A stretch of 64,000 nt of DNA from Candidatus Bathyarchaeota archaeon. Lineage in GTDB: Archaea > Thermoproteota > Bathyarchaeia > 40CM-2-53-6 > DTDX01. The stretch spans positions 1 to 64,000 of the forward strand of contig JAGTRF010000001.1 in the NCBI GenBank assembly GCA_018396775.1. Reading direction: 5' to 3'. Of the stretch, positions 1 through 64,000 are shown one piece after another (the first letter of the stretch is position 1; every line of letters begins with the position of its first letter). A program made the position numbers and the translations under genes. The notes under the pieces were generated by a model. That model did no database searches and had not been told where the DNA came from. It saw only the letters and a program-made list of their open reading frames with translations.

Positions 1-285
1 GAAGCTCCAATGTTTTAAAACATTCATTTTAAGCTCTGGAAAAACTAAAACACCTGGTATAACAGTTATACCTAAAAAGTGGAAAGCTATAAACACTATG
101 CCTATAAAGGTTAATAAGCCTGCTAAACCTTTCTCGCTTAATAAAGCTTCAATCCATTCTCTAGCCTTCAAATAGTTTTTAATGCTTAACGCTAAAGCTA
201 AAATTATTTGCGCTACTCCAAAGAATATAGCTATTTTAATAAGCCAAACAACATTACTAGGTGTTTTAACCCAGCCTGGGATAAC
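1..285 (-). CDS. atpI: A-type ATP synthase subunit I, C-terminal fragment (frame-shifted, cut by window edge)
   Basis: This is an open frame of 95 codons that runs off the window at base 1. It has no start of its own: a TAG (288-286) lies directly before its first codon. It begins VIPGWVKT and continues with hydrophobic segments of the kind that follow the FG-rich loop in the membrane domain of archaeal subunit I (the a-subunit homologue that carries ions past the c-ring). It lies one frame away from the end of the upstream piece (266-1507), so the two are read here as halves of one broken gene. The true C-terminus is outside the window. Confidence 0.7.
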
Positions 286-1507
286 CTAAACCTATCATAA
301 GCTTCCCTAATTTAGCAAAATTTAAACCCATAACATTGCGTTTTAAAACAAAACCAAACAATAAACCTAAACCTAAAATAATTAAGCCTTGTCCAAAATC
401 AGGAAACATAACACCAAACATTGTAATCCAAAGAATAGTGCCAATAATTGTTGGATCGCTTTCCTCATGGCTTGGGTAACCATATTGTTTAGTTAAAACT
501 TCGTAAACCTTAAAAAGCTTAGGATTCTCCATAACAGTAGGTACATCTTCACCAGGTAGGGGGTCGTCATAAACATAAAAAACGCTACCACCAACCCTTT
601 TATTAAAACCATCTAAATAAACGTTTAAACCATCAATTTTATTAACTGGAACCCAACCCTGTAAAACACTCATCAACCTACTCCTCAACAAATAACCCTC
701 AGCTAAACAAACATCCAAACCATGCTTAACAACAGAAATTAAATATCCAACTTTTTCCTCGAACTCTTGTCTAAGAGGATTCCATTCTTCTTCAAGAAGC
801 TTTAATTCTTCTTTAAGCTTTTTCGCTTCTTCATCAACCCATTTTATAGCTTCTTCCGCTTCATTCGGGATTCCTGAAGGAAGCTTAAATTCTTTAAATT
901 CTACGCCAACTAAAAGTTTTTCAATCCAACCTTTTAACTCTATTAACCCAGTTATATATAGGAAGGTTTCTTCTGGTGAGATGGCGGCTTCTCTAAAGGT
1001 TATTTCCTTTCGAGGTTTAAGCCTTAACCTAAGTGATGGTAAAAGCTTAGTTTTAGCTACTCCAGCTTTCGCAAAAATATGTTTAAATTCACCTATACTT
1101 CCAGGGTTTATTTTTTGATTTTTTAAGATTTGAAGCATAGGTGTTGCTTCGTTAAGAGTTTTTAACTTCTCCTTAACTGATTTAATTTTTTCTTCTAATT
1201 TAATTGTTTTCTCTTCAAATTCTTTAATAGAATTTTTCAGTTTATCTATTGGAGTTCTAACTTTGCTAAAGTCTAAAGATTCAACTTTTCTTGGAGTTGC
1301 ATTTAATTTAGCTTGAAGCGCATGAAGCTTTTCATATAAGCTTTCATATTCTTTAGCTTCCTCTGAAACTATTTCTTTAAATCCTATAAACTCGCTTTCA
1401 TCAAGCTTCTTTAATTGAATAACTCCTAATCGACCTAAAACCTCTATAAGAGGGCGTTCATTATCTATTAAGGTTATGGCAGTGAATTTTTTTACAGGCA
1501 CAATCAT
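266..1507 (-). CDS. atpI: A-type ATP synthase subunit I, N-terminal part (gene frameshifted)
   Basis: Subunit I joins the peripheral stalk to the membrane sector of the archaeal ATP synthase. The 413 residues show the long N-terminal cytoplasmic domain with coiled coils (about residues 50-120 and 225-255). The membrane domain then starts with a segment ending MFPDFGQG (around residue 373), a family hallmark. The frame stops at YPRLG, just where the family normally has a conserved glycine-rich stretch of roughly 15-20 residues leading into the next helix. The continuation sits in another frame (1-285). The start is ATG at 1507, giving MIVPVKKF, typical of the family. It follows the nuoM-like gene with a 43-base gap on the same strand. 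Confidence 0.88.
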   Translation of the reverse strand: MIVPVKKFTAITLIDNERPLIEVLGRLGVIQLKKLDESEFIGFKEIVSEEAKEYESLYEKLHALQAKLNATPRKVESLDFSKVRTPIDKLKNSIKEFEEKTIKLEEKIKSVKEKLKTLNEATPMLQILKNQKINPGSIGEFKHIFAKAGVAKTKLLPSLRLRLKPRKEITFREAAISPEETFLYITGLIELKGWIEKLLVGVEFKEFKLPSGIPNEAEEAIKWVDEEAKKLKEELKLLEEEWNPLRQEFEEKVGYLISVVKHGLDVCLAEGYLLRSRLMSVLQGWVPVNKIDGLNVYLDGFNKRVGGSVFYVYDDPLPGEDVPTVMENPKLFKVYEVLTKQYGYPSHEESDPTIIGTILWITMFGVMFPDFGQGLIILGLGLLFGFVLKRNVMGLNFAKLGKLMIGLGYPRLG

Positions 1508-1550
1508 TCTTGCTTTACCCTCTTACGAATAATTTTAAAAATTATTAAAT

Positions 1551-3059
1551 TTAAAGTTTGCTAAGTAATCGAGAGAAGATTGCGCCAAGCTCTTTACTGA
1601 TTAAAGTTGGATAAATTCCTAAAATTAAGGAGAATGCTGCAAGAATTATTATTGGAGCTAGCATAGTTAAAGGGGCTTCGCTAGCGATTTTCTGGGTTGA
1701 TTTACGCTCTCCAAAAAAGATTCTTCTAAAAGCTTTTAAGCCATAACCAGCTGTAAAGATAGAGGCTATTACAGCAAGCGCAGTTATTACAACTCTAGTT
1801 AAACCTTCAGATAAAGCATTTATTAAGCTAGAATGCATTGCACCTGCAAAAATGAATAATTCACTCCAAAAACCTAGAAGCGGTGGTGTTCCAGCTAAGC
1901 TTAAAAATGAAATTAAAGCAGCTGTAGCTGTATAAGGCATTTCTTCAGCTAACCCACCTAAATCACTTATTTTTCTAGTGTGAAATTGGTGAATAAAGAT
2001 TCCTGAAATCATGAAGAGAACAGCTTTAGCAAAACCGTGGCTCATATAAAGCAATGCAGCTCCAGTTAAACCTAAAATAGAGGTTGAAGCTACGCCAAAC
2101 AAGAGATAACCCATTTGGCTTATGCTAGAGTACGCAAGCAACCTCTTCACATCTTCTTGAACTAAAGCCATTGAGGCACCGTAGAACATTGTGATTAAAG
2201 CTAAAACTGATGTGATGATGATAAAATTATAATTAAATGCTACTATTGGAAAAGCTGTATAAATTATTCTAATAGCAGCATAACCGCCTATTCCAATCAT
2301 TGCTGGAGAAAGCAAAGCGCTAATTGGTGTTGGAGCCTCAGCATGTGCGTCTGGAAGCCAAGTATGAAGGGGGAAAATAGCCATTTTAACTATAAGCCCC
2401 AATAAGATTAATGCTATAATGATTATTACTATTTGCATCATTTCTGGAGTTATTTTTGAAGCGATTTCAAAGATTTCAAAGGTTCCAAATTGAAAGCGTG
2501 CTATTAAAATTCCAGCTAGCAAAGATAAAGCTCCTGCTTCAGTAAACATAAAATATTTAAATGCTATAGCTTCTTTAGGTCCAGTTCCCCAGACTCCAAT
2601 TAAAGCCCATGAAGGAATAAGCATCAATTCAAAGAATAGAAAGAAAGCTGCTAAATTAGTTGTAAGCACTGTACCAAGCATTCCAACGGTATAAAGCATG
2701 TATAAAGAATAGTAAACTTCAATGTTTTCAGCTTCAGCCATATATCCAATCGAGTATATAGCAATTAAAGCAGATAATAAAGCGATTGTGAAAGCTATTG
2801 GCCCACTTAAACCATCAGCAAGCAGCGTTAAACTCCCTATATATGGAGCCCAAGCATATGAAGCTTTAAGCCCATCTTTAATAAAACCTGTAAATAGATT
2901 TAAGGTTATATAGGCATAAATTCCAGTGCTATAAAGCAGAACTAAAAAAACAATCCATCCTACTCTTTGTTTATAAACTTTCCCTAAGGGAAGAATTATT
3001 GCTGAAAAAACAGCAGGTATAATAAGAGATTGAATAAGCAAATTAAGGGAATCATTCAC
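1551..3059 (-). CDS. NuoM/MrpD-type proton pump subunit, stand-alone
   Basis: This is a 502-residue polytopic membrane protein of the proton-translocating antiporter-like family (complex I NuoL/M/N, Mrp antiporters, membrane hydrogenases). The signature HTWLPDAHAEAPTPISALL lies near residue 235, and buried charged residues such as the Glu in FFELMLIPSW (around 143) are kept. About 14 membrane helices are expected. The start is GTG at 3059 with GGTG eight bases upstream. No other complex I or hydrogenase membrane subunits are present in the window. It sits between atpC/atpK and atpI, so a role in ion pumping alongside the ATP synthase is possible but unproven. The exact subfamily cannot be fixed by eye. 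Confidence 0.85.
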   Translation of the reverse strand: MNDSLNLLIQSLIIPAVFSAIILPLGKVYKQRVGWIVFLVLLYSTGIYAYITLNLFTGFIKDGLKASYAWAPYIGSLTLLADGLSGPIAFTIALLSALIAIYSIGYMAEAENIEVYYSLYMLYTVGMLGTVLTTNLAAFFLFFELMLIPSWALIGVWGTGPKEAIAFKYFMFTEAGALSLLAGILIARFQFGTFEIFEIASKITPEMMQIVIIIIALILLGLIVKMAIFPLHTWLPDAHAEAPTPISALLSPAMIGIGGYAAIRIIYTAFPIVAFNYNFIIITSVLALITMFYGASMALVQEDVKRLLAYSSISQMGYLLFGVASTSILGLTGAALLYMSHGFAKAVLFMISGIFIHQFHTRKISDLGGLAEEMPYTATAALISFLSLAGTPPLLGFWSELFIFAGAMHSSLINALSEGLTRVVITALAVIASIFTAGYGLKAFRRIFFGERKSTQKIASEAPLTMLAPIIILAAFSLILGIYPTLISKELGAIFSRLLSKL

Positions 3060-3562
<503 letters not shown>

Positions 3563-3575
3563 TTGAGGAGCACCA

Positions 3576-3803
3576 TTGCAAAACGAGAAAGAGCAAAATA
3601 AATCGTTAAACATCAAATTAACAATTATCTATTTTTCTATTTTAATTGGAACACAAATTTTTGGAGTTTTTCTTATTTTAAAATTTCTAATATATAAAAC
3701 AATTTTTTTAGCTCTTATCGCAAGTTTAGCTTTAACTTTCATTCTTCCAATAGTTTTAGGCGTATTTTTAATTTTTATAGTAAAATTTAAAAGAAGAATT
3801 TAA
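3576..3803 (+). CDS. Small two-helix membrane protein next to atpK
   Basis: This is a 75-residue protein with a polar N-terminus (MQNEKEQNKS), two hydrophobic helices (about 14-36 and 42-69) and a basic end (KFKRRI). It starts with TTG at 3576, five bases after a GAGGAG ribosome binding site, and lies 13 bases after atpK, so co-transcription is likely. Its tail overlaps the end of atpC by 4 bases on the other strand. I do not recognise a family. Position and topology suggest a helper for c-ring or membrane-sector assembly, which is inference only. Confidence 0.65.
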   Translation: MQNEKEQNKSLNIKLTIIYFSILIGTQIFGVFLILKFLIYKTIFLALIASLALTFILPIVLGVFLIFIVKFKRRI

Positions 3804-4801
3804 ATTATTAAATATGGTTTAACTTCAAGATTTTGTTGCGTTAGAAAAGTTGTTAAAACAAGGTTTCTCCACTCAATCTCACATAAAACAAGATATGAAA
3901 TTACATAAGCAAAGCTTAAGCTTGATTTTAGCATAAGTTCTTCAACTTTTCTTCGAAGAAGCTTTAAAGCATTAACTTCAGCTAAAGCCTCCTCTCCTTT
4001 CTCAATTAAAGGTTTAACTACATTTTCATAGCTTTTAAGAAGCGTTAACGCTGTATGCAAGCTTTTAGATTCCATAACCTCTTTAAAACTAGATAAAGGA
4101 ACTTTAAAGAAGAATGGGATAAGCAGTTGTTTAGTTAATTCAGATGCGTAACCATAAAGGAGGGGGGCTAAAGCTGTAAAGCAATTCGCTGCATCAATTT
4201 CAATTCCTAAAATTTCTTTTATTTCTTCTTGATCCCCGCTTGGAAAAGTTTCTAAAGCTTCAAAAACCATTTGATAATAAGTTTTTTTTAGTTGAACTTC
4301 TAAAGGTAAAATACTATTATACTTTCGATATAAATCTAAGCTTTTAATTATTTGAGAGTAAGCTGTTCCTTTAAGCATTTCAACAATTTTCTCTATGCTT
4401 TCTGCTTCTATTAACCGATTTAAATTTAAGCTTGAGAAATCTTGAATTAAAGGAATAAAAGATTTAATGTCTCTAGAGGTTTTAGCAATTTTGCTTCTTA
4501 AAATTCTAGCTAAGCTTTGAACCTCAAATCTTTTAGCGTAAACTTTTAGAAAATCTTGTGTTTCATCTGAAGAAGCGTTTATTACATGCATGTATCTTTT
4601 TATCAATTCTTCAGTGAAGATTTGCTCTAAGCTGTAAGCATCAACTTCTTTTAATTCCCTTATTTTATCGCCGTAATCTGTTGAAGCTAAAATATCAGCT
4701 ATTTCCTTTATGTTTTTTGATGAAGTTAAAGCTTCTATTGCTTGTTTTGGTAGAAGATGCGTTGCTAATCCATGGCATCTAACAACTAAATATTCAGGCA
4801 T
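3800..4801 (-). CDS. atpC: A-type ATP synthase subunit C (V-type d)
   Basis: Subunit C couples the central stalk to the c-ring. The 333-residue, mostly helical, soluble protein shows the three-fold repeated architecture of the family, with Arg/Tyr-rich motifs such as EWRNLVLTTF near the end. I chose ATG at 4801 (MPEYLVVRCHG), which is preceded by GAGAGGA and overlaps the atpD stop. A TTG at 4819 is in frame but lacks a ribosome binding site. It is the last minus-strand gene of the F-H-E-A-B-D-C run before atpK interrupts. Confidence 0.93.
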   Translation of the reverse strand: MPEYLVVRCHGLATHLLPKQAIEALTSSKNIKEIADILASTDYGDKIRELKEVDAYSLEQIFTEELIKRYMHVINASSDETQDFLKVYAKRFEVQSLARILRSKIAKTSRDIKSFIPLIQDFSSLNLNRLIEAESIEKIVEMLKGTAYSQIIKSLDLYRKYNSILPLEVQLKKTYYQMVFEALETFPSGDQEEIKEILGIEIDAANCFTALAPLLYGYASELTKQLLIPFFFKVPLSSFKEVMESKSLHTALTLLKSYENVVKPLIEKGEEALAEVNALKLLRRKVEELMLKSSLSFAYVISYLVLCEIEWRNLVLTTFLTQQNLEVKPYLII

Positions 4802-5426
4802 AAGCTTTCCTCTCGGCAATTATTGCTCTAACAAATTTTGTTCTAATAAATTCTTCAAGCATATCTTCATCTAATCTATCTTCTATCTGTTTTATAATAA
4901 GCTTATATTGAGGGATAACTATTTTTTCAAGCGCGTTTACTTTCCTATTTGTTTTTTCTAAATCTTCAGCTATTCTTTCTATTCTAGCTTCAAGCTCAGC
5001 AACTTTAAGAAGTTCTTCAATTAAATCGTTAAATTGCTTAGCTGCAAATCTAGCGATTAAACCGAACTTGTTAACTATTGATGGTTTATTTACGATTTTT
5101 AAGTAAGGTACTAAAATTCCCATTACGCTTTTAGGTAAAACTTCAACTTCCAAGTTTTTTTCAACAGCTTCAGATTGAGAAGCCATTTCTTTATAGCCTA
5201 AAAGCGCATATGCTACGCTAAGGTTTTTAAATGCAGTTTCAACTTTTTCTTCAAATAATCTTTTTTTAGCGCTAAGCTCTTCTAGATTTGCTCTAAGCTC
5301 GTTAGCTAACTCATCTCTTTTTAATTCAAGAAGTCTATAACCTTCTTCAATAAAGCTTACTCTTTTTTTAAGTTGAAGAAGGAAGCCTCGTGTAGGTTTA
5401 ACTCCAGCTCCTAAAGTTGCGGGCAT
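4794..5426 (-). CDS. atpD: A-type ATP synthase subunit D
   Basis: This is the central-stalk rotor subunit inside the A3B3 head. The 210 residues begin with PTRGFLLQLKKR, the family hallmark, and consist of two long helices forming a coiled coil (about 12-80 and 130-205). It starts at ATG 5426, 17 bases after atpB, and its last codons overlap the atpC start, which fits translational coupling. Confidence 0.95.
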   Translation of the reverse strand: MPATLGAGVKPTRGFLLQLKKRVSFIEEGYRLLELKRDELANELRANLEELSAKKRLFEEKVETAFKNLSVAYALLGYKEMASQSEAVEKNLEVEVLPKSVMGILVPYLKIVNKPSIVNKFGLIARFAAKQFNDLIEELLKVAELEARIERIAEDLEKTNRKVNALEKIVIPQYKLIIKQIEDRLDEDMLEEFIRTKFVRAIIAERKAYA

Positions 5427-5443
5427 TAAGCTAAACGCTCCAA

Positions 5444-6835
5444 TTAAGCAGCTTTATATTTTGGATGATACTTCTTTATATGCTCCTCTTTAACTCTAAT
5501 CAATTCATCTTCTGGAAGCATTGAAAGCAGATCCCAAGCTATTTCAAGCGTTCTTTCTAAGGGTCTATTCTCGTAAACTCCTTGGTTAACAAATCGTCTT
5601 TCAAATTCTTCTGCGAACCTTAAGTAGTTGCGTTCTCTCTCGCTTAAACCAACTTCTCCAATAATTCTAACTAATCCTCTAGCTTTCACGCCTTCAGCAT
5701 AAGCCATATACAATTGATTTGAAGCACCTAGATGATCTTCTCTTGTTCTCCCTGGGCCTATACCATCTTTCATAAGTCTTGAAAGCGATGGAAGAACATT
5801 TATAGGTGGATATACGCCTCTAAGATATAGATCTTTATCAAGAATTAATTGACCTTCAGTTATATAACCGCTTAAATCTGGAATTGGGTGAGTTATATCG
5901 CCTCCAGGCATGGTTAATATAGGCATTAAAGTAACTGAACCTTTTTTCCCTTTTATTTTCCCAGCTCTTTCATAAATTGTTGCTAAATCAGTATATAAAT
6001 AACCTGGGTAACCTTTTCTAGTTGGGACTTCTTCTCTAGCTACAGATATAGATCTTAAAGCTTCACCATAATTAGTCATATCTGTTAAAATTGTAAGAAC
6101 ATGCATATCAAGATCAAAAGCTAAATATTCAGCTATTGTTTGAGCAATTCTAGGAGCGACAATTCTTTCAATAATTGGGTCATCAGCTAAATTAAGGATC
6201 ATAACAGAATTTTCTAAAGCTCCTGTTTTCTCAAATTCTCTTCTAAAAAACTCGTATTCCTCATGCTTTATACCCATAGCGCAGAAAACTACCGCAAACT
6301 CTTCTTCTTTGCCAGGAATTGTTGCTTGCCTAGCTACTTGAGCTGCAGCAATATTATGGGGTAAACCAGCTTCAGAAAAGAATGGTAGCTTTTGACCTCT
6401 AACAAGAGAATTCATTCCATCTATAGCTGAAATCCCTGTTTGAATAAACTCGCTTGGAGGCTCTCTAGCAGCTGGGTTAATAACTGAACCAAAAATTTCT
6501 CTCCGCTCCTTACCTATGGGTTCAGGTAAATGATCTAAAGGTTTAAAGCTTCCGCTGAAAACTCTTCCTATAAGATCATCTGATAAAGGAATTTTTATAA
6601 CTTCCCCAGTGAATCTAACTGAAGCTTTAAGCTCTAAACCCTCAGTTGCACCGAAAACTTGAACAACAGCTTTATCGCTGAATGTATCTAAAACTGTTCC
6701 AATCATTTCTGAGCCATCAGGAAGCTTTACTTCTACAAGCTCGTTATAAGCAGCTCCTTTAACACCTTCAACACCAAGCAATGGTCCTTTAATCTCAGTT
6801 GTGGATCTATAAATAAGCCCAGCTTTCTCAACCAT
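5444..6835 (-). CDS. atpB: A-type ATP synthase subunit B (regulatory)
   Basis: This non-catalytic subunit alternates with A in the head. The 463 residues show an N-terminal beta barrel, a degenerate P-loop (SEAGLPHN, about 160), and the family signature around [20 protein letters not shown] (about 348). The missing GKT is normal for B. The start ATG 6835 follows an AAGGGGGAAA site. The gap to atpA is 13 bases. Confidence 0.97.
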
Positions 6836-6848
6836 ATTTATTTCCCCC

Positions 6849-8618
6849 TTAAGCTGTAATTAACCCATATTCCTCACTAATCTTTTTAATTTCAGATTGA
6901 GCCTCTATTTTTACTTTATCTATATTTTCAACGCCTTTTCTTTCCTTTAACCGCATAACCTCAACTATTAATGGTAAACCTCTTATCTTTTCTACTGGAA
7001 CACCAGCTCTAACTAATGGCTCAAGCATATCATAAAATTCAATTAAGAATCTAAGCATTTTAGCTTGCTTTTCAGGCTCACAATAAGTATCAACTTCATG
7101 ATAAGCTTGTTGAACTAAAAAGCCTTCTCTTATAATTTCAGAAATAAACAGGATTAAGCGTTGCTCTTCAGGTAAAGCTTTCTCTCCAATAATTCTAGCG
7201 GTTTCCTCTATTTTAGATGCTTCTTCAAGCAGTGATAAAGCTCTATCCCTAAAGTAAAGCCATTCAGGATCATATTTAGACCAGAAATCTTTTAATAAAT
7301 CTGTGTAACGGCTAAAGCTTAAAAGCCAGTTAATAGCTGGGAAGTGCCTTCTAAAAGCTAACTCTGTATCTAAAGCCCAAAGGGTGCCAACGAATCTTAA
7401 AGTTAAAGATGTGACAGGTTCGCTGAAGTCTCCACCAGGAGGAGATACAGCGCCCATAATTGTTACTGAGCCTACTCGTTCTTCGCTACCTAACGTAATT
7501 ACTCTTCCGCTTCTTTCATAAAATTCCGCTATTCTTTCAGCTAAGTAAGCTGGGTAACCGCCTTCAGCTGGAATTTCTTCAAGTCTACCGGAAATATCTC
7601 TAAGCGCTTCAGCCCATCTTGATGTTGAATCAGCCATTATTGCTACATCATAGCCTTGATCTCTATAATATTCAGCTATTGTAAGACCCATATAAATGCT
7701 TGCTTCTCTAGCTGAAACAGGAAGGTTGCTAACATTAGCTATAAAAATAGATCTTTCTATAAGCTTTTTTCCAGTTCTAGGATCTTCAAGCATAGGAAAA
7801 TGAGTTATAACATCAGCCATCTCGTTTCCTCTTTCACCGCAACCTATATAAACTATTATATGCGCATCAGACCATTTAGCTAATTGATGAAGTGTAACTG
7901 TTTTTCCAGTTCCAAATCCCCCAGGAATAGCTGCTGTTCCACCTTTAGCTACAGGGAAAAACGAGTCGACAACTCTTTGTCCAGTAATTAAGGGTTCAAC
8001 AGATGGGAGCCTAGCTTTATAAGGTCTAGGAACTCTTACAGGCCATAATTGCATAAGCTTTACTCCAATTTCTCCTCCTTCAGAAAGCTTTATTAAAGCT
8101 ACATCGTCTTCAACAGTAAATTCCCCTTCCTTAATCTCAGCTATCGTTCCTTTTAATCCGATTGGAACGAGAATTCTATGCTCTATAACGCTTGTTTCTT
8201 GGGTGACGCCTATTATATCTCCTTCAACTACTTTATCGCCTTTCTTAACTTTCGGCGTGAAAAACCATTTCTTTTTTCTATCTAGAGGATTTAACTTTAC
8301 GCCTTTCTTCATGAATGGACCAGTAAGCTGCCACATCGCCATTTCAGAGAACTCTAATCCATCAAATATTCCACCAATTAATCCTGGTCCCAACTCAGCT
8401 GATAAAGGTCTACCAGTTGATACAACTGGTTCTCCAGGTTTAAGACCGCTTGTATCTTCATAGCATTGTAAAGCTACATCTCCACCAAATATTCTTACAA
8501 CTTCTCCAATAAGCTTTAATTCTCCTATATGAACTACGTCACCAATTTTTGCTTCATAAAGGCCTTCAGCCACAACTAAAGAACCATTCACTCGTTTAAC
8601 TTTACCTTTAACACTCAA
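6849..8618 (-). CDS. atpA: A-type ATP synthase catalytic subunit A
   Basis: This catalytic subunit of the head hydrolyses or makes ATP. The 589 residues contain the P-loop GGFGTGKT (near 235), the bulge domain typical of A subunits, and [14 protein letters not shown] with [10 protein letters not shown] further on. I chose the TTG at 8618 ([12 protein letters not shown]), which lies six bases after GAGGTG. An upstream in-frame TTG at 8633 would place that site inside the gene. No intein is present. Confidence 0.97.
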
Positions 8619-8635
8619 ATTTAAACACCTCAAAA

Positions 8636-9259
8636 TTAACCAAATAAAATTTCAGCTATTTTACCTCTTAATGTTTCTTTTAATTTAAGCAATCTTCCTT
8701 CAAGAAGGTTATAAAAAATCTTTGTTTTATCTTTATTGGAAACTATAACGCCGCCTAAGCAATTGCAAGGGTTATTTTCAATTTTTAATTTAACTTCAAA
8801 CCCTAAAGATTCTTTAAGCTTTTCTTCAATTTCCTTTAAACGAGTAGTAAAGTAAGCTAGAGTTTGCTTATTTGAAGTTACGCTTAACTCTTTTTCTTCA
8901 ATTTTTAAGGCTGCTTCTTTAAGAAGTTTAAACGCTAAATCCTCATATCTATACTCTTTATCTTTCCCACTAGCTATCTGTTTTAATCTTTCTTCAACAA
9001 TATTAAAGACTTTAGATATAGCGTTATCTTTAGCTTGAAGAATCATTTTTCGCCCCTCAAGTTGAGCTGCACCTAAAATTCTTTTTCGCATAACAGAAAT
9101 CTCAGGTTTAATTGATTTAGCTAAAATTTCTTCAGCTTTCTTTTCAGCTGAATTAATGATTTCTTCAGCTTTCTTTTTAGCTTCAGAAATTATTTTTTCA
9201 GCTTCCTCACGGCTTCTTTTTAAAATTTCAGATTTAATAACTTCTAAGGCTTCACTCAA
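8636..9259 (-). CDS. atpE: A-type ATP synthase subunit E (peripheral stalk)
   Basis: This peripheral-stalk subunit pairs with H. The 207 residues have an N-terminal Lys/Glu/Ala coiled coil (about 1-60) and a globular C-terminal domain that carries CNCLGGVIV (about 164). TTG at 9259 overlaps the atpH stop and follows AGGAGG. A 47-base stretch coding EKIISEAKKKAEEI is identical to one in atpH. Confidence 0.93.
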   Translation of the reverse strand: MSEALEVIKSEILKRSREEAEKIISEAKKKAEEIINSAEKKAEEILAKSIKPEISVMRKRILGAAQLEGRKMILQAKDNAISKVFNIVEERLKQIASGKDKEYRYEDLAFKLLKEAALKIEEKELSVTSNKQTLAYFTTRLKEIEEKLKESLGFEVKLKIENNPCNCLGGVIVSNKDKTKIFYNLLEGRLLKLKETLRGKIAEILFG

Positions 9260-9488
9260 CTTTAAGAACCTCCTTTAAAACTAAATCAACAGCTTCTTGA
9301 ATTCGTTTTTCATTAATTAACTTGATTTTTTCAGCTTCAGCCTCATGCTTTCTTCGAATTTCTTCAGCTTCAGCTTCAGCTTTCTTTTCTTCTTCTTTTA
9401 TCCTAGCTTCAATAAGCTCTCTTTTAGTTACTTTGCTTAAAATTTCTTCAGCTTTCTTTTTAGCTTCAGAAATTATTTTTTCAGCTTC
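9159..9488. repeat. 47-base exact direct repeat shared by atpE and atpH
   Basis: Bases 9159-9205 (in atpE) and 9442-9488 (in atpH) are identical over 47 positions and differ at both flanks. Both copies are read in the same frame and encode the coiled-coil stretch EKIISEAKKKAEEI. A shorter, diverged copy lies around 9125-9150. This suggests recent gene conversion, or segment duplication between the two stalk genes. Confidence 0.9.
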
Positions 9489-9554
9489 AATTTTAGCTTC
9501 TTCAATAAGTTTTATAGCTTTTCTCTCCTCTTCAATTAACTCCTCTAAACTCAT
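9252..9554 (-). CDS. atpH: A-type ATP synthase subunit H (peripheral stalk)
   Basis: This 100-residue, almost entirely coiled-coil protein is rich in Glu, Lys, Ala and Ile, as expected for subunit H (G-like), which forms the peripheral stalk with E. It sits between atpF and atpE and overlaps atpE by 8 bases. The length fits the family. Being low-complexity, the call depends strongly on gene order. Confidence 0.85.
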   Translation of the reverse strand: MSLEELIEEERKAIKLIEEAKIEAEKIISEAKKKAEEILSKVTKRELIEARIKEEEKKAEAEAEEIRRKHEAEAEKIKLINEKRIQEAVDLVLKEVLKVE

Positions 9555-9603
9555 TAAGCTTCAACCTCTAACCCTTTATTTTCCATAATGAAGTTATATA
9601 ATT

Positions 9604-9921
9604 TTATAACTTTAATTCTGCTCCTACAGCTAAACTTATACTCTTCTTTAACTCATCAATTCTTTTACCTTTAATTCTAGTATAATCTGGTATAAATGCG
9701 AATATAGGAGTAATTTTCCCCTCTTTAATAAGCTTAAATCTAAGCTCTCGAGTTTTCTCAACAAATCTTTCAGGTAAAATTATAACAGCGTATTGAGCGT
9801 TTTCAATAAGATTTTTTAAAGTTTGGTTAAGAGCCTCCTCATTTTCAACCTCAAAGCCTTCAACGCCAACTAGCGTAAAACCAGAAATAAAAATTGAGTC
9901 TCCTACTGCTGCCACCTTCAA
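9604..9921 (-). CDS. atpF: A-type ATP synthase subunit F
   Basis: This is the small central-stalk subunit that binds D. The 105 residues match the Rossmann-like fold of the family: MKVAAVGD at the start, a GVEGFEV loop and the ILPERF segment (about 68). TTG at 9921 starts the gene. It is the promoter-proximal gene of the F-H-E-A-B-D-C unit, 72 bases after the stop of the upstream cation-efflux gene. Confidence 0.93.
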   Translation of the reverse strand: MKVAAVGDSIFISGFTLVGVEGFEVENEEALNQTLKNLIENAQYAVIILPERFVEKTRELRFKLIKEGKITPIFAFIPDYTRIKGKRIDELKKSISLAVGAELKL

Positions 9922-9993
9922 TTTTAATCAACTCTATTTAAATTCTTAAGAATCATTTTTAAGCTTTTCGAAAGAAAATTATATAGGCTTTTA

Positions 9994-10878
9994 TTAAAAA
10001 GTGTGAATTTCTCCAACCTCTTTATAGCCTTCTTCTTCAAGTTGCAATGTTGAATGCGTTATTCCATATTTGCTTTTTAAAATCCGCTTAACTTTATTTA
10101 ACGTAACATTTAAATCTTTAATAGCATAAGGTTTAACCGTTAAATGAGCGCTTAAATAATGGATATAAGAAGTTATACTCCATACATGAATATCATGAAC
10201 ATCTACAACTCCATCTATACTCCTTAATGTTTCTTTTAATTCAGCTACATCTATATGCTTAGGGACTCCTTCTAAAAGGATGTGAAGAACTTCGTAAAGC
10301 ATTCTTCCAGCTCCATAAATTATTATTAAACCTATCGTTAATCCAATTATCGAGTCGATAAATTGCCATCCTGTAAAAAATATTATTAAAGCTCCGGTTA
10401 TAACTCCAATAGATGAGAAAGCGTCGCCTAACACATGAAGAAAAGCTGCTTTAACATTTAAATTTAACGAATGCTTAGAAAGAATGATTGCGGAAATTAA
10501 ATTAGCAATCAACCCTATAATCGCTATAATCAGCATTTCTAAGCTTTTCACTTTAACACCATGCATTAACCTATTAAAAGCTTCATAGAAAATAAAGATC
10601 GTTACTAAACCAAGCATTAAACCGTTAGCTAATGCTGATAAAACTTCAACTCTATAATAACCATAGGTTTTATCTTTTGTTGGAGGTTTTAAAGCAACTC
10701 TTCCAGCTGTAAAACATAAAAGTAAAGCGGTAAGATCTGAAAGCATATGCCAAGCATCACTTAATAAAGCTAAACTGTTAGATATTAATCCGCCAATTAC
10801 TTCAATAATCATTACTCCTCCAGTAGCAATAATTACAGCAATCAAGCTTTTTTGTTCAGTTTCTCTATTACATTTCAA
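9994..10878 (-). CDS. Cation diffusion facilitator (CzcD/ZnT-type)
   Basis: This is a proton-coupled efflux carrier for Zn2+, Cd2+ or related divalent metals. The 294 residues have six expected helices. The transport-site motifs are SDAWHMLSD (helix 2, about 40-48) and HVLGDAFSS (helix 5, about 148-156). A C-terminal cytoplasmic domain (after about 205) has VDVHDIHVWSI, the usual CDF dimerisation and regulatory fold. The actual metal cannot be read from the sequence. Same strand as the ATP synthase genes but probably independent. Confidence 0.92.
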   Translation of the reverse strand: MKCNRETEQKSLIAVIIATGGVMIIEVIGGLISNSLALLSDAWHMLSDLTALLLCFTAGRVALKPPTKDKTYGYYRVEVLSALANGLMLGLVTIFIFYEAFNRLMHGVKVKSLEMLIIAIIGLIANLISAIILSKHSLNLNVKAAFLHVLGDAFSSIGVITGALIIFFTGWQFIDSIIGLTIGLIIIYGAGRMLYEVLHILLEGVPKHIDVAELKETLRSIDGVVDVHDIHVWSITSYIHYLSAHLTVKPYAIKDLNVTLNKVKRILKSKYGITHSTLQLEEEGYKEVGEIHTF

Positions 10879-10955
10879 CTCTTCTCCCTTAAAAGAATTA
10901 AAGCTTTCCAGGTTATTTACCCTTATTATTTTAATTTAAGAAAAAAGTTAGATTA

Positions 10956-12257
10956 TTAGAAAAAACTTCGTTTTAAACGCGTTATATGAACAGAGCAAGA
11001 AATGCATGGGTCATAAGCTCTAACAAGCGTTTCGCATTTTAAAGTTGCTTCTTCTAAAGGTAAACCATGAATTTGCATTGCATAAGCTTTTAAATCTTCA
11101 TCAATATTTTTAGCATTATGAGCAGTGGGTGTTACTATATCAGCTTTTTTAACCACACCTTTATCATCAAGTTCATAACAATGATAAAGAATTCCTCTAG
11201 GCGCCTCAACTATAGCGCATCCAACTCCAGCTTTAGGTTTAACATCTCCTTCAGCAACAACTTCATTTTTTAATGGTATTAATTCATCAATAAGTATTAA
11301 AGAGTATTCTATGCAATTTAAAAGTTCTATGGCTCTAGCCATAAGTGCTTTAAACGGTTGATAAATTATTGGTTTAAATCCTATTTTTTCAGCTGCAGCT
11401 TTGGCTTTATCTGATAAAACATTAAAGTTTAAATTTAATCTAGATAATGGCCCAACCATAAATGAGCCTCTTCCAACAACAATAGAATGCTTGGCCCAAG
11501 AGTAATCCGCTTGAAGCTCTTTTATACACTTTCTATAATCTTGCTCATTAACATTTAAGCCTTCCGTTGAAGAAAGCACACCATCATTTATAGGGTACAT
11601 ATCCTTCCTTGTTAAAGCTATTTGTTCACATTTCCTTTCAAAATCTGGCATATTTACGCTAGCGAAAAATTCTACTGTTTCTTCACCATCTTTTAAAGCG
11701 TTTTTTAATCTTTTCTTTAAGTTTTCAAGAGTTGTTTTTGATGGTAAATCTGTAAATCCACCAACAACAGCTGAAACAGGATGAATAGCTTTTCCTCCAA
11801 TAGCTTCAGTAAGATCGTTTCCAAGCTTTTTAAGCATTAAACCTTTTTTAACAAGATGCGAATGTGTTTCAACCATTGAGATAGCGCTTTCATGGTTAAG
11901 GTAGTCTGGTGCTGCTAACAAATAAAGGTTTAACGCATGGCTTTGTAAATGATTAGCGAAGTTCATAAGCATTCTTAATTTTCTTGTTTGCTCGCTTACT
12001 TCAAGTTTTAAAGCATTTTCTATAGCGCGTAAAGCGCATATTTGATGAGGAACAGGGCATATGCCGCATATTCTAGAAGTTAACTCATGAACCTCGTTAT
12101 ATTTCCTTCCAATTAAGAAAGCCTCGAAAAATTTAGGCGGTTCAAATATCCCAAAGCGAGCCTCCTCCACAGCATTATCTACAATTTTTATTTTAATTTC
12201 TCCTTGTCCTTCAACCCTAGATATATATCCTACTTCAATATTTTTTTCAATACTCAT
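10956..12257 (-). CDS. hydA: Group 3b [NiFe] hydrogenase/sulfhydrogenase large (alpha) subunit
   Basis: This is the catalytic subunit holding the NiFe(CN)2CO centre. The 433 residues keep both metal-binding boxes: RICGICPVPHQ (about 63) and DPCISCSVH at the C-terminus, followed by a short tail ITRLKRSFF that a maturation protease would remove. ATG at 12257 overlaps the delta gene and sits downstream of GAGGAGG; an earlier TTG (12278) would bury that site. Gene order beta-gamma-delta-alpha is that of Pyrococcus-type cytosolic NADP-linked hydrogenase I. Confidence 0.95.
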   Translation of the reverse strand: MSIEKNIEVGYISRVEGQGEIKIKIVDNAVEEARFGIFEPPKFFEAFLIGRKYNEVHELTSRICGICPVPHQICALRAIENALKLEVSEQTRKLRMLMNFANHLQSHALNLYLLAAPDYLNHESAISMVETHSHLVKKGLMLKKLGNDLTEAIGGKAIHPVSAVVGGFTDLPSKTTLENLKKRLKNALKDGEETVEFFASVNMPDFERKCEQIALTRKDMYPINDGVLSSTEGLNVNEQDYRKCIKELQADYSWAKHSIVVGRGSFMVGPLSRLNLNFNVLSDKAKAAAEKIGFKPIIYQPFKALMARAIELLNCIEYSLILIDELIPLKNEVVAEGDVKPKAGVGCAIVEAPRGILYHCYELDDKGVVKKADIVTPTAHNAKNIDEDLKAYAMQIHGLPLEEATLKCETLVRAYDPCISCSVHITRLKRSFF

Positions 12258-13035
12258 AACTTTTATTCGCCTCCTCAAACAAAGCAGAAGTAAGTCCTGA
12301 ATATTTCCTAAATTTTCTAGCTATATCATCCTTTGATAAACCACATTTATTTAGAAAGGTTTCAGCTAGCGATTTAGCGTTAGCATCACTCATAGGTCCA
12401 TAGCAGCCTTCACATATTCTGTTTAAAGATGGGCATAATGCACCGCATCCAGCTGCTGTAACTGGACCCATGCAAGGTCTTCCTTCAAAAGTAAGCAAGC
12501 AAACGTTTTCTTTAAGTTTGCATTCAATGCATACTGGATGAATTCTAAGAAATGGTTTTCTTTGAATTAAAGCGCTTTTAACAACTTCTAAAATAAGGTT
12601 TTTATGTGGGGGGCAACCTCTTAACTCAATATCAACTTTAACAAATTCTTTTAATGGAATTATTCTTTGGAAAGATTCTTTTTTAGAGTGGATTGCCGAA
12701 AAATCTTCGTAAACTTTAGCTGAAACAGCTGGTGGAACCCAATTTAAAATTGATGGAATGCATCCTGTGCATGCGCAATCTCCGAAAGCAATTAAAATTT
12801 TAGATTTCTCTCTTAATTCTCTTAATTCATTTAACTCTCTTGGTGTTGAGATCGAACCTTCAATAAAAGCTGCATCATATGGGCCTTCAAGGTTAACTCT
12901 TTTAGCCATAACAAAATATGAAATTTCTACATTTTTCAGCAAATCTAAAAGTTCATCTTCAAGCCTTAAAAACTCCATTTGACAGCCTGCGCATCCAGTC
13001 ATTTTTACTACAGCTACCTTCAATTTTTCACTCAA
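12247..13035 (-). CDS. hydD: Group 3b [NiFe] hydrogenase small (delta) subunit
   Basis: This electron-transfer subunit carries three Fe-S clusters next to the NiFe site. Cysteine motifs visible are MTGCAGCQ (proximal), GDCACTGCIP, RGCPP, then CIECKLKENVC and a Cys-rich end (GCGALCPSL, ICEGCYGP). I prefer TTG at 13035, about ten bases after GGAG; GTG at 13044 almost touches that site. Length 262 residues is normal. It overlaps hydA by 11 bases. Confidence 0.93.
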   Translation of the reverse strand: MSEKLKVAVVKMTGCAGCQMEFLRLEDELLDLLKNVEISYFVMAKRVNLEGPYDAAFIEGSISTPRELNELRELREKSKILIAFGDCACTGCIPSILNWVPPAVSAKVYEDFSAIHSKKESFQRIIPLKEFVKVDIELRGCPPHKNLILEVVKSALIQRKPFLRIHPVCIECKLKENVCLLTFEGRPCMGPVTAAGCGALCPSLNRICEGCYGPMSDANAKSLAETFLNKCGLSKDDIARKFRKYSGLTSALFEEANKSYEY

Positions 13036-13054
13036 ATTCTTCACTCTCCATTTT

Positions 13055-13888
13055 TTAAATTGTTAAATCAGGTAAACCTTTTATTTCAGAATAAGCGAAT
13101 ACAGGGCCATCTTTGCACACATATTTTTTTCCTATTTGGCAGTGACCGCATTGAGCTATACCGCATTTCATTCTTCTTTCAAGAGAAACATATATTTGAT
13201 CTTCAGAAAAACCTTTAGCAGTAAGCCCTTTAACCACGAAGCGCATCATTATTTCTGGGCCACAAGTCATAACTATAGCATCATCAGGAGTTGTTTCCAT
13301 ATCGTCAAAAAGAATTGGAACAACGCCTACTTTATAACTCCATTTAACGCCTTTAGGAACAGCATCAACTGTTAAGCTTAAAATAGAGTTTGGAATTTTT
13401 CTCCAATTTTCAAATTCGCTTGTAAATATCATGTCGCTTGGTGCTCTAGCTCCATAAAGAATCTCAAGCTTTCCATATTTGCTTCTATTTTTAGCTATAT
13501 GCATAATAACAGGTTTTAATGGTGCAAGACCTATTCCACCAGCAATTAAGAGAACATCTTTTCCTTTAGCTTCGTCTAGAGGCCAACCTTCGCCATATGG
13601 TCCTCGCATATATAATTTATCGCCTTTCTTGCATGAATGAAGCTTTTGCGTGAAATTACCAACCTTTCTAATAGTGGTTTCGAAGGCTCCATTTTGGATT
13701 AAAGAGCTTAAAGAGAAAGCTGCTTCCCCAAACCCGAATATTGAAAGTAGTATAAATCTTCCTGGTTTAAATTCATCTTCAGAAATAGATGAGTTGTTTA
13801 AAAAAGCTAAAGTATAAGTATTTGTATCCTTGGTTTCAGGTTTAATTTTTTTAATTGTGCATTCACTCAATTCATATGGATCTTGCAT
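13055..13888 (-). CDS. hydG: Group 3b hydrogenase diaphorase (gamma) subunit
   Basis: This flavoprotein passes electrons between the Fe-S chain and NAD(P). It has an FAD-binding barrel (GRFILLSIFG, about 40), a nucleotide-binding fold starting LIAGGIGLAPLKP (about 114), and a C-terminal 2Fe-2S motif with four cysteines in CGIAQCGHCQIGKKYVC. ATG at 13888 lies a few bases after AGGTGA and overlaps the beta gene. Related to sulfite reductase/dihydroorotate dehydrogenase electron-transfer subunits. Confidence 0.93.
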   Translation of the reverse strand: MQDPYELSECTIKKIKPETKDTNTYTLAFLNNSSISEDEFKPGRFILLSIFGFGEAAFSLSSLIQNGAFETTIRKVGNFTQKLHSCKKGDKLYMRGPYGEGWPLDEAKGKDVLLIAGGIGLAPLKPVIMHIAKNRSKYGKLEILYGARAPSDMIFTSEFENWRKIPNSILSLTVDAVPKGVKWSYKVGVVPILFDDMETTPDDAIVMTCGPEIMMRFVVKGLTAKGFSEDQIYVSLERRMKCGIAQCGHCQIGKKYVCKDGPVFAYSEIKGLPDLTI

Positions 13889-14972
13889 TTTTTTCACCTA
13901 TATTAGCTAAAATATTTTTTAAAGCGGTTACTTGTGATACATTTTTTTCTCCTTTAATTACAGCAGCAACTTCAGTTATATCTATTCCAACAGGGCATGT
14001 TTTTATGCATCGACCACATCCAACGCATTTTAATTCACCATTAAAAACATTATATTGAGATGCTCCACCCCAACCAAGGTTATGTCCCATAAACTGTCTA
14101 ACTCTAGCAGCTCTATCTCTTCTAAAGTTTCCTCCTAAAGCTACTTCAGCAAACTCTAATAAAAAGCAAGCATCCCACTCTTTATATCGTGTTCCCCCAT
14201 CTAAACTTAAGTTTAATTCATCTCTAACATCAAAGCAATAACATGTAGGGCATGAAAGAACGCATTGACCGCATGCTAAATCCACTTCACCAAGCAAACG
14301 CCATAACTCATGATTTAAATTTTTTTGAATTAAATCTGGAAGATTGCGCACATCTATTCTTCTTTTAAATTTTTGTTTAGTTAACTCTACAACTTTCTTT
14401 TTTCCCTCAAAATCTTTAGGTGAAGCTTCTTTACCTTTAGCTAGCTTAACCAATTTTTCTCCAGTTTCGCTTCCAGACTCAATTAAATACTCTTCATTAA
14501 TTTTTGTTAATAGAAGATCATAGCCTTTGCTTGGTGTTGGCCCAGTGCCCATCGATTCGCAAAAACAAGTTTCACTAGGGTTATTGCAGGTTAAAGCTAT
14601 AGTAATTAGGTTTCTTCTTCTTTTAACATATCTAGGACATGGAAACTTATCCATGAAAACTTTATCAAGCAAAAGGAAAGCGTTTAAATCGCATGCATGA
14701 ATTCCGAAAATTACCTGTTTCTTTTTAAACTGCGGTTCTTCAGAAACTATTTCATTTTTAGTAAATCTTAATAGAGTTTCTTTTTGAGGTATAAGATATT
14801 TTTTTGGAGGTAAAATTGTTGTTGAATAATCTAAGGCTACTTCTCCGAAATCGTTTACTTCATTAAACTCGTAGAGTTGCTTCTTTTTTTTAGGTGCAAT
14901 GATATTATATTCCTCTAAAAGCTTGTTAAAGAAAGTTGCAATATCGCTTTCCTTGTAAACTTTAGCTATCAA
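13872..14972 (-). CDS. hydB: Group 3b hydrogenase Fe-S (beta) subunit
   Basis: This is a 366-residue iron-sulfur protein of the sulfhydrogenase beta family. The N-terminal half has GIHACDLNAF and FCESMG motifs. The C-terminal half has CGQCVLSCPTCYC (about 235) and CVGCGRCIKTCPVG (about 325), two ferredoxin-like cluster sites. TTG at 14972 follows AGGAGG. It is the first gene of the four-gene operon. In Pyrococcus the beta/gamma pair can also reduce sulfur to H2S; whether this is so here is unknown. Confidence 0.92.
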   Translation of the reverse strand: MIAKVYKESDIATFFNKLLEEYNIIAPKKKKQLYEFNEVNDFGEVALDYSTTILPPKKYLIPQKETLLRFTKNEIVSEEPQFKKKQVIFGIHACDLNAFLLLDKVFMDKFPCPRYVKRRRNLITIALTCNNPSETCFCESMGTGPTPSKGYDLLLTKINEEYLIESGSETGEKLVKLAKGKEASPKDFEGKKKVVELTKQKFKRRIDVRNLPDLIQKNLNHELWRLLGEVDLACGQCVLSCPTCYCFDVRDELNLSLDGGTRYKEWDACFLLEFAEVALGGNFRRDRAARVRQFMGHNLGWGGASQYNVFNGELKCVGCGRCIKTCPVGIDITEVAAVIKGEKNVSQVTALKNILANIGEKNARSI

Positions 14973-15021
14973 AAATGTTTTTTCCTCCTTTTTTCATGAT
15001 AATGCGCTAATTTTTATTGCC

Positions 15022-15045
15022 TTTATATTTTAAGGTTTTCGGTTT
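15022..15045 (-). promoter_or_regulatory. Candidate promoter of the hydrogenase operon
   Basis: On the minus strand the sequence reads CGAAAACCTTAAAATATAAAG, a purine-rich BRE-like stretch followed by an AT-rich TATA-like box. It lies about 50 bases before the beta-subunit TTG. It is the best archaeal promoter match in the 214-base gap 14973-15186. The rest of that gap shows nothing I can name. Confidence 0.4.
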
Positions 15046-15186
15046 ATGCATATACTTGTATTTACTTCAGTTTATATCAAGCCTAATCGTTTTAACTGAA
15101 ATTTAAATTTAACGTTGTTAATGAATTATCAATAGCATTGTTACAGGTGCTGGTAAACTTTCTCTACTCATTTACTATCTAAACGT

Positions 15187-15693
15187 TTAATAAATAGAAA
15201 TCTTTTCCACGCCCTTAACGTTTAAAAGTTTTGGGATGAGGGCTCCAGGAATCTTCTTCTCTGTTATTAATGTTAATTTAGGTTGAGGAGTTAACTCAGG
15301 ATCATCAGCTAAAGCTTGCCTTACTCCTACACCCTCTTCAGCCAGTACAGAAGCTGCCCCTGCTAAAACCCCGACAGTTTTAGGATCTTTAGGTGTTATT
15401 TCAACAACACCGAAGCCTAAATATTTTGCAAGCTCTTTTAAAGATAAACCTGCCGACCTAATATTGGTAAATATAGTTTTTAATTCCTCATTTTCTTGAA
15501 TAGCCTTAATAGTTTCGCAAACAGTTCTTCTATCAACTCCAGCAAACTTAGCAAGTTTAGCTGCAGGGACTTCAATTTCATTGCAATAAATTTTTCCATC
15601 TTGGTTTATTCTTAAACCGTTTTCTACAAGCGCTTTAGCAACCTTTAATCTTTCCGGATGCTTTTTAAAAAAAGAGGAGATTCCACTCCACAA
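15187..15693 (-). CDS. Archaeal ACT-domain regulator of amino acid metabolism (COG2150-like)
   Basis: The 168 residues combine an N-terminal helix-turn-helix-like part (about 45-75, VPAAKLAKFAGVDRRTVCE) with a C-terminal ACT domain (about 95-168, VGVLAGAASVLAEEGVGVRQ). ACT domains bind amino acids, so this is a likely amino-acid-responsive regulator. The start is TTG 15693 (MWSGI), matching the usual W-containing N-terminus. It is divergent from trpB2, separated by 168 bases, which suggests it senses tryptophan or a related compound and controls that gene. The link is inference. Confidence 0.8.
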   Translation of the reverse strand: MWSGISSFFKKHPERLKVAKALVENGLRINQDGKIYCNEIEVPAAKLAKFAGVDRRTVCETIKAIQENEELKTIFTNIRSAGLSLKELAKYLGFGVVEITPKDPKTVGVLAGAASVLAEEGVGVRQALADDPELTPQPKLTLITEKKIPGALIPKLLNVKGVEKISIY

Positions 15694-15792
15694 GATTCAT
15701 TACCATTATGAATATTTTTAGGCTTTGTTGAATTAATATTTTGCGGCTAAACATATAAGAAATTAAATATTCAATCAAGATTATTTTTATTC

Positions 15793-15811
15793 TAGAAAGA
15801 TTAAAATACTT
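15793..15811 (+). promoter_or_regulatory. Candidate trpB2 promoter
   Basis: TCTAGAAAGATTAAAATAC provides a BRE-like AGAAAG followed by TTAAAATA, about 50-60 bases before the trpB2 ATG. A GGAGGG ribosome binding site lies at 15849-15854. The whole 15694-15861 gap separates trpB2 from the divergent ACT regulator and is the obvious place for its operator. I see no clear inverted repeat. Confidence 0.35.
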
Positions 15812-15861
15812 CTTTATTGATTAAAAATAGCATTATAAACTGATAAAAGGAGGGAAACCAA

Positions 15862-17229
15862 ATGCCGAAAGAATTAATTGATAAAGAACATGCGGTTTTT
15901 CTTCACCCTGATGAAATGCCAGATTCCTGGTATAATATTTTAGCTGATTTCCCAGAGCCTTTACCTCCACCTTTAGATCCTAAAACGCTTCAACCAATAA
16001 ATCCTGAGGCACTTCTCCGCATTTTCGCTAAAGAGCTTGTTCTTCAAGAAGCTTCAACAACTCGATTCATCAAGATTCCTGATGAAGTTAAAGATGCTTA
16101 CCTTAAAATTCCTAGACCAACCCCTCTTATGCGCGCTAGAAGACTTGAAAAATTCCTTAAAACTCCAGCTGAAATCTACTATAAATGCGAGTATATAAGC
16201 CCTCCAGGAAGCCATAAACCAAATACAGCAATACCTCAAGCCTACTATAACATGATTCAAGGAATTGAAAAAATTGTAACTGAAACAGGAGCTGGACAAT
16301 GGGGTTCAGCTTTAGCGATGGCTGCTGCAATATTCAATTTAAAATGCACAGTTTACATGACAGCCTCAAGCTACGATAAAAAACCTGGGAGAAAAATAAT
16401 GATGGAAACATGGGGTGCTAAAGTTTATAGATCTCCAAGCGAAAATACAGAGTTTGGAAAAAAAATTCTTGCAAAAGATCCTAATCATCCTGGATCCCTT
16501 GGAATAGCGATAAGCGAAGCTATAGAAGATGTTCTTAAAAATGAGAATTCTAGATATTGTTTAGGCTCAGTTTTAAATCATGTTTTGCTTCATCAAACCA
16601 TAGTTGGTCAGGAGGCTAAAAAACAATTTGAAATGATAGATGTATATCCTGATGTTATATGCGGTTGCATCGGCGGAGGCTCAAACTATGCTGGCTTCAG
16701 CTACCCATTTATGATGGATAAATTGAAAGGGAAAAAACCTGAAGTTGAATTTATAGCTTGCGAGTCTAAAGCTGTTCCTTCTACAACGAAAGGAAAGTAC
16801 ACCTATGATTTTGGAGATGCAGCTGAAATTACACCTTTATTAAAAATGTATACTATAGGGCATAATTATTATCCGCCACCAATTCATGGTGCAGGGTTAA
16901 GATATCATGGTAAAGCCCCATCCATGTGTTACCTTATAAACAAAGGCTATATGAAGTCTATAGCTTATAATCAAACTTCTGTTGGTGAAGCTGCAAGAAT
17001 ATTTGCTCAAACGGAAGGAATGATTACAGCTCCAGAAACCGCGCATGTAATTAAATACGTTATTGATATTGCTTTAGAATGTAAAAAAACAGGAGAGAAA
17101 AAAATTATAGCATTTAACAATTGCGGCCACGGTCTTTTAGATTTAGCGTTTTACGAAGAGCTTATTGAAGGAAAAATGGTTGATTGGGAGCCGACAAAAA
17201 TAAATATACCAGAGTATGTTAAAAATTAA
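15862..17229 (+). CDS. trpB2: Tryptophan synthase beta chain, TrpB2 type
   Basis: This PLP enzyme makes tryptophan from indole and serine. It has 455 residues, longer than TrpB1 because of the TrpB2 N-terminal extension. The PLP lysine lies in PPGSHKPN (about 118). TETGAGQWG and the phosphate-binding GCIGGGSNYAG (about 271) follow. No trpA is adjacent, and TrpB2 enzymes are known to act without a tight alpha partner, perhaps salvaging indole. It is preceded by a strong GGAGGG site. Confidence 0.96.
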   Translation: MPKELIDKEHAVFLHPDEMPDSWYNILADFPEPLPPPLDPKTLQPINPEALLRIFAKELVLQEASTTRFIKIPDEVKDAYLKIPRPTPLMRARRLEKFLKTPAEIYYKCEYISPPGSHKPNTAIPQAYYNMIQGIEKIVTETGAGQWGSALAMAAAIFNLKCTVYMTASSYDKKPGRKIMMETWGAKVYRSPSENTEFGKKILAKDPNHPGSLGIAISEAIEDVLKNENSRYCLGSVLNHVLLHQTIVGQEAKKQFEMIDVYPDVICGCIGGGSNYAGFSYPFMMDKLKGKKPEVEFIACESKAVPSTTKGKYTYDFGDAAEITPLLKMYTIGHNYYPPPIHGAGLRYHGKAPSMCYLINKGYMKSIAYNQTSVGEAARIFAQTEGMITAPETAHVIKYVIDIALECKKTGEKKIIAFNNCGHGLLDLAFYEELIEGKMVDWEPTKINIPEYVKN

Positions 17230-17248
17230 ATTTTATAAATCTTTTAAA

Positions 17249-17266
17249 AACCTTTTTTTTATTTTT
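17249..17266 (+). terminator. Probable U-tract terminator after trpB2
   Basis: A run of eight T (17253-17260) followed by A and five T lies about 23 bases after the trpB2 stop. Archaeal RNA polymerase terminates on such U-tracts without a required hairpin. Confidence 0.5.
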
Positions 17267-17337
17267 ATGAACATCTTTAAACCTTAAATGCTAAAGCTTT
17301 TTATTTTATAGTCTTCATTACTATTTTTTGGTAAGGA

Positions 17338-17841
17338 ATGAATGAAGACGTTAAGTTAATTAATAAAAAAGATTTTAAAGATAATTTAGTTAAGGTAATG
17401 TTAATTCAAGCATTAATCTTCTCAATCTTCTTAGCAATAGTTTATGCAGATAGATGGATTATAGAGGAGCTTTTTAAACCATATGATTTACTTCATTACA
17501 CTAGATTGTTTCATTGGGTTTTCTTTGATATTTTATCAAATGTAATTTATGCATGCTTAGGATTAACTTACATTATTGCTAAAGGATTTAAAAGCTGGAG
17601 AATTGGCGTAGCAATATTTCTTGAAGGCGTAATATTACTTCGTTTAGGTATGGAGGATGCGCTTTACTATATGCTTTTTAAAGAAGCTATTCCATCAAGG
17701 TTACCTTGGCTTAACTATAACCCTATTTTAGTAGCTTCAACTTTTGCTGTGTCTAAAGAAGGGTTAACCTTATCTATTTTAATTTCGCTATTAATTATAG
17801 CTACTATTTGGATAATGGTAATTCGTCGTTATAAAATATGA
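17338..17841 (+). CDS. Four-helix membrane protein of unknown function
   Basis: This is a 167-residue protein with about four hydrophobic helices (about 17-38, 60-82, 88-108, 142-162). A charged pattern YADRWIIEEL and HYTRLFHWVFFD sits between helices 1 and 2, and RLGMEDALYYML near helix 3. ATG at 17338 follows AAGGA. It stands alone between trpB2 and a convergent UPF0147 gene. I do not recognise a family. The conserved-looking Trp, His and Asp residues hint at a function rather than a random ORF. Confidence 0.7.
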   Translation: MNEDVKLINKKDFKDNLVKVMLIQALIFSIFLAIVYADRWIIEELFKPYDLLHYTRLFHWVFFDILSNVIYACLGLTYIIAKGFKSWRIGVAIFLEGVILLRLGMEDALYYMLFKEAIPSRLPWLNYNPILVASTFAVSKEGLTLSILISLLIIATIWIMVIRRYKI

Positions 17842-17846
17842 AAGCT

Positions 17847-18134
17847 TTAATCTTTTATAGCTTCTAGAAAGCTTACAACATTCCAAAGCTTAACGCGAGT
17901 ATATGGGGGCATATTTGGATCTTGAGAAACCTCCTCTAATATAGCTATAGCATTTGAAGCTCTAACTCCTAAAGTAAATCTTGAATCTTGAAGAGCGTTA
18001 ATAGTTTCTTTAGCAGCTCTTCTAATGTTTCTAGGTGTTGTAGTATCTTGAGAAACTTCATTTAAAACGTTTAAAGCTTGCTTAATTCTTTCCTCGTATT
18101 CAGCCAGTTTTTTTAATGATTTTCTAGGGCTCAT
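17847..18134 (-). CDS. UPF0147 family protein
   Basis: This 95-residue helical protein is of a small archaeal family with no known function. Two similar halves are visible: LNEVSQDTTTPRNIRRAA (about 24) and LEEVSQDPNMPPYTRVKL (about 68), an internal repeat typical of the family. I chose ATG at 18134, nine bases after GGAGG, rather than an upstream GTG at 18149. Confidence 0.85.
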   Translation of the reverse strand: MSPRKSLKKLAEYEERIKQALNVLNEVSQDTTTPRNIRRAAKETINALQDSRFTLGVRASNAIAILEEVSQDPNMPPYTRVKLWNVVSFLEAIKD

Positions 18135-18219
18135 AATGCAGGCCTCCACGAATTTATAAACTTAAAAACCGATCAAATTTATTTAACCTTTTTACTTATT
18201 TAAAGCTTAATTTAAAGTT

Positions 18220-18576
18220 ATGGTGAAAAACAAGTTGAATGAAATTAAACGTATGGCTGATTTATTAAAATCTGGAGCTATAATGCTTTCTGAATCTTGC
18301 CCAGTATGCAGCACTCCTTTATTCGAGTTTAAAGGCGAAGTTTTTTGCGCTAAATGCAATAAGCCTGTAGCAATAGTTAAAGGTTTAAAAGAGGAGGAAA
18401 AACTTAGAGTTAATCAAGCTTTAAGCTTGCTAGAGCAAAATTTAATTAAGAAAATATGGGAGGCAAATATTGCTCTTAAAGAAGAGAACGCTCCTGAAAA
18501 GCTTTCTCGCTTAACAGAGATGATTTCAAATTGGTTAACAATTTTAGAAAAAATTAAAAGAATTAAATCTGAATAA
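18220..18576 (+). CDS. Sjogren/scleroderma autoantigen p27-like zinc-ribbon protein (COG1645)
   Basis: This 118-residue protein has a zinc ribbon CPVCSTPLFEF...CAKC (about 27-46), then a basic, helical C-terminal part. Archaeal homologues of the human autoantigen p27 have this layout; their role is unknown. Start ATG 18220 has no clear ribosome binding site and could be leaderless. It is convergent with the XPF gene. Confidence 0.75.
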   Translation: MVKNKLNEIKRMADLLKSGAIMLSESCPVCSTPLFEFKGEVFCAKCNKPVAIVKGLKEEEKLRVNQALSLLEQNLIKKIWEANIALKEENAPEKLSRLTEMISNWLTILEKIKRIKSE

Positions 18577-18597
18577 AAGCTTTCACCAACTTCAATT

Positions 18598-19323
18598 TTA
18601 TTCATTATGCTTTGGTGAATATTCACTCGTTAAGATCTTCCTTATTTTTTTAGAAATTTTCTTTCCTATTCCATCAATATTTCTTAATTCTTCTTCAGAG
18701 GCTGTAAAAACTTTTTCTACAGTCTTAAATTTTTTTAAAAGCCTTTTAGCAATTTTAATATTAACATTTGGTAAACCAGCAACTAAATATTCTTGAAATG
18801 CGCTTAAGCTTAAAGGTTTTTTTTCAGCTCTAATTTTAGGTTCTCTCTTCTCATATATTTGCTCTCTTTTAGCAAGGCTGAAAAGGAAAAGCGCAGATTC
18901 AAAAAAATCTTTAGTTTCAACTAAAGATAAATTAAAGTCTGCTATTAAGCTTGAGACAGCACCCATAACAGCTTTAGGGTTTAAACTTCTGCTAGTAGAT
19001 AAAGGGTTGCCTTCTATTAACATTATAGGTTTTTCATAATATTCTTTCATTTTCTTAGCTTGCTCAAACAATCTTCCATCAATAATTGAGGAACAAAAAT
19101 CTTCAAAGGTTTTTCTTTCAACAATAAATCTATCGCTTAAAATGAAGTCTCCGCAATCAAGAGTTTTTAACTCTAAATGCACCCCTAGCTTTAATAACTC
19201 ATTTATTACTTTAGAGTTTGCTTCTCGAGAATCTGCAATTATTTTTACGGATGCAGCTTTTTTATTTGGTTTATTAACAATAAAATCCTCCATTTTAGCC
19301 TGTTCTTTTCCTATTTCACTCAT
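18598..19323 (-). CDS. xpf: XPF/Mus81-family structure-specific endonuclease (short, helicase-free)
   Basis: This enzyme cleaves branched DNA (flaps, forks) in repair. The 241 residues carry the ERCC4 nuclease domain (about 27-150), with IADSREAN and the catalytic VERKTFEDF (ERKxxxD), followed by a tandem helix-hairpin-helix domain (about 180-232, LPNVNIKIAKRLL and IDGIGKKISKKI). There is no SF2 helicase domain, as in crenarchaeal rather than euryarchaeal Hef proteins. Residues 8-15 (QAKMEDFI) resemble a PCNA-binding PIP box. Confidence 0.93.
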   Translation of the reverse strand: MSEIGKEQAKMEDFIVNKPNKKAASVKIIADSREANSKVINELLKLGVHLELKTLDCGDFILSDRFIVERKTFEDFCSSIIDGRLFEQAKKMKEYYEKPIMLIEGNPLSTSRSLNPKAVMGAVSSLIADFNLSLVETKDFFESALFLFSLAKREQIYEKREPKIRAEKKPLSLSAFQEYLVAGLPNVNIKIAKRLLKKFKTVEKVFTASEEELRNIDGIGKKISKKIRKILTSEYSPKHNE

Positions 19324-19463
19324 TATAATTCCCTGAAATTTTATTATTTTATAGTATAATTTTTCTAAAGCTTAAATTTTAATTTCTTCATAAAAATAGA
19401 CGTAACTTTTAAGAGTGAGATTAAGCAAATAAAAAAGGAAAGCTTATTTTAAAGTGGTTAAAT

Positions 19464-20792
19464 TTGAGCGCTTTAGAAGTTTTAGGTAAATCTTTAAGGG
19501 AAGCTGTAAAAAAACTTTTAGGTAAATCGATAGTTGATGAAGCGGCTGTTAAAGAGTTAATTAAAGATTTGCAAAGAATTCTTCTTCAATCAGATGTAAA
19601 TGTAAAGCTTGTGTTTGAATTATCTAAAAAGGTTGAGGAAAAAGCTTTAAAAGAAGATTTACCGCTTGGAATTTCAAGAAAAGAGCATGTGATTAAAGTT
19701 CTTTATGATGAGTTAACTAAAGTTTTAGGGGAAAAACCTGCGGAAGTTGATTTTGCTAAAGAAAAAAAGAAAGTTATAATGCTTGTTGGTGTTCAAGGTT
19801 CAGGTAAAACCACTAGCGCTGTTAAATTAGCTAAATTTTATCAAAAAAAAGGTTTAAAAACAGCATTGATATGCGCTGATACTTATAGATTTGGAGCTTA
19901 TGCGCAATTGCAACAATTAGCAAATAAAATTGGGGTTCCAGTTTATTGGGAGGAGGGTAAAAAAGCTGAAGAAATAGCTTTACATGGAAAAGAGAAATTT
20001 ATTAAAGATAGTTATGATCTTATAATAATTGATACAGCTGGTCGTCATAAAAATGAAGCCGAGCTTATGGAGGAAATGAAGCGTTTAACTGAAATTGTAG
20101 CACCTGACGAGGTTATGCTAGTTATTGATGGTACAATTGGACAGCAAGCTTTTAATCATGCAGAAGCATTTAATAAATCAACTAGCATAGGCTCAATTTA
20201 TGTTACAAAGCTTGACGGCTCAGCTAGAGGTGGAGGCGCATTATCAGCTATAGCTGCTACTGGAGCGAAAATCAAGTTTATAGGCATAGGAGAAAACATA
20301 GAGGATATAGAGCCGTTTGTTCCATCAAAGTTTGTTGGCAGGCTTTTAGGAATGGGAGATTTAGAAGCTTTAATTGAGAAAGTTAAGGAGGTTGAAGAAA
20401 GCTTAACAAAAAAAGAGGCTAAAGCAATTTTAGAAGGAAAATTTACTTTAAAAGATCTTTATAATCAAATGAATGCGTTAAAGCGTATGGGACCATTAAA
20501 GAAGATTTGGAAAATGTTCCCTGGCGGCATGGAAATACCTGAAGATCAAATTGAGATAGCTGAAGAAAAACTTAGCGCTTGGAGAGTAATAATTCAATCA
20601 ATGACTAAAGAGGAAGTTGAAAACCCAAAGATTATTGATTCATCAAGAATTAAAAGAATAGCTAGAGGCGCTGGAAGAAGCGAAAAAGAGGTGAAAGAAC
20701 TTATAAATCAGTATTCTAATATGAAGCGAATGATTAAATCTTTAAAAAGGCGGAGAGCTCTTTTAATGAGGAAGCTTCCATTTCCAGCTTAA
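19464..20792 (+). CDS. srp54: Signal recognition particle GTPase SRP54
   Basis: This targets ribosomes with signal peptides to the membrane, with 7S RNA and SRP19. The 442 residues show the N domain, G domain (GVQGSGKTT about 110, DTAGRH, TKLDG) and Met-rich M domain (MGPLKKIWKMFPGG, then SRIKRIARGAGRSEKEV). TTG at 19464 starts it. It opens the plus-strand block of translation genes. Confidence 0.96.
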   Translation: MSALEVLGKSLREAVKKLLGKSIVDEAAVKELIKDLQRILLQSDVNVKLVFELSKKVEEKALKEDLPLGISRKEHVIKVLYDELTKVLGEKPAEVDFAKEKKKVIMLVGVQGSGKTTSAVKLAKFYQKKGLKTALICADTYRFGAYAQLQQLANKIGVPVYWEEGKKAEEIALHGKEKFIKDSYDLIIIDTAGRHKNEAELMEEMKRLTEIVAPDEVMLVIDGTIGQQAFNHAEAFNKSTSIGSIYVTKLDGSARGGGALSAIAATGAKIKFIGIGENIEDIEPFVPSKFVGRLLGMGDLEALIEKVKEVEESLTKKEAKAILEGKFTLKDLYNQMNALKRMGPLKKIWKMFPGGMEIPEDQIEIAEEKLSAWRVIIQSMTKEEVENPKIIDSSRIKRIARGAGRSEKEVKELINQYSNMKRMIKSLKRRRALLMRKLPFPA

Positions 20793-20816
20793 AAATAAAA
20801 GGGGGAAGTTTAACTT

Positions 20817-21107
20817 ATGGGTAAACGATCTAAAGGTTACCGCTCAAGAACCCGTTACTTATTGAGAAAAAATCCTAGAGAAAGAGGGAAAATAGGATTA
20901 AGCAGAGTTCTTCAAGAATATAAAGTTGACGATAAAGTTCTTATCGATGTGAACCCAAGCATTCATAAAGGAATGCCTCATAGAAGATTTCATGGAAAAA
21001 TAGGGGTTGTGAAAGGGCGAAGGGGAAGAAGCTATATAATTGAGGTTAAATTCGGAAATAAATTGAAAGAAGCAATCATTAGACCTGAACATTTAAAACC
21101 CATTTAA
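20817..21107 (+). CDS. rpl21e: Ribosomal protein L21e
   Basis: This 96-residue basic large-subunit protein has the family pattern: MGKRSKGYRSRTRYLL, a VLIDVNPSIHKGMPHRRFHG core and a GVVKGRRGRSYIIEV end. ATG follows GGGGGAAG. It is 24 bases after srp54 and 14 before rpoF, a common archaeal order. Confidence 0.97.
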   Translation: MGKRSKGYRSRTRYLLRKNPRERGKIGLSRVLQEYKVDDKVLIDVNPSIHKGMPHRRFHGKIGVVKGRRGRSYIIEVKFGNKLKEAIIRPEHLKPI

Positions 21108-21121
21108 AAAAAGGGATTTAA

Positions 21122-21460
21122 ATGCCTAGAAAAATAATTAATGAAGAAAACCTTACTATTTCTGAAGCTAAACATATCGTTGAAAAAACTATAAAAAACA
21201 AAGATGAAGCTGGAGAATTGCAAAGAAGAACTATAGATTATTTAATGAAGTTTGTTAAACTAGATTATCAGCAAGCTAAAAAACTCGTAAAAGAATTAGT
21301 TAAACAATTTAAAATTGAAGAGGTGGAAGCGATTCAAATCGCAAACTGCATGCCTGAAAGTGTAGATGAAATTAGAATAATATTAGCTGCTAAAGGAAAA
21401 ATTATTGAAAGCGAAAAACTTAAAGGAATATTGAATGTTTTAAGTAAATATCGTAAATAA
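21122..21460 (+). CDS. rpoF: RNA polymerase subunit F (Rpb4)
   Basis: This 112-residue stalk subunit pairs with RpoE (Rpb7, not in this window). It has the helical Rpb4 layout: NEENLTISEAKHIVEK at the N-terminus and the HRDC-like C-terminal half ending GILNVLSKYRK. Location between L21e and DUF655 is the conserved archaeal context. Confidence 0.92.
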   Translation: MPRKIINEENLTISEAKHIVEKTIKNKDEAGELQRRTIDYLMKFVKLDYQQAKKLVKELVKQFKIEEVEAIQIANCMPESVDEIRIILAAKGKIIESEKLKGILNVLSKYRK

Positions 21461-21558
21461 TAAATGGTTAAATCTTCTATAAACATTATTCTCCTCCTAA
21501 TTTTATGGTAGTTTTGAATATTTTACTTTAAAAAGATTTAGTTTTGAGTTGATGAACT

Positions 21559-22170
21559 TTGATTAGAAATCAAGATAGCGGAGAGTTAAAAACTTCCTTC
21601 TCATCAAAGCCTCAAAAAATTTATGAAGAGTATGCTTATGCTCTAGATTTTTTACCATACGGTAAACCATCTAAAGATAAATTTAAGCCTATAGTTTTCC
21701 CTATAGCGCAGGTTATAGGAGAAAAATATTTTACTTTACTTGAAGTTAAATTAAAACCTAATATGGAAGTTAAAATTAGAGAAAAAATATATATTGGAAA
21801 AGAAAAAGAAAGAGATAAAGTTGATAGAGTTATAGGGCGAATAAGCTATAATGAATTAACAGCTACCGCTAAATCTGAGCTTCTAGCTATAATTGAGGAA
21901 TTAGTTAAAACACAAGAACAAAGGTTTGTTGACTTCTTTAATAAAGCTCAACCGATAACCCCTAAAATGCATTCTTTAGAGCTTTTGCCCTCTATAGGCA
22001 AAAAATTAATGTGGCAAATAATAAATGAAAGAGAAAGAAAACGCTTTGAAAGTTTTAAAGATATTCAAGAAAGAGCAGGAATTTCAAATTTAACGAAAGT
22101 TATAGCAAAAAAAATTTTAGAAGAGTTAAGCGGAGAATCTAAATATGTACTTTTTATGAGGCCTTCTTAA
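21559..22170 (+). CDS. DUF655 family RNA-binding-like protein
   Basis: This 203-residue protein of the archaeal DUF655 family is usually found between rpoF and ksgA. An OB-like N-terminal half contains YALDFLPYGKP (about 27) and YIGKEKERDKVDRVIGRI. The C-terminal half has helix-hairpin-helix-like LELLPSIGKKLMWQII (about 140). Start TTG 21559. Probably nucleic-acid binding; its role in ribosome or tRNA work is unknown. Confidence 0.85.
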   Translation: MIRNQDSGELKTSFSSKPQKIYEEYAYALDFLPYGKPSKDKFKPIVFPIAQVIGEKYFTLLEVKLKPNMEVKIREKIYIGKEKERDKVDRVIGRISYNELTATAKSELLAIIEELVKTQEQRFVDFFNKAQPITPKMHSLELLPSIGKKLMWQIINERERKRFESFKDIQERAGISNLTKVIAKKILEELSGESKYVLFMRPS

Positions 22171-22172
22171 GC

Positions 22173-22967
22173 ATGAAAGCTTATACTTTAAAGTTTAAAA
22201 AGAATCTTGGGCAGCATTTTCTACTGAACAAGCAGATACTTTTAAGGCTTATTAACTATGCTGAAGTTAATGATGAAGATGTAGTTTTAGAAGTGGGTGC
22301 AGGTTTAGGGAATTTAACTGCTTTAATAGCTGAAAAAGCTGGGAAAGTTATAGCTGTGGAAAAAGACCGGTGTTTAGCTGAAGTATTAAAAAGAAAATTT
22401 AAAGATACTAATGTTCAAGTTATTGAAGGAGATATTTTAAAAATTCACCTCCCATACTTTAATAAAATTTTATCTAATATACCGTATTATATTTCTTCAA
22501 AATTTATTTTATTAATGTTAAAGCATAAATTTGATTTAGCAATTTTAACTTTACAAAAAGAGTTTGCTGAAAGATTAAAAGCTCAACCTGGAACAAAAAA
22601 ATATGGAAGAATTACCGTGACAGTAAATAGAAGAATGAATCTGGAAATTTTAGAAACTATACCAAGAACCATGTTTATTCCAAAGCCTAAAGTTGACTCT
22701 TCAATAGTTAAGTTTAAACCTAAAGAATTTAAAGCTCAAGTGAACGAAGAATTTTTTGAGCAGTTTATAAGAAGCCTTTTTAATCAAAAAAGAAGAAGAT
22801 TAAATAAAGTTTTGTTAAAGTTTCTAATTGAAAAGTATGGTGAAGATGGAAAAAAAATATTTGTAAAATTAAGCTTCCCAGAAAAGAGAGTTTACGAGCT
22901 TTCAATAGAAGAATTAGAAAGCTTAACAAGGCAAATACAAAATTCTATGCAATTACTTTTGGTTTAA
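22173..22967 (+). CDS. ksgA: 16S rRNA N6,N6-dimethyladenosine methyltransferase KsgA/Dim1
   Basis: This dimethylates two adjacent adenosines near the 3' end of 16S rRNA in late ribosome assembly. The 264 residues show NLGQHFLLN, the SAM-binding EVGAGLGNLT (about 40), and the adenosine-methylase box NIPYYISS (about 101). It starts two bases after the DUF655 stop. Length fits. Confidence 0.96.
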   Translation: MKAYTLKFKKNLGQHFLLNKQILLRLINYAEVNDEDVVLEVGAGLGNLTALIAEKAGKVIAVEKDRCLAEVLKRKFKDTNVQVIEGDILKIHLPYFNKILSNIPYYISSKFILLMLKHKFDLAILTLQKEFAERLKAQPGTKKYGRITVTVNRRMNLEILETIPRTMFIPKPKVDSSIVKFKPKEFKAQVNEEFFEQFIRSLFNQKRRRLNKVLLKFLIEKYGEDGKKIFVKLSFPEKRVYELSIEELESLTRQIQNSMQLLLV

Positions 22968-23005
22968 AAACCTTGTTTAATAACTTAAAACAGGTTTTTT
23001 AAAAA

Positions 23006-23707
23006 ATGGAAGTTAGAGTTGTTTTAGTTGAACCAGAATATGAAGCAAATATTGGTTATATAGCGAGAGTTATGAAAAACTTTGGTTTAACTGAGTTATA
23101 TATTGTTAAACCCAAAGTAATATTAAGCTCTGAAGCTTTAATTTTCGCTGCTCACGCTAAAGACGTGGTGAGAAAAGCTGTAACCGTAAACTCTATTCAA
23201 GAAGCTATTAAAGGAGTTGAAATAATTATAGGCACCACAGCTAAACCCGCTAAATCCTCACGAAATATTTTAAGAATATCCATAAAACCTGAAGATGTTG
23301 CAGGTAAAATTAAAGCTTTAACTGGGAAAGCTGCTTTATTATTTGGGAGAGAAAGCAGTGGTTTATCTAATGAAGAATTAGGTTTATGCAATTTAATTTT
23401 ATCTATACCAGCTGATGAAAATTATCCTACATTAAATGTTTCTCATGCAGCAGCGATAGTTTTCTATGAGCTTTATAAAAACAAATTGGTTGATAAAATT
23501 CAGGAAAAGCTTGAAAGAAACCATTTAATAAGGCTTACAAGCGTTTTTAATGAGGTTTTGTTAGAATTAAATATACCTAAACATAAATTGAATCTTACTC
23601 AAATAGCTTTTCAAAAAATGCTTTTAAAAGGTATTACGGCTTCAAGAGAGGCTACTTTAATGCTTGGAGCTTTTAGAAGAATTTTAAAGAAGATTAAGAA
23701 GATTTAA
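23006..23707 (+). CDS. trmJ: SPOUT RNA 2'-O-methyltransferase, TrmJ-like
   Basis: The 233 residues match the TrmJ/LasT group that methylates position 32 of tRNA in archaea and bacteria. Seen motifs: VEPEYEANIGYIARVMKNFG (N-terminus), the knot motifs LLFGRESSGLSNEEL (about 111) and YPTLNVSHAAAIVFYELY (about 139). The last 50 residues resemble the TrmJ dimerisation tail. Exact target is inferred. Confidence 0.88.
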   Translation: MEVRVVLVEPEYEANIGYIARVMKNFGLTELYIVKPKVILSSEALIFAAHAKDVVRKAVTVNSIQEAIKGVEIIIGTTAKPAKSSRNILRISIKPEDVAGKIKALTGKAALLFGRESSGLSNEELGLCNLILSIPADENYPTLNVSHAAAIVFYELYKNKLVDKIQEKLERNHLIRLTSVFNEVLLELNIPKHKLNLTQIAFQKMLLKGITASREATLMLGAFRRILKKIKKI

Positions 23708-23779
23708 ATTCTGCAATTTTTATAATAAGGAGAAAGCTTTAATTTTACCAGCTATCTTGAGTTAAGAAGGGGAAGATTA

Positions 23780-24289
23780 ATGAGAGGAAAAAACTATAGA
23801 CAGCCTAAGGGGCAACCTTACGCTAGAGCAGATTATATTCATGGAGCTCCTCCCCCTAAAATTTCTAAATTTGTTATGGGAGATACTAAAGGAAGCTTTG
23901 AGTATCGCGTTTCTTTAAAAGTTAAAAGCGATGTTCAAATTCGTCATAACGCTTTAGAAGCTGCTAGAGTAGCTGTTAATAAATCTTTGCTTAAAGACCT
24001 TGGAGAAAGCGGATATATGATTAAAGTTAAAGTTTTCCCTCATGTTGTGTTAAGAGAAAATAAAATGATTGCCACGGCTGGTGCAGATAGACTTCAAGAA
24101 GGAATGAGGCGAGCTTTCGGCAAGCCTATTGGAAGAGCAGCTAGAGTAAAAGCTGACAGTCCAGTTATAGAGGTTTACGTTAATGAAGCTGGAGTTCAAT
24201 ATGCTAAAAATGCTCTTAAAACAGCTTCTTCAAAAATTCCTTTACCATGCAAAATAGAAGTTGAAAAAATTGAATCAGTTAAAAGCTAA
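23780..24289 (+). CDS. rpl10e: Ribosomal protein L10e (uL16)
   Basis: This 169-residue protein of the central protuberance region of the large subunit has GKNYRQPKGQPYARADYI at the start, IRHNALEAARVAVNK (about 53) and ADRLQEGMRRAFGKPIG (about 101). ATG follows AAGGGGAAG. Length and motifs fit the archaeal family. Confidence 0.96.
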   Translation: MRGKNYRQPKGQPYARADYIHGAPPPKISKFVMGDTKGSFEYRVSLKVKSDVQIRHNALEAARVAVNKSLLKDLGESGYMIKVKVFPHVVLRENKMIATAGADRLQEGMRRAFGKPIGRAARVKADSPVIEVYVNEAGVQYAKNALKTASSKIPLPCKIEVEKIESVKS

Positions 24290-24318
24290 TTTAAATAAGC
24301 TTATTTGGGGTGTAGTTA

Positions 24319-26727
24319 ATGAATGAAAAAGAAAAAGCGTTTATATTATGGTTTGATGAAATAACTAAAGAAGACACTCCAATTGTTGGAGGTAAATCTT
24401 CAAGTTTAGGGGAGATGATTCAAAAGACAGGTGTTCCAGTGCCTTATGGTTTCGCTACAACAGCTTACGCCTATAGATATTTCTTAAAAAAAGCTGGTTT
24501 AGAAGAGAAAATTGAGAAAATTTTAATGGAACTTAAAGATCCAAATGATACAAAAACCTTGCAAAAAGTCGGAAAGAAAATTAGGGAATTAATTATTAAA
24601 GCTGAATTGCCTAAAGATCTTGCTGAAGAAATTAAATCTGCTTATATAGAATTAGGAAAAAGAGTTGGTGAACCTGAGCCTTTTGTAGCGATTAGATCAT
24701 CAGCTACAGCTGAAGATCTTCCTGATGCAAGTTTCGCTGGTCAGCAAGAGACTTTCCTAAATGTTTCTAAAACTGATGAAGTTGTAGAAAAAGTTAAGGA
24801 ATGCTATGCTAGCTTATTTACGGATAGAGCTATATTTTATAGAACTCAAAAAGGCTTTAACCATATGGCTGTCGCTCTCTCAACAGCTGTGCAGTTAATG
24901 GTTTACTCTAAAGCTGCTGGAGTAATGTTTACGCTTAATGTAGCTAATGGTGATGAAAGCCAGGTTTTAATTGAAGCCAGCTATGGTTTAGGCGAATACG
25001 TTGTTCAAGGAAAGGTAACGCCTGATGAATATTATGTTAGAAAAAATGATCTTAAAATAGTTCAAAAAGTAATTCCAAAGAAAAATATTCAATTAATTAG
25101 GAAACCTAATGGTGGAACCGAGGATGCGCCTATTCCAAAAGAGCTTCAAGATAAACAAGTGTTAACAGATGAGCAAATTATAGAATTAGCTAAATACGCT
25201 TTAGCTATAGAAAAGCATTATGGCCGTCATATGGATATTGAATGGGGTTTAGATGAAAGAAATAATAAGCTTTTCATTCTTCAAGCTAGACCGGAAACCG
25301 TTTGGAGCTTAAAGAAACCCGCTTCAGAAACTAAATTAACTACATTAACAAGTGTTATAGAAAGAAAAGTTATAACTAAAGGTTTACCTGCTTCTCCTGG
25401 AGTTGCAATTGGAAAAGCTCATATAATAATGAGCGTTAATGATTTGAAAGAGTTTAAGGAAGGAGAAATTTTAGTTACAGAGATGACAGCCCCAGATTGG
25501 GTTCCAGCCATGAGAAAAGCAAAAGCTATTATTACTAATAGTGGAGGCATGACTTGCCATGCAGCAATAGTAAGTAGAGAACTTGGGATCCCATGTATTG
25601 TTGGGACTGCGAGTAAAGGTGCTCCAGCCACCGAATCTATAAAGAATGATTTAGACATAACTGTTGACGCTACAAATGGTGTAATATATGAAGGGATTGT
25701 TAAAGATTTAGTTGAAAAAGAGGCTTTGCAAGCAGTTGAAGCAACCGCAGCACCAATAGCTCAAGAGGTTTATCCAGTTACTGGAACAAAAGTTTTAGTG
25801 AATTTAGGTGAACCAGAAATAGCTGAGAAGGTTGCTAAGCTTCCATGCGATGGAGTAGGGTTGATGAGAGAAGAATTTATATGGGCTTCTGAAATAGGGG
25901 AGCACCCGTTATACTTAATTAAAATAGGTAAACCTGAAAAAGTTGTTGACAAGCTTGCTGAAGGAATTAGAAAAGTTTGTCAAGCTATGTACCCTAGACC
26001 AGTAGTGTTAAGGTTTAGCGATTTTAAAACAAGCGAATATAGAAATCTAAAAGGTGGAGAAGAATATGAACCTGAAGAACCTTCAGCTTTACTTGGTTGG
26101 AGAGGCGCCTCAAGATATTATGATCCAAAATATAAAGAAGCTTTCAAGCTTGAAGTTAAAGCTGTAAAGAAAGTTAGAGAAGAATATGGGCTTAAAAACT
26201 TATGGGTTATGTTACCCTTTGTAAGAACCGTTGAGGAAGCTGAAAAATGCGTTAAAATACTTGAGGAAGAAGGATTAAATAGGGGACCAGATTTTAAAGT
26301 TTGGTTAATGGCTGAAATTCCAAGCAACATTATTCTCGCTGATCAATTTAATAAATTTGTTGACGGATACAGCATAGGCTCAAACGATTTAACAATGCTA
26401 ATTTTAGGTTGCGATAGAGACAACCCAACTGTAAGCAGAATTTTTGATGAAAGAGATTTAGCTGTTAAAAGAGCTATAAAACATTTAATAGATGCGGCTC
26501 ATAAAGATGGAAAAACGGTTTCTATATGTGGTCAAGCTCCAAGCGTGCATGGACCTGATTTTATAAGATTCTTGATTGAAGCTGGGATAGATTCTATTTC
26601 AGTTAACCCTGATGCAGTTGTTCAAGTTAAAAAATGGGTAGCAAGCATTGAACAAAGAATAATTTTAGAAAAAAGCTTGGGGAAAGGTTTAACTGAAGAC
26701 CTGATGTTGAAATGGGATCCTAAATAA
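24319..26727 (+). CDS. ppsA: Phosphoenolpyruvate synthase
   Basis: This converts pyruvate + ATP + water to PEP + AMP + phosphate for gluconeogenesis. The 802 residues show the ATP-grasp N-terminal domain (GGKSSSLGEMI about 22), the swivelling phosphohistidine domain with TNSGGMTCHAAIVSRELG (about 411; catalytic His), and the C-terminal TIM barrel with SIGSNDLTMLILGCDRD (about 687) and the catalytic Cys in SICGQAPS (about 735). Full length. A T-rich tract follows the stop. Confidence 0.96.
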   Translation: MNEKEKAFILWFDEITKEDTPIVGGKSSSLGEMIQKTGVPVPYGFATTAYAYRYFLKKAGLEEKIEKILMELKDPNDTKTLQKVGKKIRELIIKAELPKDLAEEIKSAYIELGKRVGEPEPFVAIRSSATAEDLPDASFAGQQETFLNVSKTDEVVEKVKECYASLFTDRAIFYRTQKGFNHMAVALSTAVQLMVYSKAAGVMFTLNVANGDESQVLIEASYGLGEYVVQGKVTPDEYYVRKNDLKIVQKVIPKKNIQLIRKPNGGTEDAPIPKELQDKQVLTDEQIIELAKYALAIEKHYGRHMDIEWGLDERNNKLFILQARPETVWSLKKPASETKLTTLTSVIERKVITKGLPASPGVAIGKAHIIMSVNDLKEFKEGEILVTEMTAPDWVPAMRKAKAIITNSGGMTCHAAIVSRELGIPCIVGTASKGAPATESIKNDLDITVDATNGVIYEGIVKDLVEKEALQAVEATAAPIAQEVYPVTGTKVLVNLGEPEIAEKVAKLPCDGVGLMREEFIWASEIGEHPLYLIKIGKPEKVVDKLAEGIRKVCQAMYPRPVVLRFSDFKTSEYRNLKGGEEYEPEEPSALLGWRGASRYYDPKYKEAFKLEVKAVKKVREEYGLKNLWVMLPFVRTVEEAEKCVKILEEEGLNRGPDFKVWLMAEIPSNIILADQFNKFVDGYSIGSNDLTMLILGCDRDNPTVSRIFDERDLAVKRAIKHLIDAAHKDGKTVSICGQAPSVHGPDFIRFLIEAGIDSISVNPDAVVQVKKWVASIEQRIILEKSLGKGLTEDLMLKWDPK

Positions 26728-26788
26728 CTTTTATTTTTAAATTTTTCTTTATATTTTGCATTGTTCTTAAGCTTTAACGGTTTTGCAA

Positions 26789-27799
26789 ATGTATAATTTA
26801 GAAGAAAAAAAAGTGATAGAAGCAATTAAAGAACGAAAAGCAAGAAGAGTTCTCCTTCAATTTCCAGACGGATTAAGGACATACGCTTTTAAATTAGCTA
26901 GAAAAATAGAGGAGTTAACAAATGCGAAAACTATTATTTCAGCAGACCCATGTTATGGTGCTTGCGACTTAGCGCTTGAAGAATTAAAACTTGTTAATGG
27001 TGATTTATTAATTCATTATGGTCATGCAAAGATTCCAAAAATAAGTGAAGAAAAAACATTATTTATTGAAGCGCATATTAAATTAAACGTTAAGCCAGCA
27101 ATTTTAAAAGCTGCAGAAATGTTTAAGCATGAGGAAAAAATAGGTTTACTAACCACTATTCAACATTTAAACTCGTTAATTAAGGCTAAAAATGTTTTAG
27201 AAGGTTTAGGAAAGAAAATCTATATCGGAAAGGCTGGTGGAAAAACAGTTTATAAAGGTCAAGTTTTAGGATGCGATTTTACAGCTGCTAAAAGTATAGT
27301 TGATAAAGTTGAAGGTTTTATTGTAATTTCTGGTGGAAGCTTTCATGGTTTAGGAGTTCAATTAGCAACTGGAAGAAAAACCGTTATAGCTGACCCATTT
27401 CTTAATGAAGCTAGAAACCTGAATGAGTTGGCTGAATCAACTATTAAAAAAAGATGGATTCAAATATCAAAATTTTCTGAATGCAAAAATATAGGAGTTT
27501 TAGTGAGTTTGAAAAGCAATCAATTAAATCTTGAGTTAGCTGAAAAAATAAAAAAGGAAGTTGAAAAGAAAGGGAGGAAAGCTGTTTTAATTTGCGTTAG
27601 AGAAATAACTCCTGAAAATTTAGATTCATTCATCGATATAGAGGCTTTCGTTAATACTGGATGCCCAAGAATACCTATTGAAGATCAATCAAAATTTAAA
27701 AAACCAATTTTAAATCCTGAAGAAGCTTTAATAAGCTTGGGGGTTATTCCCTGGGAAAACTATGGAAAAACAATTTTAAAATTAAAAGAAAACATTTAG
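26789..27799 (+). CDS. dph2: Diphthamide synthase subunit Dph2
   Basis: This radical-type Fe-S enzyme transfers the 3-amino-3-carboxypropyl group of SAM to a histidine of EF2. The 336 residues contain the three cluster cysteines in ADPCYGACDLAL (about 53), GQVLGCDF (about 157) and NTGCPRIPI (about 290). I chose ATG 26789; TTG 26783 is in frame two codons earlier. It overlaps the following methyltransferase. Confidence 0.93.
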   Translation: MYNLEEKKVIEAIKERKARRVLLQFPDGLRTYAFKLARKIEELTNAKTIISADPCYGACDLALEELKLVNGDLLIHYGHAKIPKISEEKTLFIEAHIKLNVKPAILKAAEMFKHEEKIGLLTTIQHLNSLIKAKNVLEGLGKKIYIGKAGGKTVYKGQVLGCDFTAAKSIVDKVEGFIVISGGSFHGLGVQLATGRKTVIADPFLNEARNLNELAESTIKKRWIQISKFSECKNIGVLVSLKSNQLNLELAEKIKKEVEKKGRKAVLICVREITPENLDSFIDIEAFVNTGCPRIPIEDQSKFKKPILNPEEALISLGVIPWENYGKTILKLKENI

Positions 27800-28413
27800 A
27801 AATTGTTTTAAGCAAGCTTAAGCTTAGTCCAACGCTTAAATGTGAGCTGGAACAATATCCAATTTCGCCAGATGCAGCTGCAGAAATTTTGTTTATAGCA
27901 TCTCAAATATATAATGATATAAAGGGGCGTAGAATTATAGATTTAGGTTGCGGAGCAGGTTTTTTAGCTATTGGAGCAGCAATCTTAGGCGCTAAAGAAG
28001 TTGTAGGCGTAGACTTAGATTTAAACGCTGTTAAAATAGCGAGGGAAAACGCTAAATTCGCTAAAATAAAAGGTAAAACGCAATGGGTTGCAGGGGATAT
28101 AGCGTCTATAATAGGTGAATTTGATGTTGTTCTTCAAAATCCACCTTTTGGAGTGAAGAAAAAAGGCGCGGATATTCCATTCTTAAAGAAAGCTCTTGAA
28201 GTAGGTAAAGTAATTTACACGATTCATAAATCAGGTGAAGAAAACAGAAAGTTTATAAAAAATAAAATATTGAATGAAGGGGGAGTAATTTCAGCTGTTT
28301 TCCAAATGAATTTAACTATTCCTAAGCTTTTCAACTTCCACCATAAAAAAAAGCATGTTGTTAAAGTTGATTTATATAGGGTAGTTAAAAATGAAGATGG
28401 GAAAAAGATTTGA
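27781..28413 (+). CDS. METTL5-like N6-adenine rRNA methyltransferase, probable ATT start
   Basis: This is a class I SAM methyltransferase with IDLGCGAGFLAIGA (motif I) and the adenine-methylase box NPPFG, plus FHHKKKHVVKVDLYR at the C-terminus, as in the METTL5/COG2263 family. The first ordinary start (TTG 27889) would cut away the conserved N-terminus. The same frame reads upstream as KRKHLEIVLSKLKLSP and ELEQYPISPDAAAEIL, exactly the family start. The family's initiating Met aligns with ATT at 27781, so a rare ATT start inside the end of dph2 is proposed (210 residues). Confidence 0.82.
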   Translation: MKRKHLEIVLSKLKLSPTLKCELEQYPISPDAAAEILFIASQIYNDIKGRRIIDLGCGAGFLAIGAAILGAKEVVGVDLDLNAVKIARENAKFAKIKGKTQWVAGDIASIIGEFDVVLQNPPFGVKKKGADIPFLKKALEVGKVIYTIHKSGEENRKFIKNKILNEGGVISAVFQMNLTIPKLFNFHHKKKHVVKVDLYRVVKNEDGKKI

Positions 28414-28978
28414 GTTTGTGGTGCCAGGAGATAGATTAGGGGTTGTTGAAGAGTTTTCTCCCGGTTCAGGAACATACGAGGTTAATGGAGTAATTTACTC
28501 TAAAATAGTTGGTTTAGCTATTAAAGACTTTATAAACAAAAGGATTTATGTTAAACAATATATCATGAAACCTATTTTTCCAAGCGATGAAGACGAGGTT
28601 TTGGGGATAGTTACAGGAGTGCAAGATAAAGTAGCTTTATTAAGCTTATTTCTTGTTAAAAACGCTATTTTGCTAAATCCTTTTACAGGTTTTCTTCATA
28701 TTTCAGCTTCAAGCCATAAATTTGAGAAGTCTATGAGCGATGTGTGCAAAGTTACTGACGTGATTAAAGCAAGAGTCTTCAAAGCGAAAAACGGTATTCT
28801 TCAATTGACAACTGTTGGAGAAAATTTAGGGGTTATAATAGCTTTCTGCTCTATTTGCGGAAAGGAATTAAATTTAAAAAGTAGGAAAGGAATATTAGAA
28901 TGCAAAGCATGCGGTAATATTGAGCATAGAAAAATAGCTAAAGATTATGGAGAATTAAAAATCTTGGAGGAAAAATAA
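28391..28978 (+). CDS. csl4: Exosome RNA-binding subunit Csl4
   Basis: This cap protein of the archaeal RNA exosome has 195 residues: an N-terminal domain (VPGDRLGVVEEFSPGSGTYE), a central S1 domain (about 65-140, ending HISASSHKFEKSMSDVCKVTDVI) and a C-terminal zinc ribbon (CSICGKEL...CKACGN, about 152-176). It overlaps the methyltransferase by 23 bases. ATG 28391 or 28397 could be used. Confidence 0.93.
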   Translation: MKMGKRFEFVVPGDRLGVVEEFSPGSGTYEVNGVIYSKIVGLAIKDFINKRIYVKQYIMKPIFPSDEDEVLGIVTGVQDKVALLSLFLVKNAILLNPFTGFLHISASSHKFEKSMSDVCKVTDVIKARVFKAKNGILQLTTVGENLGVIIAFCSICGKELNLKSRKGILECKACGNIEHRKIAKDYGELKILEEK

Positions 28979-28979
28979 A

Positions 28980-29252
28980 TTGAATGTTACTATAATTAAA
29001 GAAAGCAAAAAAGAGCTTAAATTAGAGTTAGATGAAGGACACAGTTTTTGCAATCTTCTTCAAAAAATATTGCTTGAAGATGAAGAAGTTAAAATAGCAG
29101 GTTACGATGTGCCTCACCCCTTATTTAAAAAAGCGATATTTTATATTCAAGTTTCCGGGAGAGAAACAGCTAAAGAAGCTTTAAAAAAAGCTTTAGAAAA
29201 ATTAAAAACTCAAACAGAAGAGTTTATGAAGAAATTTGATGAATCACCATAA
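28980..29252 (+). CDS. rpoL: RNA polymerase subunit L (Rpb11)
   Basis: This 90-residue subunit heterodimerises with RpoD in the polymerase platform. It has LELDEGHSFCNLLQKILLED (about 15) and GYDVPHPLFKKA (about 41), family hallmarks. TTG at 28980 starts one base after the csl4 stop and follows a GGAGG site. Confidence 0.94.
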   Translation: MNVTIIKESKKELKLELDEGHSFCNLLQKILLEDEEVKIAGYDVPHPLFKKAIFYIQVSGRETAKEALKKALEKLKTQTEEFMKKFDESP

Positions 29253-29640
29253 AAAGGAATTAAATGAATCTCTGCTTAAAATAATGCTTGATAAAAAGCT
29301 TGCAAGATTTGGAGACTCTCTTCTAAATTTCTTATATTCTCTTGCACTTACAAAAAGAAGAGGAGAACCAGCTGGAGAGAAGGTAAGTGATGAAATTCTA
29401 GCAGCTGCAGCTAGAAACATTGGAATTAGAAATATTTTACCTTCAAGAATGAATAGAGGTGAAATAGCAAATTCTATTGAAGCATTGCTTGGATACGCTT
29501 GGTTAAAGAATAAGGTTACAATTGAAGAATTAATTGTAATTGAAAAAGAAATTAATGAACCTGTTAAAGCTATGGAGAAGTTGACTAAAATTCTTTTAAA
29601 AAAATTAATCAAACAAGATGAATGTGAAAAACATCTATGA
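29239..29640 (+). CDS. RNase III-like (Mini-III type) single-domain protein
   Basis: This 133-residue helical protein resembles an RNase III catalytic domain without a dsRNA-binding domain. FGDSLLNFLYSLA (about 25) matches the FLGDxxL signature with its catalytic Asp, and RGEIANSIEALLGYAWL (about 74) matches the second signature with its Glu. It overlaps rpoL by 14 bases and the next gene by 4, so it is part of a tight operon. It could process rRNA or other structured RNA; activity is inferred. Confidence 0.7.
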   Translation: MNHHKKELNESLLKIMLDKKLARFGDSLLNFLYSLALTKRRGEPAGEKVSDEILAAAARNIGIRNILPSRMNRGEIANSIEALLGYAWLKNKVTIEELIVIEKEINEPVKAMEKLTKILLKKLIKQDECEKHL

Positions 29641-30128
29641 AGAAAGAAATTAGAATAATTGGGTTTGAAGATGGAGATTTCAACTATAAAAGCGTTATAG
29701 GAGTTGTTTTCAGAGGGGGATTATGGCTTGAAGGTTTAATTAAATTTAATGTTGAATCCAATTCAAATATAACTGAGAAGCTTTCTAAAGCTTTAAAAAA
29801 CTCCCCTCACTTTAAACAATTAAGAGTGATAATGCTAAGTAAAAACGTTTTAGCTGGAGAGAAGATTGATCTTCAAAGACTTTACGAAGCTACAAAGCTT
29901 CCAGTTATAGTAGCTTATAAAAAAAGAATTTCAAATAATAAAGATATTTTTTCAGTAAAAGTAAAAGGAAGAAAAATTTACGCTAGTGTAATTGGGTTAA
30001 GCAAAGATTCAGCTAAAGAAGTTTTAAGAAACTCCTCTATAAAAACTGGTTTTCCTGAACCTTTAAAAGCAGCTTTTTTAATAGCAAAAGCTTTTAACTC
30101 TCTTAAGCATAAACATGAAAAAATTTAA
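29637..30128 (+). CDS. DUF99 / UPF0215 family protein (endonuclease V-related)
   Basis: This 163-residue archaeal family protein has EIRIIGFEDGDF at the start, GVVFRGGLWLEGLI (about 22) and LRVIMLSKNVLAGEK (about 61), all family hallmarks. The fold is related to endonuclease V, but catalytic activity is not established. It overlaps the RNase III-like gene by 4 bases. Confidence 0.85.
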   Translation: MKKEIRIIGFEDGDFNYKSVIGVVFRGGLWLEGLIKFNVESNSNITEKLSKALKNSPHFKQLRVIMLSKNVLAGEKIDLQRLYEATKLPVIVAYKKRISNNKDIFSVKVKGRKIYASVIGLSKDSAKEVLRNSSIKTGFPEPLKAAFLIAKAFNSLKHKHEKI

Positions 30129-30172
30129 ATTAAGCGCAGTGAGCTAAGTTAAATAAAAATGGGAGGATTTTA

Positions 30173-30496
30173 ATGCAATTTTGCCCTAACTGTGGTACAG
30201 CTCTTACCCCAACTAAGAAAAATGATAAAATAATATTGAAATGTATGAAATGCAATTATGAAACTGAAAAAATCGAGAAGGCTGTATCACGAATTTCTCA
30301 AGAAAAAGAGAAAATAATTGTTGTAAGTAAAGAAGAAGAAAAAATAAGGACTATGCCTAAAGTTAAAGCTGAATGCCCTAAATGCGGAAACAGAGAAGCG
30401 TTTTATTGGATAGTTCAAACTAGGGGAGCTGATGAATCTTCAACTCAATTTTTTAGATGCACTAAATGCAGTTACACTTGGCGTGAATTATCATAA
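30173..30496 (+). CDS. tfs: Transcription factor S (TFIIS-like)
   Basis: This stimulates RNA cleavage by backtracked polymerase. The 107 residues have an N-terminal zinc ribbon (CPNCGTALTP...CMKC) and a C-terminal ribbon with the catalytic loop QTRGADESSTQFFRC (Asp-Glu at the tip). ATG follows GGGAGGA. It lies just before pcna, the usual archaeal neighbour. Confidence 0.96.
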   Translation: MQFCPNCGTALTPTKKNDKIILKCMKCNYETEKIEKAVSRISQEKEKIIVVSKEEEKIRTMPKVKAECPKCGNREAFYWIVQTRGADESSTQFFRCTKCSYTWRELS

Positions 30497-30578
30497 ATTG
30501 ATATAAAAAATTTAATATTTTATTAAGGGAAACATTTTAACTAATAATGATGAAAAACATTAAAAAGGAGAGAAAATT

Positions 30579-31331
30579 ATGTTTAAAGCTGTAATTTCAG
30601 ATGCAAAGCTTTTACGCAACGTTCTAGCAGCTGTTTCAACGCTTGTAGAAGAAACAGATTTTAACATGACTGAGGAAGGAATAAGCCTTAAAGCTTTAGA
30701 TCCAAGCCATGTAGCTATGGTAAGCTTAAATTGGCCTAAACAATCTTTTGAAGCTTATGAATGCAATAAACCAATTAAAATAAGAATTAATTTAAGTAAC
30801 ATTCAAAAGCTTTTAAAAAAGGCTAAAAGCGATGAAAGCATTGAAGTAAGCTATGATGAAGCCTTAAGAAAATTAAATATGGTTCTTAAAGGAAAAGTAA
30901 CTAAAAAGTTTATTGTGCCAACTTTAGAAGCAGGTGAAGAGGAGACGCCTTCTCCAAAATTAACCTTTAATGCTAAAGTTAAAATTATTTCAAGCAGCTT
31001 AAAGGAAATAATTGATGATGCTCAAGCGATAGCAGATAACGTTACTTTAGAGACAACTCGAGAAAAATTTATTGTTAACGCAGCTTCAGAATTAAGTAAT
31101 GCAACTTTTGAAGTTGAAAAAGGAAGCGAAGCTCTTTTAGAGCTTGAAGTTAAAGAGCCTTCAAAAGCAACTTTTAACTTAAACTTTTTAGCTGAAATGG
31201 TTAAAGCTGGGGCTTCAGCTTCAGAAATAGCAACGTTAGAATTCTCAACAAATATGCCTATTAAACTTGAGTTTAACTTAATTCAAGCAGCGTTAATTTA
31301 CTATTTAGCCCCTAGAATAGAAACAGCTTAA
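30579..31331 (+). CDS. pcn: DNA polymerase sliding clamp PCNA
   Basis: This ring-forming clamp tethers polymerases, ligase, Fen1 and XPF. It has 250 residues: LKALDPSHVAMVSLNWP (about 40), the interdomain loop around KFIVPTLEAGEEETP (about 110), and the C-terminal YYLAPRIETA. It follows a GGAGAG site. It begins the replication block pcn-priL-priS-GINS. Confidence 0.97.
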   Translation: MFKAVISDAKLLRNVLAAVSTLVEETDFNMTEEGISLKALDPSHVAMVSLNWPKQSFEAYECNKPIKIRINLSNIQKLLKKAKSDESIEVSYDEALRKLNMVLKGKVTKKFIVPTLEAGEEETPSPKLTFNAKVKIISSSLKEIIDDAQAIADNVTLETTREKFIVNAASELSNATFEVEKGSEALLELEVKEPSKATFNLNFLAEMVKAGASASEIATLEFSTNMPIKLEFNLIQAALIYYLAPRIETA

Positions 31332-31333
31332 CA

Positions 31334-32359
31334 ATGTTAACTAACATAGATTTAGCTAAATATCCTTTTACTAGAGAAGCGGCGGAATATATTGAAAGTT
31401 TAGAGCTTAAAATAGAGGAGTTAGCTTTAGCTGAATTCAACTCGATAATAAATAGAGCTGAAGAAAGAATAAAAGAAGCTGTAATGAATTTTAAAATATC
31501 AAAGGAGTGGACAAGCAACGATGTTGAAGTTTTATCTTTTCCAACAGCAATAGCCTTATTAAGTAAAATTAAAGATGAAAAAATAAAGCGTAGATATGCT
31601 TTATCAGAAGCAAAAAGAGCGTATGAATTTTTAATAAATGATGAAGAAGAAAAAATTATTTATATAGCTAGGGAAACATTTAAATGGAAAATAGATTTTG
31701 CTGAGGCAATTTTTAATTCTCAATTATTTGCTTTTAAATTGTATTTTTCAGATTATTTAAGAAATGCTATAAAAATTAAGGATGCTAAATGGAAGTTAAC
31801 CAATAGAATCCTGAAAGAAGGTTATGTATTTATAACTAAAGAAGAAGCTGCAAGGCTTCTTGAAGAAGAAATTCAAAAGAAAATTTTAAGTAAAATAGAA
31901 AACTCTAAAATTGAAGTAAAAAACCTTGAAGAACGAATAAAAAAAATAATTTGCTATTCAAATAAACTAAGCTCAACTTTATCCATAGAGTTTCCTAAAA
32001 AAACTGTTTTTTCAGCATTTCCACCATGCATAAAAAAGATTTATGAAATGGTGACATCTGGCGGTCACGCATCTCATATGGAAAGATTCACTTTAACAGC
32101 TTTTCTTTTAAACCTAGGTTTAAAACCTGAAGATGTAACTCAAATTTTTAAAGGAATCTCAGATTTCGATGAAGAAAAAACAAGGTATCAAATTGAGCAT
32201 ATAAGTGGTGCAAGGGGCTCAGGAGTTAAATACTCGCCGCCAAAATGTTCAACCCTTAAAACCTATGGATTATGCGTTAATCAAGATGAATTATGTAAAA
32301 AAATAAAGCATCCATTAACCTATTATAAAAAATCTTTAAAGCTTTGGAGAAAAAAATAA
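31334..32359 (+). CDS. priL: DNA primase large subunit PriL
   Basis: This is the Fe-S primase subunit that works with PriS. The 341 residues have an N-terminal helical domain and a C-terminal 4Fe-4S domain. Cluster cysteines lie in FPPCIKKIYE (about 234), PKCSTLKTYGLC (about 305 and 314) and ELCKKIKHPLTYY (about 320). It starts two bases after pcn. The order PriL before PriS is kept. Confidence 0.95.
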   Translation: MLTNIDLAKYPFTREAAEYIESLELKIEELALAEFNSIINRAEERIKEAVMNFKISKEWTSNDVEVLSFPTAIALLSKIKDEKIKRRYALSEAKRAYEFLINDEEEKIIYIARETFKWKIDFAEAIFNSQLFAFKLYFSDYLRNAIKIKDAKWKLTNRILKEGYVFITKEEAARLLEEEIQKKILSKIENSKIEVKNLEERIKKIICYSNKLSSTLSIEFPKKTVFSAFPPCIKKIYEMVTSGGHASHMERFTLTAFLLNLGLKPEDVTQIFKGISDFDEEKTRYQIEHISGARGSGVKYSPPKCSTLKTYGLCVNQDELCKKIKHPLTYYKKSLKLWRKK

Positions 32360-32360
32360 A

Positions 32361-33443
32361 TTGATAGAGGAATATATTAAGAAAAAGTTTGCTGAATATT
32401 ATAATTTGTTTTCTTGGAGAATTATAAAGCCTAAGGAAATTGATAAAAGAGAATTTGGTTTTCTACTTTTTAAAGAAAAAATTATGGTGCGTCATAAATG
32501 TTTTTCTAATGTTAATGAGCTTCATAACTTCATTAAAACAATTGTTCCATCAGATGTTTATTATTCTTCAGCTTATTATTTAAAGCCTGAAGAAGATATG
32601 AGAAAGAAAGAGTGGCTTGGCGCGGATTTAGTATTTGATATAGATGCCGATCATATAGAGACTTTATGCAAAAAAGAGCATGATAAATGGGTTTGCAAAA
32701 ATTGCGGTTATATTGGTGAAGGGGCTCCTCCAGAAGCTTGCTTAAAATGTGGAGGAACCAAAATTCAAGGAGAAACATGGATTTGCCAAAAGTGCTTAGA
32801 TAAAGCTAAAGAAGAAACTTTAAAATTAATAGATTTTTTGATGAGGGATTTTGGGTTTGAAAAAGAGGATATTGAAGTTTGTTTTACAGGCCATAGAGGA
32901 TACCATATTCATGTAGATTCAAAAGAAGCATTACAATTAACTAGCGATGAAAGAAAAGAAATAATTGATTATGTAATGGGTATCGGCGTAGATTCAATAA
33001 TGCTTAACTTTATTAATGAGCAGGCTTATGGTTGGGCTGAAAGAATTGCTTCAGCAGTAAAAGATAATAAGTTAAAAAATTATTTAACTCTTAATAAGAG
33101 AAAATTAATGCGGAGAGTAGAGTCAATTATTAAAGAAAAAGCGGTTAAAGTGGATGCTGTAGTAACGATGGACATTCATAGGTTAATAAGGCTTCCTGAA
33201 ACATTAAATGGAAAAACAGGTTTAAGAGCAATTAAAGTAGAGATAAACCATCTTGAAGAATTTAACCCTTTTAATGAAGCTGTTGCTTTAAAGAATGGGG
33301 AAGAGAAAATCTATGTTAAAGAGGCTCCGAAATTTACTTTAGATAAAAGAGAATTTGGCCCCTACAAAAATGTGGAAGTAACACTTCCAGCAGCAGCAGC
33401 TTTACTTTTAATTTGTAAAGGAAAAGCTGAACCAGTGATTTAA
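32361..33443 (+). CDS. priS: DNA primase catalytic subunit PriS
   Basis: This synthesises RNA/DNA primers. The 360 residues show the metal-binding DIDADH (about 93), a zinc-binding knuckle with CKNCGY...CLKCGG...CQKC (about 111-150), and TGHRGYHIHVDS (about 177). TTG at 32361 starts one base after priL. Confidence 0.96.
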   Translation: MIEEYIKKKFAEYYNLFSWRIIKPKEIDKREFGFLLFKEKIMVRHKCFSNVNELHNFIKTIVPSDVYYSSAYYLKPEEDMRKKEWLGADLVFDIDADHIETLCKKEHDKWVCKNCGYIGEGAPPEACLKCGGTKIQGETWICQKCLDKAKEETLKLIDFLMRDFGFEKEDIEVCFTGHRGYHIHVDSKEALQLTSDERKEIIDYVMGIGVDSIMLNFINEQAYGWAERIASAVKDNKLKNYLTLNKRKLMRRVESIIKEKAVKVDAVVTMDIHRLIRLPETLNGKTGLRAIKVEINHLEEFNPFNEAVALKNGEEKIYVKEAPKFTLDKREFGPYKNVEVTLPAAAALLLICKGKAEPVI

Positions 33444-33992
33444 ATGTTTACTGAGTTATTTAAAGCATGGAGGAGAGAAGAGAAAGACAAAAATATTCAA
33501 ATTTTAAGCCAAGATTTTTATATTAACTTAAACTGTTACGCTAACGATTTAAAGAAAAAAATAGAATGCGAGCAGGATCCTGTAAAAGCAGAGCTTATTA
33601 AAGAAGAGTATAATAATACTATAAAGCTTTTAACAAAGCTTGTAAATCTTCGACTTAAAAAGGTTTTAGAGAGTATTATTGAAGGGAGAAAAATTCCTTT
33701 AGAGCTTCTTGCTGAAGAAGAAAAAGAGCTTGTTGCTTGCTTAAATAAAGCTGCTGAATTAATTCTTGAATTTAAAGAAAAACTTTTTAAAGGAAGAATT
33801 GAAGCAAAAAAGAGTAAAGCCGTCATTTTAAGATTGCTTCAAGAGCTTCCAGAAATAGTAGGAGAAGATTTAAATGTTTACGGGCCTTTTGAAGCTGAAG
33901 ACATCGCGGTTTTACCTGAAGATAATGCTGAAGCATTAATTAAAAGAGGCGTAGCTGAAAAGATAAGTTATAAAGAAAAGAAAAATTTATAA
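33444..33992 (+). CDS. GINS complex subunit (Gins51/15-like)
   Basis: GINS links the MCM helicase to polymerase and primase. The 182 residues begin MFTELFKAWRREEKDKN, typical of Gins51, with the helical A domain (to about 125) and a small C-terminal B domain YGPFEAEDIAVLPEDNAEAL (about 147). It abuts priS with no gap. In Crenarchaeota Gins51/23 forms are both present; which this is rests on domain order. Confidence 0.85.
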   Translation: MFTELFKAWRREEKDKNIQILSQDFYINLNCYANDLKKKIECEQDPVKAELIKEEYNNTIKLLTKLVNLRLKKVLESIIEGRKIPLELLAEEEKELVACLNKAAELILEFKEKLFKGRIEAKKSKAVILRLLQELPEIVGEDLNVYGPFEAEDIAVLPEDNAEALIKRGVAEKISYKEKKNL

Positions 33993-34030
33993 CTTTTTAA
34001 TAAACCATAACGCTTAAGAGGAAGCTTAAA

Positions 34031-34309
34031 ATGAAATTTCCAAAAGAAGTGAATGTTTATTGCCCTAAATGCAAAAAGCATTCGGTTCACTCTGTTTCGC
34101 TTTATAAGAAGGGAAAAGAAAGAGCCTTAGCTATAGGCGCTAGAAGACATGAGAAAGAAAAGCATGGATACGGGGGACAAAAATGGCCTGAACTTAAGAG
34201 AACAGCGAAAACAACGAAAAAACAGCTGCTTAAATTAAAATGTAAAGAATGCAATTATACAATTTATAGGCTTGGAATAAGATTAAGAAAACTTCAAATT
34301 GAGGCTTAA
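34031..34309 (+). CDS. rpl44e: Ribosomal protein L44e (eL42)
   Basis: This 92-residue basic protein has a split zinc finger: CPKCKKHSVH (about 11) and CKECNYTIYR (about 75), and GYGGQKWPELKRTAKTTKK between. It is followed by S27e and aIF2alpha, the standard archaeal order. Confidence 0.97.
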   Translation: MKFPKEVNVYCPKCKKHSVHSVSLYKKGKERALAIGARRHEKEKHGYGGQKWPELKRTAKTTKKQLLKLKCKECNYTIYRLGIRLRKLQIEA

Positions 34310-34313
34310 AAAA

Positions 34314-34502
34314 ATGGTTGAGTTAATTCCTAAACCTTTAAGCAAATTTATTAAAATTAAATGCCCTAAATGCGGGAATGAACAAATAACTTTTGATAAA
34401 GCTAGCATAAAAGTAAAATGTAATATATGCGATGAAATTTTAGCTGAGCCATCAGGCGGCCGTATAAAACTTTCAGCTGAAAAACTGCAAGAATTTGATT
34501 AA
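34314..34502 (+). CDS. rps27e: Ribosomal protein S27e (eS27)
   Basis: This 62-residue zinc-finger protein of the small subunit has KCPKCGNEQITFDKAS and CNICDEILAEPSGGRIKL. I chose ATG 34314 (MVELIPKPLSKF), nine bases after GAGG in the rpl44e end, over an in-frame TTG at 34299. Confidence 0.96.
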   Translation: MVELIPKPLSKFIKIKCPKCGNEQITFDKASIKVKCNICDEILAEPSGGRIKLSAEKLQEFD

Positions 34503-34516
34503 TTGAGGAAGAGGAA

Positions 34517-35299
34517 TTGTCTACAACTAGGGAATATCCTGAAGAAGGAGATTTAGTGATAGCTACGGTGAAAAGAATAGAAAGTTATGGTGCTTATGTT
34601 ACTCTTGATGAATATGAAGAAGGAGAGGGGCTTCTTCATATATCTGAAATAGCGTCAACATGGGTTAGAAATATAAGAGATCATGTACGAGAAGGTCAAA
34701 AGTTAGTTTTAAAAGTTTTAAGAGTTGACCCTGAAAAAGGGCATATTGATTTATCTTTAAGAAGAGTTACTGGAAGAGAGAAAACTGAAAAACTTCTTCA
34801 ATGGAAAATGGATAAAAAAGCAGAGTCTATATTAAAAACTGCAATTGAAAAATTGAATAAAACAGAAGAAGAAGCAAATAATATTAAAGAAATTGTTTTA
34901 AAAAAATATGAAAGCTTATATGATGCTTTTGAAGAGTCTGTAGATGAAGGGGAAGAGTTGTTTATAAAGCTTGGCATCCCGTTAGAATGGGCTAAAGCTT
35001 TAACTGAAGTTGCTAAAACAAAAATAAAAATTGAAAAAGTTAAAGTTGCAGCTACATTAGAGTTAACTTGCTTAAAGCCAAATGGAATAGAAGCAATAAA
35101 ACAAAGCTTAATTAACGCTGAAAAAATTAGGAAGAGAAAGAATGCAGGTATAATTGCTTATGCTATAGGAGCCCCTAAATATAAAATTGAAGTTTTAGCT
35201 AACGACTATGAAGAAGCTGAAAACCTTTTGGAGAAAGCTGTAAACGAAGCATTAACAACAATAAAAAATCTTGGTGGAGAAGGGCGTCAAGTAGATTGA
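34517..35299 (+). CDS. eif2a: Translation initiation factor aIF2 alpha
   Basis: This subunit of the factor delivers initiator tRNA. The 260 residues comprise an N-terminal S1 domain (EEGDLVIATVKRIESYGAYV, GLLHISEIA), a helical middle domain and a C-terminal alpha-beta domain. The stretch SEIASTWVRNIRDHV is present. Start TTG 34517 follows GAGGAAGAGGA. It is followed at once by nop10. Confidence 0.96.
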   Translation: MSTTREYPEEGDLVIATVKRIESYGAYVTLDEYEEGEGLLHISEIASTWVRNIRDHVREGQKLVLKVLRVDPEKGHIDLSLRRVTGREKTEKLLQWKMDKKAESILKTAIEKLNKTEEEANNIKEIVLKKYESLYDAFEESVDEGEELFIKLGIPLEWAKALTEVAKTKIKIEKVKVAATLELTCLKPNGIEAIKQSLINAEKIRKRKNAGIIAYAIGAPKYKIEVLANDYEEAENLLEKAVNEALTTIKNLGGEGRQVD

Positions 35300-35301
35300 G
35301 A

Positions 35302-35463
35302 ATGCAGATTAAAAAATGCAGAAAATGTGGAAGATACACTTTAAAAGAGAATTGCCCCTTATGCGGAGAAAAAACATTTAATCCGCATCCACCTAAATTT
35401 TCATTAAATGATAAATATCTTGAGTTAAGATTAAAGGCTGAAAAAAATGAAAACGATTCTTAA
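35302..35463 (+). CDS. nop10: H/ACA RNP protein Nop10
   Basis: This short gene encodes 53 residues, MQIKKCRKCGRYTLKENC onwards, with two CxxC pairs forming a zinc ribbon and the family signature PPKFSLNDKYLELR. Nop10 binds the Cbf5 pseudouridine synthase in H/ACA guide RNPs. It starts three bases after the aIF2alpha stop and overlaps the next gene by 17 bases. The position after aIF2alpha is the conserved archaeal context. Confidence 0.93.
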   Translation: MQIKKCRKCGRYTLKENCPLCGEKTFNPHPPKFSLNDKYLELRLKAEKNENDS

Positions 35464-36202
35464 AGAATATAAAATTAAGCCAATTAACCCTATAATTATA
35501 GAGGGGTTGCCTGGTTTAGGTTCTGTTGGAAAAATAGTTGCCTCCTATCTTATTTCTCAATTAAAAGCTAAAAAGATAGCTGAACTTTATTCACCTTACT
35601 TCCCTCATTACGCTTTAGTAGATGAATATGGAGTTGCAAGATTACCTAAAATCACATTTTATTACTACGCAAATAAGAATAGAAAATTTATTATAATAAC
35701 CGGCGATTGTCAACCTCAAAGCAATATAGGGCAATATGAAATTGCAGAAAAAATAATTGAATACGCTAAAAAATATTCAAGTAAGCTTTTAATAAGCGTT
35801 GGAGGATACAGTTCAAGCAGAAAAGAGCAGCCTAAAGTTTATGGAGCAGCTACAACAGTTAAGTTAATTAATCAACTGATTAAACTTGGTGTTTGCGTTA
35901 ATGAAGAAGGAGCACCAATAGTTGGTGTAGCGGGTATACTGCTTCCTTTAGCTAAAGCTAAAGGGTTAAACGCTATATGCTTGCTTGGAGAAACGTTAGG
36001 GTATATTCCAGATCCTAAAGCTGCTAAAAGCGTTTTAGAAGTTTTAAATCAATTTTTAAATTTAAAAATTGATTTAAGCAAGCTTGAAAAAGAAATTAAA
36101 GAAATGGGGAGGCTTGAAGAAAAAATTCTTAAAACAACTCAAGCTTTTGAAGAAGCTTTTGAAGAAAAGAAGTTGACTGAAAAATTCTCTTATATCTCTT
36201 AA
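35447..36202 (+). CDS. PAC2 family protein (proteasome assembly chaperone-like)
   Basis: The 251 residues show the PAC2 fold: IIEGLPGLGSVGKIVASYL (about 17), a GDCQPQSNIGQYEIAEKI stretch (about 86) and GVAGILLPLAKAKGLNA (about 160), with a helical C-terminal tail. Archaeal homologues (PbaB type) assist 20S proteasome assembly. Last gene of the nop10 unit, overlapping aglB tail to tail. Confidence 0.9.
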   Translation: MKTILKEYKIKPINPIIIEGLPGLGSVGKIVASYLISQLKAKKIAELYSPYFPHYALVDEYGVARLPKITFYYYANKNRKFIIITGDCQPQSNIGQYEIAEKIIEYAKKYSSKLLISVGGYSSSRKEQPKVYGAATTVKLINQLIKLGVCVNEEGAPIVGVAGILLPLAKAKGLNAICLLGETLGYIPDPKAAKSVLEVLNQFLNLKIDLSKLEKEIKEMGRLEEKILKTTQAFEEAFEEKKLTEKFSYIS

Positions 36203-38913
36203 CTTTTAACAGTTAAGGTTTTTATCTCGCTGGTTAAAGAAACACCTGTGCTGCTAAACCATAAAGCTTTAATGTAATAAGTTCCAGGTTTATCAGGTTT
36301 CCAAGTAGTTTTAAAAATATTTTCTTTAAGCTCTCCTTTAGTTAAATTAAACCAATTAACATTATCCAGACTATATTGAATTACAATGTTTCCTTCTTGA
36401 ATTGGTGATGAAACTTCAATTTTAACGCTTTCACCTAAATTTAATGAAGAGGGCGTTAATGAAAGGTTTAAAGATAAAGAAGCATTACTAACTGTTAAGA
36501 ATAACGTTTGACTAAATGCTTTTATATATTTTCCAGCTTCGCCATTCCATCTGCTTCTAATAAGGTAAACTCCGCTTCCAGGAACCCAATTATAAACATA
36601 TGACCCATTAATAGTTGTTAAGCTTACTCCAATTTCTTCCCAAGTAACACCGCCATCCTTAGAATATTCAAGAGTTACAAGCTTATTGCTTAACCCTTCG
36701 CCTTTAGAGGTTAATTTTCCATAAAGATTAACTGTTTCTCCATAAATTATTTCAGATTTACTTAACGAAAGTGTTAACTCGCTTAATTCTGGATAATTCG
36801 CTTCATAAATAAACACGAATCTATTTGGTTGAGAAGCATATGCAAGTTTAAAGTAATCAGATGAGACTTGCAATGGATTTATTCCCATCATAATCAATTT
36901 TCCAAGAATACTATTCTCATTTATACCGTTTCTATCGGCAATAGTTTCATTTGATATAATTTGACCGTTTGAAGTTATTACTCTATAATATTTAACTTCT
37001 TGAGCTTCTCTTTTTTCATAGAAATTAACTGTTTTCCCATCATATGATGTTCCATTACCTATTTTAGCCATCCAATACCATTTATTATCTTCACCGTAAC
37101 CATAATACTGTATACCGGTTTGACCCCTAGTCCACGTCACAAATATGGCTATATGAGTAACATTATAAGATTTTAAAGTTGGAATAGCTTCAGTTTCATT
37201 TGAAAGAAAAGTTCTAGCTATTAAAGCTATTTGAGTAAAGTTTAATGTTCCATTATCAGCCATCGAACGTTTATCCGCTATAGCAGTTATCCAATAACCA
37301 TAATCCCACCATGAAAACACAACAGCATTTTCAGGAAGATTATCCTTCATCCATATTAAAGCTTGAAGCCAATCTTGATACTTAGAAGCTTCTTCTCCAG
37401 AAGGAGCAACTGGAATACTTGAGGTAGCTATAGTTGTAGGCGCATAAGCTGAACTTGAAGCATAATATAAAGTAGGCGTAATAACCAGTAATATAACAAG
37501 CAGTATAGCCACCCCAAATTCTCTTGTTACTCTAGATTCAAATTTAATCTTCTTCTTTGGAAAAATCGTTCTTTCCCTTAAAATATCTAAAGAAGGCTTA
37601 GCTAACTCAATAACAGCGATAGAACTTAAAAGAGATAAAGCTGGAGCTAATATGATAGTTAATCTAACAAATGAACCTGCAAAGTAAATTGATGATAAAC
37701 CGAAAAGAATAAGGAATAAATCGTTATTTCTTAACTTTTGAATAGAAAAGAAGAAACCGAAAATACCTAAAATAATTAATGCTCCAAACTCATAGAAAAA
37801 TGAGGACCAGGTGCCAGGTCTATGCTCAGCAACAGATTCAACTAAAGGCATTTCAAGTCTAGTTAACGGATTAACTATAGCAGTAAATTTTCCAGCTAAT
37901 GGAGCAATTAAACCTCGACTCCATAAAACAACAATTCCCGCAGCTAAACAAACAATAAACATTAATGCAACTAAAGATCTGCCTCGAATAGATTTCACTC
38001 TATTAAAAGCTTCGCATCCAGCTAAAAGAATCCATATTAAAAATAAAGCTAAAGTTGACCATTCGATTATGAAGCTGTACCCTAACTTTGGAATTTGCAG
38101 AATAACCAAAAAGAATATGCTATAAGTTATTGAGTAAGCAATTAATAATCTAGTTGAGTAGCGTTTAATTAAAATTAAGATTAAAGTAAACAAAGCTATT
38201 AGTGAAATAGGGTACCTAAAAGCTCCCCAACTCATCCCCATATATCCTAAAGATAACCCAGCTAATAACGAATAAATAATATTTGCTTTAATAGATCTAA
38301 AGCTTGAGGATGCCCTTAAATAAAACATAAAAGCTAAAATCATAGTAAATATTCCAATAGTTTCATCATCAAAAAAACCTATTGAAGTACGTGAAATATG
38401 AGAAGTGCTGAAAGCTAAAAGTAAAGCTGAAAATAAAGCTGCGCCTTTACCCCATTCTCTTCCTAAAAGATAAATAGCTAAACATGCTGCAACACCCATG
38501 ATTACAGGGAAAATTACGCATAATTGATAAAGAGTTATTGAAGCCCCAAGAGTTTGAAGAAGCATATAAAATAGAGCAGCTGTAAATGATACACCAGGAT
38601 AATATGTAGTTGAAACATCGTTACCCCAAGGATACCATCGCATGTCATCATGCCAATTAAACCAAGCTTTAAACCCATTATTAACTATGTATTCAGTCAT
38701 TCTATACTGCTGGTAAGGGTCAAACTCAGAAATAAAAAAACCCCACCTTAAAGGTAAAAGCCTAAGAGCTGCAGCTGAAAACAAGATTAGGAAAAGCGTT
38801 AAAAAATATAGGTAATTGGTTCCTGGAGCTTTTATAAATTGAGTTAAATTCTTAATTTTGCTTGAAAGCAAACTTTTAAAGCTTTCTTGCTGCAATTTTT
38901 TCTCCATTAACAT
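36199..38913 (-). CDS. aglB: Oligosaccharyltransferase AglB (STT3 family) with C-terminal Ig-like repeats
   Basis: This transfers lipid-linked oligosaccharide to Asn in N-glycosylation at the outer face of the membrane. The 904 residues have about 13 helices in the first 490, with catalytic acidic motifs EFDPYQQYR (about 58) and FFDDETIG (about 176). The extracellular domain has the WWDYGYW motif (about 530). The last roughly 190 residues form two similar beta-sandwich modules (VTLEYSKDGGVTW and IVIQYSLDNVNW), not part of the usual core. ATG 38913 or 38907. Confidence 0.93.
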   Translation of the reverse strand: MLMEKKLQQESFKSLLSSKIKNLTQFIKAPGTNYLYFLTLFLILFSAAALRLLPLRWGFFISEFDPYQQYRMTEYIVNNGFKAWFNWHDDMRWYPWGNDVSTTYYPGVSFTAALFYMLLQTLGASITLYQLCVIFPVIMGVAACLAIYLLGREWGKGAALFSALLLAFSTSHISRTSIGFFDDETIGIFTMILAFMFYLRASSSFRSIKANIIYSLLAGLSLGYMGMSWGAFRYPISLIALFTLILILIKRYSTRLLIAYSITYSIFFLVILQIPKLGYSFIIEWSTLALFLIWILLAGCEAFNRVKSIRGRSLVALMFIVCLAAGIVVLWSRGLIAPLAGKFTAIVNPLTRLEMPLVESVAEHRPGTWSSFFYEFGALIILGIFGFFFSIQKLRNNDLFLILFGLSSIYFAGSFVRLTIILAPALSLLSSIAVIELAKPSLDILRERTIFPKKKIKFESRVTREFGVAILLVILLVITPTLYYASSSAYAPTTIATSSIPVAPSGEEASKYQDWLQALIWMKDNLPENAVVFSWWDYGYWITAIADKRSMADNGTLNFTQIALIARTFLSNETEAIPTLKSYNVTHIAIFVTWTRGQTGIQYYGYGEDNKWYWMAKIGNGTSYDGKTVNFYEKREAQEVKYYRVITSNGQIISNETIADRNGINENSILGKLIMMGINPLQVSSDYFKLAYASQPNRFVFIYEANYPELSELTLSLSKSEIIYGETVNLYGKLTSKGEGLSNKLVTLEYSKDGGVTWEEIGVSLTTINGSYVYNWVPGSGVYLIRSRWNGEAGKYIKAFSQTLFLTVSNASLSLNLSLTPSSLNLGESVKIEVSSPIQEGNIVIQYSLDNVNWFNLTKGELKENIFKTTWKPDKPGTYYIKALWFSSTGVSLTSEIKTLTVKS

Positions 38914-39096
38914 CCCTTTTAAATAAGCTTTAAACTAAACGAAAAATAAGAATTTTATCTGCTTAATAAACCTTCGCTTGAAAGTTTAAGAAAAATTTTT
39001 AATAAAGCTTCTATAATTTGCAGCTGAATCAGTTTAGCGAAACCTAAATTAATATTTAGCTTATTTAAAATAATTGCTTAATGCAGGTAGATAAAA

Positions 39097-42000
39097 TTGA
39101 GCGAGCGAATCGTTGGAAAGCTTAACAAAAAGTTTTCTTTAAAATATTATGAAGAAGAAATTTTGGAGTGGTGGAATAAAGAAAAAATTTATCTGAAGGC
39201 TAAAAAAGCTGGTAAAGGAGAGAAATTCTATTTTCTAGATGGGCCTCCTTACGTAACTAACCCACCTCATGTAGGTACAGCCTGGAATAAAATATTGAAG
39301 GATGTTATAATTAGATTTAAAAGAATGAAGGGGTTTAATGTTAGAGATCAACCTGGATATGATTGTCATGGTTTACCTATAGAAGTTAAGGTTGAAGAAG
39401 AGCTTGGAATAAAATCTAAAAAAGAAATAGAAGAAAAAATTTCTGTCCAAGCTTTTATTAAAAAATGCAGGGAATACGCTGAAGAAAACGCTAAAATTCA
39501 AACGGAAGTCTTCAAGAATTTAGGTGTATGGATGAATTGGGATAACCCATATTTAACTTTAAAAAACGATTATATGGAGTCTGTGTGGTGGACTATAAAA
39601 AAAGCTTATGAAAAAGGCTTGCTTAAAAAAGATTTAAAAGTAGTTCATTGGTGTCCTAGATGCGAAACAGCTTTATCAGGGTATGAGGTTACTGATGAAT
39701 ATAGAAACGTAAAAGATTACTCGATTTATGTTAAGTTTCAAGTGGAAAATGAAGAAAACAAGTTTATTCTCATTTGGACTACAACTCCATGGACGCTTCC
39801 AGCAAACGTCGCTGTAATGATTCATCCTGAAGAATACTATGTTGAAGCTGAATCTGAAGGTGAAGTTTATATTTTAGCTGAGGCGCGTTGCGAAGCAGTA
39901 TTTAATGAAATTGGAAAAGAGTTTAACATCTTTAAACGAGTTAAAGGAGAGCATTTAATAGGTTTAAAATATAAACCTCCACTTTTAAATGAAGTCCCTC
40001 TTCAAGCTCAAGTTAAAAACGCTCATAAAATTGTTGCATCAAAAAAATATGTGAACATGAATGAGGGAACAGGATGCGTTCATTGCGCCCCTGGGCATGG
40101 AGAAGAAGATTTTGAAGTAGGCTTAGAATATGATTTGCCTATAGTTTCCCCTGTAGAGTCTTCTGGAAGATTTACTCAAGAAGCTGGAAAATATGCTGGA
40201 AAATATGTTAAAGAAGCAAACCCAATAATAATTGATGACTTAAAAAGCAAGAAGCTGCTTTTTTACGCTACTACAATAGAGCATCCTTACCCTCATTGCT
40301 GGCGTTGCAAAACTCCATTAATTCTTAAAGCTACAGAGCAATGGTTTATTAAAGTTTCTGAATATAAAGATAAACTTCTTGAAGAGAATGAAAAAGTTAC
40401 ATGGGTTCCAGAGTGGGCTGGAAAAAAAAGATTTAAGGATTGGCTTTTAGGCGCTAGAGATTGGGTGCTTTCTAGACAAAGATTTTGGGGCATACCAATA
40501 CCAATTTGGGTTTGCGAGAAATGCGGTAAAAAAGAGGTAATAGGCTCAATAAATGAACTTAAATCTAAAGCTTTAAGCTTTCCAAAAAAAATTGAGTTGC
40601 ATAGAGATTGCGTAGATGAAATTTATCTAAAATGCAGTTGCAATGGTAGAATGAAGAGAATTCCTGACATAATGGATGTTTGGATGGATTCTGGAGCAGC
40701 TTCCTGGGCTAGTTTAAGTTATCCAAAAAATAATAGGGGATTTAAAAAATGGTGGCCTGCTGATATTATTATTGAAGCTCACGATCAAACTAGAGGATGG
40801 TTTTATACTCAGTTATGCGCGGGAGTATTAGCTTTTGATAAAAGCCCATATAAAACTGTTTTAATGCATGGTCATGCATTAGATTCATTTGGGCAAAAAA
40901 TGAGTAAATCATTAGGGAATTTTGTTTCACCAGATGATGTAATAGCTAAATATGGACGGGATGCTTTAAGATTATGTGAATTACAAAACACAACTTGGGA
41001 AGACTTCAGGTTTTCTTGGTTTAGTATAGAAGAATGCTGGAGAACTCTTCATATAATATGGAATATATACGCTTTTGCAAGCATATATATGAATCTTGAT
41101 AAATTTCAACCATGTAAATGGCCTATAAAAAAGCTTTATAAAAAAATGAGAATTGAAGATAAATGGATAATATCTAAAACTGAAAGCTTAAAAGTTAAAG
41201 TAACAGAGTTTCTTGAAAAATTTGAAGTTCACTCCGCTTTAAAAGAACTTTTAAATTACGCTATTGAAGATTTAAGCAGATGGTACATTAAGCTTGTTAG
41301 AAGAAGGTTTTGGCAAGAGAAAGAAAGTATAGATAAATTAACAGCTTACTCAACCTTATACTACGCTTTAAAAAACTGGTTAATTTTAGCCGCTCCATTT
41401 ATTCCGTTCACTTCAGAGAAGCTTTATAGAGATGTTATATTTCCAAGCGAGAAAGGGAAATTAAGCATACATATGTGTAAATGGCCTAAAGTTGAGGAAA
41501 AGCTTATTAACAAAGAATATGAAGAACAAATGGATTTAGTTAAAAAAGTTGTTGAAACTGCTTTAAGCGCTAGACAAACATTAAAAATAAAGCTTAGGCA
41601 GCCTGTAAAAAGAATCATAATTGTAACTGGAGACTTAAAAATAAAAAACAGCTTAATTAAATTAAAGAATATAATTTTAGAGCAAGTAAACTCTAAAGCA
41701 ATCGAGTTCACTTCTTTAGAAGATGAAGAAAAATTAAAAAATATTTTTGCAATCCCTAAATTTGATGCGTTAGGTCCAGTGTTTAAAACTAAAACTAGTG
41801 AGATAGCTGAAGGAATAAGAAGAGAAAATGGATGGAATATTATTAAAAGCTTTAAAGAAAAAGGTTTTTATGAGTTTTCATTAAATGGAGAAAAAATAAA
41901 AATTACTCCTGAAATGGTGTCTTTTAAAGAGGAAATGCTTAAAGGATTTGCTGAAGGCAACTTCATTGATGGAAGAGTATATGTTGACGGAGAGTTAACT

Positions 42001-42288
42001 GAAGAGTTAATTTTAGAAGGATTCGCTAAAGATGTGATTAGAAGAATTCAAGAAATGCGAGGAGAAATAGATCTTCCAGTTGACGCTTTTATTTCAGTTT
42101 ACATTAAATCTCCAAGCAAAAAAGAGGAGGAATGGATTAAAGCTCAAGAAAACTATATTAAAGAAGAGGTAAGAGCTAAAGAAATAATTTTTGAAATTCC
42201 TAAAGATCAGAAGCTTGAGCTTGAAAAGCAATGGGATATAGAAGGAAAAATGTTTAAAATAGCGATAAAAATGGAGAAGATGCGATGA
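39097..42288 (+). CDS. ileS: Isoleucyl-tRNA synthetase
   Basis: This class I enzyme charges tRNA-Ile. The 1063 residues carry the HIGH-type motif as PPHVGTAWNKILKD (about 56), GWFYTQL in the active-site area, and KMSKSLGNF (about 600). The editing CP1 domain (TTTPWTLPANVAV) is present, as is a zinc site (CEKCGKK...CSCNG). TTG 39097. The 183-base gap to aglB holds a likely promoter but I see no leader element. Confidence 0.96.
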   Translation: MSERIVGKLNKKFSLKYYEEEILEWWNKEKIYLKAKKAGKGEKFYFLDGPPYVTNPPHVGTAWNKILKDVIIRFKRMKGFNVRDQPGYDCHGLPIEVKVEEELGIKSKKEIEEKISVQAFIKKCREYAEENAKIQTEVFKNLGVWMNWDNPYLTLKNDYMESVWWTIKKAYEKGLLKKDLKVVHWCPRCETALSGYEVTDEYRNVKDYSIYVKFQVENEENKFILIWTTTPWTLPANVAVMIHPEEYYVEAESEGEVYILAEARCEAVFNEIGKEFNIFKRVKGEHLIGLKYKPPLLNEVPLQAQVKNAHKIVASKKYVNMNEGTGCVHCAPGHGEEDFEVGLEYDLPIVSPVESSGRFTQEAGKYAGKYVKEANPIIIDDLKSKKLLFYATTIEHPYPHCWRCKTPLILKATEQWFIKVSEYKDKLLEENEKVTWVPEWAGKKRFKDWLLGARDWVLSRQRFWGIPIPIWVCEKCGKKEVIGSINELKSKALSFPKKIELHRDCVDEIYLKCSCNGRMKRIPDIMDVWMDSGAASWASLSYPKNNRGFKKWWPADIIIEAHDQTRGWFYTQLCAGVLAFDKSPYKTVLMHGHALDSFGQKMSKSLGNFVSPDDVIAKYGRDALRLCELQNTTWEDFRFSWFSIEECWRTLHIIWNIYAFASIYMNLDKFQPCKWPIKKLYKKMRIEDKWIISKTESLKVKVTEFLEKFEVHSALKELLNYAIEDLSRWYIKLVRRRFWQEKESIDKLTAYSTLYYALKNWLILAAPFIPFTSEKLYRDVIFPSEKGKLSIHMCKWPKVEEKLINKEYEEQMDLVKKVVETALSARQTLKIKLRQPVKRIIIVTGDLKIKNSLIKLKNIILEQVNSKAIEFTSLEDEEKLKNIFAIPKFDALGPVFKTKTSEIAEGIRRENGWNIIKSFKEKGFYEFSLNGEKIKITPEMVSFKEEMLKGFAEGNFIDGRVYVDGELTEELILEGFAKDVIRRIQEMRGEIDLPVDAFISVYIKSPSKKEEEWIKAQENYIKEEVRAKEIIFEIPKDQKLELEKQWDIEGKMFKIAIKMEKMR

Positions 42289-43403
42289 AATGTTTAGGTT
42301 TTATAGTGAATCCTATAGCAGGTATTGGAGGCGCTGTAGGGTTAAAAGGCTCTGATGGAAAAGAAGTTGTTAATAAAGCGTTCTCTCTTGGCGCTAAATT
42401 AATTTCGCCAGAGAGAGCAAAACAATTTTTGCTAGAGTTAAAAAAGCTTGATTTAAAGTTTAAGCTTTATACAGGGGCAGGATTAATGGGTGAGAAAGAA
42501 GCTAAAGAATGCGAGTTAACACCAACTCTTGTTTTTGGTGAAGAAAAAAATGAGACTAGCGCTGAAGATACTAAGAAAATAGCTTTAGCAATGAAGGATA
42601 ATAATGTTAATCTTTTAGTTTTTTGTGGTGGAGATGGAACTGCAAAAGATATTATGGATGCTGTAAATTTAAAGGTTCCAGTTTTAGGGATTCCTTCAGG
42701 AGTAAAAATGCATTCAGGGGTTTTCGCTACAAACCCTAAGGTTGGAGCTAAAATTGTCAAAGACTTTTTTAACAATCAATTATCGTTAACTGAATGTGAA
42801 GTTATGGATATTGATGAAGAAGCATTTAGGCGAGGAGAGGTTTCAGCTAAACTTTATGGATATTTAAAGGTTCCTTCAGAAAAATTTTTTATCCAACAAG
42901 TTAAATCATCTGTTCCATTAGTTGAAAGTGAACAAGAGAATAGAAAGGCGATAGCTAAATATTTAATTGAAGAAATGGAGGATGATTGCATTTACATAAT
43001 TGGCCCAGGCTCAACAACAAAAACCATTTTTGAATTGCTTAATCTTGAAAAAACTCTTCTAGGTGTGGATATTATTCTTAATAAAAAAGTTATCGCTAAA
43101 GATGCTAATGAAAAAGAAATTTTAAAAATATTAAGCGAAAACTCTAAAGTTAAAATTATAGTTACACCAATCGGTGGTCAAGGATATATATTTGGTAGGG
43201 GAAATCAACAAATTAGCCCAACTGTAATAAAAAAAGTGGGGAAAGAAAACATAATCGTTATAGCTACTAAAAGTAAGCTTCAAACTTTAAATCCTAAAAG
43301 ATTGCTTGTTGATACGGGGAATCCAGAATTAGATGAAGAATTGAAAGGTTACATTAAAGTTGTAACAGATTATAAAGAGGAAACAATAATAAGGGTTGAA
43401 TAA
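42285..43403 (+). CDS. COG3199-type ATP-NAD/AcoX kinase family protein
   Basis: This 372-residue protein of the NAD-kinase-like superfamily has FIVNPIAGIGGAVGLKGSDG at the start and the catalytic-type GGDGTAKDIMDAV (about 114), plus GIPSGVKMHSGVFA. A GPGSTTKTI motif (about 241) sits in the C-terminal half. It differs from true NadK (47064-47894). The substrate is not established. It overlaps ileS by 4 bases. Confidence 0.85.
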   Translation: MKCLGFIVNPIAGIGGAVGLKGSDGKEVVNKAFSLGAKLISPERAKQFLLELKKLDLKFKLYTGAGLMGEKEAKECELTPTLVFGEEKNETSAEDTKKIALAMKDNNVNLLVFCGGDGTAKDIMDAVNLKVPVLGIPSGVKMHSGVFATNPKVGAKIVKDFFNNQLSLTECEVMDIDEEAFRRGEVSAKLYGYLKVPSEKFFIQQVKSSVPLVESEQENRKAIAKYLIEEMEDDCIYIIGPGSTTKTIFELLNLEKTLLGVDIILNKKVIAKDANEKEILKILSENSKVKIIVTPIGGQGYIFGRGNQQISPTVIKKVGKENIIVIATKSKLQTLNPKRLLVDTGNPELDEELKGYIKVVTDYKEETIIRVE

Positions 43404-43419
43404 AAAAGAGAGGAGAAAA

Positions 43420-43833
43420 TTATTCTTTTTCAATAATAGATTTTAAAAATTCAGCATAGCCTTTAGCATCCATTAAGTTTTCAAGTTCTTCTTGAAGGCT
43501 AGAAGGTTTAATTAAAGCAACCCACCCATCGCTATACGGGCTTTCATTAAGAAGCTCTGGATTATTCTCAAGCTTAACATTTACTTCAACTATTTCTCCA
43601 GAGATTGGAGAAAAAATTTCAGCTACAGCTTTAACTGATTCAACGCTTCCTATGCTTTGCATTTGAGTTGCTTTAGCTCCAACTTTAGGTAAATCTACAA
43701 AAACGATTTCATGAAGCGATTTTTGAGCATAGTCGCAAAGCCCGATTCTGCATAAATCTCCTTCAATTTTAAGCCATTCATGCTCTTTAGTGTAATATAA
43801 ACCTTCAACAACCTCATATTCTCCAACCTTCAT
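43420..43833 (-). CDS. gcvH: Glycine cleavage system H protein
   Basis: This lipoyl carrier has 137 residues from ATG 43833, which follows GGGGATGA; an upstream ATG at 43902 overlaps gcvT but lacks a site and adds a non-homologous tail. GLYYTKEHEWLK opens the fold, and the lipoylated Lys lies in GSVESVKAVAEI. It forms a unit with gcvT and a small zinc ribbon. No gcvP or lipoate genes are in the window. Confidence 0.93.
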   Translation of the reverse strand: MKVGEYEVVEGLYYTKEHEWLKIEGDLCRIGLCDYAQKSLHEIVFVDLPKVGAKATQMQSIGSVESVKAVAEIFSPISGEIVEVNVKLENNPELLNESPYSDGWVALIKPSSLQEELENLMDAKGYAEFLKSIIEKE

Positions 43834-43883
43834 TTTTAAATCATCCCCTTTAATTTCTAATGCATTAACTAACTTCGCCTTAT

Positions 43884-45011
43884 TTACTTTTCTCTTTTCC
43901 ATCCATATTTAGCTGTATCATAAAATGGTATATTCACTACTTCAGCATCAACAAGCTTGTCTCTAATTTTTATCTGCAAAGCTTCCCCTATATTAGCGTA
44001 TTCAACAGGCACATAACCCATAGCCACTCCGATATTTAATATTGGGGATAAAGTTCCGCTAGTAACCTTACCAATAATTTCATTATCCTTTAAAATTTCA
44101 TACCCATGCCTGGGGATGCCTTTATCTTTAAGCTTTAACCCGATTCTGCATCTTTTTATTCCTTCAGCCTTTTGTTTTTCTAAAACTTTTCTACCTATAA
44201 AGTTGCTTTTCTTATTTAATTTCACTACCCAAGAAATTTTAGCTTCAAAAGGCGTCGTCGACTCATCAATATCGCTTCCATAAAGGCACATTCCAGCTTC
44301 AAGCCTTAAAACATCTCGTGAACCTAAACCACATGGCTCTAATCCAAAGCTTTCTCCAGCCTTTAATAAAGAATTCCAAACTTTAAAAGCGTTTTGAGGC
44401 TTTTCAATTGAAGCATCTAAAACAAAAATTTCAAATCCATCTTCTCCTGTATAACCTGTTCCTGAAGCAAAGCATTTAACACCATTTAAAGTTAACTCTC
44501 CAACTCCAAATCTAGGAATTTCATAAACATTTTCTTTAGCTATTTTTTGAACAATTTCTCTAGCTTTAGGACCTTGAATAGCAAACATCGCTATTTGCTC
44601 TGAGACATGATCAATTTTAACCTTAAATCCTTCTGTTTGCTTTTGCATCCAAGATAAATCCTTTACTCTGTTACTAGCGTTAAAAACCATTAAGAACTTG
44701 TCTTCTAATTTAAGCAGTATTAAGTCATCTATTATACCGCCTTGCTCATTGCACATAACTGAGTAATGGCCTATACCAGGCTTAAGCATCGAAACATCGA
44801 TTGGAGTTAAATAATTTAAGAACTCTTCATCCTCTTCACCATAAATAAAAGCTCTCCCCATATGGGATACATCAAAAATTCCAGCAGCATTTCTAACAGC
44901 TAAACATTCTTGAATTATTCCTTTATACCAAACAGGCATTTCAAAACCTGCAAACTCTATCAATTTTCCATTTTCTTTATGAAACTCGTAGATTTGTGTT
45001 TTATTAATCAT
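43884..45011 (-). CDS. gcvT: Glycine cleavage system T protein (aminomethyltransferase)
   Basis: This transfers the methylene group from the H protein to a tetrahydropterin carrier. The 375 residues show FAGFEMPVWYKG (about 20), FDVSHMGRA (about 46), the folate-site GGIIDDLILLK (about 91) and YTGEDGFEIF (about 189). ATG 45011 follows a GGAGAT site, 16 bases after the zinc-ribbon gene. Confidence 0.96.
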   Translation of the reverse strand: MINKTQIYEFHKENGKLIEFAGFEMPVWYKGIIQECLAVRNAAGIFDVSHMGRAFIYGEEDEEFLNYLTPIDVSMLKPGIGHYSVMCNEQGGIIDDLILLKLEDKFLMVFNASNRVKDLSWMQKQTEGFKVKIDHVSEQIAMFAIQGPKAREIVQKIAKENVYEIPRFGVGELTLNGVKCFASGTGYTGEDGFEIFVLDASIEKPQNAFKVWNSLLKAGESFGLEPCGLGSRDVLRLEAGMCLYGSDIDESTTPFEAKISWVVKLNKKSNFIGRKVLEKQKAEGIKRCRIGLKLKDKGIPRHGYEILKDNEIIGKVTSGTLSPILNIGVAMGYVPVEYANIGEALQIKIRDKLVDAEVVNIPFYDTAKYGWKREK

Positions 45012-45027
45012 TTAAAGCATCTCCTTT

Positions 45028-45192
45028 TTATTCAATAGGGTGTATCTCAATATTTTCGCAGTCGAAATTTAAAGTTTTTCCACATTTTGGGCAAACGCCG
45101 TTATAACGTTGAATTACATCTACAGGGGCTTCAAGCTCTTCCCCTTCATAAAGAGTGGCTCCACATTTACTGCAGAAGATTTTTTGAGGCAA
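45028..45192 (-). CDS. Small zinc-ribbon protein upstream of gcvT
   Basis: This 54-residue protein, MPQKIFCSKCGATLYEGE onwards, has two CxxC pairs (CSKCG and CPKCG, about 7-10 and 34-37), and probably binds zinc. TTG at 45192 follows a GGGGGGAG site. The family is not known to me; it is common for such short ribbons to be missed. Being co-oriented 16 bases before gcvT, it probably belongs to the same transcript. Confidence 0.8.
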   Translation of the reverse strand: MPQKIFCSKCGATLYEGEELEAPVDVIQRYNGVCPKCGKTLNFDCENIEIHPIE

Positions 45193-45285
45193 AAACTCCC
45201 CCCTCTTAAACCGTTGAGCTAAAATATAACATTTAAATTTATATGTTTTGTTTTTTAATAAGCTATATTAAGCTATAAGTAGGCG

Positions 45286-45720
45286 ATGCAAAGATTGATG
45301 CGAAAAGCCTTATGGAAAATAAAGCTTAAAACTAAAGATTTATCCTACACAATTAAAAAAAGGAAAATGAAAGTTAAAATTTCAACAGCGACAACATTTA
45401 TTATAATTCTTGTTTTCACAGTATTTATTTTTTCAGGTGGAGTTTTCTCAGCCTTAGAAAAACCTATATCTTTACTTCCTTCATCCAGCGGATGGACATT
45501 CATTTATAGAGGGAACATAAATGCTCAAACTTTAAGCGAAAGCTTGGTTTCAGCGCTTTTATATTTAATAGGTTTTCTTGGATTATACTTGCTTTATAAA
45601 AGCATAAAGAGGGCTTATAGACCTAGAGAAGCATATATTATGCTTATTATAGGATTTACAATCACGTTAATTTCTGTTTACTATTTAATTGTGTTAATGC
45701 AGGAGAAAATTAAAATATAG
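45286..45720 (+). CDS. Membrane protein, possible Ost3/Ost6-like subunit
   Basis: This 144-residue protein has a basic N-terminus and three helices (about 34-56, 86-106, 115-138). The stretch FIYRGNINAQTLSESLVSA resembles the YIxGxxQAQFxAE region before a membrane helix in Ost3/Ost6/TUSC3 of eukaryotic oligosaccharyltransferase. There is no thioredoxin domain. The match is from memory and short. ATG 45286 or 45298. An aglB gene is 6 kb away, but not adjacent. Confidence 0.5.
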   Translation: MQRLMRKALWKIKLKTKDLSYTIKKRKMKVKISTATTFIIILVFTVFIFSGGVFSALEKPISLLPSSSGWTFIYRGNINAQTLSESLVSALLYLIGFLGLYLLYKSIKRAYRPREAYIMLIIGFTITLISVYYLIVLMQEKIKI

Positions 45721-45737
45721 CATTAATTCAGCAATTT

Positions 45738-46241
45738 TTACCACCAGAACTTCTTTAACTTCAATAAGTATGCTACACTATTAGTAAGTAAGTGTAATGG
45801 AGGGGTTAATAAGAAGATAAAAAATAAAGCGTTTAAGCTTAATTTGAAAACAGGGTAAGAAGCGAGAAGCGCTCCATAAATAAAGTCTAGTTGATCCATA
45901 AATGGAAGGGGGAAACCTGGAGATAAATTCATCCTTCTTTTAATAAATGCTCCAAAAAGATCTCCTAGTAAAGCTCCTAAAGCAATTAAAGCTCCACTAA
46001 AAAGAAGGTTTTTACCTGAAATTAAGCTTTCAATTAACGCTGTTAATAAACCGCATATAAAACCTCCGATAAAACCTTCAATTGTTTTATTAGAGCCGAA
46101 AACCCTTTTTCCATCAATAAATTTTTTATTGAAGTCTATAGGTTTTTTCCCATGAAAAACTACTGGACTAGCGTTAGCTATATAAGCTGGTAAAATAAAG
46201 GTTAAAGCTGAAAAAAAATATTTATTCATCTCTATTAGCAT
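45738..46241 (-). CDS. carS: CDP-archaeol synthase
   Basis: This activates digeranylgeranylglyceryl phosphate with CTP in archaeal lipid synthesis. The 167-residue membrane protein has AYIANASPVVFHGKKPID (about 19), SNKTIEGFIGG (about 50) and MNLSPGFPLPFMDQLDFI (about 103), the family signatures. It overlaps the radB end by 20 bases (or 8 if ATG 46229 is used). Confidence 0.95.
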   Translation of the reverse strand: MLIEMNKYFFSALTFILPAYIANASPVVFHGKKPIDFNKKFIDGKRVFGSNKTIEGFIGGFICGLLTALIESLISGKNLLFSGALIALGALLGDLFGAFIKRRMNLSPGFPLPFMDQLDFIYGALLASYPVFKLSLNALFFIFLLTPPLHLLTNSVAYLLKLKKFWW

Positions 46242-46923
46242 CGATTAACCCCTCTCTCGCAAGCTTTAACCTGCATTTAAGATTAAATTCTTCTTTAAAA
46301 TTTAACCGTTCAATAATAGCTTCTTTAAAGCCTTCTGTAAGATTTCTTAACTTAATTATTGTTCCACACCAATGGAGAAGTGCTCGCTTAGCTATAGGCT
46401 CTATACCAGCATAGTTTAATAAGCTGTGAACTTGACTAGTTAAAAGCACGGTTAACTCATGTTTTTTAGCTAATTCAGCTAAATAAGCCAATTGTCTATT
46501 TAAAGCGCGATTTAAAGTAAAGCGTTCTTCTAAAGTTGAAGCTTCTAATCTATATAGCGTCGTAATTGAATCAACAATGATTAACGCAAATGATTTAGAT
46601 AAATAATTTTCTAAATTCTCTATTATACATGTTTGCTCTAGAAAACTTCTTGGAGAAAAAACAAATATGTTAGATGAAGCTTCACTCTTATTTAAACCAG
46701 CTATTTGAATAAATCTTTGAGGAGTAAAAGATAAATCTACATCTATATAAATAGTTTTCCATTGAGTTTTAGCAGCTTCAATAGCTGTTTGAAGAACTAA
46801 AGTAGTTTTTCCAGTTGAAGCTTCCCCATAAATTAAGGTTAATTCTTTTAAAGCGAAACCCCCATTTAATAATTTATTAAGAGAAAGAGATTTAGTAGAA
46901 ATAAATTTAGGCTTTAACGCTAT
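46222..46923 (-). CDS. radB: RecA-family protein RadB without an ordinary start codon
   Basis: This RadA paralogue of archaea is involved in recombination. The whole frame reads FISTKSLSLNKLLNGGF, a P-loop GEASTGKTT, Walker B ALIIVDSITTLYR and VLLTSQVHS, a full RadB of about 233 residues. The only in-frame TTG, 46491, would remove the ATPase core. No ATG, GTG or TTG exists from the upstream stop (46932-46930) to there. Start is given as ATA 46923; a one-base frameshift linking TTG 46933 is the alternative. Confidence 0.8.
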   Translation of the reverse strand: MALKPKFISTKSLSLNKLLNGGFALKELTLIYGEASTGKTTLVLQTAIEAAKTQWKTIYIDVDLSFTPQRFIQIAGLNKSEASSNIFVFSPRSFLEQTCIIENLENYLSKSFALIIVDSITTLYRLEASTLEERFTLNRALNRQLAYLAELAKKHELTVLLTSQVHSLLNYAGIEPIAKRALLHWCGTIIKLRNLTEGFKEAIIERLNFKEEFNLKCRLKLAREGLIDANRDE

Positions 46924-47063
46924 CCACCTTCAATTTAACCAAATTCTTTTGTTAACAAGTTTTAATTGATTAAACCTAGAAAAATCTTTTTTAAGATTAA
47001 ATGAGTTAATATTTTAAAGTTTTTGCGTTGATATTTAAGCTGTCTTTAGCTGGAAGATAAAAA

Positions 47064-47894
47064 ATGTTTAAAAAAATTGGGATAGTTTCAAGGTTAGATG
47101 TTGAAGAAGCGTTAAAGCTTTCAAATGAAGCTTTAAAATTTATCTCAAAAAAAGGAATTGAAGTTATTTTAGAAGATGAATTATCTAAAGCTTTAGGGTT
47201 AAATTCTGGAACACCGCTTAATAAACTGGAAGCAGATTTAATTTTAACTATTGGAGGCGATGGAACAATATTAAAAACATGCATGAATATTCCTAACCCT
47301 GAAACACCGATATTGCCGATAGATATGGGTAGAAGAGGATACTTAACTGAGGTGCCTCCAGAGCATACAATTGATGCGATTGAAGAATGCTTAGCTGGAA
47401 AATATAAAATAGAGGAGCATTCAAAGCTTTCAGTTTTCCATGATGAAAATTTTTTAGTGGATGGGTTAAATGAAGCTTTAATAACATCTAAAATGCCTTT
47501 AAAACCTCTTAACTTTGATGTTTCAGCAGGAAGCTATAGGCTTATAGAAATTAGAGCTGATGGATTAATAGTGGCTACTCCAACAGGTTCAACTGCTCAT
47601 GCTTTTTCAGCTGGAGGACCAATTTTAGAAACAAATCTTGAAGCTTTTGATCTAGTTTTCATATGTCCTCTTAAACCTATAAGATCGATAGTTATTTCGG
47701 ATAAAATAGATGTAAGCATTAAACTTTCAAACGAAAAACTTGAAGCAGTATTAGTGGTTGATGGATGTTATATAAAAGAGCTTTCGCTTAACTCTAAAGT
47801 CTTAGTGAAAAAATCTAAGCATAAAGCCTTATTTATAAGATTTGAAACAAGATTTTTATCTAGAAGATTATCTAGATTAGTTTCTAGAATGTAA
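47064..47894 (+). CDS. nadK: NAD kinase
   Basis: This phosphorylates NAD to NADP, the cofactor used by the hydrogenase in this genome if it is NADP-type. The 276 residues have LTIGGDGTILKTC (about 61), the NAD-site GRRGYLTEV (about 89) and TPTGSTAHAFSAGGP (about 173). Divergent from radB, 140 bases apart. Confidence 0.95.
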   Translation: MFKKIGIVSRLDVEEALKLSNEALKFISKKGIEVILEDELSKALGLNSGTPLNKLEADLILTIGGDGTILKTCMNIPNPETPILPIDMGRRGYLTEVPPEHTIDAIEECLAGKYKIEEHSKLSVFHDENFLVDGLNEALITSKMPLKPLNFDVSAGSYRLIEIRADGLIVATPTGSTAHAFSAGGPILETNLEAFDLVFICPLKPIRSIVISDKIDVSIKLSNEKLEAVLVVDGCYIKELSLNSKVLVKKSKHKALFIRFETRFLSRRLSRLVSRM

Positions 47895-47924
47895 AACATT
47901 AATTTTATAGTTTATTGAAAAGAA

Positions 47925-48443
47925 ATGCCTAAAAAAATTTTGATTCTAGATACTTCAGCATTTTTAGCTGGCTTCGATTTATCTTTAATAAATTTTCAAG
48001 CGATTTCTACGCCTTTAGTTATTAAAGAGCTGCCTAAGAAAGGCTCTATAGCTTTAAAAGTTAAAGCTTTACAGGAAATTGGAAAATTAATTATTAAAGA
48101 GCCTAGCAAAGCATTTGAAAAGAAAGCTTATGAAGCTGCAGCTAAAATTGGAGATAAAATTGCGCTTTCTAAAACTGACTTACAATTATTAGCTTTAGCA
48201 TTCGAGGTAAAAAGCAATAATTTTACACCAATCATATTAACTGATGATTATGCAATTCAGAATGTAGCTTGCTTTCTTAAAATAAACTTCTCTTCAATAG
48301 CTACTTTTGGCATCTCTAAAGCGTTAAACTGGATTGTTTATTGTCCAGCATGCTTTAAAGAATATAAAAGCTTCACCAAGTTAACTTGTGATGTATGCGG
48401 AACAAAATTAAAGCGAAAAGCTAAGAAAGCTAACCCTTTCTAA
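47925..48443 (+). CDS. nob1: Endoribonuclease Nob1 (PIN + zinc ribbon)
   Basis: This trims the 3' end of pre-16S rRNA. The 172 residues have a PIN domain with acidic residues in LILDTSAFLAGF (Asp about 9), LSKTDLQLLALAF (about 86) and LTDDYAIQNVA (about 106), then a zinc ribbon CPACFKEY...CDVCGTKL (about 139-160). It follows nadK by 30 bases. Confidence 0.93.
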   Translation: MPKKILILDTSAFLAGFDLSLINFQAISTPLVIKELPKKGSIALKVKALQEIGKLIIKEPSKAFEKKAYEAAAKIGDKIALSKTDLQLLALAFEVKSNNFTPIILTDDYAIQNVACFLKINFSSIATFGISKALNWIVYCPACFKEYKSFTKLTCDVCGTKLKRKAKKANPF

Positions 48444-49605
48444 ATTTAGCTATAAAATATCCTAAACCATGCATATGAGGATGAAAACGTTGAAGTTTTT
48501 CAGTATTTAAAAAAATGTTAATTCCATGGGATCCAAAGAAAAAATTTTGAGATTCAATTTTTAATGAGCACTCTTCTTCAGCAAACTTTGCTATTTCTTC
48601 GCATTCTTCAATAGTCATTGTGCATATACTATAAACTAAAATACCGTTAGGTTTAAGAATTTTAGAGGCGGATTTAATGAATTGCTTTTGATAATTAGAT
48701 AAATTTAAGATTTCTTTTATAGATGTGAAGTCAAAAACTTTAGGTGTAACACCTAAAGCACTGCAAGGAGGATCAACTAAGCATTTATCAACTTTTAAAG
48801 ATGGAAAATCCACATCAATATATCTTGAATCATGAATAATTAAAGTTGCAATTTTACAGTTTAAACAGTTTAAATTTTTCATAGTGGTTTCTATTTTCTT
48901 TTTATTTCTATCAACACCTATAACTAAACCTTTATTCTTCATTAATTGAACTATATGAGAAAGCTTCCCTCCTGGCGCGCAGCAAACATCCAAAATTTTT
49001 TCCCCAGGCTTAGGTTCAAGAATTCTGCTTGTTAAAATTGCTGGAAAAGATTGAGGATAAATCAAACCTTTTTTATATTCTTCAGTTTCTCTAAAACTTG
49101 GGATTTTATATTTTGGATAAAGCAGTTGAATAGCTAACCCTTTTCTGAATTGAAGAATTTGAGTTTCATTCATTCTAGCTACTCCACTTCCCACCTCTTG
49201 ACCAAACTCATCAACAATCGTAACTTCATCTCCTATTTTTATTCCTTTACAATTTATAATTCCCGGCGCATATACATGAGCACCTTGCAAAACAGCTTCT
49301 GCAGTAAATTTATCAACAACTAAACGTTTATTAAAAAATGGAATATTAAATGGGCCTTCAACAGTGACATAAAAAGCTTCAGAAATATTCTCATCCATTT
49401 CAACTTGAAAACCTTTATTTCTTAAGCTTCTAAAAACCTCATTTAAATCAGCTTTTAAAGTATTTACCCTAAAATAATATCTTTTCCCAGGCATTTTAAG
49501 AGCTTGAAGAACTTTCTCTAAATCATTTTGATAAACCCTTTCTAAACTCTTAATAACATCGCTAGAAAACCTATAAATTCTTGAAAAAATATCAATTAAC
49601 GACAT
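48430..49605 (-). CDS. RNA m5C methyltransferase, NSUN6-like with PUA domain
   Basis: This has 391 residues. A PUA domain (about 90-170, RLVVDKFTAEAVLQGAHVYA) lies before the methyltransferase core, as in NSUN6, which methylates C72 of tRNA. SAM motif ILDVCCAPGGKLSHI (about 204); catalytic cysteines in DPPCSALG (about 277) and SICTMT (about 327). Convergent with nob1, overlapping 14 bases. Confidence 0.9.
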   Translation of the reverse strand: MSLIDIFSRIYRFSSDVIKSLERVYQNDLEKVLQALKMPGKRYYFRVNTLKADLNEVFRSLRNKGFQVEMDENISEAFYVTVEGPFNIPFFNKRLVVDKFTAEAVLQGAHVYAPGIINCKGIKIGDEVTIVDEFGQEVGSGVARMNETQILQFRKGLAIQLLYPKYKIPSFRETEEYKKGLIYPQSFPAILTSRILEPKPGEKILDVCCAPGGKLSHIVQLMKNKGLVIGVDRNKKKIETTMKNLNCLNCKIATLIIHDSRYIDVDFPSLKVDKCLVDPPCSALGVTPKVFDFTSIKEILNLSNYQKQFIKSASKILKPNGILVYSICTMTIEECEEIAKFAEEECSLKIESQNFFFGSHGINIFLNTEKLQRFHPHMHGLGYFIAKFRKG

Positions 49606-49612
49606 TTCAAGC

Positions 49613-50107
49613 CTACAATTTAATTATATTCACGCTTTTTCCTTCTATATTAAATAAAGCTAAAGAAGATTCACCAGTTAAATAACCGCATATTTCCCCA
49701 GGGTTCACAACTAAAGTTTTTCTAACTTCACTTATATCTACCTTATGAGTATGACCGTAAACTACTAAATTAAAAAAGCCGCATTCAATAATCGCATCTA
49801 AAAGATCTTCATTTTCTCCATGAAGCATAGCGATTTTAAACCCATTAATATCTAATTTAGTAAAGCTTCCTTTAACCTCTTTCCCAATGCTTAAAAAAGC
49901 ATTCCTTAACAACTCTTTTTCAGCATCGTTATTTCCATATACGCCAATCATTTTAGCAGTTAAATTTTTGAATGGAGCAACTGCGAAAGGCGCACAGTAA
50001 TCTCCACAATGCAAAACTAAATCAACTTTTTCAGCATTCAATTTCTCTACAGCTTTAATTATGAATGGTATCCTATCATGAGTATCTGAAATTATTCCAA
50101 TAATCAC
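49613..50107 (-). CDS. Metallophosphoesterase, MJ0936/YfcE type
   Basis: This 164-residue two-metal phosphodiesterase has all motifs: ISDTHDR (Asp, His), HCGDYC, YGNND, MLHGE and YGHTHKV. Related archaeal proteins hydrolyse phosphodiester bonds of broad substrates; the natural one is unknown. It is seven bases upstream of the methyltransferase gene, so the two are co-transcribed. Confidence 0.92.
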   Translation of the reverse strand: MIIGIISDTHDRIPFIIKAVEKLNAEKVDLVLHCGDYCAPFAVAPFKNLTAKMIGVYGNNDAEKELLRNAFLSIGKEVKGSFTKLDINGFKIAMLHGENEDLLDAIIECGFFNLVVYGHTHKVDISEVRKTLVVNPGEICGYLTGESSLALFNIEGKSVNIIKL

Positions 50108-50189
50108 TTCACTTCACCTTAACAGCTGTTTAAAGTTAAAAACTTAAATTTATATCTTTGCATATTCTTGAAAGTAAGTGAAGTAAAGC

Positions 50190-50624
50190 TTGGATAGCTT
50201 TCTTGTTTCAAAAAAAAGCGTATCGCTTAAAAATTTGGTGAAATTCATTAAAGAATGCGAAAAAACTGGTGAAGATGGAGCTATTGGCATTTTTCTTGGA
50301 ATAGTAAGAGGAAAAACTCACCAAAAAGAAAAAGTGGCATATTTAGAATTTGAAGCATATAAAGAGAAAGCGGAGGAATCATTTAAAAAAATAGCTGAAG
50401 AAGCTAAAAACCAATACGAAATCAGCAATATTTTAATTCATCATGTCGTAGGGCAAGTTAAAGTTGGAGAAAGAATAATGATGATTGCGGTTTCAGGGAA
50501 GGCTAGAAAAGATGTTTTTCCAGCTTTAAAGGAAGTTGTTGAGAGAGTAAAAAAAGAAGCTCCCTTATGGAAGAAGGAAACTCTAAAAGATGGAAGATCT
50601 TATTGGATAGAATATAAACCTTAA
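50190..50624 (+). CDS. moaE: Molybdopterin synthase large subunit MoaE
   Basis: This converts precursor Z to molybdopterin using thiocarboxylated MoaD. The 144 residues show GAIGIFLGIVRGKTH (about 31), LEFEAYKEKAEE (about 52), IHHVVGQVKVGERIMMIAVSG and APLWKKE (Lys catalytic). TTG 50190. Other Mo-cofactor genes are not in this window. Confidence 0.93.
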   Translation: MDSFLVSKKSVSLKNLVKFIKECEKTGEDGAIGIFLGIVRGKTHQKEKVAYLEFEAYKEKAEESFKKIAEEAKNQYEISNILIHHVVGQVKVGERIMMIAVSGKARKDVFPALKEVVERVKKEAPLWKKETLKDGRSYWIEYKP

Positions 50625-50786
50625 ATCATCTTGATATATAGGCGAAACTAAAGATTTTAGCGGCAAAGCGAATCCATCATATACTTAGCTCATGTAAATG
50701 GTGTTGTTAAAAAGGTTGAAGATTACAAAAATGTTTTAAAATTGGCGATGAAGTATTGTAGCACCTGAGTTTTATTACAGTATATG
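50625..50786 (+). other. Gene-free stretch with a short remnant-like frame
   Basis: Between moaE and the MBL gene, bases about 50690-50766 can be read as AHVNGVVKKVEDYKNVLK, ending at TGA, vaguely like the start of an S1-type RNA-binding repeat. There is no start or Shine-Dalgarno. It may be chance or a decayed fragment. No tRNA or other RNA is apparent. Confidence 0.2.
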
Positions 50787-51443
50787 TTACAAATAATTAA
50801 ATTCATTAAAGAAGCTTAAAGCTGCCTTAAAAGAGGAAGTTATATGCTTCTTAGCGTTTCTAAAAACCGGCTCCTCATGACCTGCTAAAAGAAAATCTAC
50901 ATCTAATTCTGTTAACTTCTTTAATGATTTAATTAATGATTGAGAATCACCAGTAGGCAAATCTGTTCTACCAAAGAAGCCTCCTGGGAAAACTGTGTCT
51001 CCTGAGAAAAGAATTTTATTTTCTTTTTCATATAAACAAATGCTTCCTGCTGTGTGACCTGGCGTATGCAAAATATTAAGTTTTCCATCACCTATTGAAA
51101 TCTCATCATTATTTTCAACAAATGTTACTAAAGATTTATCTGTTAAAAAAGGTAGATTAAAATCTAATTTATGAATGAAGATTTTTGGTTTAAAATAACG
51201 AAGAACTTCCCTTAATCCACCAGTGTGATCCGGATGACCATGCGTTAAAATTACCTGTTCAACATTTTTTATTGAAAGTTTATCTAAATATATTTTGATG
51301 CTGTTCACAGTTAAACCGTTTCCGCAATCAATTAAAGTTAATTTACCTTTATTAATAACATAAATATTTGAGCATAACCCAACTCCTTGAATTAAATAAA
51401 TATTTTTAAGAAGCGGGTGAAAATCTCCTAAAATAGAAAGCAA
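50787..51443 (-). CDS. Metallo-beta-lactamase-fold hydrolase
   Basis: This 218-residue glyoxalase II-like hydrolase has the metal motif THGHPDHTGG (about 67), a later His in HTPGHTAGS (about 128), Asp in FSGDTVF, and LAGHEEP (about 188). TTG 51443 follows GGAG. Substrate unknown; similar enzymes act on thioesters. Confidence 0.9.
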   Translation of the reverse strand: MLSILGDFHPLLKNIYLIQGVGLCSNIYVINKGKLTLIDCGNGLTVNSIKIYLDKLSIKNVEQVILTHGHPDHTGGLREVLRYFKPKIFIHKLDFNLPFLTDKSLVTFVENNDEISIGDGKLNILHTPGHTAGSICLYEKENKILFSGDTVFPGGFFGRTDLPTGDSQSLIKSLKKLTELDVDFLLAGHEEPVFRNAKKHITSSFKAALSFFNEFNYL

Positions 51444-51524
51444 TTTAAACTCCTCTCTCCCTTAAGTTGTAGTGAAATCAAAAATTTAAATTTAATATTT
51501 CTTTCATAAAAAGGCAGGATTTAA

Positions 51525-52343
51525 ATGAAAGAAGAAACTGGCATTAAAGAAAAATTCGATTGTTTAATAAATATTTTAAAAAATAAAGAAAGCGTTCTTG
51601 TAGCTTTTTCTGGTGGAGTTGATAGCACTGTAGTAGCAGCTGCAGCAAAAATAGCTTTAAAAGATAAAGCTTTAGCTGCAACAATAAATTCTCCTCTTAT
51701 TCCTTTAGAGGAGGTGGAGGAAGCTTTAAAAACTGCTAAAGAAATAGGAATTTCTCACGTAATTCTAGAAGGAAATGAACTTGAAGATCCAAATTTTACT
51801 TGCAACTCATCAAATAGATGCTATTTTTGCAAAAAAAATTTAGCATTTAAATTAAGGAAATTAGCTAAAGAAAGAGGATTAAAAAATATAGTTGATGGAA
51901 CTAATGCTGAAGATCTTAAAGATTATAGGCCAGGATGGTTAGCTTTAAGAGAGGAAGGCGTATCTAGCCCTTTAGTTGAAGCTGGATTAACAAAAGAAGA
52001 TGTAAGGAAAATAGCAAAGATTCTTGGTTTATCTATAGCTGGGAAACCATCTTCAGCTTGCTTAGCGTCTAGAATTCCTTATGGTGAAAAGATAACTTTA
52101 GAAAGGTTAAAAAGAATAGCTGACTCTGAAAGGTTTATTAAAAAAATAGTTAAAGTTAAACAAGTTAGAGTTAGAGACCATGGAATCATAGCTCGAATAG
52201 AGGTTGATCCAAAAGAGAGAAGGTTATTTTTTAATGAGAAAATTATGGATGAAGTGTCTCAAAAATTACGGTCGTTAGGGTTTAAGTTTGTAGCTTTAGA
52301 GCTTGAGGGATACGCTCAAGGAAACATGAATAAATTATTATAG
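51525..52343 (+). CDS. larE: LarE-type ATP-dependent sulfur transferase
   Basis: This PP-loop enzyme adenylates and adds sulfur to a substrate; in LarE proper it makes the nickel-pincer cofactor. The 272 residues show AFSGGVDSTVV (about 28), NRCYFCKKNL (about 92) and SACLASRIPYG (about 181), where the Cys is the sacrificial sulfur donor or cluster ligand in known LarE types. No larB or larC nearby, so the substrate may differ. 52 bases before a TudS-like gene on the same strand. Confidence 0.88.
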   Translation: MKEETGIKEKFDCLINILKNKESVLVAFSGGVDSTVVAAAAKIALKDKALAATINSPLIPLEEVEEALKTAKEIGISHVILEGNELEDPNFTCNSSNRCYFCKKNLAFKLRKLAKERGLKNIVDGTNAEDLKDYRPGWLALREEGVSSPLVEAGLTKEDVRKIAKILGLSIAGKPSSACLASRIPYGEKITLERLKRIADSERFIKKIVKVKQVRVRDHGIIARIEVDPKERRLFFNEKIMDEVSQKLRSLGFKFVALELEGYAQGNMNKLL

Positions 52344-52395
52344 GAAGATTTTAACACTTTTATAATTAAGTTAAAAAATTTGAGGAAGAAAGGAA

Positions 52396-52890
52396 ATGAT
52401 TAATGATGGAAGAAGCGGCAAAGTGATATTTTTGGTTCATTGCATACTTAATTCAAATTCTATTTGTATTGGTCCTAAAACACCTAGCATATGGCCAGCG
52501 ATGATAAATGAAGTTGTTGAATTATTGATGAATAATAAGATTGGAATTATTCAATTGCCTTGCCCTGAGCAATTAGCTTTTGGTTTAGTAAGAAATAAAA
52601 CTTCAAGAGAAGAGGTAGATACACCTGATTTTAGAGCCTATTGTAGAAAGCTGGCTGAAAACGCAGTAGATTTAATTGAAGAGTATATTAAAAACGGATT
52701 TAAAGTTATTGGTTTTCTAGGTAAAAGAGGAAGCCCTACATGCAGCGTCTCAACTAGAAGAAAGGGGGTTTTAATTGAAGAGTTAATTAAAGTTATGGTT
52801 AAAAGAAAAATTGAAGTTTTATTAATGGATTTTGAAAGAACTAAAGTTGAGCAATGCTTAAATAAATTAAAAAATGCCATTCAAGCTTAA
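52396..52890 (+). CDS. TudS/CD3072-like putative desulfidase
   Basis: The 164 residues resemble the CD3072 branch of TudS desulfidases: FLVHCILNSNSICIG (Cys about 16), IIQLPCPEQLAFGLVR (Cys about 55) and GSPTCSVS (Cys about 115), three cysteines that could hold a 4Fe-4S cluster, as in TudS. TudS removes sulfur from thiouracil via such a cluster. Sits after larE, so a shared sulfur chemistry is suspected. Confidence 0.75.
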   Translation: MINDGRSGKVIFLVHCILNSNSICIGPKTPSIWPAMINEVVELLMNNKIGIIQLPCPEQLAFGLVRNKTSREEVDTPDFRAYCRKLAENAVDLIEEYIKNGFKVIGFLGKRGSPTCSVSTRRKGVLIEELIKVMVKRKIEVLLMDFERTKVEQCLNKLKNAIQA

Positions 52891-52952
52891 ATTTAATATT
52901 GATTTTTGGTATAAGAAAAAATAAGGAATAAATGATTAAAAAAGATTTAGCT

Positions 52953-53048
52953 TTACTTTTGTTTTAGCTTGTTTCTAGCTATAATAAGAGCTATTGCTGT
53001 TGCAGCTGCAACTCCAGCTGCTCCTAATAAAATTTCTTTTTTTCCCAT
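52953..53048 (-). CDS. 31-residue membrane peptide downstream of tbp
   Basis: ATG at 53048 follows a perfect GGAGGTG site (six bases away) and encodes a positively charged start (MGKKE), one Ala/Ile-rich helix (about 6-24) and a basic end (RNKLKQK). It is 17 bases downstream of tbp. No homologue is known to me. Composition and ribosome site support a real small protein. Confidence 0.6.
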   Translation of the reverse strand: MGKKEILLGAAGVAAATAIALIIARNKLKQK

Positions 53049-53065
53049 TTTTTACACCTCCATTT

Positions 53066-53677
53066 TTATGCGTGAATTAATTGGGGTTTAAGCAATTTGC
53101 TATTTTCAGGAATTAAGTTTTCATGCGAAATAGCTCCTTCTTTCTCTAAATTTTCTGATAAAAAGATGATCGCAAGCTTAACTTCCTTCTCATTTTTTGC
53201 TCCGGCACAAACAATTTTTCCACTAGCAAATAAAAGCGCTGAAACTTCAGGTTTCTCCATTCTATAAATTAAAGCTGGAAATTGATCAGGTTCATAAATC
53301 GTTCTTTTTAGTATAAATGCTGTTTTCTCTAAATCTATTCTTCCAGAAAGATCGCCTGTAGCTACAATATTTTGAACTTCTATTTTTGGTTGATTAAGAA
53401 TTAATAAACCGTTTCGTTTAAACTCTTCAACAATTTTGATTATAGCTTTTTTAGCATCTTTTTCTGATTTAGCACCTGTGCAAATTATTTTTCCTGAATT
53501 GAATATTAAAACTGATGTTCTAGGTTTTCTTAATCGATAAATAATCCCTGGGAATTCTTGAGGTCTATAAGCTGCTCCTTGAGAGAATTTAAGTATTGTT
53601 TCTAAATCCAGCTGCTGCTTTAAGTCTCCAGAAGCTACAACATTCTTTATTTCGATTGAAGGTTCTTGATAATTCAA
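53066..53677 (-). CDS. tbp: TATA-box binding protein TBP
   Basis: This general transcription factor has 203 residues made of two imperfect repeats: IKNVVASGDLKQQLDLE...FPGIIYRLRKPRTSVLIF and VQNIVATGDLSGRIDLE...FPALIYRMEKPEVSALLF. I chose TTG 53677, six bases after GAGGTG; in-frame starts further up (TTG 53707) lie at or before the predicted transcription start. Acid-poor C-terminal tail follows the second repeat. Confidence 0.96.
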   Translation of the reverse strand: MNYQEPSIEIKNVVASGDLKQQLDLETILKFSQGAAYRPQEFPGIIYRLRKPRTSVLIFNSGKIICTGAKSEKDAKKAIIKIVEEFKRNGLLILNQPKIEVQNIVATGDLSGRIDLEKTAFILKRTIYEPDQFPALIYRMEKPEVSALLFASGKIVCAGAKNEKEVKLAIIFLSENLEKEGAISHENLIPENSKLLKPQLIHA

Positions 53678-53713
53678 GTTCTTCACCTCTGTATTTATGT
53701 AGTGCAAAACTAC

Positions 53714-53735
53714 TATATAAATATTTCTTTGTAGA
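53714..53735 (-). promoter_or_regulatory. Promoter of tbp
   Basis: On the minus strand a purine-rich AAAGAAA (BRE-like) precedes ATTTATATA. Transcription would then start near 53690, about 13 bases before the chosen TTG start. TBP may act at its own promoter. The box is one of the clearest in the window. Confidence 0.6.
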
Positions 53736-53749
53736 ACAAAGATACAAAA

Positions 53750-54325
53750 CTATTTTAATTCAACAACTCTTTCCACAGCATTCCATTCAACTTCCGTATT
53801 CACGCAACCATCCTTAGATAAAGCTATACACTGCACTATTACCCCAAACTTTTCTGCAACAAAACTTCCTAAAACTAATTCTTTTAAACAAGCGACGCCA
53901 ATACATGCTTTAGGCTTTATTTTCTCAAATATTTTTGAAACAACGCTTCCTCCAGAAATAAGGTAAACCCCTTTATAACCTAATTTTTTAGCAAAATTAA
54001 TTAATTCTCCAAGCTTACAGTTTTCGCAGCCTTTACATTCATAACCAAACTCTCCAAATAAAGCTAAGCAACCTTTAGGCCTTAAACATTGAGGTAAAAG
54101 CAAAACTCTATCTGAAAAAGGAATTTTAGAAAACAAACCTTTATAAGCTAAATTTTTCGCTTTTAAATAAAGAGTTAATAAACGTTTTTCGTCAACCCCA
54201 GATTTAGCTGCAAGCTGCTCAAATTTTATTAATGCAAACTCTCCAACCTTATTTTCAGAAAGCTTTTCAATCAACCGCATTAAAGCGCCTTCTTTTTCCT
54301 TATTACTAAATGATAAAAACTTCAA
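53750..54325 (-). CDS. DUF116 family protein
   Basis: This 191-residue Cys-rich protein has LLLPQCLRPKGC (about 76), CKGCENCKLG (about 96) and ACIGVACLKELVLGS (about 140), the DUF116 hallmarks, so metal or Fe-S binding is likely. Function unknown. TTG 54325 follows GGGG. It is convergently placed with nothing and lies head-to-head with the DUF47 gene. Confidence 0.82.
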   Translation of the reverse strand: MKFLSFSNKEKEGALMRLIEKLSENKVGEFALIKFEQLAAKSGVDEKRLLTLYLKAKNLAYKGLFSKIPFSDRVLLLPQCLRPKGCLALFGEFGYECKGCENCKLGELINFAKKLGYKGVYLISGGSVVSKIFEKIKPKACIGVACLKELVLGSFVAEKFGVIVQCIALSKDGCVNTEVEWNAVERVVELK

Positions 54326-54365
54326 TTCTGCCCCTTCATTTTAAATAGAAAATTTAATTGCATTT

Positions 54366-54376
54366 ACATATAAAAT
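54366..54376 (-). promoter_or_regulatory. Candidate promoter of the DUF116 gene
   Basis: The minus-strand box ATTTTATATGT is placed about 45 bases before the TTG start. Pattern match only. Confidence 0.35.
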
Positions 54377-54416
54377 CAAAGTTATTTAAAAGTTTAAATA
54401 CGGCTTTAAAACATGC

Positions 54417-54434
54417 GTATAAAAATATATAAAG
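54417..54434 (+). promoter_or_regulatory. Candidate promoter of the DUF47 gene
   Basis: AAAAATATATAAAG, a strong TATA-like box, lies about 40 bases before the TTG start at 54470. An AAGGGA ribosome site lies in between (54458-54463). Confidence 0.5.
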
Positions 54435-54469
54435 TAACTAGAAGAATATTATCTAAAAAGGGATAAATA

Positions 54470-55171
54470 TTGGCTGAAAAACTTCTAATTTGGCTAACTA
54501 AAAAAGGCGGAATAAACACGCTTAAAATACTTTCAAACCATTTAACCAAAGTTAATGAAGCGACGCTTGAATTTAAAAAACTTTTAGAAAATATAATTGA
54601 AGATAAAGAAAAAGAATTGATTGAAAATATGGGTAAAATCTTTTTAATAGAAGAGGGGGCTGATCATTTAGCTAGAAACATAGCTCGAGAACTTCAAAAA
54701 GGTAAGCTTCCACCAATAGACAGAGAAGATGCCCTTCATTTATTATGGAAGCATGAAAAAATTATTGATTTAACAAAAGAGGCAACGCTAATTCTTAAAA
54801 TTATTGAGCTTGACGCTAAAGGAAAAACGCCTAAAGAACTTTTAAAAAATTACATAAATCTAGTTGAAAATGTAATTAACGAATTAAACACATATAACTT
54901 ATGCTTAAACAAAATAGCCACTAATACTAATGAAGCGTATAAACTTAAAATTAAAGTTGAAGAAATAGAACATTTAATAGATGAGGAATATTTTAAAATA
55001 AGAAGAGAACTCCACTTTAAGTATGGAAACCAAATTGAAACACCCCTTCTCATACTTCTAAAAGATATATTAAACATAATTGAACGAATATCTGATACAA
55101 TTGAAGATAGTAGCGATTTAATCCAAGTGATAATAGCCAGAGTTTCTGCGATGCTTTTCGGTTCAGAATAA
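54470..55171 (+). CDS. PhoU-like DUF47 phosphate transport regulator
   Basis: This 233-residue, mostly helical protein is of the DUF47/PhoU-like family. Acidic residues in the repeated EEGADHLARNIARELQKG (about 62) and ELDEEYFKIRRELH-like (about 170) regions fit metal-bridged PhoU folds. It is convergent with the Pit transporter gene, a typical partner, so it probably tunes phosphate uptake. Confidence 0.85.
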   Translation: MAEKLLIWLTKKGGINTLKILSNHLTKVNEATLEFKKLLENIIEDKEKELIENMGKIFLIEEGADHLARNIARELQKGKLPPIDREDALHLLWKHEKIIDLTKEATLILKIIELDAKGKTPKELLKNYINLVENVINELNTYNLCLNKIATNTNEAYKLKIKVEEIEHLIDEEYFKIRRELHFKYGNQIETPLLILLKDILNIIERISDTIEDSSDLIQVIIARVSAMLFGSE

Positions 55172-55191
55172 AAAAGTGGGATTAGTTTTTG

Positions 55192-56196
55192 TTAAAAAAT
55201 TTTTGCAAGCAAAAAGTAAGTTAAAGCGCTAAAACCTATACAGAAAGGCAGTGTAGTAACCCAAGCCAACATAACATCTCTAAATACTCTCCAATTAACT
55301 TTTGATGCTCCAGAAGCTGCTCCTACACCAGCAATAGATGAAGTTACTATATGCGTAGTGCTAACTGGTGCGCCAAATAAAGAAGCTAAGAAAATAATTA
55401 ATGAAGATGAAAGATTTGCTGAGCAGCCGTGAATAGGCTCTAACTGAGTAACTTTTTCTCCTAAGGTTTTAACTATTCTCCAGATTTTTATATCTAAATA
55501 AGTTCCTACAGCCATAGCCATAGCGCAAGCAACTATAACCCATGTGGGGACATGAAAAGGAATAGCATAATATACTGAAAGAACCATGGCAATTATACCC
55601 ATAGTTTTTTGAGCGTCATTAGCTCCGTGGCTAAGGCTTAAAAACACAGCTAAAGGAATTTGTGAATGATTGAAATATTTGTTAAGTTTGCCCGGGTTGT
55701 TAAATCTGGTTTTAAGTTTAGATAAGCTTTTCATAACGAAAAAACCTATAAATAATCCTATTAAAGGGCTTGTAGCTAAAGGAATTATAACCTTCTCAAT
55801 TAAACCATACCATTTCACTCCGTAGATACCATAGCTTGCTACTCCAGCTCCAACCAATCCACCTATTAAAGCATGGCTTGAGCTTACAGGCAACCCCCAA
55901 ACCCAAGTTAAAATATCCCAAGCAATTGCACTTATAAGAGCTGCAAGAATTAACATTAGTGTAATTTTTCCTTCAGGAATTACTTCAGTCCCTATCGTTT
56001 TTGCAACTGTTGTTCCAACAATAAATGGACCTATAAAATTAAAGATCGCAGACATAACAACAGCAGGATGAGGCTTCAACCCACCAGTATAAACTATTAC
56101 TGAGATGGAGTTTGCTCCATCATGCCATCCATTAGCTAAATCAAAAGCTAACGCCGCAGCCACTATGATTATAAACATTGAAAAAGCATCCATCAT
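55192..56196 (-). CDS. pit: Pit-family inorganic phosphate transporter
   Basis: This 334-residue membrane protein imports phosphate with Na+ or H+. The duplicated motif of the family is seen as ANGWHDGANSISVIV (about 22) and SLSHGANDAQKTMGI (about 193), with GLPVSSSHALIGG and GAPVSTTHIVTSS repeats. ATG 56196; an in-frame second ATG follows. A TATA-like TCTATATAGC (56250-56241, minus) lies upstream. Confidence 0.94.
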   Translation of the reverse strand: MMDAFSMFIIIVAAALAFDLANGWHDGANSISVIVYTGGLKPHPAVVMSAIFNFIGPFIVGTTVAKTIGTEVIPEGKITLMLILAALISAIAWDILTWVWGLPVSSSHALIGGLVGAGVASYGIYGVKWYGLIEKVIIPLATSPLIGLFIGFFVMKSLSKLKTRFNNPGKLNKYFNHSQIPLAVFLSLSHGANDAQKTMGIIAMVLSVYYAIPFHVPTWVIVACAMAMAVGTYLDIKIWRIVKTLGEKVTQLEPIHGCSANLSSSLIIFLASLFGAPVSTTHIVTSSIAGVGAASGASKVNWRVFRDVMLAWVTTLPFCIGFSALTYFLLAKIF

Positions 56197-56410
56197 TTTG
56201 TCCCTCTTCTTTACAATATAATTTCAATAAAGTATTTTTAGCTATATAGATAAAATATTTTATAGGTCATATTTAAATTTTTAATTTAAATATAAAGGCT
56301 TAAAAAACCGATAGTAAGCAAAAACCCTTAAGTTTTGCAACCTAGCCACATTTAATTTAAAAACACTTTCAAGAAGCTTTCTTAAAGGTAAAAAACTTAT
56401 AGACTAATAA

Positions 56411-56426
56411 GGCTTATATATAAGGC
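56411..56426 (+). promoter_or_regulatory. Candidate promoter of hflX
   Basis: GGCTTATATATAAGGC contains a perfect 12-base AT-rich palindrome (CTTATATATAAG). It is a good TATA-box candidate about 50 bases before the hflX GTG. The 278-base gap 56197-56474 otherwise shows the pit promoter and nothing else. Confidence 0.45.
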
Positions 56427-56474
56427 ATAAAATAAAAAACAATGTTCTTAAGGTTAACCTTTTAATTAAGTTTC

Positions 56475-57587
56475 GTGAAAAAATATATGAAAACAGTTAT
56501 AGTAGAATGCAAGGTGCCTACTCTAGTTTCAAGAGTAAACGAAGTCTCCTCTATGGCTGAAGCTTTAGGCTACGATGTTATCGATAAAATAATTCAAAAA
56601 AGAAGAAGCATTAATCACTCCTACTGTATTGGAAGAGGAAAACTGCAAGAGTTAAAGAAGGTTGTTAAAGAAAGAAAGGTGGAGGTTGTAGTTTTTTGCA
56701 ACACTCTTTCAAGCGCTCAAGCATTTAAAATTAAGAAAGAATTAGGGCAAGATGTTGAAGTAATCGATAGAAACTTATTAATTTTAGAGCTTTTTAAAAG
56801 CAGAGCATTAAGCAGCGAAGCTAAACTCCAAATAAAGCTTGCTAAACTTAAATATACTTTTTCTTGGGGTAGAGAATACCTTAAGCTTAAAGGAATTTTA
56901 AATGAACAGGTTGGTTGGAGTGGCCCAGGCGATTATCCATTTAACGAATATGAAAAGGCAGCTAAGCGTAGAATAAGCAGAATTAAAAAGAAGCTTGAAG
57001 AAATTAAGCTTAAAAAAGATGCTTTACGCAAGAGAAGACATGAGTTAGGTTATCCAATAGTAGCTTTAGCAGGTTATACTCAAAGCGGAAAAACAACCTT
57101 CTTTAATAAATTAACATTTGAAAATAAAAACGTTGGGTTAGGGCCATTCACAACATTATCAACTTTCGCTAGAAAAATTAACGATTTAAACTTCATTCTC
57201 ATAGATTCAATAGGTTTTATTGATGATATGCATCCGATAATTCTTGATGCTTTTAACGCTACTTTAAATGAGATTGCAAATGCAGATTTAATTTTATTAT
57301 TTATCGATGCAAGCGATGATTTTGAAATCTTAATTAGGAAAATGAATACTTCAGATCAAATTTTAAGACGTATAGGCGCCAGCTCAAAAATGATCATCTG
57401 TATAAATAAAATAGATTTAGTTAACAAGGAAAAACTCGAGGAGATTCATAAAATTGTTAAAAGAAAGTTTCTAGGCGTTAAAACAGTGTTTATAAGCGCT
57501 AAAACAGGGGAAAACCTTGATGAATTATTAAAGCTTATAGTGGAGAATTTAAAAGAAGAATTCAAAACTCTTGTTTATGCACGTTAA
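56475..57587 (+). CDS. hflX: HflX-type GTPase
   Basis: This ribosome-associated GTPase has 370 residues: an N-terminal HflX domain (SINHSYCIGRGKLQELK about 45), a helical linker rich in Lys/Arg and the G domain with GYTQSGKTTFFN (P-loop, about 197; normally GYTNAGKST), DSIGF and NKIDLV. GTG 56475, or ATG 56487 a few codons in. Confidence 0.9.
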   Translation: MKKYMKTVIVECKVPTLVSRVNEVSSMAEALGYDVIDKIIQKRRSINHSYCIGRGKLQELKKVVKERKVEVVVFCNTLSSAQAFKIKKELGQDVEVIDRNLLILELFKSRALSSEAKLQIKLAKLKYTFSWGREYLKLKGILNEQVGWSGPGDYPFNEYEKAAKRRISRIKKKLEEIKLKKDALRKRRHELGYPIVALAGYTQSGKTTFFNKLTFENKNVGLGPFTTLSTFARKINDLNFILIDSIGFIDDMHPIILDAFNATLNEIANADLILLFIDASDDFEILIRKMNTSDQILRRIGASSKMIICINKIDLVNKEKLEEIHKIVKRKFLGVKTVFISAKTGENLDELLKLIVENLKEEFKTLVYAR

Positions 57588-58672
57588 ACCGGATTTAAAT
57601 ATGAATTTACATCTTTTATATTGAATTTTTCCGTTTCAAGAATGTTATGAATAAAGTTGAATAGCTTTTCTCTAACACTTAAGTCTAAATTCGGATACCA
57701 AATTGGGTTAGCTAAAACTAAAGCTCTCCAAGCATAAAATGGTTGAATAACCTCTAAAACTTCTTCATCACCAGTTTTATTCAAATAGTTTTCCATAAAC
57801 TTTAAGTAAAGCTTTTCAAAACCCTCCTCCAGCGCACCAAAGGTTTGAAGAGAAAAGAAAAGATAATTTACGCTCATCGCTGCTAAATCGTCAGCAGCTT
57901 CACCCCATTCTCCTCTGCTCCTATCTAAAACTGTGAAATCTATTCCTTTTCTGAAAAGAATGTTCCAAGGATGAAAATCTCCATGAACTTGACATAAACG
58001 ATATGTTTTATCTCTAATTCTCCAAATTCTCTTAAAGCATTTTTCAGCTATTAAATAAAAGTTTTTTTTGTTTATAAATTCCTTAGGATAGTTATCGATA
58101 AGACCCATAATACATTCTCCATGCCCAAAAAGCTCTCTAAGCCGTCTTCTATAAAGGTTTGGAGCATCAAATTTTAAGGAATGAATTTCAACTAAATAAT
58201 TTGATAAAGCTTCAGCTTTAAGCTCATCTAGTTGAGTTAAACTTTCCTCTTTAGCAATTTTCTCTAAATCTTTATAATAGGGTGTTCCTTCAATCTTCTC
58301 CATTAAAATAAAGAATTCTTCATAGTTTCCAAGCGAGTTTAACTCACCATTTCTCATGAAAACTCCAACATCTATAGAGTTCACATGTTTAAAAAGCTTA
58401 TTATAAGTTGAATAAGCAAACAAAAGAGTTTGAGCTCTATCATAAGGAAACTCATGTCCAAAACTATCGCTTTTCATCGTTTCTAAAACAACAGCTTTTC
58501 TTTCCTCACCAAGTTTAAATTCAATTAAATATGGTTTTCCATAACCAAACGCTTTAACGCCTTTCTTTTCAATTCGATCTTCCTCTTCAACTAGCAAGCT
58601 TACTTTCTTAAGTTTCACCTTAGATTTATAAATGCTTGAAAGATACTTTTCCAGATTCTTATAATCCAACAT
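57584..58672 (-). CDS. Aminoglycoside phosphotransferase-fold kinase
   Basis: This 362-residue APH/choline-kinase-like protein has the catalytic-loop QVHGDFHPWNILF (about 231) with base Asp and Asn, and LDRSRGEWGEAADDLAAM (about 249) for Mg. The substrate is unknown; it is not evidence of drug resistance. It is 3 bases downstream of the APS-kinase-like gene, so the two are co-translated. A similar pairing, fused, is known from bacteria as APH + P-loop kinase. Confidence 0.8.
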   Translation of the reverse strand: MLDYKNLEKYLSSIYKSKVKLKKVSLLVEEEDRIEKKGVKAFGYGKPYLIEFKLGEERKAVVLETMKSDSFGHEFPYDRAQTLLFAYSTYNKLFKHVNSIDVGVFMRNGELNSLGNYEEFFILMEKIEGTPYYKDLEKIAKEESLTQLDELKAEALSNYLVEIHSLKFDAPNLYRRRLRELFGHGECIMGLIDNYPKEFINKKNFYLIAEKCFKRIWRIRDKTYRLCQVHGDFHPWNILFRKGIDFTVLDRSRGEWGEAADDLAAMSVNYLFFSLQTFGALEEGFEKLYLKFMENYLNKTGDEEVLEVIQPFYAWRALVLANPIWYPNLDLSVREKLFNFIHNILETEKFNIKDVNSYLNPV

Positions 58673-58675
58673 AAA

Positions 58676-59221
58676 TTAACCCCACCTTTTCTTAATTTCA
58701 TTAAATATTTTCTCTGCAGCTTCTTTAGGATTTAACCTAACTGAGTCAATTGTAACTTCAGGATTTAAAGGCTCTTCATAAGGTACACCAACCCCTGGAA
58801 CAGTTAAGCTTTTTCCAGTTAAAGCTTTTTTATAGATGGCTTTAGGCGCTCCATAAGTTTTTTTCCTGAATTTTTCTCTTTTCATGCATATTTTTAAAGG
58901 ACATTTAACATAAATCTCCATAAACTTTTTAATTTTTTCTCTAGCATTATCTCTATAACTTCTTCTATTTCCAGTAGCATCAATTATAACATTTATCCCA
59001 TTTCGAGTTAAAAGCTTAGTTGTAAAAACTAAAGCGTTATAAACAATTTTTCTTTCTTCTTCAGAATAAGATGGAGTAGGAGTTAAAAATCTTCGGGCTT
59101 CTTCTATTGAAAGAAGCTGAAAGTTTATCTTTTCTTTTTTAAGCTTTTTGCTTAATTCATTCGCTATTGTAGATTTTCCTGAGCCTGGTAAACCTGTTAT
59201 CCAAACAGCCCAGCCAACCAA
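58676..59221 (-). CDS. Adenylylsulfate-kinase-like P-loop kinase
   Basis: The 181 residues carry the P-loop GLPGSGKST (about 10), VIIDATGNRRSYRD, EIYVKCPLKICMKR and GVPYEEPLNPEVTID, the APS kinase end. But the usual DGDxVR is replaced by LSIEEARRFL, so the substrate may not be APS. First gene of a two-gene unit with the APH-like kinase; divergent from IMPase. Confidence 0.75.
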   Translation of the reverse strand: MVGWAVWITGLPGSGKSTIANELSKKLKKEKINFQLLSIEEARRFLTPTPSYSEEERKIVYNALVFTTKLLTRNGINVIIDATGNRRSYRDNAREKIKKFMEIYVKCPLKICMKREKFRKKTYGAPKAIYKKALTGKSLTVPGVGVPYEEPLNPEVTIDSVRLNPKEAAEKIFNEIKKRWG

Positions 59222-59289
59222 AGTTAAACCCCTAAATTAATTTAGAAAAACTTTAACTTAAAGAAGATTATTTAAGTTTTGAAGTTAAA

Positions 59290-60105
59290 ATGAATTATTT
59301 AGATTCCTTATTGAATGCGATTAATCAAGCTCAAGAAGCAGTGTTACAATGTTTAAAAAGCAAGGAAGCTAAAGCTGTTGTTAAAGAGAAAGGTTCAGAT
59401 TTAACTAGAAGAGTTGATTTAATAGCTGAGGAAAAAATTGAGGAAAGCCTGAAAAATGAAGGGGTTCAAGCGTATTTAATTAGTGAAGAAACATCAATTA
59501 AAAAAATAGGTGAAAAAGTAAAACCAGAGCTAATAATTGTTATAGACCCTCTTGATGGAACAAGAAACTTTGTTAACTCAATTCCTTTTTACTCTATTTC
59601 CATAGCGGTTGGAAAAGTTAAGAATGAAGAATCGCATTTAAACGATTTAGTTATAGGTGTTGTTAAAGATGTTTTAAGAGGGGATTTATTTTATGCTATT
59701 AAAGGAGAAGGTGCATATTATAATAACGAGAAAATCGAAGAAAAAATATTTAATTCAAGCGATAAACCATTAATTAGCTTATATTCTTATGGAGAAACGC
59801 CCCCGTTAACCACACTTTTAAGCTTACTTAAAAAATTTAAAATTAGAGTTTTAGGAAGCTTAGCGTTAGAGCTTTGCTATACAGCTTTAGGAAGGTTAGA
59901 TGGAGTAATTGACGCTAGAGGAAAAGTTAGAATTGCAGATTTTGCTGCTGGAAAAATTATTGTTGAAGAAGCTGGAGGCGTAATCTCAAGCTTAAATGGT
60001 AAACCTATTGACGCTTCCTTAAAAGATGTTAGAGAACGTTTTGATTTAATAGCTGCTAAAAACATATCCTTTCACAAAATTTTAATAGAAACCTTAAGAG
60101 AATAA
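59290..60105 (+). CDS. Inositol monophosphatase/fructose-1,6-bisphosphatase family
   Basis: The 271-residue Li-sensitive phosphatase fold is seen: DLTRRVDLIAEEKIEE (about 38), SEETS, the metal-binding DPLDGTRNFVNSIPFYS (about 88), and a C-terminal DFAAGKIIVEEAGGV (about 219). Archaeal members act on inositol phosphate and FBP. It is divergent from the APS-kinase-like gene, 68 bases apart; it might also act on a 3'-phosphonucleotide made by it. Confidence 0.88.
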   Translation: MNYLDSLLNAINQAQEAVLQCLKSKEAKAVVKEKGSDLTRRVDLIAEEKIEESLKNEGVQAYLISEETSIKKIGEKVKPELIIVIDPLDGTRNFVNSIPFYSISIAVGKVKNEESHLNDLVIGVVKDVLRGDLFYAIKGEGAYYNNEKIEEKIFNSSDKPLISLYSYGETPPLTTLLSLLKKFKIRVLGSLALELCYTALGRLDGVIDARGKVRIADFAAGKIIVEEAGGVISSLNGKPIDASLKDVRERFDLIAAKNISFHKILIETLRE

Positions 60106-60543
60106 AAACCTAGGAATATTTAGAGTTTAGAAATAACGCGTTTGAAAGAGGTGTTTTATAAAATTATTAAGATTTAGATTTATGCGTAACGCAGGTTAAA
60201 ACACTAGAAATGGGTAAAATGCTGGTTAAAGAATAAATTAAGCTGAGTTTAACATTTTTAGATTTAGAGATAAAATATTTATGACGCAGCAAATGGTTAA
60301 CTCGTATTAATGAAGTCGTTAAAACAGAAACGGGAATTGAACCTCTTTTAAGAAAGCTTAAAGCAATTACCCAAGGAGATTAAAGGGAAAAGTTATACTT
60401 GTTATTTATACATTTATAGGCTTTAAAAAGCTCAAGAAGTTTATAGACCTAAAACCTTTTGAAGATAGGATAAAATTTATTTTAAAATTCTATGCGTTTA
60501 ATTAAGGTAAAACCTTATTAGTTGTGGAGCGTGCTTAAAAATC
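60106..60543 (+). pseudogene. Degraded coding remnants, no intact gene
   Basis: This is the longest gene-free stretch. Three short frames with protein-like codon use lie in sequence: around 60170-60230 (TQVKTLEMGKMLVKE), 60285-60383 (KWLTRINEVVKTETGIEPLL) and 60371-60505 (GKVILVIYTFIGFKKLKKF). They are in different frames and each ends in a stop. This fits a decayed gene of unknown family. No tRNA or RNA gene seen. Confidence 0.35.
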
Positions 60544-61785
60544 TTGAGTTATTTTTTTAATTGTATAAATTGTGGATTTAAATTTGAATCAGAAGAAATT
60601 GAATATTATTGCCCTAAATGTAATGATCTTCTTGAAATTCTTTATAATTTAGAGAAGTTAAGAAACCTTGTTTCTAGAGAAAAACTTGAAGAACGCGTTT
60701 TATCCGTTTGGAAGTATAAAGAACTTTTACCAATAAAAGATTTATCTAAAATTGTTTCTCTTGGAGAAGGAGGTACAACGCTTCATAAATGTGAAAATTT
60801 AAGTAAAATTCTTAATTTAAAAAATTTATTCGTAAAAAATGAAGGGGAAAACCCTACAGGCTCATTTAAAGATAGAGGAATGACTGTTGCCATCTCTAAA
60901 GCTTTAGAAAGAAATATTAAAATTGTTGCATGCGCTTCTACAGGCAATACTTCAGCTTCATTAGCAGCTTATGCAGCTAAAGCAGGAATTAAAAGCGTTG
61001 TTCTTATTCCTGAAGGCAAGGTTGCTTTAGGAAAAATTATTCAGGCAATTATTCATGGAGCTAAAATAATTCAAATAAATGGAAATTTTGATGAAGCTTT
61101 AAAAGCTGTTAAAGAATTGGTAAAAGCTTACCCTCAAACATGCCTTTTAAATTCCATTAACCCATTTAGAATAGAGGGGCAAAAAACTTTAGCTATGGAA
61201 ATTTGCAGTCAATTAGGTTATAATGCTCCTGACGCAGTTATTCTTCCGGTTGGAAACGCTGGAAATATAAGCGCTGTTTGGAAGGGCTTCTATGAATTTA
61301 AAGAATTAGGGTTAATTCAAAAGGTTCCAAGGATTATTGGAATTCAAGCGGATAAAGCAGCGCCTTTAGTTAAAGCCTTTAAAGAAGGAAGAAATGAAAT
61401 TTCCATAATAAGCAATCCTGAAACAATTGCTACAGCAATAAAAATTGGTGCACCAGCAAGTTGGAAGAAGGCTTTAAAAGCTGTTAAGCATTCAAATGGA
61501 TTGTTGGAAGCAGTTACTGATGATGAAATTATAGAAGCTCAAAAACTTTTAGCTAGAAGAGAGGGAATATTTGTTGAACCTGCAAGCGCAGCTTCTATAG
61601 CTGGTTTAAAAAAGCTTTTGGAGAATAATCAATTAAACGGTTACGAAAATATTGTTTGCATAACAACAGGGCATGGATTAAAAGATCCAGAGACAGTTCT
61701 TAAAACATGCGTTGAACCATTAATTAAGGCTTTCCCAACTATAAAATCTTTAAAAGAAACCTTAGAAAAGGTGGAAAGCTTTTAA
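60544..61785 (+). CDS. thrC: Threonine synthase
   Basis: This PLP enzyme converts O-phosphohomoserine to threonine. The 413 residues have an N-terminal zinc-knuckle-like FNCINCGFKF...CPKC, the PLP-lysine motif NPTGSFKDRGMT (about 101) and ASTGNTSASLAAYAAKAG (about 137). TTG 60544. First gene of the thrC-hom-ask operon, 1-base overlap with hom. Confidence 0.96.
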   Translation: MSYFFNCINCGFKFESEEIEYYCPKCNDLLEILYNLEKLRNLVSREKLEERVLSVWKYKELLPIKDLSKIVSLGEGGTTLHKCENLSKILNLKNLFVKNEGENPTGSFKDRGMTVAISKALERNIKIVACASTGNTSASLAAYAAKAGIKSVVLIPEGKVALGKIIQAIIHGAKIIQINGNFDEALKAVKELVKAYPQTCLLNSINPFRIEGQKTLAMEICSQLGYNAPDAVILPVGNAGNISAVWKGFYEFKELGLIQKVPRIIGIQADKAAPLVKAFKEGRNEISIISNPETIATAIKIGAPASWKKALKAVKHSNGLLEAVTDDEIIEAQKLLARREGIFVEPASAASIAGLKKLLENNQLNGYENIVCITTGHGLKDPETVLKTCVEPLIKAFPTIKSLKETLEKVESF

Positions 61786-62810
61786 TGAAAATTGTTATTA
61801 TAGGATTTGGAGTTGTAGGCAAAGCTCTTGCAAAAATTTTAATGAATAAAAAAGAAGAGTTGATTAAAAGTTACGGTGTTCATCCAAAGGTTGTCGCAAT
61901 AGTTGATCGTGGAGGCGCATTAATAAATCCTGAAGGGTTAGATTTAAATTTAGCATTTAAAGCTGATGAATATGGAGGAACTGTTGCTTCAGATGAAAAT
62001 TATGGATATAAAGATGTAAAAGCGATAGATGTGATCGATGAAGTGGAAAGCGATGTAATAATTGAGTTAACTCCAACAAATATTAAAGATGGGCAGCCTG
62101 GTTTAACTCATATAGAAGCAGCGCTTAAAAAAGCTGTTCATGTTATAACAGTTAATAAAGGTCCCTTAGCTTTAGCTTTACCAGCCTTAATGGATTTAGC
62201 GAATTATAATAAAGTATTTTTAAAGTTTAGTGGAACCGTTGGAGGAGGAACGCCTGTGTTAGATTTAGCTAAAAAATGTTTAATCGGTGATAAAATTATT
62301 TCAGTTAAAGGTGTATTAAATGGGACAACAAATTATATTCTTACAAAAATGCATAAAGAAGAGTTATCTATGGAGGAAGCTTTAAAAGAGGCTCAAAAAC
62401 TTGGTTACGCTGAAGCAGACCCCTCTTATGATGTTGAAGGCATAGATTCTGCTTGTAAGCTTGTTATAATAGCAAATTGGATTATGAATAAAAGAATTTC
62501 AATTAAAGATGTTAAAATAGAAGGAATTAGAAAAGTAACTTTAAAAGATGTAAATGAAGCTAAGAAAAGAGGAAGCTTCATTAAATTGATTGGAGAAATA
62601 AATGAAGAAGCTTTTGTTAAACCTATGGAGATTTCAACTGCAAACCCGCTGTGTGTAAATGGAACTTTAAACGCGGTGTCATTTAATGCTGAAAACTCTG
62701 GAGAAATCACTATTGTTGGGAAAGGAGCAGGAGGAAGAGAAACTGCAAGCGCAATAATTAGAGATTTAATAGATATTAAGTTAAATTTACTAAAGTTGTT
62801 TGGGGGTTAA
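61785..62810 (+). CDS. hom: Homoserine dehydrogenase
   Basis: This reduces aspartate semialdehyde to homoserine. The 341 residues have the Rossmann loop IIGFGVVGKALAK (about 5), ELTPTNIKDGQPG, VNKGPLAL (about 124) and the substrate site GTVGGGTPVL...GVLNGTTNYIL, with AEADPSYDVEGIDSACKL (about 208). No ACT domain. ATG overlaps the thrC stop. Confidence 0.95.
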   Translation: MKIVIIGFGVVGKALAKILMNKKEELIKSYGVHPKVVAIVDRGGALINPEGLDLNLAFKADEYGGTVASDENYGYKDVKAIDVIDEVESDVIIELTPTNIKDGQPGLTHIEAALKKAVHVITVNKGPLALALPALMDLANYNKVFLKFSGTVGGGTPVLDLAKKCLIGDKIISVKGVLNGTTNYILTKMHKEELSMEEALKEAQKLGYAEADPSYDVEGIDSACKLVIIANWIMNKRISIKDVKIEGIRKVTLKDVNEAKKRGSFIKLIGEINEEAFVKPMEISTANPLCVNGTLNAVSFNAENSGEITIVGKGAGGRETASAIIRDLIDIKLNLLKLFGG

Positions 62811-62813
62811 CTA

Positions 62814-64000
62814 ATGTTAATTGTAATGAAGTTTGGTGGAGCTTTAATTTCTAAGCCAGAGAAAATAAAGAAATCCATTGAAATAATTAAAAATTATGTT
62901 AATAAAGGGGAAAAAATTATTGTGGTAGTTTCAGCTATTTCAAAAGTGACAGATGAATTAATTAAAGCTTCTAAAGATGCCTCTTTTTCAAATTGGGATT
63001 CACTAAAAAAAATTATTAATGCGTTAAAAAGCTTGCATTTAGATTTAGCTGAAAATACTATTCAAAACAAGAGGATTTTAAAAGAGTTAACTTTAGAGTT
63101 GGAGGGTTTAATTGAAGAGTTGAAAGAAACTTTATTTAGTGTAGCTAGGTTAAAAGAGTTAACTCCCCGCTCGAAAGATTTTATTTTATCTTTTGGAGAA
63201 AAGTTTTCTTGCGCCCTCTTTTGCGCAGCAGTTAAAGATGCAGGTTTAAAAGCTAAATGGATAACTGGAGGCGAAGCTGGAATAATTACGAATGAAGATT
63301 TTGGAAACGCTAAGCCATTATTAAATTTAAGCTCTCAAAAGTTAAAATGGAGTTTAACACCTTTAATTAATGAAAATATTATTCCAATAATAACTGGGTT
63401 TAATGGCTGCACTCCTGAAGGAGTAGTCACAACGCTTGGTAGAGGAGGATCAGATTATACAGCAACTATAATAGCTGCAGCTTTAAAAGCTGATGAAGTT
63501 ACGCTTTGGAAGGAGGTTGACGGATTAATGACTGCCGACCCTAAAATTGAACCTAAAGCAAAAACTATTCCTATAATATCTTATGCTGAGGCAAGTGAAG
63601 TAGCTTATTTTGGAGCTAAAATAATTCATCCTAGAGCTTTAAAACCTGTAATTGAAGCTGAAATACCTATTAGAATAAGAAACGCTTTTAATTCAGATAA
63701 CCCTGGAACATTAATAGTTAAAGAGCAAAAGGTTAAGCCTAAAGAAGTTGTTAAAGCAATTTCATTTATTAAAGAAGTGGGTTTAATAAATGTTTCTGGA
63801 AGCGAAATGGTTGGGACTCCTGGTGTAGCTGCTCAAGTATTTAAAATTTTAGGTGAACATGGAGTAAATATACTTATGATTTCTCAAGGCTCATCTGAAG
63901 TTAACATTTCTTTCGCTATTCCAAGAGAAAGCTTAAGCAAAGCTGTTAATTTGCTTGAGTTAAACTTGCTTGGTGGAGAGGTTGTAAAAGAGGTTTCATT
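62814..64000 (+). CDS. ask: Aspartate kinase, 3' end outside window
   Basis: This first enzyme of the aspartate pathway starts at ATG 62814, three bases after hom. The kinase domain shows FGEKFSCALF, LGRGGSDYTATIIA and EVDGLMTADPK. A regulatory ACT domain begins near residue 320 (INVSGSEMVGTPGVAAQVF). The usual KFGGTSV is KFGGALIS here. 395 codons are visible before the window ends. Thr feedback via ACT is likely. Confidence 0.92.
   Translation, partial: MLIVMKFGGALISKPEKIKKSIEIIKNYVNKGEKIIVVVSAISKVTDELIKASKDASFSNWDSLKKIINALKSLHLDLAENTIQNKRILKELTLELEGLIEELKETLFSVARLKELTPRSKDFILSFGEKFSCALFCAAVKDAGLKAKWITGGEAGIITNEDFGNAKPLLNLSSQKLKWSLTPLINENIIPIITGFNGCTPEGVVTTLGRGGSDYTATIIAAALKADEVTLWKEVDGLMTADPKIEPKAKTIPIISYAEASEVAYFGAKIIHPRALKPVIEAEIPIRIRNAFNSDNPGTLIVKEQKVKPKEVVKAISFIKEVGLINVSGSEMVGTPGVAAQVFKILGEHGVNILMISQGSSEVNISFAIPRESLSKAVNLLELNLLGGEVVKEVS

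Follow-up and report, generated by a model that had tools for sequence, protein, structure and literature searches.

The operon copy of atpI, encoding subunit I of an A-type ATP synthase, lies at the start of the window (the whole stretch of 64,000 nucleotides analysed here, from the assembly referred to below as G000). It lacks 74 bp that are present in an intact paralog on another contig of the same genome, and its reading frame is broken at that point. There is about an even chance (a probability of roughly 0.5) that this is a real, strain-level deletion in the operon gene. If it is real, a core bioenergetic subunit would have been caught in the middle of its replacement by a paralog. Even if it is an artefact, the genome holds a pair of candidate isoforms of subunit I for a single archaeal ATP synthase, whose membrane half appears to have been homogenised. 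The deletion itself is modest; the isoform pair, a prokaryotic parallel to the a-subunit isoforms of eukaryotes, is more interesting.

Frame break in the operon copy of subunit I

The sequence-only reading had placed a frameshifted subunit I of the ATP synthase, lacking a conserved segment, in the first 300 positions. The gene assignment is borne out by a Pfam match (V_ATPase_I, 1.3e-18) and by a cluster with genes for A, B, C, D and K. The N-terminal frame (266..1507, minus strand, 413 aa) covers the cytoplasmic half and the first membrane segments, followed by six out-of-frame residues and a stop; read from 1507, it terminates at 266, as had been described, in GKLMIGLGYPRLG*. The continuation one frame over (VIPGWVKTP), which had also been recognised, occupies positions 1..285 of the minus strand, with 95 open codons up to the contig end; it is identical to the paralog on contig C11 (L035) at 84 of 94 residues (89%), and had no match at E<=0.001 when searched alone against Pfam.

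Aligned to this paralog, window positions 2-284 correspond to L035:8277-8559 and window positions 283-640 to L035:8632-8989, with the junction at 283..284 (minus strand) and 2 bp common to both sides. The 74 bp absent from the window copy correspond to 24 2/3 codons within a membrane stretch that is conserved, and about 25 residues, LSAMVFGLLAGEFFLLEVKPLWPGL, are gone. A missing glycine-rich stretch had been anticipated, at a size (15-20 residues) that proved somewhat too small. In the alignment to other AtpI proteins that had been called for, 12 full-length sequences from outside the window were scored; 11 of them carry the stretch, which is 6-7 residues shorter in the six readable distant relatives, and the twelfth (G019) has X there. 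The two atpI copies of the sister genome, G001, end before it. A profile search maps it onto FWTVVWGVIYGEFF of a solved subunit I (chain 5y5x_N), which we take to be a transmembrane helix. The frame of the window copy is thus broken relative to its intact relatives, as in a pseudogene. Programmed frameshifting, or two separately made halves, could in principle restore a working protein from two frames that are both open and conserved, but this is scarcely credible, given that the residues are gone from the DNA itself rather than displaced into the other frame, and that the lost stretch is present in every one of the scored sequences that can be read there.

The short GGTT repeat that had been reported at the junction does not occur at both breakpoints, which in C11 have only AA (TT on the coding strand) in common. 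The left breakpoint is surrounded by a perfect 7-bp inverted repeat (8549-8555 and 8561-8567 of L035), and copies of GATAA are found at L035 positions 8555 and 8628, 73 bp apart and one base off the register of the deletion. An in-frame deletion masked by a one-base error was considered and rejected: the GATAA spacing of 73 bp is likewise out of frame, so a slip between these copies would not give an open frame. Window base 1 is also base 1 of contig C1 (157,298 bp); the junction therefore lies 285 bp from a contig end, a circumstance hidden from the sequence-only reading, and the remaining atpI codons, about 120, are off the contig.

The ATP synthase cluster

The atpI gene is adjoined, in G001 as in the window, by a gene for an antiporter/complex I-type membrane protein (1551..3059, minus strand; Proton_antipo_M, 1.4e-66). 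Further on lie atpK, encoding the rotor ring subunit (3263..3562, plus strand; ATP-synt_C, 3e-16), and atpC (3800..4819, minus strand; vATP-synt_AC39, 3e-49). The next three frames, all on the minus strand, are presumed, the first two from their position, to be atpD (4794..5426, with counterparts in the clusters of G001, G002, G007 and G009), atpB (5444..6835, the second and weaker match of the A search) and atpA, for the catalytic subunit (6849..8633). A single copy each of atpA and atpK was found in the genome. The order of the A, B, D, C and K genes (window 3263-8633) matches that in G001. A hydrophobic 75-aa open reading frame (window 3576-3803, plus strand) lies directly 3' of atpK, and a frame of 70-92 aa adjoins the K gene in G001, G002, G007 and G009 as well. 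Rfam and tRNA scans of the whole window gave no matches.

Two subunit-I genes beside single A and K genes

The genome of the window has one A gene, one K gene and two subunit-I genes, together with a decayed third. The search for a second atpI, which the sequence-only reading had suggested, was successful: the paralog on C11 is intact, at 701 aa (V_ATPase_I, 3.4e-25). Its presence weakens the earlier view that the operon gene should be essential, because the loss of the operon copy would less compellingly be lethal. G001 likewise has one A gene, one K gene and two subunit-I genes, the latter split over contigs. In both genomes, a solo subunit-I gene (C11 of G000, C4 of G001) is divergent from a gene whose product carries PhoU and MazE-type domains (AbrB-PhoU). 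The third atpI of G000 is an N-terminal remnant on C14 (L036:7564-7945) with several stops and without the membrane half; subunit-I copies do, therefore, get lost here. The remnant adjoins an AbrB-PhoU gene of its own, at a locus judged by eye to be syntenic with that on C4/C5 of G001, where the counterpart shows no decay as far as the contig extends. The AbrB-PhoU protein of C14 is 85% identical to that of G001 C4, whereas the C11 protein is only 62-64% identical to both, which points to C11 as a separate older copy or an acquisition.

The proteins of C11 and G001 C4 both carry some 60 extra residues in their cytoplasmic half, an insertion with the motif SVGGPALPYWPRKTI that is absent from the G002, G007, G009 and G025 proteins, the G001 operon copy and the window protein. 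The conserved C-terminal arginines of the membrane half (R624 and R676) occur in the C11 protein and do not vary among five relatives; the corresponding region of the window copy would lie beyond the contig end and in another frame.

Subunit-I paralogs outside the cluster repeatedly adjoin AbrB-PhoU genes, and the two genes are divergent in three of the four loci (L035:7910-11187 on C11 and L036:6382-7945 on C14 of G000; L038:6873-9062 on C4 of G001; L123:1635-9656 on C51 of G025). A regulatory link between AbrB-PhoU and these paralogs is possible on the basis of this arrangement. Near the solo atpI of C11, a tyrosine integrase is encoded in two overlapping frames (L035:6273-7141), one corresponding to a SAM-like N part and the other to a catalytic C part; this is perhaps a broken integrase marking an inserted element.

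Mosaic similarity and probable gene conversion

The similarity between the window copy and its C11 paralog is mosaic. Identical residues number 137 of 262 (52%) in the cytoplasmic half, 60 of 64 in the segment before the deletion and 84 of 94 after it, whereas the corresponding counts against G002 are 132 of 273, 45 of 64 and 62 of 93; the membrane halves of the window and C11 proteins are thus 89-94% identical. At the DNA level, there are 13-15 differences per 40 bp between positions 640 and 561, then 2-8 between 560 and 283, and the tract of raised similarity (1..560, minus strand, its upper edge being approximate) is read here as a gene-conversion tract. Silent differences (counted on codons for identical residues, with Met and Trp excluded) are frequent in the 42 codons that immediately precede the tract (18 of 25, 72%) and much rarer inside the tract itself (18 of 81 and 18 of 79, 22-23%); the contrast is weaker with the cytoplasmic half taken as a whole (52 of 135, 39%). 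Orthologs in G000 and G001 (A, B, D and the antiporter-like gene) have 21-31% silent differences, a range close to that of the tract, so that the proposed exchange in G000 was not recent.

The trees are small (nine sequences for the N half and six for the membrane half). In the N half, the window copy groups with that on G001 C3 (99%), and C11 with that on G001 C4 (100% split). In the membrane half, for which G001 could not be included, the window copy and C11 stand together, apart from G002, G007, G009 and G025 (100%). The flank thus follows orthology and the patch pairs the window copy with C11, the patch of G001 being absent from its assembly. The best account of these patterns would be gene conversion of the membrane half between two stator isoforms. 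Slower evolution of the membrane half contributes to the mosaic similarity; alone, it accounts neither for the step close to position 560 nor for the 111-bp identities in G001 described below. As in known cases of gene conversion (concerted evolution), similarity is patchwise, with a step near window 560 in G000 and one further upstream in G001, where identity starts at least 111 bp before the contig end. What sets the present case apart is that only the membrane half of a single subunit is affected, that the G000 tract is as diverged as the orthologs of the two species, and that identity in the middle of the G001 tract is deduced rather than seen.

In the G001 assembly, the contigs carrying the operon copy (C3) and the solo copy (C4) both end at the base matching window 632, and their last 111 bp are exactly identical. 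The final 38-39 codons of both genes lie on the ends of contigs C1 and C5, again with 111 bp exactly identical, and the approximately 318 codons in between (C11 residues 345-662) were not found anywhere in the assembly. Only 139 of the 262 residues aligned between the cytoplasmic halves of the two copies agree, with Met and Trp left out of the agreeing count. The simplest reading would be a single collapsed repeat of about 1.2 kb, formed by the membrane halves of both genes; their middle would then be identical as well, and the 111-bp overlaps would correspond to the k-mer of the assembler.

Deletion or assembly artefact

Behind the junction, 28 of 93 codons differ from those of C11, 19 silently and 9 with replacement, and 21 of the 31 base differences in the 279 bases compared are at third positions; with these proportions, no relaxed selection is seen there. 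Purifying selection behind the break implies that the frame was selected until very recently, and that the deletion is either very recent or an artefact, rather than part of an old pseudogene. An operon copy that is long dead and replaced by the C11 copy would be consistent with the intact substitute and with the clearly decayed third gene, but is very improbable, since silent codons outnumber replacements 19 to 9, the 95 codons behind the junction contain no stop, and the frame before it is intact and 75% identical to the operon copy of G001.

The earlier choice between an assembly error and real decay or replacement holds. According to the artefact explanation, which has to be taken seriously and may well be correct, operon atpI is intact in the cells; the contig met a gene that has a close double in the genome, in a mixture of strains, and a chimeric or low-coverage path over its last few hundred bases skipped 74 bp. 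The position of the junction, 285 bp from the contig end, and the selection visible behind it are as expected on this account, and the subunit-I genes of G001 likewise break at contig ends, with the exact 111-bp overlaps. The G000 assembly (24 contigs, 1.33 Mb, estimated to be 98.5% complete) has further poor overlaps at its ends: four contig-end pairs (L067/L100, L074/L089, L106/L088 and L064/L066) share 643-1355 bp at 89-92% identity, a sign of a strain mixture that the assembly may not have resolved. One pair aligns over 1355 bp without a gap, and one codon position accounts for 69 of its 121 mismatches; in a second, it accounts for 36 of 51, and both look like strain variation. The C15/C16 and C12/C14 pairs show no codon-position bias among their mismatches. 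In one of the end pairs, a single base is skipped close to where a reading frame begins, 129 bp inside the end of C4 of G000 (frames compared by eye). Raw long-read errors were considered as the source of these overlaps and rejected, given the gapless 1355 bp and the codon bias, which extends to two of the four pairs; the gapless pair also speaks against such errors as the cause of an artefact at the junction. The rest of operon atpI is absent from the 48 contig-end records of G000 (the two of C24 giving no usable result). Nor do the G001 genes located 3' of the operon copy lie at any G000 contig end searched: there was one 32-bp DNA match, with none for six proteins, and the one protein compared with the whole of G000 has a 38-residue match with a stop, inside contig C3.

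Other observations argue against an artefact and for a real deletion. Assembly from k-mers, if it was used for G000, does not by itself make a join on a 2-bp overlap, and the junction has only 2 bp in common; nor is the window end simply a piece of C11, from which it differs at 31 of 279 bases. Among the 72 open reading frames of at least 100 aa in 69 kb of G001 C3, 66 match the window at more than 60% identity, and none of these 66 is split between frames or covered over less than 80% of its length, although this comparison is blind to very short shifted tails and the G001 atpI ends before the junction. A real deletion is further favoured by the absence of the stretch relative to both the paralog and other relatives, by the inverted repeat and near-repeats at the breakpoints, by the intact C11 copy beside single A and K genes, by the matching membrane halves of the window and C11 genes and by the decay of the third copy. 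Against it stand the closeness of the contig end, the existence of a second copy so alike, the mixed strains seen at the ends, the selection behind the junction and the failure to find the remainder of atpI at any contig end. The duplication may underlie both the end of the contig here and the tolerance of a lost copy.

If the deletion is real, the following scheme may be proposed. Operon atpI would be one of two stator 'a' isoforms serving the single A-type ATP synthase, and a very recent deletion of 74 bp, probably originating from a replication slip at the small hairpin, would be present in at least part of the sequenced population. By taking out a membrane stretch and shifting the frame, it would lead to a product without the C-terminal membrane helices and, hence, without ion conduction. 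The loss would be tolerable, because the intact C11 isoform, with its near-identical membrane half, could assemble with the same rotor and head.

Whatever the origin of the break, paralogs such as these can break assemblies at exactly this place, and caution is needed before an atpI that looks 'missing' or 'broken' in such genomes is taken as a loss.

Relation to known systems

The assignment to the A/V-type subunit I family is supported by a profile of five full-length relatives, including C11, for which the matches were 8wci_P, covered from end to end (E 3.8e-43), and 5y5x_N (E 1.3e-26); the window copy departs from the family in lacking about 25 residues, in being frameshifted and in ending at the contig end. 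In yeast, the a-subunit is reported to be the sole V-ATPase subunit with isoforms, and domain swaps assign targeting and disassembly to the cytosolic half and coupling efficiency to the membrane half (PMC7324685). As with yeast Vph1 and Stv1, one enzyme would here have two a-type subunits, with divergence expected mainly in the cytosolic half. Unlike the yeast isoforms, the candidate archaeal pair has near-identical membrane halves and a second gene beside AbrB-PhoU. Neither an archaeal subunit-I isoform pair or duplication nor gene conversion in ATPase a-subunits was found in the open-access literature, among the matches listed. It is tempting, if rather speculative, to envisage a single archaeal ATP synthase with two exchangeable stators, of which the PhoU-linked one, distinguished by the insertion of some 60 residues in its cytoplasmic half, would be switched in under certain conditions (perhaps linked to phosphate); conversion would keep the ion-conducting half matched to the rotor, and the PhoU-linked isoform would be taking over as the operon copy is lost.

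Occurrence in other genomes

Of two scans of the named genome collection, the first, for which the C11 protein was the query, gave no relative and the second gave four; records of the window's own genome, or of one very close to it, may be missing from these results. Searches for the C11 protein (E<=1e-5) and for the A subunit (E<=1e-60) covered 41 genomes, among them four (G004, G019, G021 and G023) with two subunit-I genes but two or more A genes, and, therefore, probably two enzymes. One A gene together with more than one subunit-I gene was found in G000, G001, G025 and possibly G032 (82% complete). In G025, a subunit-I gene has a K-like gene adjoining it and is flanked at either side, at distances of up to about 4 kb, by AbrB-PhoU-like genes, and a cut copy on contig C76 groups with the operon copy of G009 (99%). 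This arrangement suggests that a PhoU-linked second isoform may extend beyond this genus. In G018, G020, G022, G026 and G027, the A subunit gave a two-piece match, split near query residue 247, in frames of 1136-1178 aa. Inteins are common at the A-subunit gene, and the split in these five genomes is probably an intein.
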